Assembly: GCF_001536285.1 (NCBI RefSeq)
Contig: NZ_FAOZ01000004.1
Location: 1 to 64,000 of the forward strand
DNA length: 64,000 bases
Direction of reading: 5' to 3'
Source: Parafrankia irregularis
Lineage (GTDB): Bacteria > Actinomycetota > Actinomycetes > Frankiales > Frankiaceae
How positions within the stretch are numbered: position 1 is the stretch's first letter; every line of letters starts with the position of its first letter. This document shows positions 1-64,000 of the stretch, piece after piece. Under the pieces are notes generated by a model that saw only the letters and a list, made by a program, of their open reading frames with translations, did no database searches and had not been told where the DNA came from. The translations under genes were made by a program, and so were the position numbers.

Positions 1-38
1 CCGAGATCAGCGTGACGCCCGAAGCCCTCGCCGCATAA
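1..38 (+). CDS. 3' end of an upstream gene (partial)
   Basis: Only the last eleven codons are visible, reading EISVTPEALAA and ending in TAA at 36-38. The gene begins before the window. The short tail does not allow a family call. The choice of frame rests only on its clean stop and GC-rich third positions, so this is tentative. Confidence 0.3.
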   Translation, partial: EISVTPEALAA

Positions 39-133
39 CCTTCCATCAGGATCACGCGGAGTCACTCTCCGTACACCACGCCCCCGGACGTGACCCCGCG
101 TCCGCCGGGTCGCCGCGTCCGCCGGCTCCGCCG

Positions 134-151
134 GAGCGGCCCGGGCCGCTC
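134..151. repeat. perfect 18-bp GC palindrome
   Basis: GAGCGGCCCGGGCCGCTC is a perfect palindrome in the 200-bp gap before the crotonase gene. It has no loop and no following T-run, so it is more likely a binding site or a structural element than an intrinsic terminator for the upstream gene. Confidence 0.4.
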
Positions 152-184
152 GAACGACGGTGGAAAAGCAGCGTTCTCTTCGCT

Positions 185-218
185 AAAGTGCCGTTCTGAT
201 CATCCAGAACGCCATTTT
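185..218. promoter_or_regulatory. 34-bp operator-like inverted repeat upstream of the acyl-CoA operon
   Basis: Two 14-bp arms, AAAGTGCCGTTCTG and CAGAACGCCATTTT, flank the spacer ATCATC and match at 12 of 14 positions. The core CGTTCTGATCATCCAGAACG has perfect 7-bp arms. The site ends 20 bp before the first ATG of an operon that encodes its own TetR regulator at 1905. Autoregulation through this site is therefore the simplest reading, but binding is inferred. Confidence 0.6.
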
Positions 219-238
219 GATCAAGCTGAGGACGGTGC

Positions 239-1021
239 ATGGCCGACGCGCGGGTGCGGCTCGACATCGACGGTCCGGTCGCAGTGATCACCAACGACAA
301 CCCGTCGAAGCACAATGCCTTCGACGACGAGATGGATCTCGCCCTGTTCGAGATCCTCGGCGAGCTGAAAGCCCGGCGGGACGTGCGCGCCGTGGTGTGG
401 CGGGCCGAGGGGAAGTCCTTCTCCTCCGGCCGCGATGTCGGTGCCCTCGGCGGCGGAGCCGTCGAGATCAGCCATCACGATCTGATGAAACGCGGCCACC
501 GCGGCATCCTGCAGATCCTCGACCTCGAGGCGCCGGTCATCGTCGCCATGAAGGGCTGGTCGATCGGCGCGTCGTTCCAGCGGGCGCTGATCTGTGACAT
601 CCGGGTGGCAGCGGAAGGCGCCCGGTTCATGCTGCCCGAGGTCGGCCACGGCGTCATTCCCGACACCGGCGGAATGGCGCGGCTGTTCCAGATGTGCGGC
701 CACGGCGTGGTCAGCGACCTGGTGCTCACCGGGCGGCCGATGGACGCCGCCGAGGCCCTGGCACACGGCGTCGTGTCCCGGGTGGTCCCGGCGGACCAGC
801 TCGACAGCACCGTGATGGAGATGGCCGCGAAGATCGCCGCGGCGCCGACCGTGACCGTGAACATGGCGCGGCGGGTGATCCGTCACCTGTCGGAACCCGC
901 GCTGCGCTCGTCGATGGCGGACGAGCTGATCTACCAGACGTTCGTCAGCAGGTCGGACGACCTGGCCGAAATGCGACAGGCGCGCGCCGAGGACCGGGCA
1001 CCGCGCTACACCGGGAGCTGA
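239..1021 (+). CDS. enoyl-CoA hydratase/isomerase (crotonase) family protein
   Basis: This 260-residue protein has normal length for the crotonase superfamily, whose members polarise the thioester carbonyl of acyl-CoA substrates. The oxyanion-hole region KGWSIGAS and the later PEVGHGVIPDTGG segment are recognisable. Alignment by eye puts Gln where the first catalytic Glu of hydratases sits (IGASFQRAL against the usual GGGCELAL), while the second Glu, in LPE, is kept. The enzyme may therefore be an isomerase or other crotonase rather than a classical hydratase. The ATG start has a GAGGA ribosome site six bases upstream. It is the first gene of a five-gene operon for CoA-thioester degradation, with the stop only five bases before the next start. 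Confidence 0.85.
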   Translation: MADARVRLDIDGPVAVITNDNPSKHNAFDDEMDLALFEILGELKARRDVRAVVWRAEGKSFSSGRDVGALGGGAVEISHHDLMKRGHRGILQILDLEAPVIVAMKGWSIGASFQRALICDIRVAAEGARFMLPEVGHGVIPDTGGMARLFQMCGHGVVSDLVLTGRPMDAAEALAHGVVSRVVPADQLDSTVMEMAAKIAAAPTVTVNMARRVIRHLSEPALRSSMADELIYQTFVSRSDDLAEMRQARAEDRAPRYTGS

Positions 1022-1026
1022 CAGCC

Positions 1027-1908
1027 TTGACCACGACCATCGGCCTGCCCGAACCACCGGCCCCCGGCGCGACCGCGCTGCCGCCGGGCACCTTCGCCGG
1101 AGTAGCGGTGGTGATCACCGGCGGCGGCACCGGGCTCGGGCGCGCCATCGCCACCGAGTTCGCCCGGCTCGGCGCCGACATCGTCCTCGGCAGCCGCAAG
1201 GACGAACACCTCGAGGCCGGCCGGGCGGCGATGGAGGAGCTCGGAGCCCGCGTGCTGGCCGTCAACTGCGACATCCGGGACCCGGAACAGATCGCGGGGC
1301 TGTTCACCGCCGCGCAGGAGGAATTCGGCCTGCCGGGCGTGCTGGTGAACAACGCCGCCGCGAACTTCCCCGTCCCGGCCGAGGAGATGTCGCCCAACGC
1401 CTGGCGCACCGTCGTCGACATCACCCTCAACGGCACGTTCTTCTGCGCCCGTGAGTTCGCGCGGCGCCATCTGGCCGCCGGCACGCCGGGATCAGTCATC
1501 AACATCGGCGCGTCCTACGCCTGGACCGGGGGGCCGGGGTTCGCGCATTCGGCCGCGGCGAAGGCCGGGGTGAAGAACATGGTCGAGACCCTCGCCGTCG
1601 AATGGTCGCCGTACGGGATCCAGGTCAACGGGCTTGTGCCCGGGATGTTCCCGCATGAGGACCAGACGGCGGACATCAAGGGCAACCTCGCCCGCAGCTC
1701 CGACAAGGACGCGACCCAGCCCGCGCTGCGGGTCGGGCGCCTGCGTGAGCTCGGCTGGGCCGCCACCTTCCTGGCCTCGCCCTACGCGCGTTTCATCTCC
1801 GGCCACACCCTCGTCGTCGACGGGGCCAACTGGCAGCGGCGATCGCTCACCAACCCGGCTGTGGTCACAGTCAGGGACCAGATGGGCCGCGGTCCCTTCA
1901 ATCCATGA
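1027..1908 (+). CDS. short-chain dehydrogenase, 2,4-dienoyl-CoA reductase-like
   Basis: The 293-residue Rossmann protein carries the nucleotide motif TGGGTGLG near residue 32 and NNAA near residue 115. Where typical SDRs have YxxSK it reads HSAAAKAG, so the catalytic Tyr is replaced by His. That substitution is characteristic of NADPH-dependent 2,4-dienoyl-CoA reductases of the DECR group, which fits a beta-oxidation operon handling unsaturated acyl-CoA. The start is taken as TTG at 1027, in frame and five bases after the crotonase stop; upstream sequence in this frame overlaps the crotonase gene and is ignored. The stop overlaps the TetR start as ATGA, so the genes are probably translationally coupled. 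Confidence 0.85.
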   Translation: MTTTIGLPEPPAPGATALPPGTFAGVAVVITGGGTGLGRAIATEFARLGADIVLGSRKDEHLEAGRAAMEELGARVLAVNCDIRDPEQIAGLFTAAQEEFGLPGVLVNNAAANFPVPAEEMSPNAWRTVVDITLNGTFFCAREFARRHLAAGTPGSVINIGASYAWTGGPGFAHSAAAKAGVKNMVETLAVEWSPYGIQVNGLVPGMFPHEDQTADIKGNLARSSDKDATQPALRVGRLRELGWAATFLASPYARFISGHTLVVDGANWQRRSLTNPAVVTVRDQMGRGPFNP

Positions 1909-2672
1909 CAGCACCGCCGAACCTCCCGCTGCCGCCGAACCTCCCGCCACGGGGGGTCGAGCGCGCGCTCGCCCGCCAGCGGCACCGCTACGAGGACGAG
2001 GTCGAGCGCCTCATCGACGCGACCTTCCGGGTCATGCGCGAACGCGACACCGCCAATCCGTCCGTCAGCGAGATCCTGGCGGCCTCGGGACTGTCGACGA
2101 CCGCGTTCTACCGTCATTTCCCGACCAAGGACGACCTGCTGCTCACGCTCCTCGAACGCGCGCACGACATCACCAGGCGGCACATCGAGGAGCGGCTGGC
2201 CGCCGAGAGCGACCCGGTCCAGCGGATCGCCGAGTGGGTGCGGGCGATGTTCGACCTGCTGCGCACGGACGACCTGGTGGTGGCTAACCGGCCCTTTCTG
2301 CTGGCTCATCCCAGGCTGCTCGAGCGGTTCCCGGCGGAGCTCGGCACCTGGTTCGACGCCCTGGTGGCACCGCTGGCGACGGCGATCGCCGACGCGAGGC
2401 GAGCGGCACCCGGGGCGCCCGCACCGCCGGCGGCAACCATGCCGTCGGCAACCACGCCGGCGGCAACTACGCCGTCGGCAGCACCCACCCGGCCGGACGT
2501 GCCCGGGTCCGACGCCGCGGTGGACGCGCGCCTGGCGATGCAGCACGTCTTCGGCATCCTCGTCGATCACGCGGCGCTGCGGCGCCGGCTGGAGGCGCAG
2601 ACGGTGGATTCGGTGATCTCCTACACCTGGCGTGCCGTTCTCGCCGCCGGCCCGGCGACTCCGTCCTCGTGA
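1905..2672 (+). CDS. TetR/AcrR family transcriptional regulator
   Basis: The 255-residue protein has the TetR N-terminal helix-turn-helix at about residues 28-75 (VSEILAASGLSTTAFYRHF). The C-terminal ligand domain has no recognisable ligand signature. Between residues about 160 and 205 lies an Ala/Thr/Pro-rich insertion encoded by roughly 15-bp repeats of the type GGCAACCACGCCGTC (about 2431-2480), absent from ordinary TetR proteins. It sits inside the acyl-CoA operon, overlapping the SDR stop by four bases. It probably controls that operon through the inverted repeat at 185-218, responding to an acyl-CoA intermediate; this is inference from position. Confidence 0.85.
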   Translation: MTAPPNLPLPPNLPPRGVERALARQRHRYEDEVERLIDATFRVMRERDTANPSVSEILAASGLSTTAFYRHFPTKDDLLLTLLERAHDITRRHIEERLAAESDPVQRIAEWVRAMFDLLRTDDLVVANRPFLLAHPRLLERFPAELGTWFDALVAPLATAIADARRAAPGAPAPPAATMPSATTPAATTPSAAPTRPDVPGSDAAVDARLAMQHVFGILVDHAALRRRLEAQTVDSVISYTWRAVLAAGPATPSS

Positions 2673-2690
2673 CGAGTTAGGGGCGCGCGG

Positions 2691-3914
2691 ATGGACATTC
2701 GGTTGAGCGGCGAGCAGCGGATGCTGGCGGACCTGGCCGCGCGGATCGCGGCCGATCTCGCACCGGGCGGCGTCGCCGCCCTGGCGCCCACCGTACGCGG
2801 GGACGGGGACGAGGCCCGCTGGTCGACCCTGGTCGAGGCGGGGCTGGTGGCCCTGCACATTCCGGCGGAGCGCGGCGGCGCCGACGAGGGCGGTGCTTAC
2901 GAGGGCTGCGCTGACGGGGGCGGTGCTGACGGGGGCGGCGGCGATGAGGGTGGTGCCGGCGGAGGCGGGGTCGTGGCGGCCGCGCTTGTCGCTGAGCGGC
3001 TGGCGGGAGATCTCGTACCCGTGCCATTCGTGGGCGCCGCCGTGTGGGCGCCGACCCTGCTCGCCGCGGCCGGCGACCGGGTAGCGGTCCAGGCCGTGGC
3101 CGCGGGCACGCTGCGGCTCGCCCCGGTTCTGCGCACCGATCTGACCGGGCTCGCCGGTCCGGGTGAGCCCGGTGTCGCCTTTGACGCCCAGGGCGCCGAC
3201 GCGGGTCTCCGGATCGGCGCCGGCGGCTGCCTACGAGCGGTGCGGCTCGATGCGGCGGCTGGCGGCGCCGACCTGACGAGATCGATGTGCCCGGTCCCCG
3301 CGGACGCGCCGGCAGCCAGTGGGATTCCCCCGGTCGGTGGGGCGCTCACCCGCGAGGATCTGGCCCGAGCCGAGGCGGTCGTCCTCGCGGTGCTCGCCGC
3401 GGACCTGCTCGGGGTGATGGGCCGCGCGCTCGACGACGCCGTCGCCCACGTCCGCGGGCGTGCGCAGTTCGGCGTTCCGGTCGGCTCGTTCCAGGTCGTC
3501 CAGCACCTGGCCGCGCACGCCGCCGTTCTGGTGGAAGGCGCGCGCAGCTCGATGTGGCATGCCGCCTGGGCGGCCGGCGAGCTGCCCACCGCCGACGCGC
3601 TGCTCGCGGCCCGGCAGGCGAAGGCGTTCTGCGCGAGTGCCGCCCGCGAGGTCGGTGAGATCGCCATCCAGATGCTGGGCGGGATCGGCCTCACCTGGGA
3701 GCACCTGGCGCAGGTGCGGCAACGCCGCATTCTGCTTTCCCGGCGCGTTCTCGGCGATGAGAACGCCCAGTACGCAGCGATTGCCACCACCCGGCTGGCC
3801 GGTGTCGGCGCGGGCACGGGCTCGGAATCGGCGGCGGAACCGGGAACAGAACCGGGAAAAGAACCGCGCGCAGGAGCAGGAGCAGGAGCAGGAGCGGGAG
3901 CGGGAGCGGGTTGA
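2691..3914 (+). CDS. acyl-CoA dehydrogenase family protein, probable non-identical subunit 1
   Basis: The 407-residue flavoprotein subunit has the C-terminal acyl-CoA dehydrogenase four-helix domain (GRAQFGVPVGSFQVVQH, then IQMLGGIGLTWEH). Its N-terminal half is unusual: residues about 63-95 are a Gly/Asp/Ala insertion from 15-bp repeats, and the usual SEPxAGSD FAD segment is not visible. The C-terminus is an (AG)n tail encoded by hexanucleotide repeats. A second dehydrogenase follows with a one-base TGATG overlap. Adjacent paired subunits of this type form alpha2beta2 FadE complexes in actinobacterial steroid side-chain degradation, one of which lacks catalytic features. I infer the same for this pair; the substrate is unknown. 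Confidence 0.8.
   Translation: MDIRLSGEQRMLADLAARIAADLAPGGVAALAPTVRGDGDEARWSTLVEAGLVALHIPAERGGADEGGAYEGCADGGGADGGGGDEGGAGGGGVVAAALVAERLAGDLVPVPFVGAAVWAPTLLAAAGDRVAVQAVAAGTLRLAPVLRTDLTGLAGPGEPGVAFDAQGADAGLRIGAGGCLRAVRLDAAAGGADLTRSMCPVPADAPAASGIPPVGGALTREDLARAEAVVLAVLAADLLGVMGRALDDAVAHVRGRAQFGVPVGSFQVVQHLAAHAAVLVEGARSSMWHAAWAAGELPTADALLAARQAKAFCASAAREVGEIAIQMLGGIGLTWEHLAQVRQRRILLSRRVLGDENAQYAAIATTRLAGVGAGTGSESAAEPGTEPGKEPRAGAGAGAGAGAGAG
3871..3910 (+). repeat. hexanucleotide tandem repeat at a gene junction
   Basis: Four CAGGAG units are followed by two CGGGAG units and a partial one. They encode the Ala-Gly tail of the first acyl-CoA dehydrogenase and place several GGAG Shine-Dalgarno-like cores before the ATG at 3914. 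Unit number could change both the tail length and the spacing of the ribosome site. Confidence 0.75.
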
Positions 3915-5050
3915 TGGACTTCTTCGACAGCCCCGCGGAGGAGGCGTTCCGGTCGGAGCTGCGTGCCTGGCTCGCAGCCCAGCAGGTCGCGCCGCTGCCA
4001 TCCGATCCGGACGCGCGCATCGAGGCGCTCGGGCAATGGCACCGGAAGCTGGCCGCCGCCGGATATGTCGGCCTGACCTTCCCGGTGCAGTACGGCGGAC
4101 GTGGGCTCGCCCCCACCTTCGACGCGATCCTCAATGACGAGCTGGGGTTCGGCGGCTATCCACCGCCGCCCGCCATCCACCACATCACCAACGCGATCCG
4201 CCTGTTCGGGTCGGATGCGCAGAAGGCGCGGCACCTGCCGGGCATGCTTGCGTGCACGGAACGCTGGTGCCAGGGCTTCAGCGAACCGGATGCGGGCAGC
4301 GACCTCGCGTCCGTCCGTACCCGTGCGATCCGCGGCACCGACGGTGAGGGCCGCGACGTCTACCATGTGCACGGCCAGAAGATCTGGACCAGCGAGGCGC
4401 TGTGGTCGCAGTGGTGCCTCCTGCTGTGCCGGACCGAGCCCGACAGGCCGGCGCACCGCGGACTGTCCATGCTGCTCGTCCCGCTGGACCTGCCCGGCAT
4501 CGAGGTGCGTCCCATCGTCACCGCCGGCGGGGCCCGCGAGTTCGCCGAGGTCTTCTTCGACGACGTCCAGGTGCCCGCGGCCGGTCTGCTGGGCGCGCCG
4601 GGGCAGGGCTGGGCGATTGCCATGCAGCTGCTCGGCTATGAACGCGGGCCCGGGGACATCGGCTGGGTCGCCCGCCTGATGCGGATGCTCACCGTGCTCG
4701 AGGACGACATCCGTTCCGGTCGGGTGGTCACGGACGAGACCGGCCGCCGGGATGTCGCCCGCGCCTGGGTGACGCTCGAAGCGCTCCGGCTGCACGTCGC
4801 GCGGACACTTTCCGCCCGTCTCGACGGATCGCTGCCGGGCCCCGAGGGCTCAATCGACAAACTGCTCGTGACGGAGGCCGACCAGGTTCTCAACCACGTC
4901 ATCATGGATCTGCGCGGAGCGGCCCCGCTGCTGGCCGAGGAATCCTGGCTCGATGCCTATTTCTGGTCGCGGGCCCAGTCGATTTTCGGCGGGACCCAGC
5001 AGATCCAGCGCTCGATCGTCGCCCAGCGCGTGCTCGGCCTGCCGAGATGA
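3914..5050 (+). CDS. acyl-CoA dehydrogenase, catalytic-type subunit 2
   Basis: The 378-residue protein is a full acyl-CoA dehydrogenase: an N-terminal helical domain, the FAD-contacting segment QGFSEPDAGSDLAS near residue 120, the beta domain with KIWTSEA, and a C-terminal helical domain ending in SIFGGTQQIQRSIVAQRVLG. It should remove two hydrogens from the alpha-beta bond of an acyl-CoA and pass electrons to an electron-transfer flavoprotein. ATG at 3914 is chosen because it overlaps the previous stop as TGATG; an in-frame TTG sits three bases earlier. It is the last gene of the operon and probably forms a heteromer with its neighbour. Confidence 0.9.
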   Translation: MDFFDSPAEEAFRSELRAWLAAQQVAPLPSDPDARIEALGQWHRKLAAAGYVGLTFPVQYGGRGLAPTFDAILNDELGFGGYPPPPAIHHITNAIRLFGSDAQKARHLPGMLACTERWCQGFSEPDAGSDLASVRTRAIRGTDGEGRDVYHVHGQKIWTSEALWSQWCLLLCRTEPDRPAHRGLSMLLVPLDLPGIEVRPIVTAGGAREFAEVFFDDVQVPAAGLLGAPGQGWAIAMQLLGYERGPGDIGWVARLMRMLTVLEDDIRSGRVVTDETGRRDVARAWVTLEALRLHVARTLSARLDGSLPGPEGSIDKLLVTEADQVLNHVIMDLRGAAPLLAEESWLDAYFWSRAQSIFGGTQQIQRSIVAQRVLGLPR

Positions 5051-5059
5051 AACCGCGCG

Positions 5060-5080
5060 CCGGGCCGGGCGGCGGCCCGG
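5060..5080. terminator. hairpin after the acyl-CoA operon
   Basis: CCGGGCCG and CGGCCCGG form an eight-pair stem with a five-base loop, starting ten bases after the stop codon. There is no U-run, so intrinsic termination is uncertain, though GC-rich actinobacterial terminators often lack one. Confidence 0.4.
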
Positions 5081-5227
5081 TAGCCCGGTGCCCGGTGGCG
5101 GACGGAATCAGAACGTTCGGGGTGTGTTGATCCACAGAACGGTGGTCGGAACGGCCCCCGGGTTGCTGAACTGGTGGGTACCGACTCCGACCGGCCGCTG
5201 TCGACCGTTCCAACGAAGGACCGATCC

Positions 5228-5605
5228 ATGACGATTCCAGCTCATCTTTCGTACACGACCGACCATGAATGGCTCGCGCTGGACGGCGATACCTGCACGG
5301 TCGGCGTCACCGAGTACGCCGCCACCGCGCTCGGCGACGTCGTGTTCGTCGAGGCACCGGAGGTCGGCCAGGCGGTGACGGCGGCCGAGGCCTGCGGCGA
5401 GATCGAGTCGACCAAGGCCGTCAGCGACCTGATCGCCCCGGTGTCCGGCGAGGTCGTCGAGGTCAACCCGACGCTGCGGGACAAGCCCGGCCTGATCAAC
5501 TCCGACCCGTACCAGGAAGGATGGATCTTCCGCGTGCGGGTGACCCGGACCCCGGCCGATCTGCTCGACGCCAATGCCTACGCCGCGCACATCGGCGAGG
5601 CGTGA
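5228..5605 (+). CDS. gcvH: glycine cleavage system H protein
   Basis: The 125-residue lipoyl carrier protein shuttles the methylamine group of glycine between the P, T and L proteins. The lipoyl-lysine motif ESTKAVSDL and the HEWL and SGEVVEVN segments are all present and the length is normal. ATG at 5228 follows GAAGGA with a seven-base spacer; an upstream in-frame start at 5174 lacks such a site. No gcvP or gcvT is nearby. The next gene is L-serine dehydratase, about 75 bases downstream, linking glycine-derived one-carbon units to serine and pyruvate. Confidence 0.92.
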   Translation: MTIPAHLSYTTDHEWLALDGDTCTVGVTEYAATALGDVVFVEAPEVGQAVTAAEACGEIESTKAVSDLIAPVSGEVVEVNPTLRDKPGLINSDPYQEGWIFRVRVTRTPADLLDANAYAAHIGEA

Positions 5606-5680
5606 CCCCCTGTGACGCCAGTGATCTCCATGATCCCTGTGACCGATGTTCCCGCCCGGGCCGAATAGACGGGTGTCGCC

Positions 5681-7171
5681 GTGGCGATCAGTGTTTTCGA
5701 GCTGTTCAAGGTCGGCATCGGGCCGTCCTCGTCGCACACCGTCGGGCCGATGCGTGCCGCCGGGATGTTCGCGGAGCACCTGGCGGCTGGCGGACAACTG
5801 CTCCGCACCGTCCGGGTGCTGGCCGAGCTGTTCGGATCGCTGGGGGCCACCGGCCGGGGCCACTCCAGCGACCGTGCGGTGATCCTCGGCCTGCTCGGGC
5901 ACCGCCCCGAGACGATCGACCCGGCGCAGGTGGACGCCGAGGTGCGGGCCGCCCACGCGAACGGCTGCCTCGACCTGCTCGGCCGGCACCGGATCGGCTT
6001 CGACCCCGGCCGGGACCTGGTGCTGCACTTGCACAGAACGCTGCCGTTCCACCCGAACGGCATGCGTTTCACCGCCTTCGACGAGACGGGCGCGGTGTGC
6101 GGCGAGCGTGTGTACTACTCGGTGGGCGGCGGGTTCGTCCTCGACGAGGACACGATCGCCAGCACGGACCGGCTGACCGCGGACGGGACCGTGCCGCCCT
6201 ACCCGATCACCTCCGGCGACCAGCTGCTGAAACACTGCTCCGCGTCCGGCCTGCCGATCAGCGAGATCATGCTCGCGAACGAGACGGTGTGGCGCACGCC
6301 GGAGGACGTCCGCAGCGGTCTGCTGGCCATCTGGGACGTCATGCAGCGCTGCATCGTCAGCGGTTTGTCGACCGAGGGCACCCTGCCCGGCCGGCTCGGC
6401 GTCCCGCGCCGCGCGCCGGGCCTGCACCGCCGGCTCACCGCCGAAGAGCTCACCGCCGAAGAGCTCGCAGCCGCGGAGCCGAGCGTCGCGGTACGTGGTT
6501 CCGCGGAGCCGCGTGTCGTGGAGCCCGGTTCCGCGGAACCGGGCGGCGCGACACGCGGCGGCGCCCCGCTCGACCCGCTGCACGTCATCGACCGGGTCAG
6601 CCTCGCCGCCCTCGCGGTCAACGAGGAGAACGCCGCCGGCGGACGGGTCGTCACTGCTCCGACCAACGGTGCCGCGGGCATCATTCCCGCCGTCCTGCAC
6701 TACCTTTCCCGGTTCGTACCGGGCAGCACGGACGACGACGTGGTGCGTTTCCTGCTCACCGCTGGCGCGATCGGACTGCTCTACAAGGAGAACGCCTCGA
6801 TCTCGGGCGCGGAGGTCGGCTGCCAGGGTGAGGTCGGCGTCGCCTGCTCCATGGCGGCCGCCGGGTTGTGCGAGGTGCTGGGCGGGACGCCGCAACAGGT
6901 CGAGAACGCCGCCGAGATCGGTATGGAGCACAACCTCGGGCTCACCTGCGACCCGGTCGAGGGGCTCGTCCAGGTGCCCTGCATCGAGCGGAACGCGATG
7001 GGCGCGGTGAAGGCCATCAACGCCGCCCGCCTGGCGCTGCACGGAAGCGGCGAGCACATCGTGAGCCTCGACAAGGTCATCCGCACCATGCGCGAGACCG
7101 GCGCGGATATGAAGGACAAATACAAGGAGACCTCTCGCGGCGGCCTCGCCGTGAACTTCATCGAGTGCTGA
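5681..7171 (+). CDS. sdaA: L-serine ammonia-lyase (iron-sulfur, single chain)
   Basis: This 496-residue enzyme deaminates L-serine to pyruvate and ammonia with a [4Fe-4S] cluster. The beta domain begins with [19 protein letters not shown], and the alpha domain holds the cluster cysteines in [12 protein letters not shown] and [12 protein letters not shown]. The GTG start at 5681 reads directly into the conserved N-terminus. Between the domains, residues about 250-300 are an Ala/Glu/Pro/Gly-rich insertion, which explains a length some 40 residues above usual. That insertion contains a 22-bp perfect palindrome (6523-6544) whose core also occurs in the herA gene of this window. The gene is probably cotranscribed with gcvH. 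Confidence 0.93.
6523..6544. repeat. in-frame palindromic element, copy 1 (in sdaA)
   Basis: A 22-bp perfect palindrome with core GGTTCCGCGGAACC encodes part of the peptide PGSAEPGG inside the interdomain insertion of the serine dehydratase. An imperfect copy of the core, GGTTCCGCGGAGCC, lies about 30 bases upstream. The same core with a similar peptide (GSAEPGG) is found in the ATPase gene at 20841-20854. Confidence 0.6.
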
Positions 7172-7254
7172 CCGCTCGGCGGCCGACATGAACCGGCTTC
7201 CGTGTAGTTGGAATCGCACCGTGTTCACGCGCCGTGTTCACACGGGGGAGGACG

Positions 7255-10200
7255 TCAAAGTAGCGGAAGGATCGCGACGCCGACGGTTCCGCGGGCCGTG
7301 CGCTTCGCCCGGTACATCGCGCTGTCGGCCGTTCTCAGGAGGTCACTGGGATCAGTGTCGCTGGAGCGGGTGAGGGCGACTCCGACAGTTGCGCTCAGGC
7401 CGATGAGATCGTCGCCGTGGTGCACCGGGTCGGCCAGGACCTGTCGGAGGCGACGTGCCACGGCAGTGGCCTGCTCCTGGTCGGCCTCACCGAGAATCAC
7501 GACGAACTCGTCACCGCCGAGCCGGTAGGCCGTGTCGCCGGGCCGGCAGGCGTGGACGAGCCGGCGGGCGACGGTGCTCAGGACGACATCTCCGGCCTCG
7601 TGGCCGAAAGTGTCGTTGATCTGTTTGAAGTGGTCCAGATCGACGAACACGATCGCGGTGGTGCCCGCGCCGGGCCGGAGTGCGTCCAGCAGTGCGGTCC
7701 GGTTGGGCAGGCTCGTCAGCGGGTCGTAACGCGCCTGGCGCAGCAGCTGGTCCTGCAGGCTTCTGCGTGCGGTCACGTCGTGAATGGTCGTCAGCCTTCC
7801 GCCGATATCCGGGTGGGCGAACTGGTCGGAAGCACGGAAGTCGAACCAGCGGTACACCCCGTCAGCCCCCCGGAGCCGGAGATCGCGCACCGTCGTGACG
7901 CCGGTGGGCGGGCTGCGGCCGGTGTCGTCCGCCGGGGCGAGCGCACGTCGAAGCTGGTCGATGTCGTCGGGATGCACCATGCCCCACTGCTGCCCCCGGA
8001 GGGCATCGGCGTCGTAGCCGAGCAGACGGGTCACGGCGGAGCTGACGAACGTGACGTTGGCCTGGCGGTCGGTGACGAGCACGATGTCGTGGACGTTGTG
8101 AAGCAGAGCGGACAGCGTTTCGTCCTCCCGGCGTTCCGCCTGGGCGAGCAGCCGGGTCGCGAGCGCCAGCCCGAAGACGGTCGCCGCCACGGAACAGATG
8201 ATCAGCGCATACTGCCACCCCTGCTCGGGGCGCAGTCCGGACAACGCGGCCGAGGTCGGAAGTTCCAGCATGACGTACCCCCCGTCGGCCAGGGCGGGAT
8301 CACGGACGGCGAACGCGATGGAATCCTCCGCGGTTGTCGCCGGCCCCGGCAGCCGCACCGCGCCGGAAGCAGGCAGTGTGGCCAGGACCGCGGGGTCGGC
8401 GAGGCGGCGGCCGATGAGCCTGCGGTCCCAGGAGTACCTGGCCACGCCGTTGACGTCCAGTTCGGACAGTCCGCCCGTCGAGCCGAGGCCGACCGACCCC
8501 ACCGCCTCGTACCCCTGTTGCTGCGGTGAGATGTCGGCCCGAATGCCGATCGAGACCACCGCGATCGACGCACCGTTCTTCAGGACGGGGAGCAGCGAGT
8601 AGTTCCAGTAGTTCCCGTCGACCGACTGCACCGGCAGGTTGCCTGCCTGGCCACCCAGCGCGGTGGCGAACGCCGGGTCCCCTGCCCGTGCCGGAACGGG
8701 TGCGTCGGCGGGCGCCGCATCGATGACCTGGCCGTCTCTGCTCAGAAGCGCCATCGACGTGCCGTCGGACAGCACGGCGAACTGATTCAGCACGATCTTG
8801 TTGGCGGCGGACGGGGTGAGCGTCCACGGCACCGCGGAGATGTCGGCGATCAGATTCCTTGTGGCGCCCGACGCGTCGTTGTAGCGCGCGGAGCCCTCCG
8901 CCACATCGGCGAGTTCGTGGAGCCTTCCCCGGGTGGCCTCGCGCTCGGCCGCTCGGTCCAGGCTGAGGGCTGTTCCCGCCATCACGACAAGCAGGATCGC
9001 CGCGAGGACCAACGGCCCCCAGGTCTGCAGCCGCCTGCCGCGCCCGTGGCCGGCCTTCGCGGCCGGCTGGTGCATGTCCGGCCGCCGCCGCGCAGCGCCG
9101 GCAGGGCGAATCTCCCTCCCGGCGGCCTCGCCGCTGGGGATCTTCCCGGCGGCGCCCTCCTCCACGGCGGCGCCCTCCTCGCCGGGGGTGACCGCTCGGG
9201 GAGCTGGCTCCGCCTCGCGGAGCGCGACCGGCTCCGGCTCAGGTCGACCGGGACGACCGGGACGACCGGGGGCGCACTCCTCAATCACCCAACGACTGCC
9301 GCCGTCGCGTTTGGCCCGGTACATGGCGTGGTCAGCCTGCCGCACCAGCTGGTCGGGGCGGACGCCGCCGCGGGGCAGACCGTCCGGAACGACCGCGCCG
9401 ACGCCGACACTTGCACTGACGCGCGGTCGCCGACCATCAACTGTCATCGGACCCGCGAGAAGGTCGACGACGCGGGCGGCCACGCGGATGGCCTCGGCCC
9501 GGGAGACGCCCTGGAGGAGGACGACGAACTCGTCCCCGCTGAGACGTCCGACGACGTCCTCACGCGGCGCGTTGCCGGCACGGTCACTTCCGGTACGCAC
9601 CGCGTCGACGAGCCGGCGGGCGACAATCCGCAGAACCTCGTCGCCCACCTGGTGGCCGTGGGTGTCATTGACCGCTTTGAACCCGTCGAGGTCGACGAAC
9701 AGCAGGAAGACGGAGGCGTTGGTGGCGACTGTCGCCGCCAGAGCGCTGTCGACGGCGGCCATCACCGCGGTCCGGTTGGCCACACCGGTCAGGCCGTCGG
9801 TATGCGCCTGGTCGGTGAGACGGTCCTGGAGATCCTTGCGTGTCCCGATCTCATGGCAGGTGACCAGGATTCCGCCCACGGCGGGATCGTCGCGCAGATC
9901 GGCGGCCTCGACGTCGAAGCAGAGCCATCCGGTGGGGCCGATCGCGGGGGAACCACGCGTGTCGCTGAGAAACCTGACATCAAGCTCCGGCGGCAACCGC
10001 GGGTTGTCGATCAGGGCCCGGACACGTGGCACGTCCTCGGGGTGGACGAGGTCCGTCAACGGCCGGCCGAGATCGGCCGGCGGCGCGCGTCCGAGCAGGT
10101 GGCGGCCGGCCGCGCCGACGAAGGTCAGCCGGTGACTGTCGGCCTCGGCGACCAGGACGAGATCGAGCGTGCCGGACAGCAGCGCGTCGGTGCGTGCCCG

Positions 10201-11163
10201 GCCACGTCGCGCCGCGCGGGTCCAGACCGCCCCGAAGAGCGCCAGCGACGAGAGGCAGGCGACATACACCGTGGTGAGGGTGATACCGCGCTGTCGCTGC
10301 TGTTCGCGCAGGTCCGCATAGAGGTCGGCCTCGCGGCGTTCCAGCAGGAGGTAGTAGCCCGTGCTGGGGACGCGGTGCGCGAAGTGGACGACACGGTCGT
10401 CGCCGTCGCCGGTCGTCCACTCGCTGGTGATGCCAGTCGCGACCTCGGCCAGGTCGGCCGGGGCCAGGACCTGCGTGCCGATCAGACCCGGATCCCAGGC
10501 GTTCACCACGACTCCGGCCCGATCGGTCTTGTACGTGCCCTTGTCGGCGACGGCCTGGGCGAAGGCCTGGAACTGGGAGTTGTCGTTCGCTGCCACCAGA
10601 ACCCCCCAGGGCCGCGCCCCACCGACCGGCGCTGTCGTGGCGACCAGCTTCCGGCCGGCCAGGTCGAACAGGTCCGACGCGGCCGCTTTGCCTGCCAGCG
10701 CCGAGTCCCAGGCAACCCCCAGTTCGGTGACTGTCGGCGACGGCTGCGCCGGGTCGAGGCTGGCGGTGACCGTCCCGTCCGGTGCGTACAGCGCGACGGC
10801 CTGGTTGGGGACGAACGTCGGCGAGTTCGTGAACAGACGCAGGAGCTCCCTGTTGAGCGCCGGGTCGTCACGCGCGAACGGGGTGACAGCCACCTGGTCC
10901 GCGAGCAGCTGCGGATTCTCGAGCAGGTTGGACATGTTCGCGAACTGGCCGACGAGGCGCTCCCGGTCGGCCAGTCGCTCGGCCTCCTCGGCCGCCAGTC
11001 GGGCCCGCCCCAGCATGACCAGGGCGATGCCCTGCCCGGCGAGAAGGCAGAGCACGCCCAGGAGCAGCAGCCTGACACCGCGGCCCCGAACGCGCAGGCC
11101 CAGTGCGCGGACCCTGCCGGCCGACAGCTCGCGGCCGGTCATACGGGCCCGCGTCGCCTGCAC
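7255..11163 (-). CDS. membrane diguanylate cyclase with two tandem sensor-PAS-GGDEF modules
   Basis: The 1302-residue protein is built twice over. Module 1 has a transmembrane helix near residues 30-53, an extracytoplasmic sensor, a second helix near 300, a PAS domain and a GGDEF domain with SGDEF near residue 543. Module 2 repeats the plan: helix near 735, extracytoplasmic sensor, helix near 1000, PAS and a GGDEF domain with GGDEF near residue 1216. Module 2 keeps the RxxD inhibitory site (RPGD, five residues before GGDEF); module 1 does not. Both should convert GTP to cyclic di-GMP if active. No EAL domain is present. The GTG start follows GGAG at five bases. An internal ATG just before the second module could allow a shorter product. 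Confidence 0.88.
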   Translation of the reverse strand: MQATRARMTGRELSAGRVRALGLRVRGRGVRLLLLGVLCLLAGQGIALVMLGRARLAAEEAERLADRERLVGQFANMSNLLENPQLLADQVAVTPFARDDPALNRELLRLFTNSPTFVPNQAVALYAPDGTVTASLDPAQPSPTVTELGVAWDSALAGKAAASDLFDLAGRKLVATTAPVGGARPWGVLVAANDNSQFQAFAQAVADKGTYKTDRAGVVVNAWDPGLIGTQVLAPADLAEVATGITSEWTTGDGDDRVVHFAHRVPSTGYYLLLERREADLYADLREQQRQRGITLTTVYVACLSSLALFGAVWTRAARRGRARTDALLSGTLDLVLVAEADSHRLTFVGAAGRHLLGRAPPADLGRPLTDLVHPEDVPRVRALIDNPRLPPELDVRFLSDTRGSPAIGPTGWLCFDVEAADLRDDPAVGGILVTCHEIGTRKDLQDRLTDQAHTDGLTGVANRTAVMAAVDSALAATVATNASVFLLFVDLDGFKAVNDTHGHQVGDEVLRIVARRLVDAVRTGSDRAGNAPREDVVGRLSGDEFVVLLQGVSRAEAIRVAARVVDLLAGPMTVDGRRPRVSASVGVGAVVPDGLPRGGVRPDQLVRQADHAMYRAKRDGGSRWVIEECAPGRPGRPGRPEPEPVALREAEPAPRAVTPGEEGAAVEEGAAGKIPSGEAAGREIRPAGAARRRPDMHQPAAKAGHGRGRRLQTWGPLVLAAILLVVMAGTALSLDRAAEREATRGRLHELADVAEGSARYNDASGATRNLIADISAVPWTLTPSAANKIVLNQFAVLSDGTSMALLSRDGQVIDAAPADAPVPARAGDPAFATALGGQAGNLPVQSVDGNYWNYSLLPVLKNGASIAVVSIGIRADISPQQQGYEAVGSVGLGSTGGLSELDVNGVARYSWDRRLIGRRLADPAVLATLPASGAVRLPGPATTAEDSIAFAVRDPALADGGYVMLELPTSAALSGLRPEQGWQYALIICSVAATVFGLALATRLLAQAERREDETLSALLHNVHDIVLVTDRQANVTFVSSAVTRLLGYDADALRGQQWGMVHPDDIDQLRRALAPADDTGRSPPTGVTTVRDLRLRGADGVYRWFDFRASDQFAHPDIGGRLTTIHDVTARRSLQDQLLRQARYDPLTSLPNRTALLDALRPGAGTTAIVFVDLDHFKQINDTFGHEAGDVVLSTVARRLVHACRPGDTAYRLGGDEFVVILGEADQEQATAVARRLRQVLADPVHHGDDLIGLSATVGVALTRSSDTDPSDLLRTADSAMYRAKRTARGTVGVAILPLL

Positions 11164-11470
11164 GGGATCTCCAGTCGGTGGTGCCCCGGAGCGCGCGTCA
11201 CCTTCAGTGACTTCCCGGATTCGGCCGGCAGGATGCGCGCAGCGCCGAGGCGCTGTTCCGGGAGACGACCGCGCCTCGGGTCAGCCGGTGACGGTGCGCC
11301 GCCGGACGTGCCGGACGTACGTACCGGATGTGCCAGATGTACCGGACGTACTGGGCGGCGCTCCGCCGTCCGGACGGGCGGCGCCGCCTGCTCAGACGGC
11401 GCCGCCCGCTCTTCGACGTCTTTCGTTCAGCGACGTTGCCTGGTCAGACGGCGCCGTCCGCTCACTCTCG
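11164..11470. other. non-coding gap with short direct repeats
   Basis: This 307-bp stretch separates the glycine-rich gene from the cyclase gene on the minus strand. I see no gene. It has a 20-bp direct repeat with one mismatch (TCAGACGGCGCCGCCCGCTC at 11392 and TCAGACGGCGCCGTCCGCTC at 11444) and clustered CCGGACGTAC-type repeats around 11310-11355. Confidence 0.55.
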
Positions 11471-13306
11471 CTACCTGCACTGGCCGGAGCGCGGGCCGCC
11501 GGCGGTGTTCCCGACCTGCTGCAATGTCGGTTCGTTGCCGCTGCAGCTGAGCGGGCCGGAGACCTGGTTGTAGCTGAATCCGGGCACGGTGTCGCCCGGC
11601 AGCGGGCCGCTGCCGCTGTTGTCGGTGATCTTCGCCGGGCCGCCGACGGTGTTGCCCGAGGCCTCCAGGCCGCCGGAGTTCCCGGTCAGGGTCAGCGGCC
11701 CGCTGACGGTGTTACCGGCGCAGGCGACGGCGTCGCCCGGGTCGGCACCGACGAGCACGAAGCCACTGCTGTTCCTGATCGTCACCGGGCCGCTGATCGT
11801 CGTCTGGCAGAGGGAGACGGCGACCGCGCCGTCCGCGGTCACCGGCCCGGCGAGGGTGGCGCCGGAGAGGGCCAGCGCGCCGCCGGCCTTCACGGTCACC
11901 GGCCCGTTCTGCCGGCCGCCGGGGCCGAAGCACAGGGCCTGACCGGCCGTGACCGTCAGTGGGCCGCTGCGTGCCGTGGTGACGCACGGCTGGCTGAAGC
12001 CGACGGTGACAGCCGTCGGAGCCGGGGTCACACTCGCCGCGTGGGCCGCGTCGCCGCCGTAGCTGGCGGTGATCGGGTGCGTGCCGGGCTGGAGCCCACG
12101 CAGGCTGACGCCGGCGGTCCCGTCGACCAGCGTCGCCGTTGCGAGAGCGACGTCCCCGTCCAGGAAGGTGACCGTTCCGGTGGGAGTGCCGGCGCCCGCC
12201 GGTGTCGGCGCCACGGTGGCGGTCAGGTCCACGGCCTGCCCGAACAGCGGCGTGGACGTGCTGGCGCCGAGCGAGACCGACGACCCGTAGCGGAACGAGA
12301 CGGTGGCGTGCCCGCCCGCGTGGTTCACACCGGAGACGAGGGAGACGTCCGTCAGCGTCGGCGCGGCGTACCCGCTGCCACCGCCGCCGCCAGCGCCGTA
12401 GAGATTGCCCGGGTTGCCGCCGCCGGAGCCGCCGCCTCCACCGCGGTAGCCGCCACCGCCGCCACCACCACCGTTGCCACCGGCACCGCCGTTGCCGCCG
12501 GGGCCTCCGCTGCCCGGGTTGACCTGACTGGTGACCGGGTCGAGGTCGCCGCCCGCGCCGCCGGGGGCGCCGATGTTGGAGTTCCGGCTACCGCCGTCGC
12601 CGTGCGTGGTCTGGGTGCCGCCCTTGCCGGCCAGCCCGGAGCCGGCGGGGCCGCCGCCCTCGCCGCCGTCCGCGCCTGCCAGGCCGCCCCCGTCACCGCC
12701 GTGCAGCAGGGGGCCGCCGTTTCCGGCGCCACCCCCGCCGCCGGCCACCATGATGCGGTCGTTCGGGCCGAAGGCACCGACGCGCACATCCGAGCCGCCG
12801 CCGCCGGCCCCGCCACCGCCGTGGGCGCCGCCACCGCCCCTTCCGTGCCCGATCCCGCCGTCGCGGGCGAACTCGCCGCGCCGGGACGATCCGGGCACAC
12901 CGGCCGCGCCGACCGTGATCTGCAGTACCTGCCCCGGGCTGACGGCCACGGTCGCCCGGGTCTGCCCGCCGAGGCCGCCCGGAGCGCCGTCGTTCACCGG
13001 GTTCGGGGTGACATACCCGGCCGCGCTTCCGCCCTCGGCGCCGTACAGGTCGATGGTCACGCTGGTGACGCCGTCGGGAACGGTGAACGTGTCGGTGCCG
13101 GCGGTGGTGTAGACGCAGGACGGCGCGGGCGCCGCCGTGAGAGCACCCGCCGTGCCGCAGGCGGCCAGGCCGCTGCCGGTGTCGGCCGCCGAGGCGGCGG
13201 CAAGGGGGAGTACGAGTGGAACCGCCGCGGCCGCCGCGACGACGCCGACCAGAGCACCGGCTGTCCCGGTGATTCGGCGTCTGCGAACAAGTGGACCACG
13301 CTTCAA
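11471..13306 (-). CDS. secreted glycine-rich protein with an Ig-like repeat
   Basis: The 611-residue protein starts with a classical signal peptide: RRRR, then a hydrophobic AVPLVLPLAAASA core. A domain opening with CVYTTAGTDTFTVPDG leads into about 200 residues of glycine clusters, the layout of Gly_rich (ALK/LTK-like) surface proteins. Next comes an Ig-like Big_3_5-type repeat (LTATVAPTPAGAGTPTGTVT with SYGGDAAH). The last 150 residues repeat SGPVTI/GPLTVT-like units around paired cysteines. I chose TTG at 13306 because it gives the signal peptide an immediate start; upstream in-frame sequence runs through a strong hairpin. Function unknown; probably cell-surface or matrix. Confidence 0.7.
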   Translation of the reverse strand: MKRGPLVRRRRITGTAGALVGVVAAAAAVPLVLPLAAASAADTGSGLAACGTAGALTAAPAPSCVYTTAGTDTFTVPDGVTSVTIDLYGAEGGSAAGYVTPNPVNDGAPGGLGGQTRATVAVSPGQVLQITVGAAGVPGSSRRGEFARDGGIGHGRGGGGAHGGGGAGGGGSDVRVGAFGPNDRIMVAGGGGGAGNGGPLLHGGDGGGLAGADGGEGGGPAGSGLAGKGGTQTTHGDGGSRNSNIGAPGGAGGDLDPVTSQVNPGSGGPGGNGGAGGNGGGGGGGGYRGGGGGSGGGNPGNLYGAGGGGGSGYAAPTLTDVSLVSGVNHAGGHATVSFRYGSSVSLGASTSTPLFGQAVDLTATVAPTPAGAGTPTGTVTFLDGDVALATATLVDGTAGVSLRGLQPGTHPITASYGGDAAHAASVTPAPTAVTVGFSQPCVTTARSGPLTVTAGQALCFGPGGRQNGPVTVKAGGALALSGATLAGPVTADGAVAVSLCQTTISGPVTIRNSSGFVLVGADPGDAVACAGNTVSGPLTLTGNSGGLEASGNTVGGPAKITDNSGSGPLPGDTVPGFSYNQVSGPLSCSGNEPTLQQVGNTAGGPRSGQCR

Positions 13307-13324
13307 GGAAGTGCACCGCCTTTT

Positions 13325-13352
13325 CGGGCCCGGGCGCTGTCGCCCGGGCCCG
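13325..13352. repeat. 12-bp stem hairpin upstream of the glycine-rich gene
   Basis: CGGGCCCGGGCG and CGCCCGGGCCCG pair perfectly around CTGT. The hairpin lies 18 bases upstream of the TTG start and would be in the leader of that transcript. It has no T-run on the minus-strand exit side, so it may act as a leader structure rather than a terminator. Confidence 0.5.
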
Positions 13353-13382
13353 TGATAACCGCAGATAACAAAGGGACTGACA

Positions 13383-13459
13383 GTGGGCCTTTTCCATCTC
13401 ACTCACGGTCCACGGTCGGGAACGGCCGATGGTCCGAGTCGACGATGGAAAAGGCCCAC
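13383..13459. repeat. 77-bp inverted-repeat element with perfect 16-bp arms
   Basis: GTGGGCCTTTTCCATC at 13383-13398 and its exact complement at 13444-13459 flank 45 bp that is itself partly self-complementary. It lies between the two secreted-protein genes. It could be a termination/processing structure between them or a small inverted-repeat insertion. No flanking target duplication was noticed. Confidence 0.6.
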
Positions 13460-13485
13460 ACCGGGTCAGGGGGTCGAAACAGAGG

Positions 13486-14568
13486 TCAGACGCCGTCGTC
13501 GGCGCACAGCGCCCAGGCCTCGGTATAGGTGTTCGGCGAGCTCGCGCCGCCGGTGTGGCTGTACGCCGTCCAGTAGGCCGCGGTCGTGGTGCCGTCGGCG
13601 ACGGCCGTCCCACCGGAGTTGCTCGGGTAGCTGCCGTTGAGGTGCGTCCCGCCCGAGCCTGGCCCGGTGAAGGCAGTGGTCGTCACACTGCCGCCGCTGA
13701 CGGCGGCGCCACCGCTGATCAGCTTGCCGTCCTCGCCGCCGCAGCCGACCGTGGCGGTCTGGCCGGTGGTCGCGGACGTCGGACCACTCACCTCGGTGTA
13801 CCGGACGGTCACGGTGACGCCGCTGACGTCGATCTCGTCGCCGCTGCAGATCGCGTAGGCGTAGGTCGTGTTGCCGCTGTTGCCGCCGCCGCCGTTCCAC
13901 CCGACCGCCGTCCAGGCGTTCGGGTTGGTCTCCCCGTTGCCTGCCGCGATCTGGCCATAGCTGTGGGTGGAGTCGTTGAAGGTCGGGAAGCTGGCGATCG
14001 GCTTGAGGCTGCCGATGCTCGCCGGGGTGGCACGCGCGCCACCGCCGAGCAGGATCGTGTCCTGCGGGCAGACCGCCGTCACCAGGCCCACCGTCGACGC
14101 GCTGGCCGGGCCGGAGACCTTGTTCATGACCACCTGGGTGTGATCGATCAGGTCGCTGGTCACGCACATCGCGTACGGCGTGCTGGAGTAGGCGGCGTCG
14201 AACGTGCCACCCGACCCGCCGATACCGAGCCAGTGCGTCACGTCGGTCCCCACGACACCGGTCGTGCCGGTGTATTCGGTGCTGCCGTCGGGACTCGGCG
14301 AGGTGCCGTTGACGTGGTTGCCGTTCGACACCATGCCGGTGCCGATGGCCTGGTTGATACCGCCGCCGAAGGCCAGACCGCTGGCACAGTCGGCATGGGT
14401 GGAGATCTCGGAGAACGCGGCCCCGGGCCCGCTGGTGGCCCCTGGTGTCTTCACGGTGACGCCGACGGTGTTGGCGTGTGCCGCACCAGGAAACGCCACG
14501 GCCAGTGCCGCGCCGAGGGCCAGCGTGCAGCTGACCCTGCGTGCGGGCATGCCAAACAGCCTTGTCAT
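13486..14568 (-). CDS. secreted protein of three internal repeats, function unknown
   Basis: The 360-residue precursor has a signal peptide (TRLFGMPARR, a hydrophobic stretch, then AHA). The mature part consists of about three repeats of roughly 105 residues. Each opens with SGP(G/A/T), a Cys, and a GG(G/A) patch (CASGLAFGGG, CPQDTILLGGG, CGGEDGKLISGG), and each closes with aromatic-rich sequence and a second Cys (YAMC, YAYAIC, WALC). Two cysteines per repeat suggest one disulfide each. ATG at 14568 is favoured by the GAGGGGG upstream and by the position of the signal peptide. I do not recognise the family. Together with the glycine-rich neighbour it may be a surface or extracellular component. 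Confidence 0.7.
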   Translation of the reverse strand: MTRLFGMPARRVSCTLALGAALAVAFPGAAHANTVGVTVKTPGATSGPGAAFSEISTHADCASGLAFGGGINQAIGTGMVSNGNHVNGTSPSPDGSTEYTGTTGVVGTDVTHWLGIGGSGGTFDAAYSSTPYAMCVTSDLIDHTQVVMNKVSGPASASTVGLVTAVCPQDTILLGGGARATPASIGSLKPIASFPTFNDSTHSYGQIAAGNGETNPNAWTAVGWNGGGGNSGNTTYAYAICSGDEIDVSGVTVTVRYTEVSGPTSATTGQTATVGCGGEDGKLISGGAAVSGGSVTTTAFTGPGSGGTHLNGSYPSNSGGTAVADGTTTAAYWTAYSHTGGASSPNTYTEAWALCADDGV

Positions 14569-14874
14569 CGGTTTCCCCCTCGTGACCTTCGCTTCGGTGC
14601 ACGAGCGAGCAACCGTGCCCGTCCCCACCGGCGAATGACGTCTGTGTGAAACGCAGGGTGTGCGACGCTGCACTGCATCCGCTGATGCGGAGCAATTGAT
14701 GACTATAGGCCGCATCTACGGGTCCTGTGGCATGTTGCAGCGACTCGTCTGTAGGAGCTGGCGCGGCGAGCCGCTGCTCCGGGCGGATGGCCCCGGCCGC
14801 ACGACGCGCCGGCGGACGTCAGCAGCCTCGCAAGATCACTCCTGGTGACCTCGCTGATATCGCGACGGGGTGGG
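14569..14874. other. non-coding gap
   Basis: This 306-bp gap lies between the nurA stop and the start of the triple-repeat secreted gene on the minus strand. I find no gene or convincing structure. It probably contains the promoter of the secreted-protein gene, near the AT-richer stretch at about 14690-14720. Confidence 0.4.
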
Positions 14875-16017
14875 TCAGGCGGTGGCGCCGCGGCGCAGCG
14901 AGCGGTACAGCAGCTGCGCGTCGCCGAGGCGGCGGCGCAGCGTTCGCTCCAGGCCGGCGATGGGGTAGAGGTTCTGCGGGGCGCGGGCGTCCTTGAACTC
15001 CTGGGACGCGAACCGGGGCAGCGTGGCCTGGCTCAGGTCGGCGAGCTCGACGGCGTGGTCGACGGACGTGCCGGAGCCGCACTCGACCCGCACGATGCCC
15101 GCCCAGGGAGCGCCGGGGCGGCAGGGCAGGCGCAGGTACCAGCTTGGGCGGTCCCAGCTGCGTCCCACCGTGAACACCGGGGTGCGTTCCCCCGGCCCCA
15201 GCCGCCCGACGACGGCCAGCGGCGGGCCTTCCAGGTAGGACGAGTGATGGGTCTTGACGAAGCCCAGCGTGCGGGGGAGCGCGCCGGCATGCAGGGGGCC
15301 GTCGACGACCAGCAGCGCGTCCGTGAAAGCTCCGTCGGCCCCGTGGGCTTCGGTGGCCGGGAACGGGTGGTGGGCCCGCAGGTCGCGGTGGGCGCCCAGG
15401 GCGGTGGTCATCTCCAGTCCGCGCAGTTCCCGCTGGAGGGCGAGGTTCAGGTCGTCCGGGCCGGCGCCGTCCGTCTGATGCAGGTGGTAGGTGCCCTCGG
15501 CGGTCCTGACGTCACCGGCCTGGCGAGCCGACGTGAAGAGGCCGCGGCGCACATGCGCGGCCAGCAGGTGGGCACCGGCGCCGCAGCAGCAGACGACACC
15601 GCCCGCGTAGGAGGCGCAGATGGCCGGTGCGGCGATGTTGGCCGCGGCGACGCCGTCCGCGGGGGCGCCGTCCGTGGGGGCGCCGTCCGCGGGGGTGCCG
15701 GCCGGCTCGGTCTCGTGGATCCAGGCCCGGGCCTCGACGCGGCGCACACCGTCGACGAACAGCACCGCGGACGGCGGCGTCACAGCGAGACCACGGGCCG
15801 CCGGAGTGGGGACCGGTCGCCAGGCGGGCACCGGCACCTCCACGCCCGCGTTGGCCGGCGTCTTCGACTCCTTCAGGCCGTCGTCGGCGACGGAGGTGCC
15901 GTAGCTCGGGTCCCAGGCGTCGACACTGAACCGCATCCCGCCCACGCCGGCCCGCGGGGCCGGCACCGCGGACGCGGTCGTGGCGGCGGTGGTCCGCCGA
16001 TGGCTGTCGTCGCTCAC
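14875..16017 (-). CDS. nurA: NurA-like 5'-3' nuclease domain protein
   Basis: The 380-residue protein has NurA hallmarks: the metal-binding Asp in AVLFVDGVRRVEAR near residue 88, a second acidic motif LLVVDGPL near residue 240, and a C-terminal block with VDHAVELADLSQ and FKDARAPQNLYPIAGLE. NurA nucleases act with the HerA translocase to degrade the 5' strand at double-strand breaks. The GTG start overlaps the sbcC stop as GTGA. Residues about 105-120 are an insertion of 15-bp tandem repeats (PADGAPTDGAPADG, near 15650-15700). It is the last gene of the herA-mre11-rad50-nurA operon, which strongly supports the call; sequence alone gives moderate support. Confidence 0.75.
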   Translation of the reverse strand: MSDDSHRRTTAATTASAVPAPRAGVGGMRFSVDAWDPSYGTSVADDGLKESKTPANAGVEVPVPAWRPVPTPAARGLAVTPPSAVLFVDGVRRVEARAWIHETEPAGTPADGAPTDGAPADGVAAANIAAPAICASYAGGVVCCCGAGAHLLAAHVRRGLFTSARQAGDVRTAEGTYHLHQTDGAGPDDLNLALQRELRGLEMTTALGAHRDLRAHHPFPATEAHGADGAFTDALLVVDGPLHAGALPRTLGFVKTHHSSYLEGPPLAVVGRLGPGERTPVFTVGRSWDRPSWYLRLPCRPGAPWAGIVRVECGSGTSVDHAVELADLSQATLPRFASQEFKDARAPQNLYPIAGLERTLRRRLGDAQLLYRSLRRGATA

Positions 16018-19000
16018 GTGGACTCCCTCCGGATGGTGGAGGTGCGCTGGTCACGGGTGACGGCGAAGCGTACCGGCACCCGTTCGGCGAGAGCGCCGAC
16101 GTGGGTGACGATGCCGACCATCCGGCCGCGGCCGGCGCTGGTCCCGCCGCTGGCGAGGTTCTCCAGCGCGGTCGCGACGACGTCCAGGGTGGAGTCGTCG
16201 AGGGTGCCGAAGCCCTCGTCGAGGAAGATCGAGTCGAGCTGCGCGGCGCCGGCCGCCGCCATCGTCGTCAGCTGCGCCGACAGGGCCAGGGCGAGCGCGA
16301 GGCTCGCCTGGAACGTCTCCCCGCCCGACAGGGTCCGTACCAGGCGGCGCGAGTCGGCGTCGGCGTGGTCGACGACGAGGAACTCGCCCTGTTCGTGGGT
16401 CAGCTCGAACTGGCCGCCGGACAGCTCGGCGAGGGTGACCGACGCGTCGGAGACCAACGTGTCCAGCGCCGCGGCGACCAGCCACCGCTGGAACCGGTTC
16501 GAGCGCAGCAGAAGATCGAGCTGGTGTGCGACCTGCTCCTCCTCCCGCGCGCGGGCCAGGTCGGCACTCAGCGCGGCGGCCTTGGCACGTCGCTCGGTGA
16601 CCCGACGAAGCTCGGCTTTCGCCTGTTCCAACGCGGACGACGTCGCCTGGGCCGCGGCATCTCCTACGGACCGCCCGCCTGGCCTGGGCCGTGGCACGGC
16701 GTCGGAGACGATCCCGCCGCGTGGCTGCCGCTGTGGCTGCGGCGGCGGGTTGTCCTGCCTCGGTAGTGGGATGCCGTGCGCGACGAGGACCTCGGTCAGC
16801 GCTCGCGTCACCGCCTGCCCGGCCTGCTCGGCCCGGCTGACCTGTGCGCGCAGGCCGGGCAGCTCGCGCTCGCGCGCCGACGACTCGGCTGCCGTCCAGC
16901 TGGTGAGCGTCGTCCAGCCGGCGAGCAGATCCTGGCTGTCGACCGTGGGCGCGCCGAGCGCGACGACGGTGTCCCTGGCGCGGGCGAGCACGGTCTGGGC
17001 GTCGCCGCGGGCCTGCTGCGCGGCGCGCAGGCCGGCCTCGGCGGCATCGGCATCCGCCCGGGTGGCGCGCAGGCCCTGGTCCGCTTCCGTGACCGCCCGG
17101 TCGAGCTGGTCGAGCTCGGCGAGTGCCGCCGTCACCTCGTCGGCGGGAGGGGCACCGGCGAGCGCGGCACGCAGCTCGGCGACCAGGCGTTCGGTGGATG
17201 CCAGGCCGACCGCCGCGTCACGCTCGGCACCAACCGCCGCGAGCTGGTCGGCTTCCGCCTGCCCGGCGGCCGCATCGGCGTGGTCGTATGCACGCCGGGC
17301 GTCGTCGCGGGCGGCGCGGGCCGCGCTCTCCTCGACGGTGGCGGCGGTCAGCCGCGCTTCCCGCCCGGTTGCCTGCTCCTCGGCCCAGGCGACCAGCCAC
17401 GCCCAGCTTCCGGCCAGGTCCGATCCGCCTCCGCCTCCGCCTCCGCCATCGCCGTTGCCACCGGTGCCGGCACCGGGACCGGCACCGGGCCCGGTATCCG
17501 CGGGCTCGTCGGTGAGGACCGGAGCACCGAGCACGACCAGCGGGTCGCGGGCGGCTGTCAGTGCGGCGCGAGCCTGTGTCTCCGCCGCGGCGAGCTGTGC
17601 CACCACCTGACCGGCCTGGTCCGCCACGCGGCGCGCCGCGGCAAGCTCCTGCCCGGTCCGGGCTACCTCCTGCTCGCGGTGGGCGATCTCGGCGAGTCCC
17701 GCGTCGACGCCGGCGGAGTCCGGGGCGTCGGCGAGGGCAGCCTGCAGGTCGTTGACGCGTTCGCCCAGCTGGTGTGCCCGCAGGCCGGCGGAGAGCTCGG
17801 TGCGGTCGGCCTCGGTCGCGCGCTTGTTCGCGAGGTCGAGGGCCGAGGTGGCGTCATCCAGCGCCGCCTGCGCCATCACGAGGGCCGCGGGCGCCCCCGG
17901 CCGGCCGTCGCCCGTGGGCTCGGGGCCGGCCGGCTGCCGGTTGCCGGCCGTGGGCAGGGTGACGACGGTCTGCTCGCACACCGGGCACGGTTCGCCCGCG
18001 ACGAGGTGCGGGCGCAGCGCACCCGCGAGATCAGCGGTTCGCGCGTGTTCCAGTGCCCGCGCGGCCTCGCCGCGGAGCTGTCGAGCGGTCTCGACGGCGG
18101 CGGCCGCGGTGTCCCGGGCGGCGCGGGCCGCGGTGTGGACGGATTCGGCTTCGGCGCGGGCGACGAGCTGGCGGGTGAGATCGTCGTGGTCGGCGCGGGC
18201 GCGTTGCAGCATGGTGCGGTCGGGGGTGGCGGCGAGCGCGGTGCGGGCGTCGTCGTCGGCCCGTTCGGCGTCGTGGCGGCGCTGGGCGGCGCGGTCGGCG
18301 TCATGCCGGGCGGCACGCAGCTTCCCGGCCAGCTCGACCACGCCCTCCGGGGTGCGCACGGCGGCGAGCAGCTCATGTTCGGCTCGCAGCCGGGCGACCT
18401 CGTCAGCCAGTGCCTGGGAGGTCCGCTCCGCGGCGTCCCGCGCCGAGGCGGCGGCCTCACGGGCGCTTCGGGCGCCGGCAACGGCCTGGGCCACCCGGGT
18501 CAGCTCGTCCCGCGCGGCGACGTGCGTGGCCCGGGCCCGGGGGAGATCGGTGAGGGCGGTCGCCAGGCCGTCGTGGTGGCGGCGGGCCTGCTCCAGGGGA
18601 GCGCGGTCGGGCGCGGCGGCGACCGCGGCGCGGGCGGCGGTGTCGGCCCGCTCGGCCTCCTGCCGGGCCTTGGCCGCGTCGTCGGCCGCCGCGGTGGCCC
18701 GCGCCAGCCGGGCCGTCAGCTCGACGACGTCCCCCGGAGCCCGGATCGCCGCGAGCAGGTCGCGCTCACGTTCGACCCGGCCCAGCTCGGCGGTGGCCTC
18801 GGCGGCGGCGCTCGCGTGGGTGGCGAGCTCGGCTCGGGCCCGGTCCACCTCGCCGGTGAGGGCAGTCAGCGCGTCCACCCGGCTGCCGGCGGCGAGCTCG
18901 GCGTCCTCGGTGGCGTCCTGGTAGCCGGCGAGCTGCTCGTCGAGCACCGCGGCCCGCTGCCGGCGGTCACCGGCGCGGCCGGCGGCCGCCGTCCGGACCT

Positions 19001-19550
19001 CGTCGTAGACGCCGAGGCCGAGCAGCCTGGTCAGGATCCGCTGCCGGTCGGCCGGTCTGGCGTGCAGGAACTCGGCGAAGTCGCCCTGCGGGAGGACCAC
19101 ACAGGAGCAGAAGTGCTCGAAGCCGAGCCCGAGCAGTGCCTCCACGGCCCCGGTCACCTCGGAGTCGGCCGCGACGACCTCGGTCGCCTCGCCGGCCGCG
19201 CCGAGCCCGCCCGGGTCGACGAGCTTCTCCAGCCGCGCGCCGCGGACGGTGACGGAGCCGCTGGCGGACCTGCGCAGCTCTCGGGCCACCACATACCGGG
19301 CACCGGCGGCGTCGAAGACCAGCCGGACGGTGCCGCGCACCGCCGTCGGGGCGAGGGCCAGCGACACCAGTCGGCGGTCGTTCCACCGTGGCACCGAGCC
19401 GTACAGCGCGAACGTCATCGCGTCGATGACCGTGGACTTCCCCGACCCGGTCGGCCCGACCAGCACGAAGTAGTCGACCTCGGTGAAATCCACCGCCGCC
19501 GGGTCGCGGAACGAACCGAACCCGGCGATCTCCAGCAGCACGGGACGCAT
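16014..19550 (-). CDS. sbcC: SbcC/Rad50-type SMC ATPase
   Basis: The 1178-residue protein has the Walker A GPTGSGKST near residue 35, two long Ala/Glu/Arg coiled coils, and a CPVC zinc hook near residue 522. The C-terminal signature TLSGGETFQASLALALAL and Walker B LDSIFLDEGFGTLDD are also present. It is the ATPase of the SbcCD/Mre11-Rad50 complex that tethers and opens DNA ends. Odd features are a Gly-rich insertion near residue 695 and a Pro/Arg/Gly insertion near residue 950, both breaking the distal coiled coil. Its start overlaps the sbcD stop by one base (TGATG), and its stop overlaps nurA by four. Confidence 0.93.
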   Translation of the reverse strand: MRPVLLEIAGFGSFRDPAAVDFTEVDYFVLVGPTGSGKSTVIDAMTFALYGSVPRWNDRRLVSLALAPTAVRGTVRLVFDAAGARYVVARELRRSASGSVTVRGARLEKLVDPGGLGAAGEATEVVAADSEVTGAVEALLGLGFEHFCSCVVLPQGDFAEFLHARPADRQRILTRLLGLGVYDEVRTAAAGRAGDRRQRAAVLDEQLAGYQDATEDAELAAGSRVDALTALTGEVDRARAELATHASAAAEATAELGRVERERDLLAAIRAPGDVVELTARLARATAAADDAAKARQEAERADTAARAAVAAAPDRAPLEQARRHHDGLATALTDLPRARATHVAARDELTRVAQAVAGARSAREAAASARDAAERTSQALADEVARLRAEHELLAAVRTPEGVVELAGKLRAARHDADRAAQRRHDAERADDDARTALAATPDRTMLQRARADHDDLTRQLVARAEAESVHTAARAARDTAAAAVETARQLRGEAARALEHARTADLAGALRPHLVAGEPCPVCEQTVVTLPTAGNRQPAGPEPTGDGRPGAPAALVMAQAALDDATSALDLANKRATEADRTELSAGLRAHQLGERVNDLQAALADAPDSAGVDAGLAEIAHREQEVARTGQELAAARRVADQAGQVVAQLAAAETQARAALTAARDPLVVLGAPVLTDEPADTGPGAGPGAGTGGNGDGGGGGGGGSDLAGSWAWLVAWAEEQATGREARLTAATVEESAARAARDDARRAYDHADAAAGQAEADQLAAVGAERDAAVGLASTERLVAELRAALAGAPPADEVTAALAELDQLDRAVTEADQGLRATRADADAAEAGLRAAQQARGDAQTVLARARDTVVALGAPTVDSQDLLAGWTTLTSWTAAESSARERELPGLRAQVSRAEQAGQAVTRALTEVLVAHGIPLPRQDNPPPQPQRQPRGGIVSDAVPRPRPGGRSVGDAAAQATSSALEQAKAELRRVTERRAKAAALSADLARAREEEQVAHQLDLLLRSNRFQRWLVAAALDTLVSDASVTLAELSGGQFELTHEQGEFLVVDHADADSRRLVRTLSGGETFQASLALALALSAQLTTMAAAGAAQLDSIFLDEGFGTLDDSTLDVVATALENLASGGTSAGRGRMVGIVTHVGALAERVPVRFAVTRDQRTSTIRREST

Positions 19551-20719
19551 CAGCCCTGCCCTCCGACGATCTCGTCGTGCAGGGCGGCGAACAGCGCCTC
19601 GACCCGCTCGTCCGCGACACCCTGGGTGCTGAGGTACTCACCGAACAGCTCGGCCGGCCCGCGCTGCCCGCCGTTGGACGGGCGGCTGGGCCGGTCCCCG
19701 TCCACCGGCCGCGCGAACTCCGGGTCGATGCGGACCTCGAGCGCGTTCGGCAGCAGCTCCTGCACCTGGTCACGCAGCCCGGCCCGGGCCGGCTCGCGCA
19801 CCAGCACCCGCAGCAGCGCGTCGCCGTACTCGGCGGCCTGGTCGCCGAGCTCCGCGACCGTGCCGCGCACCGTTCGCAGCCGGCGCCCGGCCGCGATCGG
19901 GACGTCGATCCCGCGGGCGGGGATCCCCGGTGCCGCCTCGACGACCCGCACCACGGGGGTGTTCTCCTCCTCGCCGAAGTCGAGGGCGAGCGGTGACCCG
20001 CAGTACTCGACGGGGCAGGGCGCCGGCAGCGTCTGCCGGCGGTGCAGGTGCCCGAGGGCCACATAGTGCGCGTCGGCGGGGAACGCGGTCGCCGGCACGA
20101 AGTAGTCGAAGATCGACTGCGCGAGCCGTTCGCCGCCACCGAACCTCCCGCCGACCACGGTCAGGTGCGCGAGCACCACGTTGACGGCGTCGTCGGCGAA
20201 GCCCGCGGCGAGGCTGGCCAGCAGGTCCCGCACCGCCTGGTCGTAGCGGCCCGTCTGCTCGGCCGGGGTCTGCGTCACCAGCTCGACGGCCCGGACGGCG
20301 TATCGCTGGGACAGGAACGGCAGCACGGCCACCCGCACCGGCTCGCCGCTGCCGCGGGCCACAAAGGAGATCACCCCGCCCTTGTCCGCCCGGCGCGGGG
20401 TGCCGACGAAGGTGATCCCCGCCGCCGCCATCAGTGGGCGGTACGCCTCGAAGGACCCGGCATGGTCGTGGTTACCCGCGATGACGATCACCTCGGCGCC
20501 GGTGCCACGCAGCCCGAGCAGCGCCTGGATCGCGAGTTTCTGTGCCTCGGCCGACGGCGCGGCCGACTCGTAGACGTCACCGGCGACCAGCACGGCGTCG
20601 ACCTCGTGGGCGCGGGCGATCCCGACGATCTCGCGCAGGACCGCCTCATGGTCGTCGAGCCGGCTGCGGCCCTTGAGCGACTTCCCGATATGCCAGTCGG
20701 ATGTGTGCAGGAACCTCAT
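19550..20719 (-). CDS. sbcD: SbcD/Mre11 exonuclease
   Basis: The 389-residue metallophosphoesterase nuclease shows the phosphodiesterase motifs in order: SDWHIG at residues 7-12, VAGDVYES near 45, IAGNHDHAGS near 80, VLAHLTV near 180, and LGHLHRRQ near 215. All metal ligands appear intact. With SbcC it forms the SbcCD (Mre11-Rad50) complex. Length is normal for the family. It lies 36 bases after the HerA gene and overlaps sbcC by one base, so it is coexpressed with both. Confidence 0.93.
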   Translation of the reverse strand: MRFLHTSDWHIGKSLKGRSRLDDHEAVLREIVGIARAHEVDAVLVAGDVYESAAPSAEAQKLAIQALLGLRGTGAEVIVIAGNHDHAGSFEAYRPLMAAAGITFVGTPRRADKGGVISFVARGSGEPVRVAVLPFLSQRYAVRAVELVTQTPAEQTGRYDQAVRDLLASLAAGFADDAVNVVLAHLTVVGGRFGGGERLAQSIFDYFVPATAFPADAHYVALGHLHRRQTLPAPCPVEYCGSPLALDFGEEENTPVVRVVEAAPGIPARGIDVPIAAGRRLRTVRGTVAELGDQAAEYGDALLRVLVREPARAGLRDQVQELLPNALEVRIDPEFARPVDGDRPSRPSNGGQRGPAELFGEYLSTQGVADERVEALFAALHDEIVGGQG

Positions 20720-20755
20720 GGCGGCGGTCCTTCTCGGCGGGCGTGACCGGACGGG

Positions 20756-22672
20756 TCAGAACGGCAGGGGGTCGTCGGGGTCGGGCAGCAGGTTCCACGG
20801 GTCCGGACGGGCCGGCGTGCCCGGCCCCGCGGAGCCGCCCGGTTCCGCGGAACCATTCGCACCCGCGGCGCCGTGCGTCCCTCCTGGGCCGCTCGTTGTG
20901 GCTGGCGCTGCCGGCCCGGTGCCGTCGGTCTCCGACGGCCGGGTCGCCCAGGCGGGGAACGGGAACGAGACCGCGAGCGGGACGGGGATCTCGGGCTGCG
21001 AGACGAACATCGTGCCCGGCTTGGCCAGGGTGGCCCGGGAACGCTGCGCCGGCGGCAGGAAACCGTACTCGGGCCGGCCGGCCTCGGCCGTGTCCAGCCG
21101 GCCGACGATCTTGATGGAGCTGTTGGCGATGATGCGCCGCTCCACCTCGCTCGCGGTCTGCTGCGCGCCGATCAGGATGATGCCCAGCGACCGGCCGCGC
21201 TCGGCGATGTCGAGCAGGACGTCCTTGATCGGGCTGGCGCCCTCGCGTGGGGCGTACTTGTTCAGCTCGTCGAGCATGGTGAACAGCAGCCCGCCCGGGC
21301 CGGCCTCCTCCTTGCGCCGGGTCTCGTCGGCGAGAACCACTCCGACCACGAACCGTTGCGCCCTCTCCGGCAGGTTGTGCAGGTCCACGACCGTGACCTG
21401 CTGGCCGGTGGTGCTCACCCGGCGGCCTGGGCTGTCGGGCAGATCGGCCCTGATCAGCCCGCGCAGCGCCCGCAGCGACGAGCGCAGCCGGCGCACGAAC
21501 GCGTTGACCGTGCCGGTGCCCGTCGCCGGCCCCGCCCACACCGCCCGGGTGGCGTCGTCGTTGACCCGGTCGATGACGAAGTCGACGAGGTCGTCGTACG
21601 TCCGCAGGGTCCGGCCCTCGACCGTGATCGCACCGTCCGCGCCGAAGGGCCGCGCGTCGAGCCGCAGCCGGTTCGTCACCTGGTGCACGACGATCGTGTA
21701 CTGGTTGCGGTCGTCCTCCGCGTCGGCGAACACGTACGGCAGCAGCTCGTCGGCGCAGAACTCGCGCAGCGTCCACCAGAACGCCTGCACACCGGACGTC
21801 CGGGCGGTGACATGCGGCCGGCCACCGGTGTCACCGGGCAGCGGTGGGGCGAAGAAACCGGCGGACGCGAACGGCTCGGCCGGCAGCCCCAGCTGTGCGT
21901 AGACGGCACGGACGTTCTCGTCGATGCGGCTGTTGGGGTGGTCCAGGAACAGCAGGTCCTCGCCCTTCACCGAGAAGATCAGCGCCTTGGCGTTCACCGC
22001 CTCCCGGCCGAGCACGCCGCTGCGGAACACGGAGTAGAGCAGGAACAGCGCGAAGCTGGTCTTCGTCGCGACCCCGGAAATGCCGCTGATCGACACGTGC
22101 GCGCCGCGGGTGCCGTTGAGGAACTCCAGGTTGACGTAGATCGGGGTGCCGTCCCGGCCGAGCCCGACCGGGATCCTGCGGTCCATCTGGTCGAAGTACA
22201 GCGCCGTCGCCCGCTCGTCACCGGTCGCCCGCCGGACCAGCTCACCGGGCCGCGGCGGCACGAAGATCTCCGGCTCGACCCGGGTGGTGGTGACCTCGGC
22301 GATCTCCTGCACCTGCGCGGGCAGCACCCCGTCGGCGATGAGGAAGACGTCCGAGTCGAACGACGCGCCCTCGTGTCGCGCCTCCACCTGGGTGACCACC
22401 CCGGCCGTCATCACCGGCCCGACGCCCGGCACCTGGCGCACCGTGACGACCACATCGTCGAGCTGCAGGTAGTTCCCCTCGGCCAGCGCGACGTGGAACA
22501 GCAGCGGTGTGGCCTGCTCGGTTCCCATCACCCGCCCGACAACCCCGCTGACCTGCTGCCCGGGGCCGGAGACCGCCCCGTTCGGAACGCCGGGTGTGTC
22601 CGGTACGGCCCCGCCCGGCCAGGCGCCGTTCGGTGCCGCGCCGCCAGGCCCACCGGCCTCCGTCACCGTCAC
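20756..22672 (-). CDS. herA: HerA-like hexameric DNA translocase ATPase
   Basis: The 638-residue protein has an N-terminal HAS-barrel-like region (VSGVVGRVMG to VVTQVEARHEG), a Walker A of the HerA type (GISGVATKTSFAL, near residue 205), a Walker B LLFTMLDELNKYAP, and the C-terminal RRIIANSSIKIVGRLD segment with the arginine-finger region. HerA/FtsK-superfamily ATPases pump DNA into the NurA nuclease. The start is set at GTG 22672, ten bases after GGGAGG; GTG at 22693 is an alternative. The C-terminus is a Gly/Ala/Pro tail holding a palindromic element (20841-20854). It is first in the four-gene operon with mre11, rad50 and nurA homologues. Confidence 0.85.
   Translation of the reverse strand: MTVTEAGGPGGAAPNGAWPGGAVPDTPGVPNGAVSGPGQQVSGVVGRVMGTEQATPLLFHVALAEGNYLQLDDVVVTVRQVPGVGPVMTAGVVTQVEARHEGASFDSDVFLIADGVLPAQVQEIAEVTTTRVEPEIFVPPRPGELVRRATGDERATALYFDQMDRRIPVGLGRDGTPIYVNLEFLNGTRGAHVSISGISGVATKTSFALFLLYSVFRSGVLGREAVNAKALIFSVKGEDLLFLDHPNSRIDENVRAVYAQLGLPAEPFASAGFFAPPLPGDTGGRPHVTARTSGVQAFWWTLREFCADELLPYVFADAEDDRNQYTIVVHQVTNRLRLDARPFGADGAITVEGRTLRTYDDLVDFVIDRVNDDATRAVWAGPATGTGTVNAFVRRLRSSLRALRGLIRADLPDSPGRRVSTTGQQVTVVDLHNLPERAQRFVVGVVLADETRRKEEAGPGGLLFTMLDELNKYAPREGASPIKDVLLDIAERGRSLGIILIGAQQTASEVERRIIANSSIKIVGRLDTAEAGRPEYGFLPPAQRSRATLAKPGTMFVSQPEIPVPLAVSFPFPAWATRPSETDGTGPAAPATTSGPGGTHGAAGANGSAEPGGSAGPGTPARPDPWNLLPDPDDPLPF
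20841..20854. repeat. in-frame palindromic element, copy 2 (in herA)
   Basis: GGTTCCGCGGAACC, flanked by CCCCGCGGAGCC 15 bases away, encodes SAEPGG in the low-complexity C-terminus of the HerA-like ATPase. The same pair of elements and a near-identical peptide occur in the serine dehydratase insertion at 6498-6544. Confidence 0.5.
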
Positions 22673-22853
22673 CGAAACGCCACCTCCCCGCACCTACGAT
22701 CACCGTGGGCTGCCGGCAGCCGCCCCACCGGACCGATGGTGCTGCTGGCGGCGCACAGCGCCTACATTCGGTGGATCGTATGCCGCACCCGGCGAACCAG
22801 CCGGACCGCGGCGCCCGCGCCTCTCGGATCTTGCCGCTGCTACCGAGCAGGAC

Positions 22854-22891
22854 CTGAGGATGTTGGTTGTTCCGGCGACCGCAAGCCTCAG
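22854..22891. repeat. dispersed palindromic repeat, copy B
   Basis: CTGAGGATGTTGGTTG and CGACCGCAAGCCTCAG form an imperfect stem around TTCCGG. With flanks (22840-22896) it is about 85 percent identical by eye to the copy at 45803-45840, including the leading CCGAGCAG and the trailing ATCTT. It lies in the 470-bp divergent gap between herA and the DUF234-type ATPase gene. Confidence 0.6.
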
Positions 22892-22951
22892 ATCTTGTCC
22901 GGCGGCAGCGGCGGCAACAGTGGTAGATCGATGCGGCAGGTCGAGGAACGA

Positions 22952-22983
22952 AGGATTCTGGTCGTCCGGACGACCGCGATCCT
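22952..22983. repeat. dispersed palindromic repeat, partial copy C
   Basis: AGGATTCTGGTCG and CGACCGCGATCCT pair at 11 of 13 positions around TCCGGA, with a perfect 16-bp palindromic centre GGTCGTCCGGACGACC. It is related to copies B and A but less similar outside the stem. It sits about 60 bp from copy B. Confidence 0.55.
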
Positions 22984-23090
22984 CCGCTCCTGCCTGCGGG
23001 CAATGCCAGTCGCGGCGGCGCCCGGCCGGAGCCGCGACTCGAGGAGTCGTCGCCGCGCGGCCACCGTGGCCCTCGCCAACGCCGGCGTTA

Positions 23091-23135
23091 CTAACATCGG
23101 TGTCGGTAACATCAGTGTCGGTAACATCGATGTTA
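23091..23135 (+). promoter_or_regulatory. three tandem 15-bp repeats directly before the ATPase gene
   Basis: Units CTAACATCGGTGTCG, GTAACATCAGTGTCG and GTAACATCGATGTTA follow head to tail. The last holds the 14-bp palindrome TAACATCGATGTTA. The array is distinctly AT-richer than its surroundings and ends ten bases before the GTG start, leaving no room for a normal ribosome site. It probably contains the promoter of a leaderless transcript and operator sites. Confidence 0.65.
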
Positions 23136-23145
23136 GTCTCGTCGT

Positions 23146-24567
23146 GTGCGCGAGGACTTCGTGGGGCGTGGCGAGGAGCTGGCGCGGCTGGGTGCCCACC
23201 TCGAGGCGGTGCGCGGTGGCCGCGGCCGGCTGGTCAGCGTGCGAGGGCGCCGGCAGGCCGGCAAGTCCAGGCTGATCGGTGAGTTCGTCCGCCGGTCCGG
23301 TCTTCCGCAGCTGTTCGCGACCGGTTCGCGTCAGGCCACCCTCCAGCGCGATCTCGACGGGTTCGTCGAGGACGCACGTCTGGACTGCACGCTGCCCGGT
23401 GCCGACGGGCTGACGGCGGGCGGGTTCACCAGCTGGGAGCAGGCGCTGCGCGCCGTTCACGCGGCCCTCCCCGCGGACGGGCCGTCCATCGTCGTGGTCG
23501 ACGAGTTTCCATGGCTGCTGGAACGTGACCCGGGAATCGACGGCACACTGCAGAAGCTGTGGGACAGGCTTTTCGAGGCCCGCCCCGTCCTGTTCGTCGT
23601 CATCGGCAGCGACCTGGCCGTGATGGAGATGCTCACCGGCCACGACCGGCCGCTGTTCGGGCGGGCGCGGGAAATGGTCGTGGAACCGTTCTCCGTCGGC
23701 GACACCGCCCGGATGCTCGAGCTCGACGGCGACCGCACCCGCGCCGCGGAGGCGTTCGACGCTCAGCTCATCACCGGCGGCTATCCCCGGCTGCTGCTGG
23801 AATGGCGACGACTCGGTGACCTCTCCGCCTTTCTCACCGAACAGCTTTCGGATGACAACTCCGAGCTCCTCGTCACCGGGCAGCGGATCCTCGACGCGGA
23901 GTTCCCCCGTGATCTGCAGGCGAGTGGCGTGCTGCGGGCCATCGGTGCCGGGGAGCGTGCCTTCTCCGCGATCGCGTCCCGGGCCGGCGTGGCGTCGACA
24001 CCACTCACCCGCTCGCTGGACCTGTTGGCCGGCAAGAAGGTGATCGCGGTCGACCGCCCGTTGGCGGCTCGGGCCGGGACGGCATCCCGCTACCGCGTTG
24101 CCGATCCCTACCTCCGGTTCTGGCTGCGTTTCCTGGAAAGCGCGGTGGTCGACATCCAGCGCGGCCGGCCGGACCTGGCGCAGGCCAGGGTGGCCGGCGG
24201 CTGGGCGGCCTACCGCGGCCGGGCCGTCGAGCCGCTGGTCCGCCAGGCACTCACCCGACTCGCCATCGATGATCCTGTGCTTGGCGCCGCCGACTCCGTG
24301 GGCGGCTGGTGGCCGCGCAGCCAGACTCCCGAGGTGGATCTGGTCGGTGTGCGGCCGCACGGAGCGGCGAACGAGGTGACCTTCGTCGGCTCGATCAAGT
24401 GGCGGGACAGCGAGCCGTTCGGCCAGGCCGACCTCGACCACCTGTTGCGGGACCGGGTCGGCGTTCCCGGTGGCGACACCGCGCCCCCGATCGCCGTCAC
24501 CCGGACGACCAGCCAGGTACCGGGCCTGCCGAGCTATGACCCGGCCCGCCTCCTGCGGGCCTGGTAG
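23146..24567 (+). CDS. ATP-binding protein of the archaeal-type ATPase/DUF234 family
   Basis: The 473-residue protein starts with FVGRGEELARL and a degenerate Walker A (GRRQAGKSRL, near residue 37). A Walker B IVVVDEFPWLLE follows near residue 120, then a sensor-like VIGSD. After a winged-helix-like middle (AIASRAGVASTPLTRSLDLL) comes a C-terminal region with DPYLRFWLRF and PEVDLVGV...IKWRDS, matching the DUF234 nuclease-like domain. These proteins are widespread in archaea and actinobacteria with unclear roles, possibly in DNA or conflict systems. GTG at 23146 is chosen because it precedes the conserved REDFVGR and follows the repeat array; no Shine-Dalgarno is present. Confidence 0.8.
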   Translation: MREDFVGRGEELARLGAHLEAVRGGRGRLVSVRGRRQAGKSRLIGEFVRRSGLPQLFATGSRQATLQRDLDGFVEDARLDCTLPGADGLTAGGFTSWEQALRAVHAALPADGPSIVVVDEFPWLLERDPGIDGTLQKLWDRLFEARPVLFVVIGSDLAVMEMLTGHDRPLFGRAREMVVEPFSVGDTARMLELDGDRTRAAEAFDAQLITGGYPRLLLEWRRLGDLSAFLTEQLSDDNSELLVTGQRILDAEFPRDLQASGVLRAIGAGERAFSAIASRAGVASTPLTRSLDLLAGKKVIAVDRPLAARAGTASRYRVADPYLRFWLRFLESAVVDIQRGRPDLAQARVAGGWAAYRGRAVEPLVRQALTRLAIDDPVLGAADSVGGWWPRSQTPEVDLVGVRPHGAANEVTFVGSIKWRDSEPFGQADLDHLLRDRVGVPGGDTAPPIAVTRTTSQVPGLPSYDPARLLRAW

Positions 24568-24569
24568 GC

Positions 24570-24915
24570 CCGGCGTCCCGCGGGTGCCCGGGACAGCACC
24601 CAGTCGCCCATCGCGCCGACCATCTGACCTGCGCTCGGGTCGGCGAGGTCGGGACGTCCGTAGAGGAAGTTCTCCGACCTGGCGGTGAGCACGAAGTCAA
24701 ACGGCAGCGCGCGTGCGGCCTCGGCCGCGGCGGCTACCCGGTCGACAGCCTCGGCGAGGTCCAGAACCGGCGCGTCGGCCACCCCGGTGGCGTCCTCGAT
24801 GGAACAGCCGGCGAGCCCGCCGGGCCGAGCCCGGATCCGAGGCGTTGGCCACGACGAAGACACCGGTGTCGTGCAGCCGGGCGAACACCGCCGCTCGGCT
24901 CGCCTGCGCGGTCAT
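24570..24915 (-). pseudogene. decayed isocitrate lyase/PEP mutase family gene
   Basis: The minus strand begins at ATG 24915 with the family N-terminus (FARLHDTGVFVVANASDPGS). It then jumps, with a frame change near 24825-24840, straight to the internal block LAGCSIEDATG followed by DLAEAVDRVAAAAEAAR and FVLTARSENFLYGRPDLAD. About 50 codons that normally lie between these blocks are missing, and the C-terminal third is replaced by unrelated sequence running into the 3' end of the ATPase gene. Intact members are about 250-290 residues. The reading frame break plus two deletions make an inactive remnant most likely. It originally encoded a 2-methylisocitrate-lyase/PEP-mutase-like enzyme. Confidence 0.7.
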
Positions 24916-24970
24916 GTGGCCTCGCCTCGACGGTTCAGTTGACACACTCCGGAGAGACTCTTTTCGGCTG

Positions 24971-25966
24971 TCAGCGGCGCGCTGTCCTGGCCAGGGCCAG
25001 GACAGCCACGAAGCCCAGGGTCATCAGGCCCGTCACAAAGGCCGTGCCGTAGATGTCGCCGACTACGAAGGTCCGGTCGCCCACGGTGACCTCGCCCGGC
25101 GGCGGTGAGAGGTAGAACCCGAGCAGCGGCAGGACGGGCAGTGCCCACACCACGCTCGGGAGGATTCGGGCTGCCTGGGTGCTCGCCGGCCGGTCGCGGG
25201 AAACTCTGGATTCGACGAGGGCGAAGAGCTGGAAGATGATCCAGCCGGTGAGAAGCCAACCGAGGAAGTTCGAGATCGGCACCCCGTAGAACCCACCGGG
25301 ATGGCGGTAGTCGTACTGGGAGTTGACCGTGGCGAACACCGCGTCGAAGGTGAAGTCCCAGCCGGTGAGCACCACGGCCGCGACGAGCGGCGTTGTGAAA
25401 CGTTCGGCACCGGTCGGCCGGGTCGGTGTGGCACGGACTATTCCGGCGGCCAGCACCCAGGCGATCCAGCCGTAGCCGAAATAGGCGAGCGGGACGACCA
25501 GCGGAATGTCCAGCAGGCGCGGCCCGCCGGTGTTGTGCTCGTAGAAGCCGAACGGGAACCCGCTGGCCACGCTGCTCGCTTCCAGCGCGAACGCGACGAC
25601 GTAGCTGATCCCGAAGAAGGCGCCGATGCCCCGCCAACCGGCCGAACACGAACCGTGCGCCAGGCTGAACAACAGCGCCACGCCGGGCAGCAGGTCCATG
25701 GCGGTGTCGCCGAGTGACTCACCGGCCCCAACGGCTCCCGCGATCGCGGCCAGCGAGGCGATCGACGTCAGGATCCAGAGGAGCATGCCGTGGACCCGTC
25801 CCGTGGGTCGGCCGCCGGCCCGGTCACGGGCCCGGTCATCGGCCGGGCCCGAGCCCACGCCGGACCCGTCGCCGCCACTGGTCCCGCCGGTTTCACCCGG
25901 ACCGGTACCCGTGGTTGTTGGCCCTGGTAGAGCCGCGCTAGCCATCCGACGCCCGCCCATCCACAC
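24971..25966 (-). CDS. carotenoid biosynthesis protein, CruF/DUF422-like membrane protein
   Basis: The 331-residue protein has a Gly/Pro-rich cytoplasmic N-terminus (about 55 residues) followed by seven or eight hydrophobic helices. The conserved block GFPFGFYEHNTGGPRLLDIPLVVPLAYFGY is in two parts: GFPFGFYEH, then PRLLDIPLVVPLAYF. It resembles DUF422 membrane proteins, including the C50 carotenoid 1,2-hydratase CruF. The second family block TGWDFTFDAV with NSQYDYRHPGGFYGVPISN also fits. GTG at 25966, or ATG at 25960 or 25945, could be the start; a -10-like TATACC lies only about 15 bases upstream, so a leaderless transcript is possible. No other carotenoid genes are visible, so the substrate is uncertain. 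Confidence 0.7.
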   Translation of the reverse strand: MWMGGRRMASAALPGPTTTGTGPGETGGTSGGDGSGVGSGPADDRARDRAGGRPTGRVHGMLLWILTSIASLAAIAGAVGAGESLGDTAMDLLPGVALLFSLAHGSCSAGWRGIGAFFGISYVVAFALEASSVASGFPFGFYEHNTGGPRLLDIPLVVPLAYFGYGWIAWVLAAGIVRATPTRPTGAERFTTPLVAAVVLTGWDFTFDAVFATVNSQYDYRHPGGFYGVPISNFLGWLLTGWIIFQLFALVESRVSRDRPASTQAARILPSVVWALPVLPLLGFYLSPPPGEVTVGDRTFVVGDIYGTAFVTGLMTLGFVAVLALARTARR

Positions 25967-25971
25967 CCGTG

Positions 25972-25990
25972 ACCTATAGGTATAGAGATT
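25972..25990. promoter_or_regulatory. AT-rich divergent promoter patch
   Basis: ACCTATAGGT (25972-25981) is a perfect palindrome, followed by ATAGAGATT, in an otherwise GC-rich gap between the divergent CruF-like and DapC-like genes. On the minus strand it offers -10-like hexamers just before the CruF-like start. Confidence 0.4.
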
Positions 25991-26156
25991 TTAGGTGGAT
26001 GTTGCTCCAGGTGCAGCGGTCCGCGGCGGCGCCGCCTGCGTGCGCCGCAGCCCCGGAGACGATCGAACCCGGCGGCGGGCAGGAGATGACTTCCGCGGTG
26101 CGCCAGGCCCAGCGAGTGGGCTTGCACGAGGGCCTCGTCCTGAGAACGGTGAAGAC

Positions 26157-27359
26157 ATGAACGCCAGGCCACCGCTGAAACCCAGCCCGCCGCCGAACGC
26201 CAGGCCCCTGCTGAACCGCCGGCTGGACGGACTCGGGACGACGATCTTCGCGGAGATGTCGGCACTGGCGACGGCGACCGGCGCGATCAACCTGGGCCAG
26301 GGCTTCCCCGACACCGACGGGCCCGAGGAGATCCGCGAGGCCGCCGTCCGCGCGCTGCGAGAGGGGAAGGGCAACCAGTACCCGCCGGGCCCGGGCATCC
26401 CGGAGCTGCGCGCCGCGATCTCCGATCACCAGCGGCGCTTCTACAGCCTCTCCCTCGACCCCGACACCGAGGTCCTGGTCACCGCCGGCGCCACCGAGGC
26501 CATCGCCGCCGCCATGCTGGCGCTACTGGAGCCGGACGACGAGGTCATCGCCTTCGAGCCCTTCTACGACTCCTACGCCGCCTGCATCGCGATGGCCGGC
26601 GCGAAGCGGGTTCCGCTCACCCTGCGAGCACCGTCCTTCCGCCCGGATCTGGACGAGCTGCGCGCCAGGATCACCCCGCGGACCCGTCTCCTTCTCCTCA
26701 ACACCCCGCACAACCCGACCGGGATGGTGCTCACCGCCGGCGAACAGAGCGCCATCGCCGCCCTCGCCGTCGAGCATGACCTGCTCGTCGTCACCGACGA
26801 GGTGTACGAGCACCTCGTCTATGAGGGCACGCACCATCCCATCGCGGCCCTGCCCGGAATGCGGGACCGCACGGTCACCATCGGCTCGGCCGGGAAGACC
26901 TTCTCCTTCACCGGATGGAAGGTCGGCTGGGTCACGGCGGACGGCCCGCTCGTCTCCGCCGTGCGGACGGCGAAGCAGTACCTGACGTATGTCAGCGCGG
27001 GGCCTTTCCAGTATGCGGTCGCCGAAGCGCTACGGCTGCCCGACTCGTATTTCGAACATTTCCGCACCGATCTCGGCCGTAAGCGTGACCTGCTCGGTGA
27101 CGGTCTGCGCGCGGCCGGGTTCGAGGTCTACCAGCCTCAGGGCACGTACTTCATCACCACCGACATCACGCCTTTCGGCGAGAAGGACGCCTATGCCTTC
27201 TGCCGTGCGCTTCCCGAACGCTGTGGCGTCGTGGCCATCCCCAACTCGGTCTTCTACGACGACCCCGACGCGGGTCGCAGCCAGGTCCGTTTCACCTTCT
27301 GCAAACGGGAGGACGTCCTGCGCGAAGCGACCGCCCGCCTGCGCCGGCTGGGAGACTGA
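26157..27359 (+). CDS. dapC: N-succinyldiaminopimelate aminotransferase-like PLP enzyme
   Basis: The 400-residue fold-type I aminotransferase closely resembles the mycobacterial DapC enzyme as I remember it: IFAEMSALATATGAINLGQG, FPDTDGP, NQYPPGPG, and the C-terminal VRFTFCKRED. The PLP lysine lies in SAGKTFSFTGWK, with NTPHNPTG and VTDEVYEHL contacting the cofactor. DapC makes N-succinyl-LL-2,6-diaminopimelate for lysine and peptidoglycan. Related enzymes act on kynurenine or methionine, so specificity is inferred. ATG at 26157 replaces a longer reading frame because it precedes the conserved start. The gene is convergent with the isochorismatase-like gene, 16 bases away. Confidence 0.85.
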   Translation: MNARPPLKPSPPPNARPLLNRRLDGLGTTIFAEMSALATATGAINLGQGFPDTDGPEEIREAAVRALREGKGNQYPPGPGIPELRAAISDHQRRFYSLSLDPDTEVLVTAGATEAIAAAMLALLEPDDEVIAFEPFYDSYAACIAMAGAKRVPLTLRAPSFRPDLDELRARITPRTRLLLLNTPHNPTGMVLTAGEQSAIAALAVEHDLLVVTDEVYEHLVYEGTHHPIAALPGMRDRTVTIGSAGKTFSFTGWKVGWVTADGPLVSAVRTAKQYLTYVSAGPFQYAVAEALRLPDSYFEHFRTDLGRKRDLLGDGLRAAGFEVYQPQGTYFITTDITPFGEKDAYAFCRALPERCGVVAIPNSVFYDDPDAGRSQVRFTFCKREDVLREATARLRRLGD

Positions 27360-27375
27360 GCCGGCTGGGCTGTGA

Positions 27376-28026
27376 TCAAGGTGTTGGTGGCGGGGCAGAG
27401 CTTCCTGTTCGGCTTCGGAGGCTCCTGGGCGCTGGCCCGGGCTGTCCGGCGAACGCCTGGTCGACAGTGGTGACGGTCGCGGTACGCGCGATCAGGGCGA
27501 GCGCGGCCTCGTGAAGCTCCTGGCTCAGGCTGGCGGTCGCGTCCGCGAGTACCTCGACATCGAAGTCGCGGTCGTGAGCCTCGCGGGCGGTCGACAGCAC
27601 CACCAGGTCGGTCGACACTCCACTGAGCATGAGCTTGTCCACTCCCCAGGTACGAAGCCGCAACGCCAGCTCGGTACCGTAGAACGGACTGATTCGGTGC
27701 TTGACGATGACCGGTTCGCCAGCGGCTCGCGGCAGCCGGTCATGGATCTCGGTCGCCCACGTCCCCAGCCGTAGTTTTTCCGCCGGCCGTGCCTCGGCGA
27801 ACACCGGTGACCTTTCCGGCCATTCTGAGTAGTCGGCCGAGAAACCCACCACGACGTAGATCACGGGCAGCTCGGCCGCACGGGACCGCTCTATCGCCTC
27901 GACGGTCCGGTCGAGGACCCCACGCTGCTCCACCTGCGCGGCGTACCCGTGGTGGGCGTACTGCCCGGCCGGATGAATGACATCGTTGATCATATCCATG
28001 ACCAGGAGTGCGGCGGTACCCGTCAT
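27376..28026 (-). CDS. isochorismatase-like hydrolase lacking the catalytic cysteine
   Basis: The 216-residue protein has the isochorismatase fold: VMDMINDVIHP holds the acidic residue and IVKHRISPFYGT the lysine. The usual TDxCV nucleophile segment reads SGVSTDLVVLSTAREAHD, with Val where Cys is expected. True isochorismatases (PhzD, EntB type) also lack the Cys and hydrolyse vinyl ethers, so this one may do that chemistry or be inactive as an amidase. ATG at 28026 has AGGAG six bases upstream. It diverges from the FAD-protein gene at 28281 and may mark the left end of the biosynthetic locus. Confidence 0.8.
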   Translation of the reverse strand: MTGTAALLVMDMINDVIHPAGQYAHHGYAAQVEQRGVLDRTVEAIERSRAAELPVIYVVVGFSADYSEWPERSPVFAEARPAEKLRLGTWATEIHDRLPRAAGEPVIVKHRISPFYGTELALRLRTWGVDKLMLSGVSTDLVVLSTAREAHDRDFDVEVLADATASLSQELHEAALALIARTATVTTVDQAFAGQPGPAPRSLRSRTGSSAPPPTP

Positions 28027-28280
28027 GAGGATCTCCTGTTTCGTGCCGTGGGTGTCGTTGGCGTTGCCGACTATCCGGCCGACGAGGCCGGGCTGGATGG
28101 CCGGTGAACCCCGGTATTCACATTCATTCGACATCGGACGATAGCAGTCGGGCGACGAAAAATCGCGCCTTGCAGCCATGAGGGATCTCGATGGAAAGAT
28201 GAGTAAAATGCTGTTGTCTGGCCGGTCCCGGCCGAACTAGCCTCGTCGTGCCGGAACGACACGAAAGTCGAGGCGAAGAT
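28027..28280. promoter_or_regulatory. divergent intergenic region, likely promoters
   Basis: The 254-bp gap between the isochorismatase-like gene and the FAD/NAD(P)-binding gene is AT-richer than average, especially 28120-28225 (GACGAAAAAT, GAAAGATGAGTAAAATG). It should carry promoters for both genes. I see no strong inverted repeat. Confidence 0.35.
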
Positions 28281-30365
28281 ATGGGACGAGACGCGTGGCG
28301 CCACAGCGGACGGCAGGCCACCGACCTGGATTCCGATTCCACCACGGTCTTCGAGGGGTCCGCCGGCGCCGTATCCGACGGCGGGGCTCGACCAGCCGGG
28401 GCGCAGAGCGGGCGCCTGCCCGGCCTCGCTGGTCCGACGGAGCCCGGCAGTACCGACCGGGCGCCGGACTATCGGATAGCGGTTGTCGGTAGTGGTCCCC
28501 GCGGGATGAGCGTGCTGGAGCGGTTGGCGAGCCGGCTGCTCGCCTCGCCGGTCGATCGAGGCGTCCATCTTTATCTGATCGACGGCGTCGAGGTCGGCTG
28601 CGGCCGAGTCTGGCGTACCGACCAGCCGCAGTGGTTTCTGATGAACACCGTGTGCCGGGAGGTGACGATGTTCTCCGGCCCGCCGGACGAAGGGCCGCCG
28701 CGGCCTGGGGCAGGGCCGTCGCTCGCGCAGTGGTGGCGCGACAACGCCGAGGACTACGTCGGGCCGGACGGATACGCGCCACGGCGGGTACACGCCCGCT
28801 ACCTGCGGTTCGTGCTGGACACCGTCGAGCGGGCGCTACCCCGGCACGTGGTGACGCACCGCGTCCCCGCCATGGTGGAGGACATCGAGCCGACGACAGA
28901 AGGGTATCGGCTCGATCTTTCCGGCGGAAATGCGTTGCTGGTCGACCGGGTCGTCCTTACCACCGGTCATTCGCAACTCGAACAGACCGGTCGCCACCGG
29001 GTCTATGAAAGGTTCGCCGCGACGCGGCCAAACCTACGGTATTTTCCCGGCGATTCGCCGGCCGATCTCCCGCTGGATACCGTGCCGGCCGGTTCGGCGG
29101 TCGGGGTGATGGGGCTCGGCCTCACCTTCTACGACCTCATGCTGGCGTTCACCCTCGGTCGGGGTGGCCGCTTCCGCGAGGACGGTGACGGGCGCCTGGT
29201 CTACCTGCCCAGCGGACGCGAGCCCCGGTTGTACGGCGGTTCACGCAGCGGCATGCCGCTGCCGGCTCGAGGGCGTAACCAGAAATCATCCGAACTCGCC
29301 TTCACCCCGACCGTTTTCACCACGTCCAACGTCACGAGAGGCCACGACTTCGGCACCCTGGACTTCACCCGTCACATGCTTCCCTGGATCATCGCCGAGA
29401 TCGAGCTCGTCTACTACCAGACCGCTCTGCGTGAGCAGGGGGACGCCGAGGCGGCGGCGTTCCTGACCGCTGCGGCCGGCCGGATCGCGGCGACCGCCGT
29501 CCCGCCGGTGAGCGAGCTCGCGCGGCCGCTGCTGCGGGAGCCGATGCCGCCACTCGACTTCGAACGGCTGTGCCGGCCGTTCGTCGGCGCGACCTTCGAC
29601 CACCCCGACGAATTCGATCGGGCGCTGACCGAGTACCTGCTCCGCGACCTGGAGCGCGCCGAGCGGGGCAACTACGCCGACCCGATCAAGGCTGCGCTGG
29701 ACGTACTGCGCGACACCCGCTGGGTCGTCCGGGAGATCGTGGACTTCGGTGGCCTCACCCCGGACTCGCACCGCGACGGATTCCTGTCCTGGTTCGCGCC
29801 GCGCAGCGCGCTGCTCGCAGCCGGCCCACCGAGGTCGCGGTTGCGGCAGGCGCAGGCGCTACGAGAGGCCGGCCTGCTACGGGTGGTCGGTCCGGACCTC
29901 CAGGTCGGCACGGACGAGTGGCGCGGCTGCTTCACCCTGTCCTCACCGGCAGTGGCCGATTCGATCGTGGCCGTCGAGACCCTCATCGACGCGCGGACTC
30001 CGACCACCGACATCAACCGTGACCGGTCGATTCTCACCCGCAACCTGGTACGTCGGGGAGTCTGGACCGAGTTCACCAACGGAGCTGGTCCCGACGCCTT
30101 CCGGACCGGCGGCGTCGCCGTCACCCAGTCGCCCTACCACCCGGTCGACCGCCGTGGCCGGCCGGATCGCGGCCTGTATGTGCTCGGCATCCCCGCCGAG
30201 CACACGCGTTGGTTCACTCTGGTCGGCAGCGGCCGCCCCGGCAACTGGAACGAGTTCACTCGGGACGCCGACGCGATCGCCCGCGACGCCCTGGCGGGTA
30301 TGGCGGTGCAGGCCCCGACGCAGAGACGTTCGGCGCGGACCGTGCCCGCCGTCGCGCTCCGTTGA
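28281..30365 (+). CDS. large FAD/NAD(P)-binding protein (NAD_binding_9 type)
   Basis: The 694-residue protein has a disordered Ser/Gly/Ala-rich N-terminus of about 60 residues. The dinucleotide-binding motif VVGSGPRGMS follows, with an acidic strand end in LYLIDG, VLTTGHSQ and GVMGLGLTFYDL (second Rossmann glycines). Proteins of this FAD-NAD(P)-binding family occur in bacterial biosynthetic loci, usually without known reactions; some resemble N-hydroxylating or ring-modifying oxidases. ATG at 28281 is preferred over GTG 28248 because GAGG lies seven bases upstream. It is followed by a small cupin gene, and I consider it a candidate oxidoreductase of the locus at 27376-41078. Confidence 0.75.
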   Translation: MGRDAWRHSGRQATDLDSDSTTVFEGSAGAVSDGGARPAGAQSGRLPGLAGPTEPGSTDRAPDYRIAVVGSGPRGMSVLERLASRLLASPVDRGVHLYLIDGVEVGCGRVWRTDQPQWFLMNTVCREVTMFSGPPDEGPPRPGAGPSLAQWWRDNAEDYVGPDGYAPRRVHARYLRFVLDTVERALPRHVVTHRVPAMVEDIEPTTEGYRLDLSGGNALLVDRVVLTTGHSQLEQTGRHRVYERFAATRPNLRYFPGDSPADLPLDTVPAGSAVGVMGLGLTFYDLMLAFTLGRGGRFREDGDGRLVYLPSGREPRLYGGSRSGMPLPARGRNQKSSELAFTPTVFTTSNVTRGHDFGTLDFTRHMLPWIIAEIELVYYQTALREQGDAEAAAFLTAAAGRIAATAVPPVSELARPLLREPMPPLDFERLCRPFVGATFDHPDEFDRALTEYLLRDLERAERGNYADPIKAALDVLRDTRWVVREIVDFGGLTPDSHRDGFLSWFAPRSALLAAGPPRSRLRQAQALREAGLLRVVGPDLQVGTDEWRGCFTLSSPAVADSIVAVETLIDARTPTTDINRDRSILTRNLVRRGVWTEFTNGAGPDAFRTGGVAVTQSPYHPVDRRGRPDRGLYVLGIPAEHTRWFTLVGSGRPGNWNEFTRDADAIARDALAGMAVQAPTQRRSARTVPAVALR

Positions 30366-30390
30366 CCGCCAGCTGGCCTGCCCGAGCGCT

Positions 30391-30412
30391 GCACCGCACC
30401 GCACCGCACCGC
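30391..30412 (+). repeat. 5-bp tandem repeat in the cupin leader
   Basis: Four consecutive GCACC units plus a partial one lie between the FAD-protein stop and the cupin leader. They are non-coding here and may be a slippage-prone spacer. Confidence 0.5.
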
Positions 30413-30481
30413 GCTGCCCGGCTCGGCCATCGGCGTTGGGCCGGGTCCCGACCCATCGAGCACGACAGGAGCGACCACACC

Positions 30482-30520
30482 GTGACCACACCAGAGCTCG
30501 TGAACGACCAGATCTCATGA
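30482..30520 (+). CDS. 12-residue leader minigene before the cupin gene
   Basis: GTG at 30482, preceded by AGGAG at ten bases, opens MTTPELVNDQIS and stops at a TGA overlapping the cupin ATG (ATGA). Its first codons nearly duplicate those of the cupin gene (MTTSELS), so it may have arisen by a local duplication of the start region. It could couple translation to the cupin gene, which has no good ribosome site of its own. Confidence 0.4.
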   Translation: MTTPELVNDQIS

Positions 30521-31023
30521 CCACATCGGAGCTCAGCCGCGTTTCGGAGTCCGTGCCCGGCACCGTGGTCTTCCGGGACCTGCTGTCCGAGGCGAATCTG
30601 GCGGGACTCGACTGGCAGACCTGGCTCCAGCCGGACCGGAAAGGTGCTGAGGTCTTCGCGTTGTTCCCCGAGCCCCCGTCGACCTCGTCAGCGGCGTCCC
30701 CGCCGTCCCCGCCGTCCTCCGGCGTAGCGGCCTTCCTCACCCGCCTCGCCCCCGGCGCGCACGGCGACCTGCACGAGCACCTCGGGCACGAGCTGATGTT
30801 CGTCCTCGCCGGCGAGCTTATCGAGGACGACGGCAGCCGGTACGGCGTGGGCGACGTCGTCGTCAAAGCGCCTGGCAGCGTGCATCGGGTGATGACGGAC
30901 GCTGGCTGCACCGTCCTGGGAGTGCGGGCCGCTCCGACCCGCCCGGCTGGCGCGGAGGAGACGGCGGCGACGGAGGGCGCTCCAGCTGCCGGACGACCCG
31001 ATGGACGACGTCGACGAAGGTGA
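30517..31023 (+). CDS. cupin domain protein (ChrR-like)
   Basis: The 168-residue protein contains a single cupin fold. Motif 1 is LHEHLGHELMFVLAGE with metal-ligand His and Glu residues; motif 2 is PGSVHRV. A Pro/Ser-rich loop (residues 48-70) interrupts the N-terminal part. It resembles ChrR-type or small metal-binding cupins that act as sensors, isomerases or dioxygenases. The last 53 codons overlap the 3' end of the convergent LysR gene, so the C-terminal tail is probably not structured. It sits directly after the FAD/NAD(P)-binding gene and may act in the same pathway. Confidence 0.7.
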   Translation: MTTSELSRVSESVPGTVVFRDLLSEANLAGLDWQTWLQPDRKGAEVFALFPEPPSTSSAASPPSPPSSGVAAFLTRLAPGAHGDLHEHLGHELMFVLAGELIEDDGSRYGVGDVVVKAPGSVHRVMTDAGCTVLGVRAAPTRPAGAEETAATEGAPAAGRPDGRRRRR

Positions 31024-31849
31024 GGGTCGACCGCGACTGACGCCCGCCGGTGGGAACGCCCAGCGCGACCTCCCGGTAGACCGCCGGGGTGAGCGACACA
31101 CCGCTCACCCCGGCGGGTAGCGACGACACGGCCCGCGCCGGCAGGATCGCGATGCCGAGACCGGCGGCGACCATCGCCAGCAGTCCGTTCAGATCGTTCA
31201 TCCGGTAGCTGACCGTCGGTTCCAGCCCGACCAGCCGCAACGCCGCACGCACGGAGGGCTCGACCGCACCCACCGGGAGCAACAGCGGGTGCTCGGCGAC
31301 CGCGCGGGTATCGACCGCGTCGAGTGCGGCCAGCTGGTGGGACGTCGGCACGAGCAGCTGGAACTCGTCGCGCCACAGTGGAACTGTGCTCAGGTCGGTT
31401 TTCGGCATCGTCACCACACCGACGTCCACCGTGCGCTGACGAAGCCAGCGAGCGATCTGTTGGTCGGTGCCCTCACTCAGCTCCACCCGCAGCCGGGGGG
31501 CCTCGACGCGGAGGACGTCGATCACAAGGGGCAGGAAGCCGCTGGTGAAGCTCTGGCTGGTGGCGAAGCGAATGGTCCCGTCCGTTCCGTCCCTGGCCAG
31601 CCGTGCCGCCCGGCGGATCTGCTCGGCCTGGGTGACGACGGCCCGGGCATGGTCGATCACAGCTCGCCCGGCATCGGTCAGGCGTGCCCCGCCTCGCCCC
31701 CGTTCGAGCAATGCGCAGCCGAGATCGGCCTCCATGGCCGCGATCGCGTGGCTGACGGCCGACTGGCTGATGCCGAGACGGCGTGCGGCCATTGTGAAGC
31801 TGCCGCTGTCCGATGCCGCTACCAGAGCCGCGCACTGCGAGATCTTCAT
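30863..31849 (-). CDS. LysR family transcriptional regulator
   Basis: The 328-residue protein has an N-terminal winged HTH (SGSFTMAARRLGISQSAV near residues 16-33) and a periplasmic-binding-like effector domain (IRFATSQSFTSGFLP). ATG at 31849 is the first conserved start. Its stop lies 161 bases inside the convergent cupin gene. The last 45 residues, a Pro/Ser/Arg tail, are encoded antisense to that gene. It directly follows the LeuD-like gene in the same orientation, so it probably regulates the leuCD-like operon, and perhaps the divergent oxygenase gene. Confidence 0.85.
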   Translation of the reverse strand: MKISQCAALVAASDSGSFTMAARRLGISQSAVSHAIAAMEADLGCALLERGRGGARLTDAGRAVIDHARAVVTQAEQIRRAARLARDGTDGTIRFATSQSFTSGFLPLVIDVLRVEAPRLRVELSEGTDQQIARWLRQRTVDVGVVTMPKTDLSTVPLWRDEFQLLVPTSHQLAALDAVDTRAVAEHPLLLPVGAVEPSVRAALRLVGLEPTVSYRMNDLNGLLAMVAAGLGIAILPARAVSSLPAGVSGVSLTPAVYREVALGVPTGGRQSRSTLTFVDVVHRVVRQLERPPSPPSPPRQPGGSERPALPGRCSQRPSSPDARCQAL

Positions 31850-31866
31850 GGCCGGTGCCCGCCAAC

Positions 31867-32469
31867 TCAGCGGGTTGTCGGCAGCAGGCGGCGGCGACCC
31901 GCTTCGTAGCTGGTGATCAGATCGGCGTGGAGCATCGTGTCGTCGATCGCATCGGTTCCGGCGAGGATCCTGGCCCGCATCCGTGGGTCGATCTCGAAAC
32001 GGCACCGATGCCCGGCCCATCCCACCTGCTGCCGCAGCAGGTCGACGGTCAACGCGGCCGCCGGCGCGGCGGTCACGACCGTCCACAGCTGTTCGATCAC
32101 GACGGCGGGCAGCACAATCGCGACCAGCCCGTTCAGCAGGGCGTTCTCGCGGAAGATATCGCCGAAACGCGGCGCGAGCACGACTCGGAACCCGTAGTTC
32201 TGCAGTGCCCAGACGGCGTACTCCCGCGAGGATCCGGTGCCGAAGTCCCGGCCGGCGACCAGAACGGTGGCGCCGTGGTGTTCCGGTCGGTTGAACACGA
32301 ACTTCGGGTCCTGGCGCCAGTCGGCGAACAGCGAGTCCGCATGACCTGTGCGCGACGAACGATTGAGGAAACGCACCGGGATGATCTGGTCGGTGTCGAC
32401 GTCACTCCGGCGCAGTGGCATCGCGGTACCGGTGTGGACGGTGAGCGCCTGCACGTGAACCTCCGTCAC
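31867..32469 (-). CDS. leuD: 3-isopropylmalate dehydratase small subunit paralogue (LeuD-like)
   Basis: The 200-residue swivelling-domain subunit has [25 protein letters not shown], the phosphate/carboxylate-binding [14 protein letters not shown] and a [14 protein letters not shown] block. The GTG start overlaps the LeuC stop as GTGA. LeuCD isomerises hydroxyacids such as 2- to 3-isopropylmalate by dehydration and rehydration. Its place in a locus with an oxygenase, an aminotransferase and an exporter, without leuA or leuB, suggests a pathway paralogue acting on a malate-type intermediate. It could still be the housekeeping LeuD; a genome search would decide. Confidence 0.85.
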
Positions 32470-33866
32470 AGGTCGGTGGGTGCGGCGAGGGTACCGGCGA
32501 CCGCGGTCGCCGCCGCCACCGCGGGCGAGACCAGATGGGTACGCGAGCCGCGTCCCTGCCGGCCCTCGAAGTTGCGATTGCTGGTGGAGGCGGCACGCTG
32601 CCCTGGCCGCAGACGGTCCTCGTTCAGCGCCGCGCACATCGAACAGCCGGCGGCCTGCCGGAAGTCCGCGCCCGCCGCCGTGAACACCGCGTCGAGCCCT
32701 TCGGCGCAGGCCTGCCGACGGACCGCCGCCGAGCCCGGAACAATGATCATCTGGATGCTGTCGGCGACCTTGCGGCCCTGCAGTACGGCCGCGGCCGCAC
32801 GGAGGTCCTCGATCCGGCTGTTGGTGCAGGAACCGACGAAAACCGTGTCGACCGCGAGGTCACGCATCAGCTGACCTGGTCGCAGGTCCATGTATGCCAG
32901 CGCACGTTCGGCGGCCGTCCGTTCGGCCGGGTCGGTGAACGCGGTCGGCGCCGGGACCCGGCCGTCGAGCGAGACGCTCTGCGCCGGATTGGTGCCCCAG
33001 GACACGTAGGGAGTCAACGCCGCGGCATCGATGTCGACCTCGCGGTCGAACGTGGCGTCGTCATCGGAGACCAGCGTCCGCCAGTAGGCGAGCTCAGCGG
33101 CCCAGTCCGCGCCGGTCGGCATTCCCGGCCGGTGCCGAAGATAGTCAAAGGTGGTCTCGTCCGGCGCGACCACGCCGGCCCGGGAGCCGGCCTCGACAGA
33201 CATGTTGCACAGCGTCATCCGGCCTTCCATCGACATCCGGCTGATCGCCTCGCCGCGGTACTCGATCAGGTGTCCCTGGCCGCCGGCTGTCCCGATCTGG
33301 GCGATCAGCGCCAGCACCAGGTCCTTGGCCGTGGTCCCGTCGGGTAGCCGGCCGGAAACCGTCACGGCCATGTCGCCCGGACGGCGGATCGACAGGGTCT
33401 GCGTCGCGAGGACGTGCTCGACCTGCTTGGTGCCGATTCCGAGCGCGAGCGTGCCGAACGCACCCTGGGTGGTGGTGTGGGAGTCGCAGCACACGATCGT
33501 CATCCCGGGCCTGGTCAGGCCCAGTTCCGGGCCGATGACGTGCACGATTCCCTGAGTTGGCTCGCCAAGCCGGTGTAGGCGGACACCGAACTCCGCACAA
33601 TTGCTCCGCAGCAATGAAGACTGCTCCAGGGCGTCGGGACGCTGGATGGCCCGACTGGTCGACACCGTTGGTGTGTTGTGGTCTTCCGTGGCTACGGTGA
33701 GTTCCGGCCGTCGCACCGTGCGACCGGCGGCCCGGAGGCTGTCGAACGCCTGCGGTGTGTTCACCTCATGGAGCATGTGAAGATCGACATAAAGAAGGTC
33801 TTCACCGGTGGAATCGCGGCGGACCAGGTGTTCTTCCCAGATCTTCTGGGTCAGCGTCTTCCCCAC
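32466..33866 (-). CDS. leuC: 3-isopropylmalate dehydratase large subunit paralogue (LeuC-like)
   Basis: The 466-residue aconitase-family subunit has the [4Fe-4S] ligands in [13 protein letters not shown] and [13 protein letters not shown]. Catalytic and substrate-binding blocks [21 protein letters not shown] (in two parts, [10 protein letters not shown] and TLALGIGT) are intact. GTG at 33866 follows AGGAG at six bases; a longer upstream frame lacks support. The pair with LeuD is translationally coupled. LeuC in the leucine pathway has near-identical length, so function as a real isomerase is likely. Whether the substrate is isopropylmalate or a biosynthetic analogue cannot be told from motifs. 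Confidence 0.88.
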
Positions 33867-34113
33867 CAGGGTCTCCTGTCGGCAGGCCGGAGTCGGCTCG
33901 CTGATTGAACCCGGATCGAGATGTGTTCGCAACCTCCCGCCACCGGCGCCCGGGCGGCTTGAAAGGGCCGGTGAGCCGGCCTTCCATATTTGGTTGATGT
34001 CATCCTCCCGGGTGGAAGGGTGACTGGATCAATTTCCTCCATCGGTCGATGACGAAGCTCTTTGGTGGCGGCGACACTCGCGTCGGGATTCGACTAACCC
34101 GGAGGTAATGCTC
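33867..34113. promoter_or_regulatory. divergent promoter region with a LysR-type inverted repeat
   Basis: This gap separates leuC-like (minus) and the oxygenase (plus). CCTTCCA at 33980-33986 and TGGAAGG at 34013-34019 form inverted arms 26 bases apart, with an AT-rich ATATTTGG between them. Such spaced dyads suit LysR control regions, and the LysR gene is at the end of the minus operon. Binding is inferred. Confidence 0.45.
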
Positions 34114-35118
34114 ATGGAGCCGCTGGTTGTCTTCACCGACGACGAGGCCCGAATGCTGCACGATCGGCTCGACGGCGTCGACCGGAATCCCTACCGGGAC
34201 TACCCGGCCTTCCGCCTGGCAGTCGCTGGCCTGGTCGAACGCGGTGACGTGCCCCGCTTCTTCGTCGAAGCCTGCCGGCGAGTCCACCGAGAGCGGACCG
34301 CGGGGGTCGCGGACATCCACGTGCTCCGCAACTGTCCGGTGGACGCGGAGATCCCGGAGCTCGGCAACGAGGACCCGTCCGCCCGGAAGCACGAATTGAA
34401 GAAGACGTTCATCGGTGAAGCGCTGTTGGAGCTCTTCGCGCAGCTGACCGGTACACCGCTGCTGGCGTACGCCCGCAACCAGGGTGACTTCTTCTCGGAC
34501 GTCGTCGCGATCGACCGGTTCGCCGGAATGCTCACTGGGTACAGCGACAGTGAGCTGTTCTTCCACAATGACCGCACGGCCCACGAGGTCCGTGCTGACT
34601 ATGTTTCGCTGCTCGGGATGAGGTGCCCGGCCGAGGACCTCGTGTACACCGGCTTCATCGACGGCCGCAACCTGCTGGAACACCTGGACGACCAGACGCG
34701 GCAGCGCCTTCGGGAGCCGAACTTCTTCACCCCGTTCGACGTCTACTCGCGTAGTAAGAACGCGAACCTCACCGGGTCGGAACGGCATCCGATCCTGGAG
34801 AACCACCACGCTTTCCGGTACCTCGACACGCGCACCACGGTCGCACCCGGAGCGCCGCTGTATGCCAAGGACGCCCTGCTCGAGATGAAGGACGCGGTGT
34901 CGCGTGCGACGCGGGTGCGTCACCGGATCATCGAACGGGACCTGCTCGTGTTCTCCAACCAGGACGGTCTGCACAGCCGGGAGAAGATCGACGTGGTCGA
35001 CCCGGATCAGGTGCGTAGCCGCTGGCTCCTCAAGACCTACGCGTTTCGCGACGTCGCCGCGAGGGACCGGCACCGGGACAAGTGGCTGGACGGCGTGCCG
35101 GGGCGGGTGGCCGACTGA
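34114..35118 (+). CDS. Fe(II)/2-oxoglutarate-dependent oxygenase (clavaminate synthase-like)
   Basis: The 334-residue protein fits the TauD/clavaminate-synthase superfamily. ELFFHNDRTAHEV gives the HxD iron ligands (His151, Asp153), followed by DYVSLLGMRCP. The distal LLVFSNQDGLHSREK gives the third His (287) and the 2-oxoglutarate-binding Arg (289). Enzymes of this branch (AsnO, VioC, clavaminate synthase) hydroxylate, desaturate or cyclise free amino acids. ATG at 34114 has GGAGG eight bases upstream; ATG 34108 is too close. It begins a plus-strand run of oxygenase, aminotransferase and small peptide, and faces the leuCD-like operon. Confidence 0.78.
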   Translation: MEPLVVFTDDEARMLHDRLDGVDRNPYRDYPAFRLAVAGLVERGDVPRFFVEACRRVHRERTAGVADIHVLRNCPVDAEIPELGNEDPSARKHELKKTFIGEALLELFAQLTGTPLLAYARNQGDFFSDVVAIDRFAGMLTGYSDSELFFHNDRTAHEVRADYVSLLGMRCPAEDLVYTGFIDGRNLLEHLDDQTRQRLREPNFFTPFDVYSRSKNANLTGSERHPILENHHAFRYLDTRTTVAPGAPLYAKDALLEMKDAVSRATRVRHRIIERDLLVFSNQDGLHSREKIDVVDPDQVRSRWLLKTYAFRDVAARDRHRDKWLDGVPGRVAD

Positions 35119-35215
35119 GCGCCGCGCCACGGCGGTCACCGCCGCCGCCACCACCGGTCCTGCGCATCAGCCCTGCCCGTCCTCGTCCGCTCGACCTCAG
35201 CACCGGAGGCCACCA

Positions 35216-36394
35216 GTGCCGACGCCATCCAATCGCCTGCGTTCGGTTCCCAGATCAGCGACCTACGCCGTCCTCGACCTGGTTCGGACCCTGCGCTCGC
35301 AGGGCCACGACGTCGTGGACCTGGGTGGTGGTGAGCCTGACTTCGACACCCCACGCCACATCAGCGACGAGGCGGTGGCCGCGATCCGCGGCGGACTCAC
35401 CCACTACACACCGAGCCGAGGACTGCCTGAGCTACTTGAGGCCGTCAGCGAGAAACTGGCCAAGGACAACGACGTGCTCGTCGATCCGGCCACTGACATC
35501 GTCGTCACGCCGTCGGCGAAGCACGCGCTGTTCGTCTCGTTGCTGGCCGTGCTCGACCCGGGCGACGAGGTCGTCGTCCCGACTCCCAGCTGGGTCAGTT
35601 ACGCGGCGATGGCCGGCATGCTCGGGGCGCGCCCGTCATTCGTCGAACTGGACTCGCACAGCGGCTTCCGACTGACCAGAGCGGCACTTGACCGTGCGCT
35701 GACTCCGCGGACGAAGGCTGTGCTGGTCAACACGCCCAACAACCCGACCGGTCGAGTGCTCGACCACGACGAGCTGTCGGCACTGGTGTCCTTCGCCGTC
35801 GACAACGACCTGTTCGTGGTCTCGGACGAGATCTACGAGAAGATCAGGTACGTCGACCGCAGACACGTCAGCCCGGCGGCGCTGCCCGGCGGTGCCGTCC
35901 GCACCCTGACGGTGAACGGCTTCTCGAAGGCACACGCGATGACTGGTTGGCGGCTCGGTTACGTCGCCGGGCCGACCGAGGTCATCGGGGAACTTCTCAA
36001 GGCGCAGCAGCACACTGTCGGGTGCGCCGGTTCCTTCGTCCAGCGGGGTGGGGTCGCCGCCCTGACCGGCTCGCCGGGGCCGGTCGAGACCATGGTGGCG
36101 GAGTACACCGCCCGGCGAGACCTCCTGGTCTCGAGGCTCAGCCAGCTGCCCGGGGTCGGCTGCGCCGCACCGGAAGGCGCGTTGTACGTCTTCCCCGACA
36201 TCACCGGCGTCGGTCTCGGGGACTCGGCGGCCTTCACCACATGGCTGCTGGAGCGGGCGCAGGTCGCGGTGACGCCGGGGTCGGCGTTCGGCCCCGGCGG
36301 CGAAGGACACGTACGGCTGTCGTTCGCGAACTCGCTGCCGGTGCTGGATGAGGCGCTCGACCGCATCGAGCGGGCGCTGCACGCGAGCCGATGA
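35216..36394 (+). CDS. class I PLP-dependent aminotransferase (aspartate aminotransferase group)
   Basis: The 392-residue enzyme has DLGGGEPDFDTP, HYTPSRGLPEL, NTPNNPTGRV, SDEIYEKIRY, the PLP lysine in NGFSKAHAMTGWRLGYV and a substrate-carboxylate Arg region GHVRLSFANS. GTG at 35216 follows GGAGG at seven bases. It belongs to the AspAT Ib-like group, broader in specificity than DapC and clearly different from the aminotransferase at 26157. Lying 97 bases after the oxygenase and opposite LeuC/LeuD paralogues, it probably converts a 2-oxoacid made by that route to an amino acid, or the reverse. This is inference. Confidence 0.87.
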   Translation: MPTPSNRLRSVPRSATYAVLDLVRTLRSQGHDVVDLGGGEPDFDTPRHISDEAVAAIRGGLTHYTPSRGLPELLEAVSEKLAKDNDVLVDPATDIVVTPSAKHALFVSLLAVLDPGDEVVVPTPSWVSYAAMAGMLGARPSFVELDSHSGFRLTRAALDRALTPRTKAVLVNTPNNPTGRVLDHDELSALVSFAVDNDLFVVSDEIYEKIRYVDRRHVSPAALPGGAVRTLTVNGFSKAHAMTGWRLGYVAGPTEVIGELLKAQQHTVGCAGSFVQRGGVAALTGSPGPVETMVAEYTARRDLLVSRLSQLPGVGCAAPEGALYVFPDITGVGLGDSAAFTTWLLERAQVAVTPGSAFGPGGEGHVRLSFANSLPVLDEALDRIERALHASR

Positions 36395-36612
36395 CGGACT
36401 GCGCCGGGTCCGTCCGGTCCCCGCCGCCGTAGCCCACGGAGTCGCCAGACCCGTTCGGTGAGCACGAGCGGCCGGATGCGTACCCGGAGTACCCGTGGCC
36501 AGCGCATCGGCGCGGTTCACCGGTCCGGGCCTGCCGGCGATGCCCATGGCAGGCCTCGCCTCGACACAGCGGATTCGACGTACCGAAGTCGTGAGAACTG
36601 ATCGGAGCTCCG

Positions 36613-36819
36613 ATGTCTGACCTGCAGCCGAACGACGACTCCCCGGCGCGGCGCACAGCGCCCCGACCGACCGACCCTGACACCGGCCAGCCGGGCGGGC
36701 CAGCCAACGCCGGAGCGGCCTCGACAGAGGCCGTACGGGGCGTGCTCAGAGAGCCGGGCCGAGCGTTGACGGTCGCTGCCGCCGACCAGGTCTACCTTGA
36801 GGCGAAGCTCTGGATCTGA
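36613..36819 (+). CDS. 68-residue peptide, function unknown
   Basis: ATG at 36613 has GGAG five bases upstream. The product has a Pro/Asp/Arg-rich, disordered N-terminal half. The C-terminal half is more protein-like (STEAVRGVLREPGRALTVAA), ending in LEAKLWI. No cysteine, signal peptide or transmembrane segment is present. It lies 218 bases after the aminotransferase and converges on the ArsR gene, whose stop is ten bases away. Small proteins in such loci may be carrier or scaffold peptides, or a peptide precursor, but I recognise no family and no peptide-modifying enzyme nearby. Confidence 0.5.
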   Translation: MSDLQPNDDSPARRTAPRPTDPDTGQPGGPANAGAASTEAVRGVLREPGRALTVAAADQVYLEAKLWI

Positions 36820-36829
36820 GGGCCGGCTT

Positions 36830-37654
36830 TCACCGGGCCGCCGCCGCCAGCGGCGGCGGCCCGGCGATCTGCTCCCGCCACGAGGAGACGTCCATGGCGA
36901 AGGTCCGCTCGAGGCCGTCGACGCCGGACGGCGTCACCTGGATCACCCGCGGACTGCGGCCGGGACGTACCCAGCCCAGGTCGAACAGCCGATGGGTCAA
37001 CGCGGCACCAAGCGCGCCGGCCAGATGGTGCTGGCGCCGTTCGCTCCAGTCGACGCAGTAGCGAGTGACCGGGCGGCGGGGAGGAAGACCGTCGAGGTCC
37101 ACCCCGAACTGCCGCAGCTCGGACCGGCCCCGCGCGGTCACCTCGTAACGGACGTCTCGACCGTACGACGCCGGCCGGTCGCGGCCGGCCTTCGTCGAGG
37201 GGTGGACTCCGTTGTGCCCGGTGAGTAGCTGGGCGTCCAGCAACGCACGCATCAGACCGACGCCGAGCATGCCGGCGACATGGTCATAACAGGTGCGCGA
37301 CCGGCGCAGGCCGTCGACATGTTTGCTCTGGCGCAATGATGTGACCGGCAGTGGTGGCGAGATGACCGCGAGCGCCTCGAGGGCGGCGGCGACGTCGGTG
37401 CTGGCCAGTTCGTAGTACCTGTTGCGCCCTTCACGGCGCACCGTCACCAGGCAGGCGTCCACCAGCTTCGCCAGGTGCGCGCTGGCCGTCGCGGGACTCA
37501 CCCTGGCCTCCGCCGCCAGGATGGTGGCCGGAATCGCCCGCCCGTCGCACAGTGCCTTGAGGATGCGGGCCCGGGACGGGTCGGCGATCAGCGCCGCCGC
37601 GCGGGCGATGTCCGGGTCGGCGCATGCTTGGTCAACCTGCTGATCGAGGTTCAC
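36830..37654 (-). CDS. ArsR-family helix-turn-helix regulator with a C-terminal extension
   Basis: The 274-residue protein opens with an ArsR winged helix (LIADPSRARILKALCDGRAIPA, then the recognition helix ARVSPATASAHLAKLVD and wing VRREGRNRYYEL). About 170 further residues form a second domain (VTRYCVDWSERRQHHLAGALGAAL) common in two-domain ArsR regulators of actinobacteria; no metal-binding CxC motif is visible, so it probably senses something other than metals. GTG at 37654 is chosen because it places the HTH near the N-terminus. It diverges from the exporter gene by 65 bp and is therefore the likely repressor of exporter and GAPDH. Confidence 0.82.
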   Translation of the reverse strand: MNLDQQVDQACADPDIARAAALIADPSRARILKALCDGRAIPATILAAEARVSPATASAHLAKLVDACLVTVRREGRNRYYELASTDVAAALEALAVISPPLPVTSLRQSKHVDGLRRSRTCYDHVAGMLGVGLMRALLDAQLLTGHNGVHPSTKAGRDRPASYGRDVRYEVTARGRSELRQFGVDLDGLPPRRPVTRYCVDWSERRQHHLAGALGAALTHRLFDLGWVRPGRSPRVIQVTPSGVDGLERTFAMDVSSWREQIAGPPPLAAAAR

Positions 37655-37677
37655 GACCCGAACCCTACCGCGAACAT

Positions 37678-37697
37678 GCTTCGTCGTGGGGCGAAGC
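37678..37697. promoter_or_regulatory. operator-like inverted repeat between ArsR and exporter genes
   Basis: GCTTCG and CGAAGC are separated by eight bases (TCGTGGGG) in the 65-bp divergent gap, 22 bases before the exporter ATG. It is the most obvious dyad in the gap and a candidate ArsR binding site. Confidence 0.45.
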
Positions 37698-37719
37698 TTT
37701 TCTCGCTGACACTGAGGCC

Positions 37720-39162
37720 ATGAACGCCGTAGACACCGCGCTGCCGCGAGTGCCGGCCTCCGCCCCGGCAGCCACGCCACTGGCGCTGGGTCCGCTCGTG
37801 GTCCTGAGTCTGGGCTACTTCCTGGTGATGCTTGACGTCACCGTCGTGACCGTGGCGGTGCCCGAGGTACGGCAGTCGCTCGGAGCCGGGCCAACCGGCC
37901 TGCAATGGGTCGTGGACGGATACAGCACCGTCTTCGCCGCCCTGCTGTTGCTCGGCGGCGGTCTCGGGGAGCGGCTCGGTCACCGCCGGGTCTTCATGGC
38001 TGGCCTCACACTGTTCGCCGCCGCCTCGGCGCTGTGCGCGCTCGCGGGGACCACCGGCGTGCTGATCGCCGGCCGGATGTCGCAGGGCGCCGGCGCGGCC
38101 CTGCTGGTACCGACCTCGCTCGCCCTGCTCGCCGGCGCTTATCCGCAGCGGTCCGCCAAGGCCCGCGCGCTGGGACTCTGGGCCGCCGTCGCGGGCGTGG
38201 CGTTCGCCGCCGGGCCGGTCGTGGGTGGGTTCCTCGTGGCCGGGCTCAGCTGGCGCGCCGTCTTCTGGATCAACGTTCCCGTCGTGGCGCTCGCGCTCCC
38301 GTTGACGACGCGGTATGTGCCGCGACCAGCCGCCAGCGACCGGACCCGCCGGATGGACCCGATCGGGCAGGTGTGCGCCGTCGTCGGACTCACGGGCATC
38401 GCGGGCGCGCTCAACCAGGCGGCCTCGTCCGGTTGGACGTCTCCGACCGTGTTGCTCGGATTCCTGGTCGGTGCCGCCGGCCTCGCGGCCCTCGTCGCGG
38501 CCGAGTACCGACTGGACATGAGGTTCCGCAGCGGCCTGACCGCCCGGCCGCCGATGCTGCCGCTGTTGTTGTTCCGTAACCTCGGATTCAGCGCGACCGC
38601 GGTGATCGGAGTCCTTCTCAACCTCGGCTACTACGGGATTCTGTATCTGAGCACTTTGTACTTTCAGGAACAACGAGGGTACGACGCGCTGGCCACCGGC
38701 CTGTTGCTGTTGCCATCGGTGTGCATGGCGCTGGTGGCGGCACCGTTGTCGGGTCGGCTCACCGCCCGGTACGGCCCGTACTGGCCCATGGCGGCCGCCC
38801 TGGCCCTCGGCTCGGCGGGCTTCCTGGGCTGGCTGGCGGCCGGACCGGACAGCCCCTACCCAGCGTTGCTGTTCGCCCTGGTCGCGACCGGCCTGGCGAC
38901 TCCGATGACGGTGCCAGCCGCAACTGCCGCGGTCATCGAGAGCGTGCCCGCGGATCGGGCCGGCACCGCCTCCGCCGTGTTCAACGTGGCACGGCAGATC
39001 GGCAACGCCGTGGGCGTGGCGCTGTTCGGGACGTTGATGGCGACGTCGTCCTCACCGACGGCCGGCCTGCACCTGTCGGCAGTGATCGCTTCCATCGCAT
39101 TCCTCCTCGGTTCCGTGCTGGCCCTGACCGCCCGGCGTCAGCACGTCGCCGTGGCTCCCTGA
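37720..39162 (+). CDS. DHA2-type (14-helix) MFS multidrug exporter
   Basis: The 480-residue membrane protein has 14 predicted helices. Motifs include LDVTVVTVAVPEV (MFS motif D1), GGGLGERLGHRR (motif A between helices 2 and 3), and GPVVGGFLVAGLSWRAVFWINVP (motif C/helix 5, in two parts GPVVGGFLV and WRAVFWINVP). This is the EmrB/QacA-like drug:proton antiporter group typical of self-resistance exporters. ATG at 37720 gives the short cytoplasmic N-terminus usual for the family. GAPDH follows 36 bases later in the same direction, and an ArsR gene is divergent, so both are probably induced together. Confidence 0.9.
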   Translation: MNAVDTALPRVPASAPAATPLALGPLVVLSLGYFLVMLDVTVVTVAVPEVRQSLGAGPTGLQWVVDGYSTVFAALLLLGGGLGERLGHRRVFMAGLTLFAAASALCALAGTTGVLIAGRMSQGAGAALLVPTSLALLAGAYPQRSAKARALGLWAAVAGVAFAAGPVVGGFLVAGLSWRAVFWINVPVVALALPLTTRYVPRPAASDRTRRMDPIGQVCAVVGLTGIAGALNQAASSGWTSPTVLLGFLVGAAGLAALVAAEYRLDMRFRSGLTARPPMLPLLLFRNLGFSATAVIGVLLNLGYYGILYLSTLYFQEQRGYDALATGLLLLPSVCMALVAAPLSGRLTARYGPYWPMAAALALGSAGFLGWLAAGPDSPYPALLFALVATGLATPMTVPAATAAVIESVPADRAGTASAVFNVARQIGNAVGVALFGTLMATSSSPTAGLHLSAVIASIAFLLGSVLALTARRQHVAVAP

Positions 39163-39198
39163 CCGTCGTGCCGAGAGCAACGAGAACAGGAGTACGAG

Positions 39199-40221
39199 AT
39201 GAGTGTTCGGGTAGCGGTGAACGGGTTCGGTCGGATCGGTCGAACCGTCACCCGGATCGCGCTGGACCGCCCTGGCGTGGACATAGTGGCCGTCAACGAC
39301 CTCGAGCGGCCAGAGCTGCTCGCTCACCTGTTCACCTACGATTCGACCCATGGCCGGCTCGCCGAGAAGGTCGTCGTGGACGACGGCGATCTGGTGGTCG
39401 CCGGGCGTCGAATCTCGGTGGTCCAGGAACGCGACCCGGCGGCGCTGCCCTGGCGCGAGTTCGGGGTGGACCTGGTCGTCGAGTCGACCGGAGTGTTCAC
39501 GGACGCGACGGCCGCCGCGGCGCACCTCAAAGCCGGCGCGTCGCGGGTCGTGATCGCAGCACCCGCGACCAACGAGGACGCCACGGTCGTGTTGGGGGTG
39601 AACGAACACGTACTGCACGAACGCCACCACGTCGTTTCCAACGCATCGTGTACCACGAACTGCGCGGCGCTGTTGGCGAAGACGTTGCACGACGCCTTCG
39701 GCGTCCGGCGCGGCCTGATGAACACCGCCCATGCCTACACCTCCGACCAGCGCCTGCAGGACCTGCCGCACCGTGACTACCGCCGGGCCCGGGCCGCCGC
39801 CGTGAACATCATCCCCACCACCACCGGCGCCGCCAAGGCGATCGGAAAGGTGCTGCCCGCCCTCGCAGGCAAGATCGACGGCCTGTCCATGCGGGTACCG
39901 GTGATCGACGGTTCCGTCGTCGACCTGACCGTTGAGGTGGCGACCCAGGTGACGGTCAGCGACGTGAACCTGGCGTTCCAGAAGGCGGCGAGCGGTGATC
40001 TGGCGGACCTTCTGGTCTACACCGAAGATCCACTCGTGTCGGCCGACATCGTCGGAACAGCGGCTTCCTGTACTTTCGACGCCGCCCTGACGATGGTCAG
40101 CGACGTCGACGACGCGGGGTCGCTCGTCAAGGTTGTCGGTTGGTACGACAACGAGACAGGCTTCTCGCATCGGACCCTCGACCTGGTGGAGCTCCTGGGC
40201 CGCCACGTCGCCGCCCGTTGA
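39199..40221 (+). CDS. gap: glyceraldehyde-3-phosphate dehydrogenase, type I
   Basis: The 340-residue enzyme has NGFGRIGR at residues 8-15, the catalytic SNASCTTNC (Cys151), the partner His178 in NTAHAYTSDQ, phosphate-binding TTTGAAKA and the C-terminal WYDNETGFSHR. All active-site residues are intact, so it should convert glyceraldehyde 3-phosphate, NAD and phosphate to 1,3-bisphosphoglycerate. AGGAG lies seven bases before ATG. It is not with pgk or tpi, as a housekeeping gap usually is, but directly behind a drug exporter in a putative biosynthetic locus. A spare, inhibitor-resistant GAPDH, as in pentalenolactone producers, would explain this placement. A second gap copy elsewhere is expected but not visible here. 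Confidence 0.9.
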   Translation: MSVRVAVNGFGRIGRTVTRIALDRPGVDIVAVNDLERPELLAHLFTYDSTHGRLAEKVVVDDGDLVVAGRRISVVQERDPAALPWREFGVDLVVESTGVFTDATAAAAHLKAGASRVVIAAPATNEDATVVLGVNEHVLHERHHVVSNASCTTNCAALLAKTLHDAFGVRRGLMNTAHAYTSDQRLQDLPHRDYRRARAAAVNIIPTTTGAAKAIGKVLPALAGKIDGLSMRVPVIDGSVVDLTVEVATQVTVSDVNLAFQKAASGDLADLLVYTEDPLVSADIVGTAASCTFDAALTMVSDVDDAGSLVKVVGWYDNETGFSHRTLDLVELLGRHVAAR

Positions 40222-40243
40222 CCTGTCCCGGTGCCGTGATTGA

Positions 40244-40268
40244 CGTGGGCGGCGACCTGCCGCCCACG
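40244..40268. terminator. perfect 10-bp stem hairpin between convergent genes
   Basis: CGTGGGCGGC and GCCGCCCACG pair perfectly around GACCT, between the GAPDH stop (40221) and the response-regulator stop (40281). The position suits a bidirectional terminator. No U-run follows on either strand. Confidence 0.6.
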
Positions 40269-40280
40269 GAGATCACACGA

Positions 40281-41078
40281 TCAACGCGATCTGATCTTGA
40301 GTACCGCTTCGAGTCGGTTGCGCGCTCCGAGCTTCGGCAACGCGTGGGAGACATGGCTCTTCACCGTGGCGGGAGACACCTGCAGCACGCTCGCGGTCTC
40401 GGTGGTCGACATACCCTGGGCGAGCAGGCTCAGGACCTCGAGTTCTCGCTCGGTGAGCGCTGATCGGCGGCTGCCACTGCTGCCGGCTCGGGCGGGCGCA
40501 GCCGAGAGCCCGGCCGGTCGCACCATTGTTTCAAGGCTCGGCGACAGCAACGTGTACCCGGCGCCGACCGCACGTACCGCGACGGGAAGACCTTTCATCT
40601 CGGCGTCCTTGACCAGAAAACCAGTCGCTCCTGCGGCAGCTGCTGCTGCCAGCCTTGCGTCGTCCCATTCGGTGGACACGGTCAGCACGGAGATATCCCT
40701 CGCCGTGATCTCGGAAATCAATTCGGCGGAGTCGTCTCGTGGTTCTGTGGACAACACGACGACGTCGGCGTCGCTTAGATTCTCCCACCTCTTGACCGGT
40801 ATCGAGCTGTCGACGCAGCCCAGCAGGCGGAGAGTATTGTCCTGACCTCTCGCGTTGCGCACCACCCTGCTGAGTACATGCCGCGATATCGGATCGTGGT
40901 CCGCCACCAGGACATCAATTCGCAGGATGTCGGCGAGGCTCTCGGATGGGTCGATGGCGGCCGGCTCGGGCGAAGCACGCGACGATCGGTCGGCTGTGGC
41001 CTCGTCCGCTCTGGAGCGTTGGTCGGCGTCGACACGGCCGTTCACGGTCGGGGTGGCAGCGTAATGCGTGATCACCAA
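40281..41078 (-). CDS. LuxR/NarL-type regulator with an atypical receiver domain
   Basis: The 265-residue protein has a receiver-like N-terminal domain (VLVADHDPISRHVL holds the acidic pair, FLVKDAE the Lys). The phosphoacceptor position in DADVVVLSTEP is Ser instead of Asp, so phosphorylation by a kinase is unlikely. The C-terminal LuxR HTH is complete (LTERELEVLSLLAQGMSTTE, then VSPATVKSHVSHALPKLG). Atypical response regulators of this kind (RedZ, JadR1 types) control antibiotic clusters and may bind small molecules. TTG at 41078 or GTG at 41075 can start the protein; AGGAG is six or nine bases upstream. No partner kinase is adjacent. Confidence 0.82.
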   Translation of the reverse strand: MVITHYAATPTVNGRVDADQRSRADEATADRSSRASPEPAAIDPSESLADILRIDVLVADHDPISRHVLSRVVRNARGQDNTLRLLGCVDSSIPVKRWENLSDADVVVLSTEPRDDSAELISEITARDISVLTVSTEWDDARLAAAAAAGATGFLVKDAEMKGLPVAVRAVGAGYTLLSPSLETMVRPAGLSAAPARAGSSGSRRSALTERELEVLSLLAQGMSTTETASVLQVSPATVKSHVSHALPKLGARNRLEAVLKIRSR

Positions 41079-41954
41079 TGCCGTCTCCTAGGCATACCTG
41101 CCTGGTAGCTTGTCCACGCGACAGGATTCTCGGCGGCGGATGACGACGGGCCGGAAGATCCCACCAGGCATCGGGAGGGAAGCTGGGTGTGAAACCTCGA
41201 GCGGTGCCGACTTCTACGGCGCGGGGCCGCCGCAGCGTGAGCCGGATTCCGTTAGGCGTTCAGGATGCGATGGCCTGTGAAGACTCGGTGTTCGCGGCCG
41301 GCTACGGCGGACGGCCCGGCGAGGTGGGAAATCCGAGGGCGACCATACTTCTACTATAGCGAGCCCATCGCGGAACGATCGAAGCAATTCCTGATATTCG
41401 AAGGCGCACCCGAGCCCGCTTCTGGGGTGACACGTCTGGCCAACTGTACCGGCGACGTCGTCACCTGCGAAAATCTATGAAACCCACATGTCCGGGATGT
41501 CGCCGGCTACGCGGTCTCGAAAAATTCCGGTAGCTCTGTGAGGATGGCCACAGATTCGGGGTGTGTGAAGATCGCTGTCGGTCGAGGTTTCGGTGGGTTT
41601 GGCCTGGCGGCAGTCCCGTATCTTGATCGGATGGTCCGTGTGTGGTCCTTTTCTGGTCTCCACGGTGTGGTGGGTTGCATCCTCGGGATCGGTTGGCAGT
41701 GTTCCGGACGTGGCGTGATCGCACCGGGGTTCCGGTGAACCCTGCATCGTCAGGAGCTCCTGGCTGAACGGACGGTCGACAGCCGAGGGGAGGGACTCAC
41801 ACCACGTAGGGCATCCGGCGGATCTCGGCGCCAGTTCTGGCGCGGCCTGTCAGAGTCCGCCGGTGTCATCCGGGCACGGCCGGGGCCGGATGGCCCAAGG
41901 AGGCCCAGTGAGGCCAGACCCCCTGGTAATCCGAGGGTTTGGCTGGTGATCGAG
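41079..41954. other. non-coding or unrecognised stretch before tRNA-Glu
   Basis: The 876-bp gap is lower in GC than its surroundings between about 41330 and 41720. An open frame at 41265-41480 (71 codons) ends in FEGAPEPASGVTRLANCTGD but has no convincing ribosome site and no recognised family. I treat the stretch as intergenic; a gene remnant cannot be excluded. It includes the promoter of the LuxR-type regulator and the 3' flank of tRNA-Glu. Confidence 0.4.
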
Positions 41955-42027
41955 TACCCCCAACGGGATTCGAACCCGTGCTACCGCCTTGAAAGGGCGG
42001 CGTCCTGGGCCACTAGACGATGGGGGC
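41955..42027 (-). tRNA. tRNA-Glu (UUC)
   Basis: The minus strand folds as a tRNA: acceptor GCCCCCA with TGGGGGT, anticodon stem CCGCC/GGCGG with loop CTTTCAA (anticodon UUC), and T-arm ACGGG-TTCGAAT-CCCGT. CCA is not encoded. In many actinobacteria this tRNA is adjacent to tRNA-Asp and tRNA-Phe; here those lie 11 kb away on the other strand. Confidence 0.93.
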
Positions 42028-42183
42028 AGCCGGCCGGTGCCGAGGCGAGGATCCGCCGCGGTGCCCGGCATCAGAACAGAGCAAGCATAGGGGATCCGCC
42101 GCACCGTCGACAAACGCCCACCACGTCAGATCGTCGCCGGCCCCGCCCAGATGTACGGAGGCTGGGCGGGGCCGGCCAGCCCG

Positions 42184-43026
42184 TCAGCGGAACCGGGGAG
42201 CGCGCCCGACATCCCGGGGCCAGGTGAGGGCGGGCCGCGGGTCCGTCCGGCGGTAGCGGGAGCGGAAGAAGGCGCGTACCGGCCGCCCGCCGATCGCGAT
42301 CGTGTGCTCGATCCCGGCCGGCGGAACCGGCGGAAGGGGCGTGCGCGGTGAAATGCCGGTGCGCGGCGACAGGTGGGCGCGCGGCGCGGTGTCGGGCACG
42401 GCGCTCAGGACGTCGAAGGAGAGCGTCACGTCGTCGGACTGCCACCGTGGCGTGTTCGGGTCGTACACCCGCAGGGTGACGCGCCGCCCGCGCTGCTCGT
42501 AGGCGTAGGCGAGGACCTGGTGGTTGAGCCCGAGCCGCATCGGGTCGGCCGAGCGGGTGGTGATGATGCCGAGCGGGCTCAGCAGCCCGCGGTCCAGGTC
42601 GTGCCGGATGTGCGGCCACTCCCTGGCCACGCTGGCCGAGGTGGCGCCGGGCAGCCGCAGCCAGCCGCGGACGAGGTCGGTGTCGGCGTCGGCTGAGCTC
42701 ATGAGGCGGTAGTAGCGCAGCACCCCGCGCGGGCCGTCGAAGCTGTCGAAGAGCCGGCGCACGATGTAGCGGTACAGCGGACTGTCCGGGTCGGGTGGCG
42801 TCGCCACCGCCGGGGGCGCGACGCCGAACTCGAACATGTCCCGGACGGCGTAGATCATCCCGCCGCACAGGCCCCGGCTGGCGTCGCCGATCGGGATCGA
42901 GCCCAGGCCCGGTACGGGGACCCGCAGCACCGGCTGGCGGGGAAACGCGTTCGTGAAGGCGAAGGCATGGCTGCTCGGCTGGAAGTTCGACACGGCTGCG
43001 CGCGTCAGTGCGCTCCCGTTGGTCAC
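42184..43026 (-). CDS. possible papain-like cysteine protease-fold protein, unknown function
   Basis: The protein has about 280 residues. Conserved-looking blocks are SSHAFAFTNAFPRQPVLR at the start, GLCGGMIYAVRDMFEFG with an invariant-looking Cys near residue 60, LGLNHQVLAYAYEQRG with a His, and LRVYDPNTP with an Asp/Asn. The order Cys, His, Asp and the context of each resemble a papain/C39-like catalytic triad. I recognise the pattern as a conserved actinobacterial hypothetical family but cannot name it. GTG at 43026 is chosen, with GGAAGG directly before it, which is too close for a normal ribosome site, so the start is uncertain. Confidence 0.6.
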   Translation of the reverse strand: MTNGSALTRAAVSNFQPSSHAFAFTNAFPRQPVLRVPVPGLGSIPIGDASRGLCGGMIYAVRDMFEFGVAPPAVATPPDPDSPLYRYIVRRLFDSFDGPRGVLRYYRLMSSADADTDLVRGWLRLPGATSASVAREWPHIRHDLDRGLLSPLGIITTRSADPMRLGLNHQVLAYAYEQRGRRVTLRVYDPNTPRWQSDDVTLSFDVLSAVPDTAPRAHLSPRTGISPRTPLPPVPPAGIEHTIAIGGRPVRAFFRSRYRRTDPRPALTWPRDVGRAPRFR

Positions 43027-43134
43027 CCTTCCATTTTCACGTCTCCGGTGCGGTCCGCGGGCGGAAACGACCGCCCTGTGGACGAGTGCGGGAATGCTCC
43101 GCCGGGCCGGCTCCGGCACGGGAGGGCTTTTCGG

Positions 43135-45525
43135 TCATGGGCCGCGCCGGAGGCGTCTTTCCCGATGGCGGCCGGCCGAGGTCCCGGACAGGCGGGCGGA
43201 CGGGGTCCGCGCGGCGGGGAGGCCCGCGGCGCCGGCGCGGCCGTGACCACCTGGGCTACCTGGGGCACCCGGGCCGCCTAAGCTACCCGGACCGCCCGGG
43301 ATGCCTGGGATGCCCGGAAACTCCGCGCCATCTGGGAGACCTGGCCACCGGGCGCCGAGCGCGTTCCGGATCGCCTCCGTCAGCGCCGCCGGCGTGAACG
43401 GTTTGGGGAGGTAGGCGTAGTCGAGGGAGGTACCGCCCTCGGTGAGCATCCCGCGGCTGTAGGCGGAGGTGAAAACCACCGGCAGGCCCGGGAACATCCT
43501 GATCAGTTCCTCGGCGAGCTGTCGGCCGTTGCGGCCGGGGAGGATGACGTCGGTGAGCAGGAGGTCGATGGACGTCAGCCCGCGAGCGAGATCGATCGCG
43601 GTGCGGCCGTCGGCGGCGGAGACCACGAGGTAGCCGGCGGCGCGCAGCACCCGTTCGGCGAGGTTGCGCACGGCGTCGTCGTCCTCGGCGAGCAGGATGG
43701 TCGCGGATCCCCGCGCCGGCCAGCCACCTTCGCGACGGGGCCAGCATTCCTGCCCGGCGAATCCCGATACGGGCGCCGCCAGAGGGGACGAACTGCCCGC
43801 CCCGCGGTGGTCGTCCGCGTATCGGCGGCTTCCGGCCGTGGTGGGGCGGTCGTCGGCGAGGGGCGCGGGTGCGTCGGCGTTTCCGGCGGGCCCTGCGTTT
43901 CCGGCGGGCCCTGCGTTTCCGGCGGGCCCTGCGTTTCCGGTGAGCCCTGCGTTTCCGGCGAGCCTGGCGCTCTCGGAAGCCCCGGTGGCCCCGGTGGGCC
44001 GGCCGAGGCCGGAGCCGGTGGGGCCGGAGTCCGCGAGCGCGGGCAGGTCGACGCGGAAGGTCGCGCCCAGACCGGGGACGGAGTCGACCTCGACGTTGCC
44101 CTCCGCCTGGCGCACGATGCCGTAGACGGTGGCGAGCCCCAGCCCGGTGCCCCGCCCCAGCGCCTTCGTCGTGTAGAAGGGCTCGAAGATCCGGGCGCGG
44201 ACGTCATCCGTCATGCCGTGCCCGGTGTCGGCGACGGTGAGGCGGACGAACGGGCGGGCCAGTGCTCCGCGCAGGACGGAGACGCCCAGCTCCGGCGTCG
44301 TGTCGTCGGCGATGTCGACCCGGATGAACAGCCGGCCGCCCTCCGGCATCGCGTCGCGGCTGTTGACGACCAGGTTGACCAGCACCTGTTCGAGCTTTCC
44401 GCGATCTATGCGGACCATCGCCGCCCGGTGGGCGGGCATCACCATGAGCTCGATGTCCTCGCGGATGAGCCGGCGCAGCATGCCCTCCAGCCCGCGGACC
44501 AGGTCGTTGAGATCGACCGGCCCCGGCCGGACGTCACTCGTCCGGGAGAAGGCGAGCAGCTGGCTGGTCAGCCCGGCCGCGCGCCCCGACGCCTCGCGGA
44601 CGGCGGCGAGATCCCGCAGGACGCCCTCGTCGAGATCGGTGCGGGCCAGGATGAGCGTCGCGTACCCGTCGATGACGGTGAGCAGGTTGTTGAAGTCGTG
44701 CGCGATGCCGCCGGCGAGCTGGCCGAGGGCGTCCAGCCGCTGCGCCTGGCGCAGCTGGGCCTCGATGTTCTTCTGCTCGGTGATGTCGGTGACGATCGCC
44801 AGCGTTCCGTCGAGGGCACCGGTCGGGCCGATCCGCGCGGTGAGCGCCACCTGGGCGCAGACCTTGCGCGCGTCGGGGTGGCGCAGCCCGACCTCGAGCC
44901 GGCGGGGGGCGCCGGAGCGCACGACCTCCAACGCGCACTGGATCTCGTCCCGGTCGAGATCGGAAACCAGGTTGACGAAGGGGGTTCCCGGCCAGATCTG
45001 GCCGACCAGCGCGGCGAACTGTGGGTTGCAGTAGGTGATGGCCCCGTGCGAGTCGAGGAGGACGACGCCGTCGGTCGTGGTTTCGACGATCTCGCGGTAG
45101 CGCTCCTCGCTCTCGCGCAGTGTCCGCTGCGTGGCCTCACGAATCCGTAGATCCTCGAACAGTGCGGTGCCGCGGACCAGCGCGGGAAAGCGCCCGCGCA
45201 ACGTCCAGTACCAGATGCCCACCGTGGCGGTGAGGACGTCCCACCCGGTGGTGAGGAACTGGACGTCGATCAGGCTCGGGTCGAAGGCGGCACCCGAGCC
45301 GTCCGAGGCGCTGTGCGTGGGGTGACCGCTCGCGTGCGGATTGTGGAAGATGTGCGACCCGTGCCCGATCGCGCAGGTGAAGAAGATGGCGGCCGTCGCC
45401 AGGCCCAACGGGTTGTTGCGCCACTGGCCGGAGCGCCACAGGCCGCGGGCGATCGACAGGCAGATCGCCAGGTACGCGGCAGTCGTGGCGGCGTTGGCCA
45501 GGATCGACGTCGCCGAGCCGCTCAT
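43135..45525 (-). CDS. hybrid sensor histidine kinase with PAS and C-terminal receiver
   Basis: The 796-residue protein begins with about four hydrophobic helices carrying several His residues (CAIGHGSHIFHN). Next are a PAS domain (about residues 140-260), a HisKA phosphoacceptor helix with GGIAHDFNNLLTVI (His near 277), and a HATPase domain with N-box VVNSRDAM, DTGHGM and GRGTGLGLATV. After a low-complexity linker of 18-bp repeats comes a receiver domain whose Asp is in LLLTDVILPG near residue 658. The C-terminal 80 residues are Pro/Gly rich. ATG at 45525 starts the first helix. No regulator lies adjacent, so phosphotransfer probably goes through its own receiver. Confidence 0.88.
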   Translation of the reverse strand: MSGSATSILANAATTAAYLAICLSIARGLWRSGQWRNNPLGLATAAIFFTCAIGHGSHIFHNPHASGHPTHSASDGSGAAFDPSLIDVQFLTTGWDVLTATVGIWYWTLRGRFPALVRGTALFEDLRIREATQRTLRESEERYREIVETTTDGVVLLDSHGAITYCNPQFAALVGQIWPGTPFVNLVSDLDRDEIQCALEVVRSGAPRRLEVGLRHPDARKVCAQVALTARIGPTGALDGTLAIVTDITEQKNIEAQLRQAQRLDALGQLAGGIAHDFNNLLTVIDGYATLILARTDLDEGVLRDLAAVREASGRAAGLTSQLLAFSRTSDVRPGPVDLNDLVRGLEGMLRRLIREDIELMVMPAHRAAMVRIDRGKLEQVLVNLVVNSRDAMPEGGRLFIRVDIADDTTPELGVSVLRGALARPFVRLTVADTGHGMTDDVRARIFEPFYTTKALGRGTGLGLATVYGIVRQAEGNVEVDSVPGLGATFRVDLPALADSGPTGSGLGRPTGATGASESARLAGNAGLTGNAGPAGNAGPAGNAGPAGNADAPAPLADDRPTTAGSRRYADDHRGAGSSSPLAAPVSGFAGQECWPRREGGWPARGSATILLAEDDDAVRNLAERVLRAAGYLVVSAADGRTAIDLARGLTSIDLLLTDVILPGRNGRQLAEELIRMFPGLPVVFTSAYSRGMLTEGGTSLDYAYLPKPFTPAALTEAIRNALGARWPGLPDGAEFPGIPGIPGGPGSLGGPGAPGSPGGHGRAGAAGLPAARTPSARLSGTSAGRHRERRLRRGP
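43877..43966 (+). repeat. 18-bp minisatellite inside the histidine kinase gene
   Basis: Five units of GCGTTTCCGGCGGGCCCT follow head to tail, the first three identical and the last two with one or two changes. On the coding strand they give AGPAGN-type repeats in the linker between ATPase and receiver domains. Being a multiple of three, copy-number change would keep the frame. Confidence 0.8.
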
Positions 45526-45892
45526 GGGCCGCTGTCTTCGCCCAGGAGTGCCCGCGCGGTGCCGGGAACCCGGATCGCCCGTGTGCGTACGGAGACGGCC
45601 TGGAAACCAGGCCCACGAACGGCTTCGTGATGAGCGCAGCGATCTGCCGTCATTGCAATTAAGTCGTCACTTCTGGTTACGGAATCCCCCACGCGCCCAT
45701 CTTGCTCCGGTCCTTGGCCGGGCGGAATACGGACCACTGTGGTCCCGGGTGTGGCTGTGTGCTCCCGAGCGTGCCGGCTCCGCCGCCGCTGCCGAGCAGA
45801 ACCTGAGGATCGTGGTCGTTGCGGCGACCAGAATCCTCAGATCTTTCGAGCTTCGGCTTCGGCTCCGGGTGGGGCCGCGCAGGTGGTCGGTG
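45526..45892. other. gap with dispersed palindromic repeat
   Basis: The 367-bp gap between the histidine kinase start and the protein kinase stop holds no convincing gene. Its main feature is copy A of the dispersed palindromic repeat at 45803-45840. The promoter of the histidine kinase gene should lie near 45550-45670, where the sequence is AT-richer. Confidence 0.5.
45803..45840. repeat. dispersed palindromic repeat, copy A
   Basis: CTGAGGATCGTGGTCG and CGACCAGAATCCTCAG pair at 14 of 16 positions around TTGCGG. The copy at 22854-22891 shares the stem, the loop end and about ten flanking bases on each side; a third partial copy is at 22952. All lie in intergenic DNA next to starts or stops of minus-strand genes. 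Confidence 0.65.
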
Positions 45893-47896
45893 TCAGAGCT
45901 GAGGCAACTGCGCCGGGGTGACGACCGTGACGCGGTTGCGGCCAGGCTGGGCGATGTACAGCGTGCCGTCCGCACCGACGGCGACCTGCCTCGGATCCCC
46001 GACGGGCACCACCCCGGGCCGCGACGCGATCACGGCGACGACTCCGTCCGGTCGGACCGCCAGGACCCGCTCCCCGGACGGGTCGGCCACGTAGAAGGTG
46101 CCGTCGGGGGAGAGCGCGAGACCCGTCGGCGTCCCCATGTCGGTGCTGGTCGCGATGCCGCCGTCGGCCGCGGGACGTCCCCCGTAGCCGGTGCCGGCGA
46201 TCGTCTCGACCCGCCCGTCCAGCCCGACCCGGCGGACCCGCCGGTGCTCCGGGACGGCGATGAGCAGACGTCCGTGGGAATCCGTCGCCAGTGCGACGGG
46301 CCGGCCGATCGCCGCCCGCTCCGCCGGCCCGCCGTCACCGGAGAAACCGGCAGAGCCGGTACCCGCGACCACGTGGGCGGACCCGTCCAGGTCGATTCGC
46401 CAGACGCGGTGCCCGTCGGTGTCCGCGACCAGCAGCGTGCCGTCCGCGGCGACGGTGACGGCCCGCGGACGTCGCAGCGGCACGGAGGTCGCCACCGTGA
46501 TGATCGTCCCGTCGGGTCGCACACGGCGGATACGGTCGTTGAAGGAGTCCGCGATCAGCAGCGATCCGTCGGGGGCGAGCGCGAGGCCGGCCGGGCTGTC
46601 CAGATCGGCCGCGGTGGCAGGCCCTCCGTCGCCGCCCAGCCCCGCCTTTCCCGAACCGGCGACGACGGCGACGACGGTGGGAGCGCCATCGGGGCCGGTC
46701 GCGGGGCTGGCTGCGGGGCCGGCCACGGGGCTGGCCGCGGGGTCGATGCGCAGCACGCGGTGCGCGAGCGGCTGCGAGACGTACAACAGGCCTTCGCCGC
46801 CGGTGGCCAGCCCCAGCGGGCTGTCCACGCTCAGGTGGACGATTCCCCGGCTCGGTGTGCCCGCCCCGGCGGTCCGTCGGCCCACCCAGCGGCGTAGTCG
46901 GCCGCCGGCCCGGTGCACCGTGTCCGTCCGTGGGACTGGAACCCGAACCGGAGCCGGAGCTGGAGCTGGAGCCGAGGGTATGGGCGCGGGCGCTGCCGGG
47001 AACCGCGTCGCGGGTGGCGCGGACGCCGCCATGCTACGGACGACATCCGGAATGTGCAGGGGCGAGGTGCAGGCGGTCAGCCAGCCCGGCCCGAGGTCGC
47101 GGGCGGCCGCGTGGGCGAGGGCCAGGGCGAGGTCCAGCGCGCTGCCGGGCCGGGCTGTCGGCTCGGGTTCGAGCGCGTGCCGGACGACGCTGCCGATCGC
47201 GGGAGGCAGCATGCCCCTGTCGGGCTTCGGCGCCCTGGCGCGGCCGGGGGGTGTGGGTGCGAAGCCGGCCGGCCACGCCACCGGCGGAGTCCGTCCGGTC
47301 AGCAACTCGTGGAGGACGACACCGAGCGCGTACAGGTCCGTGGCGGGGCTCAGGCGCGCCCCGGTGAACTGTTCCGGCGCCATGTACGCCGGGGTACCGA
47401 CGATCGTGTTGGGTCCGCCGTCACCCGCGGTGGTCGCGGCCATTTTCGCGACCCCGAAATCGGTGACCTTCAACGTGCCCTCGGCGGTGAAAAGAACGTT
47501 GTCCGGCTTGATGTCGCGGTGGATCACCCGCTGGAGGTGGGCCGTGTCCAGGGCCGCCGCGATCGCCAGGCCGTACCCGACGACCTCGGCGATCGGAAGC
47601 CCGCCGGCGGCGCGGGACCGCAGGGTCCCACCGTCGCACAGCTCCATGACGAGCAGGCCGAGCCCGTCGTCCTCGACATAGTCGAAGATCTCCACGATGT
47701 GCGGATGACGCAGCCGGGCGAGCAGCCGCGCCTCCGCCGGAGCGACGGCCGGCAGGGCGAGGACCTTGACCGCCGTGCGCCGGTCCAGCCGGATGTGCCG
47801 GGCCTCGATCACCATCCCGAACCCACCCGACCCGAGCACACCGAACAGCTCGTAGCCCGGCAGCGCGGCCTCGACCCGGGCGCGATCGAGGATCAC
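45893..47896 (-). CDS. Ser/Thr protein kinase with C-terminal NHL beta-propeller
   Basis: The 667-residue protein starts with a Hanks-type kinase domain (residues about 15-275): GVLGSGGFGMV, AVKVL, VIHRDIKPDNVLF, VTDFGVAK and YMAPEQ are intact. A Pro/Ala linker (about 290-340) leads to six or so NHL repeats, for example SPAGLALAPDGSLLIADSFN and GTGSAGFSGDGGP. No transmembrane helix is evident, so it may be cytoplasmic and use the propeller to bind proteins or ligands. GTG at 47896 begins LDRARVEAALPGYEL. It lies 31 bases after the nSTAND-WD40 gene and is likely cotranscribed. Confidence 0.88.
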   Translation of the reverse strand: MILDRARVEAALPGYELFGVLGSGGFGMVIEARHIRLDRRTAVKVLALPAVAPAEARLLARLRHPHIVEIFDYVEDDGLGLLVMELCDGGTLRSRAAGGLPIAEVVGYGLAIAAALDTAHLQRVIHRDIKPDNVLFTAEGTLKVTDFGVAKMAATTAGDGGPNTIVGTPAYMAPEQFTGARLSPATDLYALGVVLHELLTGRTPPVAWPAGFAPTPPGRARAPKPDRGMLPPAIGSVVRHALEPEPTARPGSALDLALALAHAAARDLGPGWLTACTSPLHIPDVVRSMAASAPPATRFPAAPAPIPSAPAPAPAPVRVPVPRTDTVHRAGGRLRRWVGRRTAGAGTPSRGIVHLSVDSPLGLATGGEGLLYVSQPLAHRVLRIDPAASPVAGPAASPATGPDGAPTVVAVVAGSGKAGLGGDGGPATAADLDSPAGLALAPDGSLLIADSFNDRIRRVRPDGTIITVATSVPLRRPRAVTVAADGTLLVADTDGHRVWRIDLDGSAHVVAGTGSAGFSGDGGPAERAAIGRPVALATDSHGRLLIAVPEHRRVRRVGLDGRVETIAGTGYGGRPAADGGIATSTDMGTPTGLALSPDGTFYVADPSGERVLAVRPDGVVAVIASRPGVVPVGDPRQVAVGADGTLYIAQPGRNRVTVVTPAQLPQL

Positions 47897-47927
47897 GGAA
47901 CCACCAGATCAACCCGTGTGGCGACGA

Positions 47928-50900
47928 TCAGTCACAAGGCGGATCGTAGGGGAGATCGGGTACGAACTGCCGCCATTCCGCCTCCGTGATGCCCACGCCG
48001 GCCCGCTCGCAGATCCGGTTCCCGACGCGGTCGACGTCCAGGTCCCATACGACCCCGGGCTCGGTGGCGACGGCGCCCACGAGGCGCTGGCCGTCCCGGG
48101 TGAACGCGATCGCGACGACTCCGGCCTGGTCACCGGCCGACCGGGCCAGCTTCTCGACCAGCTTCGGATCATCCCGGTCGGTCACATCCCACACCCGGAC
48201 CGTGTTGTCGTTGCTCCCGGTGACCAGGTACCGCCCATCCGGGCTATACGCCACGGTGAGCACACCGATCGTGTGCCCGGGCAGATCCGCGAGCTGCCGG
48301 GGCCTGGCCGGGTCGGTGACGTCCCACGTCGTCGCGAACGGCCCGGCGGCGCCGACGGCGAGGCTCCGCCCGTCCGGAGCGAAACGGACCTCCCACACCC
48401 CGCCGGGGAACTCGGGCAGCTCCGAACGCGGCCGCAGCCGCCGCGGGTCCGACACGTCCCAGATCCGCACGGACCGGTCCGCGGCCGACACCAGCGACCT
48501 GCCGTCCGGCGAGAAATCCAGGAAGCGGACGACGGAACGGTGCCCGGCCACGGAAGCGAGCCGCCGTGGGCCGGTCGGATCGGTGACATCCCAGGTCTCC
48601 ACCCTGGACTCGAAGCCGACCCCCGGGTTCGTGCTGAACCCGCCGACGGCGAGGGTCCGTCCGTCCGGGCTGAACAGCACCCGCGACGACCCGCCCGGCG
48701 GGCCCTCCACCGCCGCGAGCCGCCTGGGCCGGCCCGGATCGGTGATGTCGTAGAGGACGAGATTCGAGATCGTGCCGACCGCGAGGAGACGCCCGTCCGG
48801 GCTGAAGGCCGCCGAGCCGGTCAGATCGTTGTCATCCACGAGGACGTCCGCCACCGCGCTGAGCAGCCGCGGCGCGTACGTGTCGGTGACGTCCCACAGC
48901 TCGACCGCCTCGTCCGCGGTCACCGCGACGACACCCGTCGCGGGGCTGACCGCCAGTTCCTGCTGACCGCCGTTGCGCCCGATCAGGGCCGGGCCGGGCA
49001 TCTCCCAGACCCGCAGCGCACCGTCGGCCGAGACCGAGGCCAGCCGGGTGCCGTCCGGGCTGAACGCGACATCCCACACGTTCGGGCCCTCCTGCAGGAA
49101 CGTCAGCCGCTCGTCGCTGACGTCCAGGTCATAGATCGAGACGCCGAGGAAGCGGTTGCCGGCGATGGCGACCAGACCACCAGACGAACCGGGTGAACCG
49201 GGTGAACCGGACGGGCCGGACGGTGCCGCCGCCACCGTCGTCAGCCCGGCGGTGCCGGAACTGCCCCGACTCGCGTACGTCAGATGCATCGGATCGGCCC
49301 CGGTGAACTTGCGGACGTAGCCGCTCAGCCCGGCGGTGTACACGGTGCGGCCTCCGTCGGCGAACGCGATCGCGCGGACGGCGCCAGCCTGGTCCTCGCT
49401 CGGGCCGCCGTCCTCGAACAGCGCCGCCACGGGCAATGGGTTTCCCGGATCAGCCACCGACCAGACCAGCGCCGAGCCGCCCCTGTCCCCGGCGGCCAGA
49501 TACCGCCCGTCCGGGCCATACTCGACCGCCATGATCGGCGCCCTGTGCAGGAACAGCTCGCCGGCCTTCACCGGACGGCGCGGGTCGGCGACGTCGAACA
49601 GGTAGGCGGTGTTCCCGTACCCACCGACCGCGAGCTGATCGGACGTCGGGCTGAACGCCAGGGCGTACACCTCGGTGTCAGCCTTCTCCAGCGTCGTCAG
49701 CAGCTTCGGCGCCGCGTGGTCGGAGAGGGACGTCCGGTCGGGGAGGGACGTGCGGTCGGAGATGCCGGAGATGTCCCACAGCTTGGTCAGGCCGTCGGCA
49801 CCGCCGGTCGCGAGCACCGTTCCGTCCCGGTTGAAGGCCACCGCCTTCACCGCCCGACCGTGCCCCCCGCCCCGTTCGTCCGGGATCCGCGCCAGCGGCG
49901 TGGTCCGGCGCGGATCGCGGGCATCCCAGATCGCGGCCGTCCAGTCGTCACTGCCCGTCGCGATCAGTGAGCCGTCCGCGCTGTAGGCGACCGTGCCCGC
50001 CGACTTCGTGTGCGCCAGATAGCGACTGGGCACACCGGCGCCCCCGTTGAACGCCGACAGCACCGCCCCCCGTGCCTCCGGGGTGTCCGCGGTGCGCAGC
50101 GCGACCAGGGCGAGCTGCGCGGCCAGCGCCGGATTGTCCCGGCGCGCCGCATCCGCCTGGGCTGCGATGCGCTGCGACAGCGCCCGGTCCCGCTCCCGCG
50201 CCGAGGAGACACCCTGGTCGTAGGTGACACCGGCCAGCGCCCCGGCCACCAGCAGCAACACCGCCAGCGCGGCGACGAGCTGGCGCAGTCGCCGCGCCCG
50301 CCGGGCAGCCGCCCGCTGCCGTTCGGCCTCCGCACGCACACTCTCGTCGAAGAACCGTCTCGCCGCCTCGGACAGCACCCGGCCGCCGCCGACCCCCGCC
50401 TTTGCCAGCTCACCGACCGCCGCCTGTGCCAGGTCACCGACCTGTGCCAGCTCACCGACCCACTCGCGCGCCGCGGCGAGACGGCTGCCGGCGAACAGGT
50501 AGGACGGATCCCGCCCGTTGCGCTCCCACACCTCCGCGGCGTCACTGAGCTGCTGCGACGCCACCGCGCCGGTGCGGTCCATGTCGAGCCACTCACGCAG
50601 CCGCGGCCACGATCGCAGCAGTGCCTCATGCGCGATCTGCAGGCTGTCGCGCTCACCCTCGGCGTCCGCCTCGACCAGCCGGGCGTCGACGAGGACGTCC
50701 AGCACGGTCGCCGCCGCGGCGGAGGGAACCTCCGCCAGCAGCGTGGCGCGGCTGACCCGCCGCCTGGTGTCCGCGCCGTTCTCGCCAACCCTGATCATGC
50801 GCATGAGCAGCGGACGAACCGCCTGCTGAGCCTCGGCGTCCAACCGGGCGTAGGCGGCCTCGGCCGTCTGCGCGATCGCTCCCGTCAGCCCGCCCACCCG

Positions 50901-52529
50901 CAGGTAGTCCGCGACGGTAAGCGAATCCGCACCGGCCGGTGCGCCGGTGCCGGAGCGCGTACTGCCGCCGGTCTGTGCCGGGGCGTAGGGGTGCGCGCCG
51001 GAGTCGGGGTGCATACCGGAGTCGGGGTGCGCACTGTCGTCAAGGCACGCACTGTCGTCAGGGTGCGCACCCGCGTCGAAATGGGCGAACCACGTGGCGC
51101 GCAGGGCGTGGGCGAGAAGCGGCAGCGACCCCGGGTCGGCGACGAAGCCCGCACTCGCTCTCGCGGCGGTGCCCGTGCTCGTCCCTGTCCCTGCCCCTGA
51201 CGTCGTGGTGGCTCCAAGATCGTGAAGGACGAGCTCGACGAGCGCCGGCTCGACCTCGCGGCCCACCGAACGGGCTGGCCGCACCACGATCTCGCGGATG
51301 TCGTCGGCGGCCATCGGCCCGACCACGATCTGGTTGACCTGCAGCGCCTCCACCAGCTCCGGGAAGGCGGCGCACGGCCCGTAGAAGTCGGCCCGCAGGC
51401 CGAGCACCACGACGACATCCCCCATGGCCGTCGCGCACAACGCCCGGACGAACGCCTCCCGCTCGGCATGGTCGTCGCAGTGGGTGAAGATCTCCTCGAA
51501 CTGGTCGACCGCGATGACCATCCGTGGCCGGCGCGTCAGGGCTCCTTGCGATTCCGCCGTGCCCGCCGTGCCCGCTGTGCGTCCTGCTGTGCCGGTGCGA
51601 GCTGTGCGGGATCCGGCCGTCGGCCCGCCGGTGCTGACCGTAGTGTCGCCTCCGGCTGCTCCGGAGCCTGCCGAAGCCACTGACCGGTCGGTCTCGGCCG
51701 ACCGGTCGGTCTCGGCTCGCCCGGCCAGAAGCTCGCCGAGGATCAGTCCGAGTCGCTCCGGCTCGCCCCGCAGGCCGTCGCGAAGCACGCGCGCTATCGC
51801 GGGCATCCCGAATGCCTCGACGGTTCGCTGGACGAGGTTCTCGAGCGGATGCTCGCCGGGTGTCATCACCAGCCGCAGCCATTCACCCGAGCCGCTCACC
51901 GCCCCGCGGGCAAGAGCGGGCAACAGCCCGGCACGCAGCAACGACGACTTCCCGGACCCCGAAGCACCCACGAGCACCAGCGGCCCAGGCCGTGACGCCG
52001 CCGACTCGACCTGGGCGAGGAGATCGGAGACCAGCTGGTCACGCCCGAAGAACCACTGCTGACTCATCTCGTCGAATCCCCGCAGGCCCGGGTACGGGCA
52101 GGCGGCGTCTTCCGCGTCTTGCGCGGGCAACGAGGCGGCGGCCGCGGTTTCCACCGACGACGCCGCGGTCTCCGCCGATGACAACGCGGAGGGAGGTCGA
52201 GCGGTGGCGGCCACGAAGCTTTCCGGTGACGGCGGGAGCGGCGGAGGGCCCTCGATCACCTGGGTCGGCACGGCCTCTTTGACGACCAGCGGAGGCGTCC
52301 GGACCAGCGCCGCCTCTCCTGCAGGCGCTGTGACGTCCTTGGCGTCGGTCGCTGGAGACACCGGGGAGCCGGTCTCCACGTGGCCGGTGGCTTCCACGAC
52401 GCCGGATGTCTCCGATTGCGGCTGCGACGCTGGTCCTGAGGGTGCTCCAGGTCCTCCGAGCCCCGCAGGACCTGGGGGGACCCCGTGGCCCTTGCCGAGG
52501 CCATCATGATCAGAGGCCTCGGATGCCAT
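47928..52529 (-). CDS. nSTAND NTPase with WD40 repeats
   Basis: The 1533-residue protein has a disordered Ala/Ser/Pro N-terminus, then CPYPGLRGFDEMSQQWFFGRD and a Walker A VLVGASGSGKSSLLRAGLLP near residue 190. A Walker B MVIAVDQFEEIFTHCDD follows, with winged-helix/superstructure sequence. A transmembrane helix (LVAALAVLLLVAGALAGVTY) is near residue 755. The rest, from residue about 820, is a WD40 array (VAYSADGSLIATGSDDWTAAIWD and at least ten more) forming one or two propellers. STAND proteins are signalling switches; related ones act in phage defence and in regulated cell death. ATG at 52529 has GAGGG just upstream. Cotranscribed with the NHL protein kinase. Confidence 0.85.
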   Translation of the reverse strand: MASEASDHDGLGKGHGVPPGPAGLGGPGAPSGPASQPQSETSGVVEATGHVETGSPVSPATDAKDVTAPAGEAALVRTPPLVVKEAVPTQVIEGPPPLPPSPESFVAATARPPSALSSAETAASSVETAAAASLPAQDAEDAACPYPGLRGFDEMSQQWFFGRDQLVSDLLAQVESAASRPGPLVLVGASGSGKSSLLRAGLLPALARGAVSGSGEWLRLVMTPGEHPLENLVQRTVEAFGMPAIARVLRDGLRGEPERLGLILGELLAGRAETDRSAETDRSVASAGSGAAGGDTTVSTGGPTAGSRTARTGTAGRTAGTAGTAESQGALTRRPRMVIAVDQFEEIFTHCDDHAEREAFVRALCATAMGDVVVVLGLRADFYGPCAAFPELVEALQVNQIVVGPMAADDIREIVVRPARSVGREVEPALVELVLHDLGATTTSGAGTGTSTGTAARASAGFVADPGSLPLLAHALRATWFAHFDAGAHPDDSACLDDSAHPDSGMHPDSGAHPYAPAQTGGSTRSGTGAPAGADSLTVADYLRVGGLTGAIAQTAEAAYARLDAEAQQAVRPLLMRMIRVGENGADTRRRVSRATLLAEVPSAAAATVLDVLVDARLVEADAEGERDSLQIAHEALLRSWPRLREWLDMDRTGAVASQQLSDAAEVWERNGRDPSYLFAGSRLAAAREWVGELAQVGDLAQAAVGELAKAGVGGGRVLSEAARRFFDESVRAEAERQRAAARRARRLRQLVAALAVLLLVAGALAGVTYDQGVSSARERDRALSQRIAAQADAARRDNPALAAQLALVALRTADTPEARGAVLSAFNGGAGVPSRYLAHTKSAGTVAYSADGSLIATGSDDWTAAIWDARDPRRTTPLARIPDERGGGHGRAVKAVAFNRDGTVLATGGADGLTKLWDISGISDRTSLPDRTSLSDHAAPKLLTTLEKADTEVYALAFSPTSDQLAVGGYGNTAYLFDVADPRRPVKAGELFLHRAPIMAVEYGPDGRYLAAGDRGGSALVWSVADPGNPLPVAALFEDGGPSEDQAGAVRAIAFADGGRTVYTAGLSGYVRKFTGADPMHLTYASRGSSGTAGLTTVAAAPSGPSGSPGSPGSSGGLVAIAGNRFLGVSIYDLDVSDERLTFLQEGPNVWDVAFSPDGTRLASVSADGALRVWEMPGPALIGRNGGQQELAVSPATGVVAVTADEAVELWDVTDTYAPRLLSAVADVLVDDNDLTGSAAFSPDGRLLAVGTISNLVLYDITDPGRPRRLAAVEGPPGGSSRVLFSPDGRTLAVGGFSTNPGVGFESRVETWDVTDPTGPRRLASVAGHRSVVRFLDFSPDGRSLVSAADRSVRIWDVSDPRRLRPRSELPEFPGGVWEVRFAPDGRSLAVGAAGPFATTWDVTDPARPRQLADLPGHTIGVLTVAYSPDGRYLVTGSNDNTVRVWDVTDRDDPKLVEKLARSAGDQAGVVAIAFTRDGQRLVGAVATEPGVVWDLDVDRVGNRICERAGVGITEAEWRQFVPDLPYDPPCD

Positions 52530-52661
52530 GGGACCCTCGTTTCCGCCGCCAAATCGGAATCGTCCGTGTCGTAACCAATTGTGCACTCAGGCGATCCGAC
52601 CGGGGCGTCGGTCGGCTGATCAGCGGAACGGTCCGGGGGCTGCGGCCGACGTATCTCGTGG

Positions 52662-54725
52662 TCAGCCACCCGGGGCCAGGTTTCCCTCGGGCCCATGCCT
52701 GCGAGAGAAGAAGCCGGGCGGGCCAGTCGCCAGACTCCCCGGCGCCCACGCCGCCAGTGCCGGCACCTGCCCACGGCCGAACCGACCCGGTCCAGCCGCC
52801 CAGACCCCTCGATCCAGGTGCTCGACCAGGCTGTGAAAACTTCCCGTCCCCCAGCGGCCGGATGGGGCGCAGCGTCCTGTAGCATGACCTCCAGTTCGAC
52901 AGTCGCAGGTCCGGGGCACCGGCTCAGGCGATCTGGAAAAGACATTTGGAGCAAGGCCATCCGATCCTCTAGGATGGGCAGCACACAACTGAAGATGAAC
53001 ATGGTCCCGTGGTGAAGTCTGGAGTTCACGCCGCCCTGTCAAGGCGGAGGTCGCGGGTTCGAATCCCGTCGGGACCGCGTTTTTTGAGCACCACATGCAA
53101 GACATGGGCAGGTAGCTCAGTCGGTACGAGCGTCCGCCTGAAAAGCGGAAGGTCGGCGGTTCGACCCCGCCCCTGCCCACAGGATCTGGCACAACCCGAA
53201 CCATGTCCTGGTCGGGAATGCGGAACGTCGGCGTGATGTCCGACCGCGATCTTACACGGATCTCTTCGATCAGTGCGTGTAGGACTGCCCTGCGTAGGGG
53301 TTTGCCGCCTTCTTTCGCTGGAGCTCCCGCCAGCAAGGTCAAGATGAGATCCTGGATGTCGTCGATCTTCGCGAGTGGCACCGGATCGGGCGGTTCCTCC
53401 ACCATCTCAATTTTGATCTTGTCGTGTTCGTCCTGGACCTGGCCGAGTTGCGTCGCCAGTTCCCGGATGCGTTCTCCGCAGGTCTCGTCAGGCATGGTGC
53501 CTGCCTCGAACGCGGTCTGGTACTTGCGGATCTTGCCGCGGATCGCGTTGATCTGGCCTTCCAGCCGGGCGAGGTGTTCGCCGTGGTCTTTCTGGGGTTC
53601 CGCCGTTCTCGTCTGGTGGGCGGCGATGGCGGCGTCGAAGATCGTCGAGTTGCTGTAGGTCCTGATGAGAGCGTTGAGGACGGCGTCCTCGAGGGCCTCC
53701 GCGGGCAGCCGGTCGTTGTCGCAGCGGCTCTTGCCGAAGCGTTGCCGGTTGTGGCAGATGTAGTAGCGGTACTCGCGGGATCGTCCGTGCGCGAGGGCTC
53801 CGGTGTAGGCGGCGTTGCAGCGGTCGCAGACGACGCGGCCGGTGAGTTCGTACTCGGCGGGGTTCGAAGCGCGCAAGCTGTGATCTCTGGATCGGGCGTC
53901 GAGGGTCTTCGCGGCCTTGGCGAACGTCTCGCTGTCGACCAGAGGTGTGTGCGGGGCTGGGTGCCAGGAACCGTCGTAGTAGATCTCCCCGGTGTAGACG
54001 CGGTTCCGGAGCAGGGTCGTGATGTAGCGGTCGGACCAGAGTCCTCCGTCGCGGGTTCGCAGCCCCTTCTCGTTGAGATGGTTCGCGATCGCCTTGCTGC
54101 CGAGACGGCGCCGGGTGTACAGGTGGAAGATTTCCTCGATGACGAGCGCCTGATCGGGTACGGGGACGAGGAAGAGCTTGTTCTCGTCCACGGTGTAGCC
54201 GTATGGCGTCCTGCCGGCGTGCCATCCACCCTTGGCGGACTTCGCGCGCAGCGCCTTGCGAATCCGGTCGATCATCGCGGCGCGTTCGAACTCGGCGAAC
54301 ATGCCCAGAATCTGCATCAGCATGCGCCCGATGTGGGTGGATGTGTCGAACGGCTCGGTGGCCGATCTGAACGTGACGCCGGTCTTGTCGAGCTCGTCGA
54401 CGATCTGGCAGAGAACCCGTAGCGAGCGGGCGATGCGGTCGACCCGGTAGACGAGAAGGACGTCGTAGCGGTGGGCTCGGGCATCCGATATTGCCTGGAG
54501 CAGCCCTGGGCGGTCCATGGTGGCACCGGACTTGCGGTCGCGATAAATCTTGACGATGGTCCAGCCTGGCTGGCTCGCGACGAACTTCCTCAGCCCGGCT
54601 TCCTGCCCGTCCAGGGAATAGGGCTGGTTCTCTTCATCGGTCGAGGCCCGGAGGGAAAGCGCCACCCGGACAGTCGGTTGCGGCATGGCTGAAGCCCACA
54701 GGGTGCCGGAGTCCGGCGTGGTCAT
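52662..54725 (-). CDS. large serine recombinase (integrase) of an integrated element
   Basis: The protein has a resolvase domain: VALSLRAST with the catalytic Ser, YSLDGQEAGL, LLVYRVDRIARS, and LMQILGMFAEFERAAMIDR. A recombinase domain follows (RTPYGYTVDENK), then a zinc ribbon (VVCDRCNAAYTGA...YICHNRQRFGKSRCDN) and a coiled coil. The frame has no stop until 52662 because it runs antisense through tRNA-Phe (GRGGVEPPTFRFSGGRSY) and tRNA-Asp (VPTGFEPATS). The functional enzyme probably ends near 53180-53200, about 510 residues after ATG 54725. The extension is a by-product of integration. ATG 54725 overlaps a small upstream reading frame; ATG 54686 is another possible start. Confidence 0.85.
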   Translation of the reverse strand: MTTPDSGTLWASAMPQPTVRVALSLRASTDEENQPYSLDGQEAGLRKFVASQPGWTIVKIYRDRKSGATMDRPGLLQAISDARAHRYDVLLVYRVDRIARSLRVLCQIVDELDKTGVTFRSATEPFDTSTHIGRMLMQILGMFAEFERAAMIDRIRKALRAKSAKGGWHAGRTPYGYTVDENKLFLVPVPDQALVIEEIFHLYTRRRLGSKAIANHLNEKGLRTRDGGLWSDRYITTLLRNRVYTGEIYYDGSWHPAPHTPLVDSETFAKAAKTLDARSRDHSLRASNPAEYELTGRVVCDRCNAAYTGALAHGRSREYRYYICHNRQRFGKSRCDNDRLPAEALEDAVLNALIRTYSNSTIFDAAIAAHQTRTAEPQKDHGEHLARLEGQINAIRGKIRKYQTAFEAGTMPDETCGERIRELATQLGQVQDEHDKIKIEMVEEPPDPVPLAKIDDIQDLILTLLAGAPAKEGGKPLRRAVLHALIEEIRVRSRSDITPTFRIPDQDMVRVVPDPVGRGGVEPPTFRFSGGRSYRLSYLPMSCMWCSKNAVPTGFEPATSALTGRRELQTSPRDHVHLQLCAAHPRGSDGLAPNVFSRSPEPVPRTCDCRTGGHATGRCAPSGRWGTGSFHSLVEHLDRGVWAAGPGRFGRGQVPALAAWAPGSLATGPPGFFSRRHGPEGNLAPGG
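52946..52975 (+). promoter_or_regulatory. promoter of the tRNA-Asp/tRNA-Phe pair
   Basis: TTGGAG (52946-52951) and TAGGAT (52970-52975) are separated by 18 bases and lie 28 bases before tRNA-Asp. They match the actinobacterial housekeeping sigma consensus reasonably well. Confidence 0.5.
53003..53077 (+). tRNA. tRNA-Asp (GUC)
   Basis: Acceptor GGTCCCG pairs with CGGGACC, the anticodon loop is CTGTCAA (GUC) on stem CCGCC/GGCGG, and the T-arm is GCGGG-TTCGAAT-CCCGT. The discriminator base is G. A run of seven T follows at 53080. Confidence 0.93.
53106..53179 (+). tRNA. tRNA-Phe (GAA), integration site of the element to its right
   Basis: Acceptor GGGCAGG pairs with CCTGCCC, the anticodon loop is CTGAAAA (GAA) and the T-arm is GGCGG-TTCGACC-CCGCC. 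A serine recombinase gene begins its 3' end right here on the opposite strand and reads through the tRNA, so the 3' half is the likely left attachment site. The tRNA itself appears intact. Confidence 0.9.
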
Positions 54726-54808
54726 TCGTCGCCCCGGCTGTCGCCGGTTGCAGGGTTGCGGTGTGGGTGGTGTTCCCCTGCCAGTTGCAGGGGAAGTGTG
54801 TGGGACAT
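54722..54808 (-). CDS. 28-residue leader frame coupled to the recombinase start
   Basis: ATG at 54808, preceded by GAGAGAAG, opens a 28-codon frame (SHTLPLQLAGEHHPHRNP in part) whose TGA overlaps the recombinase ATG as ATGA. The recombinase start has no good ribosome site, so translational coupling through this small frame is plausible. No similarity is recognised. Confidence 0.35.
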   Translation of the reverse strand: MSHTLPLQLAGEHHPHRNPATGDSRGDE

Positions 54809-54886
54809 CGGCTTCTCTCGGTCCTGTCCTGTGGAGTGATGTCGTCGGATCGGCGACGGCGATTTTCGCTCGCCGTATTGGTGGTG

Positions 54887-55006
54887 TCAAATTGTCTCAA
54901 TTTCCGGAGTTATTCCCTGATGGGGAACGGACCCGTCGGGCGGGAAATTCAGGGCGATGAGGTCGGCGAGAAACTGAACGGCATCGGTGAATTGCTGGGG
55001 AGTCAT
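54887..55006 (-). CDS. possible 39-residue peptide upstream of the recombinase
   Basis: ATG at 55006 opens TPQQFTDAVQFLADLIALNF and ends in TGA at 54887. The amphipathic, non-repetitive composition looks protein-like and codon use is AT-richer than the chromosome. No ribosome site stands out. Excisionase-type genes often lie here in such elements, but the peptide is too short for a known Xis. Confidence 0.3.
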   Translation of the reverse strand: MTPQQFTDAVQFLADLIALNFPPDGSVPHQGITPEIETI

Positions 55007-55245
55007 CGTGGTGAGGAGGGCCGGGCGCAGGGGAGGTAACCCGGAGATCGACCTGCCCGCCTTTGGCGGTGGCGGGCTGGGCGCCGCCGGTTGGTGCGGA
55101 GCGGGTCCGTCAGGGGCCTGCTGGGTACGACGAGTGGATCTGCGGGGCCGGGTGGGTTCCGTTCCGAACTCCTCGGAGAGATCTGCCGGGCCCGCGCCGC
55201 ACCCCTGACTCCCACCAGCGGAGAGACACGATTCTGACGAGGGAG

Positions 55246-55303
55246 TCTGACGGTGATCTGACTGTTGTTGCGTCTGCAACTTGTGTCAGATCACCGTCAG
55301 ATC
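55246..55303. repeat. 17-bp inverted repeat with nested hairpin (iteron pair)
   Basis: TCTGACGGTGATCTGAC at 55246-55262 and its exact complement at 55285-55301 flank a 22-base loop that itself contains GTTGC-GTCT-GCAAC. The whole can form a long cruciform. The arms contain the same 11-bp unit found in the array at 55788-55950. Confidence 0.75.
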
Positions 55304-55787
55304 ATGTTCTTGCAGGTCAGAGCCTCTGTCAGGCCTGTTGGCGGGGTGCAGGCGGGGGCAGGCAGTGGGCGCGAGAGGAAGGGTGTCCGCAGGCGCGGTG
55401 ACGTGGGGCCACCGGATGCCTGGGCGGCGCGAGTGTTGTGGAGGGCGACGAGACTGAGAGGGGATCAGTCGGTTGCCGTGTCGGCCGGAGAGGAGAGAGG
55501 CGGCGAGGCGGGTCGTGGCGCGGACGGCGGTGACGAGGTGGATGGCAGTGGCGGTGTCCACGAGCGGGTCGTCCGCCGCGCCGGCGGGTACGGACCGCGA
55601 CGAAGCCTCTCGCCCGGGGGTGGTCGTTTTTCGTGAGGGCACTGAGATTGCGGAGAAACGTGTGCGGCGTGGCCGGTAGGGCGGACGGCCGATGATGATT
55701 CTGGTGTCGCGTTCAGGTAGCGCGGGACAACCGAGGTGGCGGCTGGCGGCCGGGGTGGCTGCTCGGGTCCGAGTGAACTCCAGGGCG
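55304..55787. other. gap between iteron clusters, no gene seen
   Basis: This stretch separates the two repeat clusters of the element. Several short open frames on both strands exist, but none has a ribosome site and recognised domain. One minus-strand frame contains LVDTATAIHLVTAVRATTRL, which might be a gene remnant. I annotate nothing here with confidence. Confidence 0.4.
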
Positions 55788-55950
55788 TCTGACGGTGATC
55801 TGACACAGATCTGACACAGATCTGACACCTGATCATTCTTCGTCTTCGGAGGTGATGTGTCAGATCACCGTCAGATCACCGTCAGATCGCTTCCGGACGC
55901 TCTTTGACGCCGTCTACCTGGGCGTGGACGAGTGTCAGATCACCGTCAGA
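55788..55950. repeat. iteron-like array of 11-bp GTCAGATC repeats
   Basis: TCTGACGGTGATCTGAC at 55788 is followed by two tandem ACAGATCTGAC units (55805-55826). Across a 24-base spacer lie GTCAGATCACC twice plus GTCAGATC (55859-55888), and a further copy GTCAGATCACCGTCAGA at 55934. The 11-bp period equals about one helical turn, as in initiator or repressor iterons. It lies before the Replic_Relax gene of the element and is a candidate replication origin, transfer origin or master operator. Confidence 0.7.
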
Positions 55951-56100
55951 TGCGGTGTGGCTTCCTGGGAGCCGACGGAACACCGGCTCCAGAAATGGGA
56001 GACATCCATCTTGCTGCGCGACACTGACAACGCCCCGGCGTCATCGTTGGATCGGCCTGAGATCGTCCTGGCGCTGACGGAATCCCAGGGAGGATCGGGG

Positions 56101-56709
56101 GTGAACGGCGCCGATACCCCGACGCGGGCGGATCGGTGGTTCGGTCCGCGGGAGACGCGGGCGGAGGTGACCGGGCCGCGGACACTATTGGCGGCCCGGA
56201 GCGCCACGGGGGAGTTTCTTCCGCGTTCGTGGGAGCCGAACGCGTGCAAAGCCGAGGAGGTGGGGATGGTGATCCCGGCGCTGTGTCATAGCGCTGCCAC
56301 GCCGGCCCCCTCCTGTCGCGGGGACATCGCCGACCTCGGCGAGGAGATACCGATCGGATTTAGCGATGTGTTCGCCAGTTTGCCGGCCGCACAGGCGGCC
56401 GAACGGAAAGTGATCAGCCCGAGATGCGGCCGCCTGCCGAAGGTGCATCATTCGCGGGGTGCGGCGTTGGCCCAGGTGCCTGCCTCTGTGCGGCCCCCCT
56501 CCGGCGGGGATGTACCCCTTCCCTCCGGCGGCCCCTCCGCCGGGGGCTCCGACGAAAGACCGGAGCAGGACACGGCGCTGACGGCTGTGGATCGCCTGCT
56601 GATCGACCAGGCCGACACCGCCGCGTCTCGGGTCACCACAAACCGGCACACCCGCGTGCTCGAAGCCGGGCGTGGTCTCCGGCTCGCGCCGGTGGGAGGC
56701 GGCCAGTGA
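56101..56709 (+). CDS. hypothetical protein of the element
   Basis: GTG at 56101 has an excellent AGGGAGG six bases upstream, and the TGA overlaps the next start as GTGA. The 202-residue product has no recognised domain. Two cysteine-containing blocks (NACKAEEVGMVIPALCHS, PAPSCRGDIADLGEE) and a Pro/Gly/Ser linker are followed by a C-terminal helix-like segment (LTAVDRLLIDQADTAASRV). Upstream in-frame sequence from 55852 consists of iteron DNA and is rejected as coding. The coupling to the replication-relaxation gene suggests a role in element maintenance or transfer. Confidence 0.6.
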   Translation: MNGADTPTRADRWFGPRETRAEVTGPRTLLAARSATGEFLPRSWEPNACKAEEVGMVIPALCHSAATPAPSCRGDIADLGEEIPIGFSDVFASLPAAQAAERKVISPRCGRLPKVHHSRGAALAQVPASVRPPSGGDVPLPSGGPSAGGSDERPEQDTALTAVDRLLIDQADTAASRVTTNRHTRVLEAGRGLRLAPVGGGQ

Positions 56710-57701
56710 GCGGCGCCGAGCAGCGGCTGCTGGCGGTGGCCGGGCGGGTGACCAGCCGGGACCGATGGATGCTCGCGATGCTGTACGAACACCGGGTCCT
56801 GACCAGCCACCAACTGACCCGCCTCGCGTTCCGCGGTGACCGCATGGCCCGGATGCGCCTGACGACCCTGCACCGGCTCCAGGCCGTCGACAGGATGCGC
56901 CTCTACTACGGCCAAGGCCGCGGCACTGGCCCCTACCACTACATGCTCGGGCCGGTCGGCGCGGCGATTCTTGCCGCCGAGCGCGGCCAGAGCATCGCCG
57001 ACCTCGGCTACCGCCGCGACAAGCTGCACGCCTGGATGAGCTCGCCACACCTCGGCCACCTTGTCGGCGTCAACACCGTCTTCACCGCCTGGGCGTACGC
57101 CAGCCGCACCCGCCCCGACAACGAAGGACTGACCGTCTGGTGGTCCGAACGGCGTACCGCCACCCTGTGGCAGAAATGGATCCGCCCGGACGGCTACGGA
57201 ACCTGGCAGACCGCCCAGCGCCGGCTCGACTTCTTCCTCGAGTTCGACACCGGCAGCGAATCCCTCTCCCAGGTCGTCCGCAAGATCCCCGGTTACACGA
57301 GGCTCGCCGCTTCCAGCAACCTGATCAGCCCGGTCCTGATCTGGCTGCCGTCCGCGTCGCGGGAGCGGGAACTACGAGCCCGGCTCGCCACGGCCCCGAC
57401 GGGTGTCGTCGTCGTCACTGCCGCCCCCGACCCCCTGACCGCCCCGGCGACCGCGGCCGACCCGCCTGACCTCGCCCCTGCCCGGCGGGTGTGGTTGCCG
57501 CTGCACACCGCCATCCGCACCGACCTCGACGGACTTGCCACCCGCTACGGCATTTCGATCCCCGCCCGCTCCCCAGCCGACGACCCCGACCCGCACGGCG
57601 ACTACGAGGACCACGAGGACGAGGTCGAGACGGACCCGGCACCAACGCCCCGCCTACCCGCGCCGCGGTTCGGGCCGCGGTCGCCCCTCGGTCCGGCGTG
57701 A
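56706..57701 (+). CDS. replication-relaxation family protein (Replic_Relax)
   Basis: The 331-residue protein has an N-terminal winged helix (LAMLYEHRVLTSHQLTRLAF with RMARMRLTTLHRLQ) and the conserved middle block YHYMLGPVGAAILAAERGQ, LHAWMSSPHLGHLVGVNTVFT. A nuclease-like core (DFFLEFDTGSESLSQVVRKI and YTRLAASS) follows. This matches Replic_Relax proteins found on actinobacterial plasmids and integrative elements, where they are linked to plasmid relaxation or transfer. The GTG start overlaps the previous stop. The C-terminal 50 residues are acidic and Pro-rich. It supports the view that the element is or was a plasmid-like integrative element. Confidence 0.82.
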   Translation: MSGAEQRLLAVAGRVTSRDRWMLAMLYEHRVLTSHQLTRLAFRGDRMARMRLTTLHRLQAVDRMRLYYGQGRGTGPYHYMLGPVGAAILAAERGQSIADLGYRRDKLHAWMSSPHLGHLVGVNTVFTAWAYASRTRPDNEGLTVWWSERRTATLWQKWIRPDGYGTWQTAQRRLDFFLEFDTGSESLSQVVRKIPGYTRLAASSNLISPVLIWLPSASRERELRARLATAPTGVVVVTAAPDPLTAPATAADPPDLAPARRVWLPLHTAIRTDLDGLATRYGISIPARSPADDPDPHGDYEDHEDEVETDPAPTPRLPAPRFGPRSPLGPA

Positions 57702-58369
57702 GCCGCCTTGCCGTTGGACACGCCGCGCACCGTGCTGGCTGCTGTTGGCGCAGTCGAGGCCGCCTCTGGGCGCTGGGGCGCCCAGGGGCAACCCCGGAGA
57801 ACGAAGATTCGTGTTCCACGCCCCGCACGTCACGGGCATTACCCATGCTGGAATTCGTATACGCGAACGCGATATGAATATGATGGGCGTGGGTGCCCGG
57901 CTCGCTGTTTCGTGGGAAATTTTCCCGCCTCGGTCGGCCCGGCGAGCCGCGTGTACCGGAGTCCTCTCCTGCCATGCAGGGCGAAGCGAAACCCCCACCC
58001 TCCGTTGTACCCTCCATTATTCCTGCGGATATCTACTCCAATATTCCCTCCAATTAGGGGCGGAGGGGGAGTTGGATGGTAAAAGCACAGGTCAGCCGGC
58101 CTGCGGCCCCCTCCGATGGTCGGCCAGGCTACGCCGCCCGGGGCCTGGAAAACTCGTGCGGCGGCCCGGCGCCCGCGCTGGGGGCGGACACCGGGCCACC
58201 ACGGTGTTCCGCATCCGGGCGGCTATCAGGCCTGGCAGGGCGCCGGTTCTTGGTGCTGTCGGCGGCCTCTGCCCGCGATGCCACGTGGACCCAGGCCGCC
58301 GGCGGCGCCGGTCTGCTTTCAGAGTCTCGGCGGCTTCCCGCCGGGCCATCCGCGGTCGCAGCCGTGCCG
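57702..58369. other. non-coding gap with an inverted repeat
   Basis: This 668-bp gap lies between the convergent Replic_Relax and methyltransferase genes. No gene is evident. An AT-richer patch at 57840-57885 holds a near-perfect dyad, ATTCGTATACGCG and CGCGATATGAAT, around AA (57853-57879). It resembles the TACG/CGTA dyad before the XRE gene and may be an operator. Another AT-rich patch is at 58010-58060. Confidence 0.45.
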
Positions 58370-59254
58370 TCAGCTGGTGGTATCTGGTTTGGCCATGGTG
58401 AGGTAGGCGAGGGGAGTTTCCAGGATGAGGGGGCGTCGGCGGGCGGTCGAGCGCCACGCCTCGGCGTACCGGCGGGCGAAGGCAACGCCCAGAACGCGAC
58501 TGATCGCCTGGTAGGCGGACTCGCCCGCCGGGCCCTCAGTGCGGAGCGCGGCGTCGGCCGCGGCCACCCCCACCAGGGGGACGGTGACCGTTTCCTCGGT
58601 GTATTCGATCTGGGCGAGGCCGGCGAGGCGCGCATTCCCGACCGCGTGCGGCACGGTGAAGGCGTGGGCGGCCGGCCGAACCCCGGCGAGGACCCGTTCG
58701 GCCTGGGCCACCTCGTGTGCGCTGAGCCCGTCCAGAGGGACGGGCCTGCTCTGGCCCAGCAGGAGCTCGCAGACCGACAGCCGCCCACCCGGTTTGAGGA
58801 CACGCGCGATGTCGATCAGCATCCGGCGGGGGTGCAGGAGCGGCGCGAGGACGCTGCGGCCGATGACCGCGTCGACGCTCGCGTCCGGCAGGGGCAGGGG
58901 GCGTTCGGTGAGGTCCCAGACCGACCCCCAGGTGTGGCCGTTCTCCGGGGTTGGCCGGATCCGGTGCTCCGCTGCGGCCGTCGGGGTGAGGGTCGTGACG
59001 CTGCCGCCGGGGAGGACGGTCCAGAGCGCGGCACGCGTCAGGGTCGATGCCTGGCTCAGGTCGACCAGGTCCTGTCCGGGACGGACTCGCGCACCCGCGA
59101 GGACCGTGGTCTCGACAGGAGACAACCGGCGCTGGGCGTCGGGATGATCCTGATGACGGCGCACGATCAGAAGATTCGCATCGGCGTGTCCGGCGGCGAA
59201 GCGGCCGGTGAGCCGGCCGCTCCGTGCGGGTTTGGAAGGACGTGGGGAGGCCAT
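58370..59254 (-). CDS. class I SAM-dependent methyltransferase
   Basis: The 294-residue protein has a Rossmann-type methyltransferase fold with a weak motif I (GQDLVDLSQAS), motif II-like LPDASVDAVIGRSVLAPL, and the post-motif IARVLKPGGRLSVCELLL typical of Methyltransf_11/25. The N-terminal 30 residues are Pro/Arg rich. ATG at 59254 follows the FxLD methyltransferase stop by three bases, so the two are cotranscribed. In the context of a lanthipeptide-type locus it may modify the peptide or a second substrate; no target can be read from sequence. Confidence 0.75.
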   Translation of the reverse strand: MASPRPSKPARSGRLTGRFAAGHADANLLIVRRHQDHPDAQRRLSPVETTVLAGARVRPGQDLVDLSQASTLTRAALWTVLPGGSVTTLTPTAAAEHRIRPTPENGHTWGSVWDLTERPLPLPDASVDAVIGRSVLAPLLHPRRMLIDIARVLKPGGRLSVCELLLGQSRPVPLDGLSAHEVAQAERVLAGVRPAAHAFTVPHAVGNARLAGLAQIEYTEETVTVPLVGVAAADAALRTEGPAGESAYQAISRVLGVAFARRYAEAWRSTARRRPLILETPLAYLTMAKPDTTS

Positions 59255-59257
59255 GGA

Positions 59258-60457
59258 TCAGTCCCAGGCGATCAGGATGTGCGCGGAGGGCAGGTCGAAG
59301 AGCCGGCCGGGTGGCGGGGACTTCCAGACGGTCCCGCGGGGGTAGACCTGGATCGTGGGGTCCTCGCCGCGGCGCTCCGCGTCCCAGACACGGACATCGT
59401 GAGCGAGCAGGTCCGCGAGCCCGCCCCGATCCGGCCCGTAGGCGATCACACCGATTTCCAGCTCTGCATCGGTCGTCTGCCCGAGGGCGAGGAAGGCGAT
59501 CGTGTCGTCGGACCAGACCGCCGACACGCCGGTTGGGATGGCCGGTGCGACCGGGGTCCACTGATCGGCGATGGCGTCGGTGTGGAGCCGGCCGTAGGTC
59601 GGCTGGACCGTCGCCAGCCACAGATCCAGGCTCGGCAGCAGGCTGTCGTCAGGGGCGAGGATGACACCGGTCCGCACCGTGTGACGCGGCCCGGCGAGCG
59701 CGTCACCCAGGACGTCGACGTCAACATCCTGGTCGGTGCCGACGTCGAGCCGTACCCCGCCAGCCACGGTCACGGCGGTCCGCCGGGGGACACCGAGCCC
59801 CTGCATCTGCCCGAAGCCGTACGGTCTGATCACGTCGGATGTCAGGGCTCCACCGACCTTGCTGAAAGCGACCGTGCGGGTAAGACCACGCAACTGCAGC
59901 GGGATGACGATCCTGCCGCCTTCGACGAGCTGATCTGTCCAATCCTGTGGCACGTCCAGCGCGTCGATCGTGACGATGATCCGGTCGTAGGGGGCGCGGA
60001 GTCGGAAACCGAAACGTCCGTCACCGATCAGCGCCGTGATACCGGTGTAGCCGGCCGTTCGCAGGCACTCATGCGTCCGGTGAACCACGGCCTCATCGAT
60101 GTCGAGGCTCACCACCGAACCTGTCCGACCGGCCAGCCTCGCCAACAACGCGGCGTTATAACCCCCGGAACCCAGCTCGAGAATCCGGTGGCCGGGCTCG
60201 ACGGAAAGCATTTCGAGCATCGCCGCGACCACGGAAGGCTGGGACACCGAGCCTAGAGGATTGCCGTCGAAGTCGCGTCTGGTCACCATGACCAGGTCCT
60301 GGTACGCCTCCTCGAGCGAAGTGTCCGGCAGGAACAGCTCCCGCGGAACAGTACGCACCGCCGCCTCGACCGGGGCCGACACCGGTTCGGCGGCCAGGAT
60401 CTGATCGACCATCGCGTTCCGCAGCCGCACGGGCGAGGCGTCCGCGGTGGAGGACAT
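59258..60457 (-). CDS. methyltransferase of the FxLD lanthipeptide system
   Basis: The 399-residue protein has a protein-L-isoaspartate-methyltransferase-like core. RNAMVDQILAAEPV and VEAAVRTVPRELFLP lead into SSVSQPSV-like GSVSQPSVVAAMLEML, then ILELGSGGYNAALLARLAG (motif I) and YDRIIVTIDALDVP. A C-terminal extension follows with AFLALGQTTDAELEIGVIAYGP and ending in SAHILIAWD. This arrangement matches the 'methyltransferase, FxLD system' family that accompanies FxLD lanthipeptide precursors and LanB-type enzymes; related enzymes convert Asp to isoaspartate via methyl ester. ATG at 60457 fits the family length. The frame stays open upstream to ATG 60832, which has a better ribosome site. Confidence 0.82.
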   Translation of the reverse strand: MSSTADASPVRLRNAMVDQILAAEPVSAPVEAAVRTVPRELFLPDTSLEEAYQDLVMVTRRDFDGNPLGSVSQPSVVAAMLEMLSVEPGHRILELGSGGYNAALLARLAGRTGSVVSLDIDEAVVHRTHECLRTAGYTGITALIGDGRFGFRLRAPYDRIIVTIDALDVPQDWTDQLVEGGRIVIPLQLRGLTRTVAFSKVGGALTSDVIRPYGFGQMQGLGVPRRTAVTVAGGVRLDVGTDQDVDVDVLGDALAGPRHTVRTGVILAPDDSLLPSLDLWLATVQPTYGRLHTDAIADQWTPVAPAIPTGVSAVWSDDTIAFLALGQTTDAELEIGVIAYGPDRGGLADLLAHDVRVWDAERRGEDPTIQVYPRGTVWKSPPPGRLFDLPSAHILIAWD

Positions 60458-60832
60458 CACGATGCCACCGCTGGGAGCAGATCGTCGTGCCGGCCGTGCT
60501 CCGTCTGTGCGGTCCGGGCCGTCGTAGTGCTGCGTCACCGCGGCCCCGTTAGTGACCGGGCCAGTGCCCAGTGGTCTCCCGTCCCCCCGCTCCAGCCCGG
60601 GCAGCGTGCGCCGTGATGGCCCCTTACCGCTGCTTCCGCTCTGCGACCCGGGCGGTCGTTCGGCGGCCGGGTCTGCCTGCGGAGCTGGTCGCCTGCTGGG
60701 GCCGAGATCTCTCGTGTGGCCCGGGTCGGCAGGCCTATCTCCTCCGGTGGGAGAGCGCGGGTGGCCGTCGATGTGGGCATCAAAGGATGAGGTTTCCGCC
60801 CTGATGGCAGGCTCTGTGGGATGTTCGGGCAT
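60458..60832 (-). other. in-frame 125-codon extension with an ideal ribosome site, possible precursor remnant
   Basis: ATG at 60832 follows GGAAGG with a seven-base spacer and reads PEHPTEPAIRAETSSFDAHI, then a long Pro/Gly/Arg/Ser stretch without Cys, in frame with the methyltransferase. The segment SFDAHID weakly recalls the F-x-L-D box of FxLD leader peptides. It could be a real N-terminal extension, a decayed precursor gene fused to the methyltransferase, or chance. I cannot decide. Confidence 0.35.
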
Positions 60833-60989
60833 GGTAAAGCCTTCCACTGCTGACTGTCGGGTGATGACTGGCGGGATTGGATCAATCGAGTTACTGAATG
60901 CGTCCAGAAAGCTGGCGGTTCGTTTCGTGTGGTGAATCAGCGATTTCTCGGGCGCACGGTGTGCCCGTGGTCGGGGCCGCTGTCGGTCG

Positions 60990-61334
60990 TCATCCGTGGC
61001 GGCCCGGGGACGGTGTGCGCTGTGCGGGCACGCGACACCGGGCGGGCGTTTCAGGCGGGCTGTGGCCCGGCGGGCCGAGCAGGAGGGTGACGGCGGCAAG
61101 GACGATCTGTCTGCGGGCCGCGTCGCAGGCGGTCTGGTCCCGCGCGGTGTCGTAGCGGTCGAGGGCGGCGCGCAGGGCGGCCCATTCCGGCGAGGCCGGG
61201 TCGATGGGTGGGGTGAACGTGGCGAGTATCCGTGCGATGTCCTCCGGTTGTGTGAGCTCGGGCAGGGCGGCCATGCGCGCGATCAGCACGACCGGGCGCA
61301 GCGCGACGGGAACGAGAGGGGAACGCGGGGTCAT
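60990..61334 (-). CDS. small conserved-looking protein coupled to the ATP-binding gene
   Basis: The 114-residue protein has a helical N-terminal part (ARMAALPELTQPEDIARILA, then DPASPEWAALRAALDRYDTARDQTACDAARRQ) and a Pro/Arg tail. No family is recognised. ATG at 61334 overlaps the stop of the upstream ATP-binding gene as ATGA, so it is translationally coupled and probably a partner of that regulator. Confidence 0.65.
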   Translation of the reverse strand: MTPRSPLVPVALRPVVLIARMAALPELTQPEDIARILATFTPPIDPASPEWAALRAALDRYDTARDQTACDAARRQIVLAAVTLLLGPPGHSPPETPARCRVPAQRTPSPGRHG

Positions 61335-62041
61335 GCGGACAGCTCAGCCGGCCACGTCCTGCTGATGCCGGGCGAGAAAAAGCCGATGGTCTCGGCGTCG
61401 AGTGGCGAGACGAACTGATCAGGGACCTTCGGTGTCTGGCCGCCGGGTGCCCGGTCCCTCACGCCACGCCCGGGTGGTGGGCGGTGCCAGTCGTCGAGCG
61501 CGCGTAGACGGTCGATGACGCGTCGCAACGTCGCAGGGTCGTCGTGGAAGGCGACCGGAGCGGCGGGGGCCGGCACAGGCGTGGCCGCGCGGGTCGGCAA
61601 CGCTGCCGAGTTGTCGGTGGGGACGGCCGGAGTTGTCGCCGCTGGAAGCTGGGCCCAGGTGACCTTGCCACCGGTGCGGCCGGGGTACCAGGCCCATCTC
61701 AGGCTCACCGCGTCCACCAGCACCAGGCCACGCCCACTCTCCTGGTCCGGACGCGCCGCGATCAGGATTGGTGGGGCTGTGCTGGCGTCCCATATCTCGA
61801 TCGTCAGCACCGCGTCGCAGATGGTCAGCCGTAGCGCCACGACATCGTCCGGGCCGCTGGCCTTCACGGCGTTGGAAGCGAGTTCGCACACGACGACTTC
61901 GGCGACGTCGACGTCGTCCGGATCGACGGACCATCTGGTGAGCGTGTGGACTGTGCTTGCGCGCACGTCGGGAACGGCAGCGGCCGTGGGCGGGAAGTGC
62001 GCTACGTCCACCCGGATCGCATCCGAGATTCCGCCGGTCAT
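61331..62041 (-). CDS. ATP-binding anti-sigma-type regulator (HATPase_c_2)
   Basis: The 236-residue protein has a GHKL ATPase domain of the anti-sigma/SpoIIAB group: VAEVVVCELASNAVKAS is the N-box, IEIWDASTAPPIL the G1-like box and ESGRGLVLVDAVSLRWAW the G2 box. The C-terminal 90 residues are Ala/Thr/Pro rich. ATG at 62041 gives the family N-terminus. In actinobacteria such proteins are often encoded near XRE/DUF397 pairs like the one at 62587, forming regulatory modules of antibiotic or development genes. It should bind a sigma factor or its antagonist; partners are unknown. Confidence 0.8.
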   Translation of the reverse strand: MTGGISDAIRVDVAHFPPTAAAVPDVRASTVHTLTRWSVDPDDVDVAEVVVCELASNAVKASGPDDVVALRLTICDAVLTIEIWDASTAPPILIAARPDQESGRGLVLVDAVSLRWAWYPGRTGGKVTWAQLPAATTPAVPTDNSAALPTRAATPVPAPAAPVAFHDDPATLRRVIDRLRALDDWHRPPPGRGVRDRAPGGQTPKVPDQFVSPLDAETIGFFSPGISRTWPAELSA

Positions 62042-62090
62042 ACCGATCCCCGCGTGGCGCTGGGCATGCGGTGGCTGGTGATCGTGGTGT

Positions 62091-62384
62091 TCATCCGTTC
62101 GTAGGCCACGCGGGCTGGCGGCGCGACGGGTCGCCCATGGCTGGAGTGAGGCCGGGGAGGTCGCAGCCGGGGAGAACGGCGAACTCGACCCAGGCCACCA
62201 GCTCGTAGCGCGCCCGTGACAGGCGGCGGCTGACCTTCGCCACCCGGTCATCCACGGTCAGGGGAAGGCGGGTCAGCGCCTGCCGCAGACGGCGGTGCGC
62301 CCACTCGTGGGCGGTGTCGAAGTCGCCGAACGCGCCCAGCGGCCGTCCTTCCGCGTCCCACACCACGAAGCGGCGTTCCTCCAT
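62091..62384 (-). CDS. small hypothetical protein
   Basis: The 97-residue protein reads EERRFVVWDAEGRPLGAFGD at its start, followed by a helix rich in Arg and Leu and a short beta-like end (YELVAWVEFAVLPGCDLPG). ATG at 62384 has GGGAGAAG upstream. I recognise similar small proteins next to HATPase regulators in actinobacteria, but no function. It is the first gene of a minus-strand operon with the anti-sigma-type gene and diverges from the XRE gene. Confidence 0.65.
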   Translation of the reverse strand: MEERRFVVWDAEGRPLGAFGDFDTAHEWAHRRLRQALTRLPLTVDDRVAKVSRRLSRARYELVAWVEFAVLPGCDLPGLTPAMGDPSRRQPAWPTNG

Positions 62385-62496
62385 AGCTCTTCTCCCTCGC
62401 CGGCTGGAAGCGATCTCCTGGCGTGCCTTGTGTTCCGGGGCCCCACGCGGTGACGGGCGGCGCCGGGGTACTGGCAGGATGCACCCATGGAACTCT

Positions 62497-62514
62497 CATA
62501 CGCAAGTACGTATG
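62497..62514. promoter_or_regulatory. operator-like dyad between divergent regulators
   Basis: CATACG and CGTATG are separated by CAAGTA, with a further half site ATACGTGAG at 62519. The site lies in the 200-bp gap between the small-protein operon and the XRE gene and is AT-richer than its surroundings. It is a plausible binding site for the XRE regulator. Confidence 0.5.
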
Positions 62515-62586
62515 ACAGATACGTGAGTCGGCGTTGATCGGCCCGAGACAGGGGCTGGCAGACTGCTACCGGGAGAAGGGAAGGCG

Positions 62587-63456
62587 ATGCCGAGCACACC
62601 AGGCCCTACCGTGCGGCGCCGGCGCCTGGGCGCGGAGCTGCGCCGCCTGCGGGAGGCCAAGGAACTGACCGTCGACCAGGCCGGGGAACACATCCACCGC
62701 AGCGGGCCGACGATCAGTCGGATGGAGACCGGCCAGTTCCGGTTCGTCCTGCGTAACGTCTCGGACCTGCTCGACCTCTACGGCGTCACCGACGACGAGC
62801 AGCGCCAAGCCCTGCTGGCGCTGGTGAAGGAGAACCGCAGACCCGCCTGGTGGCACTCCTACGGCGATCTCGTGCCCCGCTGGTTCCAGGTCTATATCGG
62901 CCTGGAAGCCGAGGCCTCCACGATCACGACGTTCGAGAGCCTGCTCGTCCCCGGCCTGCTCCAGACCGAGGACTACGCACGCGCCGTCATCCGCGCCGCC
63001 TCACCAGAGCTACCCGCCCACGAAGTCGACCGGGCCGTGGAAGTCAGGATGAACCGGCAGAAGATCCTCACCGGAGACCAGCCCGTGCAGCTCTGGGCGA
63101 TCCTCGACGAGGCCGTGATCCGCCGCCACGTCGGAAGCCCCACCGTCATGGCCCGGCAGCTCGACCGGCTGATCGAGGCGGCCGAGCAACCCGCGGTGAC
63201 GATCCAGGTCGTGCCGTTCACCGCGGGCGCCCACGCCGGCATGATGGCAAGCTTCACGATCCTGGGTTTCCCCGACACCGGCGGAGCCTCCGAGACGGTC
63301 TACATCGAAGCTCCCACGGGCAGCCTCTACCTGGAGAAACAGGCCGAGGTACGACGCTACGAAGCCTGGATGAACCAGCTCCGCAGCTCCGCCCTCGCGC
63401 CCACCCCCAACACCCTCTCGATCATCAAAGCGGCACGTGAGGACCTCCAACGATGA
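62587..63456 (+). CDS. XRE-family helix-turn-helix regulator with DUF5753 domain
   Basis: The 289-residue protein has an N-terminal XRE HTH (LGAELRRLREAKELTVDQAGEHIHRSGPTISRMETG in order LRRLREAKELTVDQ, then SGPTISRMETG). The DUF5753 domain spans about residues 105-280 (VYIGLEAEASTITTFESLLVPGLLQTEDYARA, in part). ATG at 62587 has GGGAAGG three to eight bases upstream. The stop overlaps the DUF397 gene start as ATGA. Such pairs regulate development and antibiotic genes in actinobacteria (WhiJ/BldB-like systems). Here it probably controls the divergent operon through the dyad at 62497. Confidence 0.9.
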   Translation: MPSTPGPTVRRRRLGAELRRLREAKELTVDQAGEHIHRSGPTISRMETGQFRFVLRNVSDLLDLYGVTDDEQRQALLALVKENRRPAWWHSYGDLVPRWFQVYIGLEAEASTITTFESLLVPGLLQTEDYARAVIRAASPELPAHEVDRAVEVRMNRQKILTGDQPVQLWAILDEAVIRRHVGSPTVMARQLDRLIEAAEQPAVTIQVVPFTAGAHAGMMASFTILGFPDTGGASETVYIEAPTGSLYLEKQAEVRRYEAWMNQLRSSALAPTPNTLSIIKAAREDLQR

Positions 63457-63662
63457 CCACCCACGGTGCGGACGCCCCACTGACCTGGCGCAAGAGCAGC
63501 TACTCCGGAGGCACCGGCGGCAACTGCGTCGAGGTCGCCACCCTCCCCGACGGCGGCCGAGCCGTCCGCGACTCCAAGAACCCAGACGGACCGGCCCTGC
63601 ACTTCACCGCCACCGAATGGGCCGCGTTCCTCGCCGGCGTACAGGGCCACGAGTTCGACTGA
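63453..63662 (+). CDS. DUF397 domain protein
   Basis: The 69-residue protein has the DUF397 signature: LTWRKSSYSGGTGGNCVEVA, AVRDSKNPDGPALHFT and a final EWAAFLAGVQGHEFD. It acts as a small partner of the XRE/DUF5753 regulator encoded just upstream, with which it overlaps by four bases. Length and order are standard. Confidence 0.93.
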   Translation: MTTHGADAPLTWRKSSYSGGTGGNCVEVATLPDGGRAVRDSKNPDGPALHFTATEWAAFLAGVQGHEFD

Positions 63663-63673
63663 ACGTCCACGGG

Positions 63674-64000
63674 TTAGTCCTCGGGAAGGCATGCGCGGGC
63701 CGCCGCGCGGGCGAGGGTCGCCTGTGCGCCTGCGGGCAGGCCGAGCCTGTTCCAGTGGAAGATCACCAGGTGGGCGAGGAGAGCACGTAGGCCCCGGTTG
63801 AGGGTGCCGGCGGTGGCTGCCGAGCCCAAGCGCTGCCCTGCCTTTGCGAAGGCGTCGCGCCATGGGGTGGCGAACGCGACCGGCCCGCTGGTTGCGAACA
63901 GCGGCGATCCGGCGTGGGCAGGCGCTGAGAGCATGACGCGGAGCTGGGCGGTGAGTGCGGCCCGCGCGGCGGCCGCGGGCGGGTCGGGGCGCATCGACGC
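63674..64000 (-). CDS. C-terminal end of a LanB/thiopeptide-type biosynthesis protein (partial)
   Basis: The frame is open to the window edge, so the gene starts beyond 64000. The visible 108 residues end in LRALLAHLVIFHWNRLGLPAGAQATLARAAARACLPED. This resembles the terminal helix of the lantibiotic-dehydratase C-terminal/thiopeptide-type bacteriocin biosynthesis domain (the usual form is LLHMHxNRLLG...LAR). These enzymes eliminate glutamate during Ser/Thr dehydration and accompany FxLD methyltransferases, so the methyltransferase at 59258 and this gene support each other. The match is by a short C-terminal segment only. Confidence 0.55.
   Translation of the reverse strand, partial: ASMRPDPPAAAARAALTAQLRVMLSAPAHAGSPLFATSGPVAFATPWRDAFAKAGQRLGSAATAGTLNRGLRALLAHLVIFHWNRLGLPAGAQATLARAAARACLPED

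Follow-up and report, generated by a model that had tools for sequence, protein, structure and literature searches.

A herA-sbcD-sbcC-nurA operon in Parafrankia irregularis, a probable module for the processing of double-strand DNA ends

The DNA we analyzed (hereafter, the window) is a stretch of 64,000 nucleotides from the 9.5-Mb genome of Parafrankia irregularis. Four open reading frames on its minus strand, the coordinates of which we checked, correspond to herA, sbcD, sbcC and nurA (Table 1). The genes are closely packed, with 36 bp between herA and sbcD, a 1 bp overlap between sbcD and sbcC, and a 4 bp overlap between sbcC and nurA. Translation of herA most likely begins at the GTG at position 22672, which has a ribosome binding site, GGAGGTGG, ~8 nt upstream and which we therefore prefer over the start of the longest ORF, at position 22693. 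An earlier annotation made without database searches (the sequence-only reading) had proposed these four identities, this spacing and this herA start, and had also suggested that the genes are translationally coupled and follow the order of the archaeal herA-mre11-rad50-nurA operon; our analysis agrees on each of these points, the genes being co-oriented and overlapping. Short tandem-like repeats (GATGTTACCGACAC...) lie between herA and the divergent gene upstream of it, and a search of this intergenic region for LexA- or PafBC-like damage boxes found none. The divergent gene encodes an AAA ATPase with a DUF234 domain and matches the candidate defense family PDC-S27 (E 7.5e-24). A gene for a protein of 1302 aa with PAS and GGDEF domains, a diguanylate cyclase, also lies near the operon.

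Table 1. Coordinates of the operon, of motifs within its products, and of neighboring and related loci
Feature	Sequence	Position	Strand	Description
herA	window	20756..22672	-	hexameric FtsK/HerA-family DNA translocase, bacterial (Deinococcus) type
sbcD	window	19550..20719	-	Mre11-type metallophosphoesterase; phosphoesterase motifs complete
sbcC	window	16014..19550	-	Rad50-type ATPase, coiled coil and zinc hook; PF13476, PF13558, TIGR00618
nurA	window	14875..16017	-	RNase H-like nuclease, predicted to resect 5' strands, bacterial type
HerA Walker A, GISGVATKT	window	22058..22084	-	K211/T212, aligned with drHerA K175/T176 (7f6d)
HerA Walker B, DELNKYAP	window	21248..21271	-	D475/E476, aligned with drHerA D487/E488 (7f6d)
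Rad50 zinc hook, CPVC	window	17976..17987	-	motif in SbcC
NurA D89 in VDGVR	window	15742..15756	-	catalytic Asp, equivalent to drNurA D53
NurA K255 in FVKTH	window	15247..15261	-	equivalent to drNurA K201
NurA R345 in ARAPQNL	window	14968..14988	-	equivalent to drNurA R309
herA upstream intergenic region	window	22694-23145		tandem-like repeats
Divergent AAA ATPase gene	window	23146-24567		upstream neighbor of herA
PAS-GGDEF protein gene	window	7255-11163		near the operon
Streptomyces linear plasmid locus	L218	962-9364		Wadjet-like set upstream of herA-sbcD-sbcC-nurA
Sphaerospermopsis kisseleviana plasmid locus	L219	7805-14805		complete nurA-herA-sbcD-sbcC
Module-type sbcD-sbcC of genome G212	L221; L222	2-343; 1-3423		split across contig ends
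YhaO/YhaN-like pair	L223	5435-10710		second SbcCD-like pair

The HerA protein is most closely related to that of Deinococcus radiodurans (drHerA; PDB 7f6d), which it matches over residues 45-599 (E 3e-147, 495 bits), with homology spanning the HAS-barrel and RecA-like domains. The unusual Walker A sequence is identical in the solved Deinococcus structure, and the drHerA residues with assigned roles in ATP hydrolysis and translocation (K175, T176, D220, D487, E488, R495 and R552; PMC9960219) are identical in the Parafrankia protein (K211, T212, D246, D475, E476, R483 and R540), with the translocation residue R483 immediately following the Walker B motif. The sequence-only reading had allowed that this ATPase might group with unrelated FtsK/VirB4-like proteins, an assignment ruled out by the match to Deinococcus HerA. 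Archaeal HerA (Thermococcus, 9x1l) was reached by profile only, at E 0.04.

The NurA assignment is supported by both profile searches and structure prediction. The single sequence matched Deinococcus NurA (7f6d) at E 2e-19, and a profile built from 22 members matched it at E 1e-56 and matched Thermotoga 1zup at E 1e-16. The AlphaFold (AF2) model (pLDDT 84, pTM 0.83) has the RNase H-like NurA fold and is closest to 1zup (Z 23.0) and 7f6d NurA (Z 22.2), with lower scores to archaeal NurA proteins (Z 10-14; 2ygk, Z 14.0) and to the TdpAB nuclease (PDB 8wfd; Z 13.6). D89, K255 and R345, the equivalents of drNurA residues whose roles have been described (PMC9960219), are invariant across all 22 aligned sequences, and residue 28 (MRFSVDAW) marks the start of the conserved core. 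The invariant residues, the profile match and the fold scores together rule out a chance ORF. Neither Pfam PF09376 nor NCBIfam models matched the window NurA, and PF09376 had no match in its genome; among the 22 homologues, PF09376 matched 10 at E < 1 (best 8e-6). Since fold and profile agree, we attribute this miss to a limit of the Pfam model. In one RefSeq record that we inspected, the NurA homologue is labeled “hypothetical protein”, and the module supplies a NurA family that lies below Pfam and NCBIfam cut-offs.

SbcD matched TIGR00619 (E 4.5e-54, 183.9 bits) above the cut-off of 77.65 and contains the motifs SDWH, GDVYE, GNHD and GHLH. SbcC matched TIGR00618 at E 3e-72, below that model’s cut-off of 478.5 bits, and has both ABC ATPase halves, with Walker A (GPTGSGKST), LSGGE and Walker B motifs and the CPVC hook, already recognized in the sequence-only reading, all intact. 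Both proteins scored far higher with bacterial models than with archaeal Mre11/Rad50 models and, by this comparison of sequences, are of bacterial type. The earlier description of the operon as “archaeal-type” therefore holds for its gene order but not for its proteins, with HerA and NurA nearest to those of Deinococcus and SbcC and SbcD bacterial. Compared with the operon of thermophilic archaea (Sulfolobus, Pyrococcus), the Parafrankia operon has the same gene order, component functions and NurA fold, but its HerA shows very weak homology to the archaeal protein, its SbcCD is bacterial, and its host is a soil bacterium with AdnAB.

Among known bacterial systems, the D. radiodurans HerA-NurA pair (7f6d; PMC9960219) is alike in that every catalytic, ATPase and translocation residue that we tested is kept, but the Parafrankia module adds sbcD and sbcC between herA and nurA. 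The same four components occur as a cluster in Oceanithermus profundus (nurA-hepA-sbcD-sbcC), a likeness that we draw from its description by Blesa et al. 2017, who reported sbcD-sbcC downstream of hepA in this organism and nurA preceding hepA in Thermus (PMC5448004); given this precedent, the Parafrankia operon belongs to a kind of bacterial four-gene set that was already known. The two clusters differ in order and lineage, with sbcD and sbcC downstream of hepA in the Thermales cluster and nurA last in Parafrankia (Actinomycetota). A structural study from 2023 described HerA-NurA as limited, among bacteria, to a small number, Deinococcus-Thermus being an example (PMC9960219). Spread through actinobacteria, the archaeal order in bacteria, and block transfer, all described below, appear to be undescribed in the literature that we found, although older work may mention the cluster.

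The sequence-only reading implied that this arrangement is rare, whereas we found it to be widespread. Among 198 genomes sampled across the phylum, a strong HerA match was present in about 45 in addition to the window’s own, a weaker HerA group (30-34% identity) was mostly confined to one other family, and the module was absent from 16 genomes of the class to which the window belongs. A scan of named genomes returned at least 80 loci, all from Actinomycetota by title, with all four genes in about 55-58 of those listed; among the listed loci, many incomplete sets were interrupted by contig ends. Carriers include Micromonospora and some mycobacteria. In total, 123 actinobacterial loci had at least three of the four genes and about 100 were complete, so the grouping is beyond chance. 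In the set of 99 complete loci plus the window, the order herA-sbcD-sbcC-nurA occurs in 76 and nurA-herA-sbcD-sbcC in 24, and we read the Oceanithermus cluster as having the latter order. The order switches once on the HerA tree and likewise once on the SbcD tree, and the module is old in Actinomycetota. Pairwise distances among the four genes are strongly correlated (rho 0.84-0.94, to which common host ancestry contributes), and a 4-bp overlap is the commonest arrangement at nurA junctions (51 of 73 sbcC-nurA junctions and 16 of 26 nurA-herA junctions).

Within the Frankiaceae the distribution is patchy. The operon HerA is present in four of six genomes of the window’s genus (its own included), in all eight genomes of genus g154 (in one case on a contig fragment), in one genome of g150, and in none of 13 genomes of g149; we infer g149 and g154 to be Frankia and Pseudofrankia, respectively. 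Parafrankia sp. EUN1f carries the operon with a HerA that is 98% identical, but the window operon is closer to those of g154 (HerA 81-82%, SbcD 81-83% identity, the fragmentary G231 left aside) than to those of other members of its own genus (HerA 77-78%, SbcD 70-71%). Monophyly of the Parafrankia operons was rejected by the AU test (p 5e-46), whereas in the tree of the control gene AdnA all six members of the genus group together with full support, following taxonomy. Flanking sequences tell the same story: around the operon, only the closest strain has flanks in common with the window, except for 3.2 kb (homologues of two secreted-protein genes) in one further genome, unlike the flanks of AdnAB, which are common to nearly the whole family. 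In Frankiaceae, the operon has been transferred between genera as a block. In Micromonosporaceae the neighborhood is syntenic and stable, and transfer is therefore not universal. The sequence-only reading left open whether the set was acquired or ancestral, and both apply, since it is old in Actinomycetota and has moved between genera in Frankiaceae.

Copies of the module also reside on plasmids. On a Streptomyces linear plasmid, a Wadjet-like set (DUF2397, TIGR02678, TIGR02680, TIGR02679) lies upstream of herA-sbcD-sbcC-nurA, separated from it by a gene for an ImmA/IrrE-family peptidase. In the cyanobacterium Sphaerospermopsis kisseleviana, the module lies in nurA-first order on a conjugative plasmid, with transposases nearby, and its NurA was confirmed by profile (222 bits). 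A phage origin was considered and rejected, as relatives in phage and viral collections reach only 25-36%. The uneven distribution and the occurrence on plasmids fit an accessory function better than a core one. The plasmid copies also bear on the idea that HerA-NurA acts in DNA transfer (conjugation or transjugation), a role proposed for TdtA and a NurA-like nuclease of Thermus, the genes for which are needed for DNA donation on ICETh1 (PMC7767461). We regard such a role as highly improbable here, even with a conjugative plasmid among the carriers, since TdtA is described as a membrane protein (PMC7767461) and the best match of the Parafrankia protein is the soluble D. radiodurans HerA, and since most loci are chromosomal and lie beside housekeeping genes, with no consistent transfer-gene neighbor.

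Alternatively, HerA-NurA and SbcCD could be two unrelated pairs with separate functions, in which case their linkage would mean little. HerA-NurA of Deinococcus and Thermus is found without SbcCD (PMC5448004), and genome G212 (genus g151) has a module-type sbcD-sbcC that lacks herA upstream and nurA directly downstream, with no HerA detected in the genome, possibly a natural loss of the HerA-NurA half. We nevertheless consider this explanation very unlikely, given that about 100 loci keep all four genes together with nurA at either end and that overlaps, correlated distances and block transfer all connect them. Nor does the module appear to have arisen by capture of a resident Frankia-type SbcCD by HerA-NurA, a scenario that we reject because the module SbcD forms a clade separate from the stand-alone SbcD of the Frankia-like (g149) genomes.

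We think it probable that the operon encodes a bacterial machine for the processing of double-strand DNA ends, composed of SbcCD (Mre11-Rad50) and HerA-NurA. This reading builds on the four protein identities, the intact catalytic residues, the tight coupling, and the co-inheritance and transfer of the genes as a block, all of which our analysis shows. By analogy with Deinococcus and archaea, from which the biochemistry and the cooperation of the two complexes are taken, SbcCD would tether and open blocked ends by means of the Rad50 hook and the endo- and exonuclease activities of Mre11, the HerA hexamer would then load and pump duplex DNA into a NurA dimer, and NurA would either resect the 5' strand, leaving a 3' tail for RecA, or degrade the duplex. 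End resection by the module in Parafrankia would follow from the same analogy. The in vivo role of HerA-NurA is disputed. Mutation of hepA (herA) renders Thermus sensitive to UV, and intermolecular recombination is reduced ~10-fold in D. radiodurans nurA and herA mutants (PMC5448004), but such mutants retain or gain damage resistance (PMC9960219), which counts against the end-processing reading, and a study of archaeal (Thermococcus) HerA-NurA argued against end resection and for antiviral degradation of double-stranded DNA (PMC12977600). Our literature search found no experiment on the module in any actinobacterium. The negative search for LexA- and PafBC-like boxes upstream of herA, the patchy distribution and the plasmid copies likewise count against the end-processing reading. 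The best reading of our data is a mobile Mre11-Rad50 and HerA-NurA module for end resection or double-stranded DNA degradation, with an antiviral role possible. Since it occurs widely in actinobacteria, this role can be tested in bacteria that are not extremophiles, both in carriers of the module and in those that lack it.

That the module acts mainly against phages and plasmids, with HerA-NurA and SbcCD destroying foreign linear DNA and repair being secondary, seems unlikely to us, although several observations point that way. The module moves horizontally and has plasmid copies, one of which adjoins a Wadjet-like set; HerA-nuclease pairs are known defense systems (PMC11291478), and the archaeal complex has been proposed to be antiviral (PMC12977600); TdpAB is a fold neighbor of NurA; and the divergent gene upstream of herA matches a candidate family (PDC-S27). 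TdpAB and other HerA-nuclease systems likewise pair a HerA-like translocase with a NurA-like nuclease, but the Parafrankia NurA is much closer to structures of bacterial resection NurA proteins and lies in no evident defense-gene neighborhood. As a unit, the module matches no PADLOC system, and the syntenic, stable neighborhood in Micromonosporaceae also speaks against a defense function. In a PADLOC scan of 141 non-redundant neighbors against 145 control genes (partly redundant, and drawn with a simple gene caller that yields some false ORFs), the neighbors gave scattered matches, with at most two members per family, and were mostly housekeeping genes; matches to E1-E2 (12 members) inflate the control because it repeats orthologues around AdnAB. 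The case for membership in a defense island is weak, the neighboring genes giving it no support when judged against this imperfect control.

The window’s genome also contains tandem AdnA/AdnB-like genes, each with UvrD and PDDEXK domains, in keeping with the earlier suggestion that the operon coexists with AdnAB. The operon is the genome’s only recognizable SbcCD. In members of the genus that lack the operon we found no other clear SbcD, and in g149 genomes the different, stand-alone SbcD clade takes its place. It is conceivable, though we would not favor it, that HerA-NurA and SbcCD are physically joined in a single, horizontally mobile bacterial machine of four proteins that is older in Actinomycetota than its patchy present distribution, that replaces or backs up resection by AdnAB/RecBCD or else degrades foreign DNA, and that shares its gene order with archaea through an ancient common operon rather than by chance. 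The sole other SbcD-like match in the window’s genome belongs to a YhaO/YhaN-like pair, the large subunit of which ends in an Lsr2 DNA-binding domain (PF23359).
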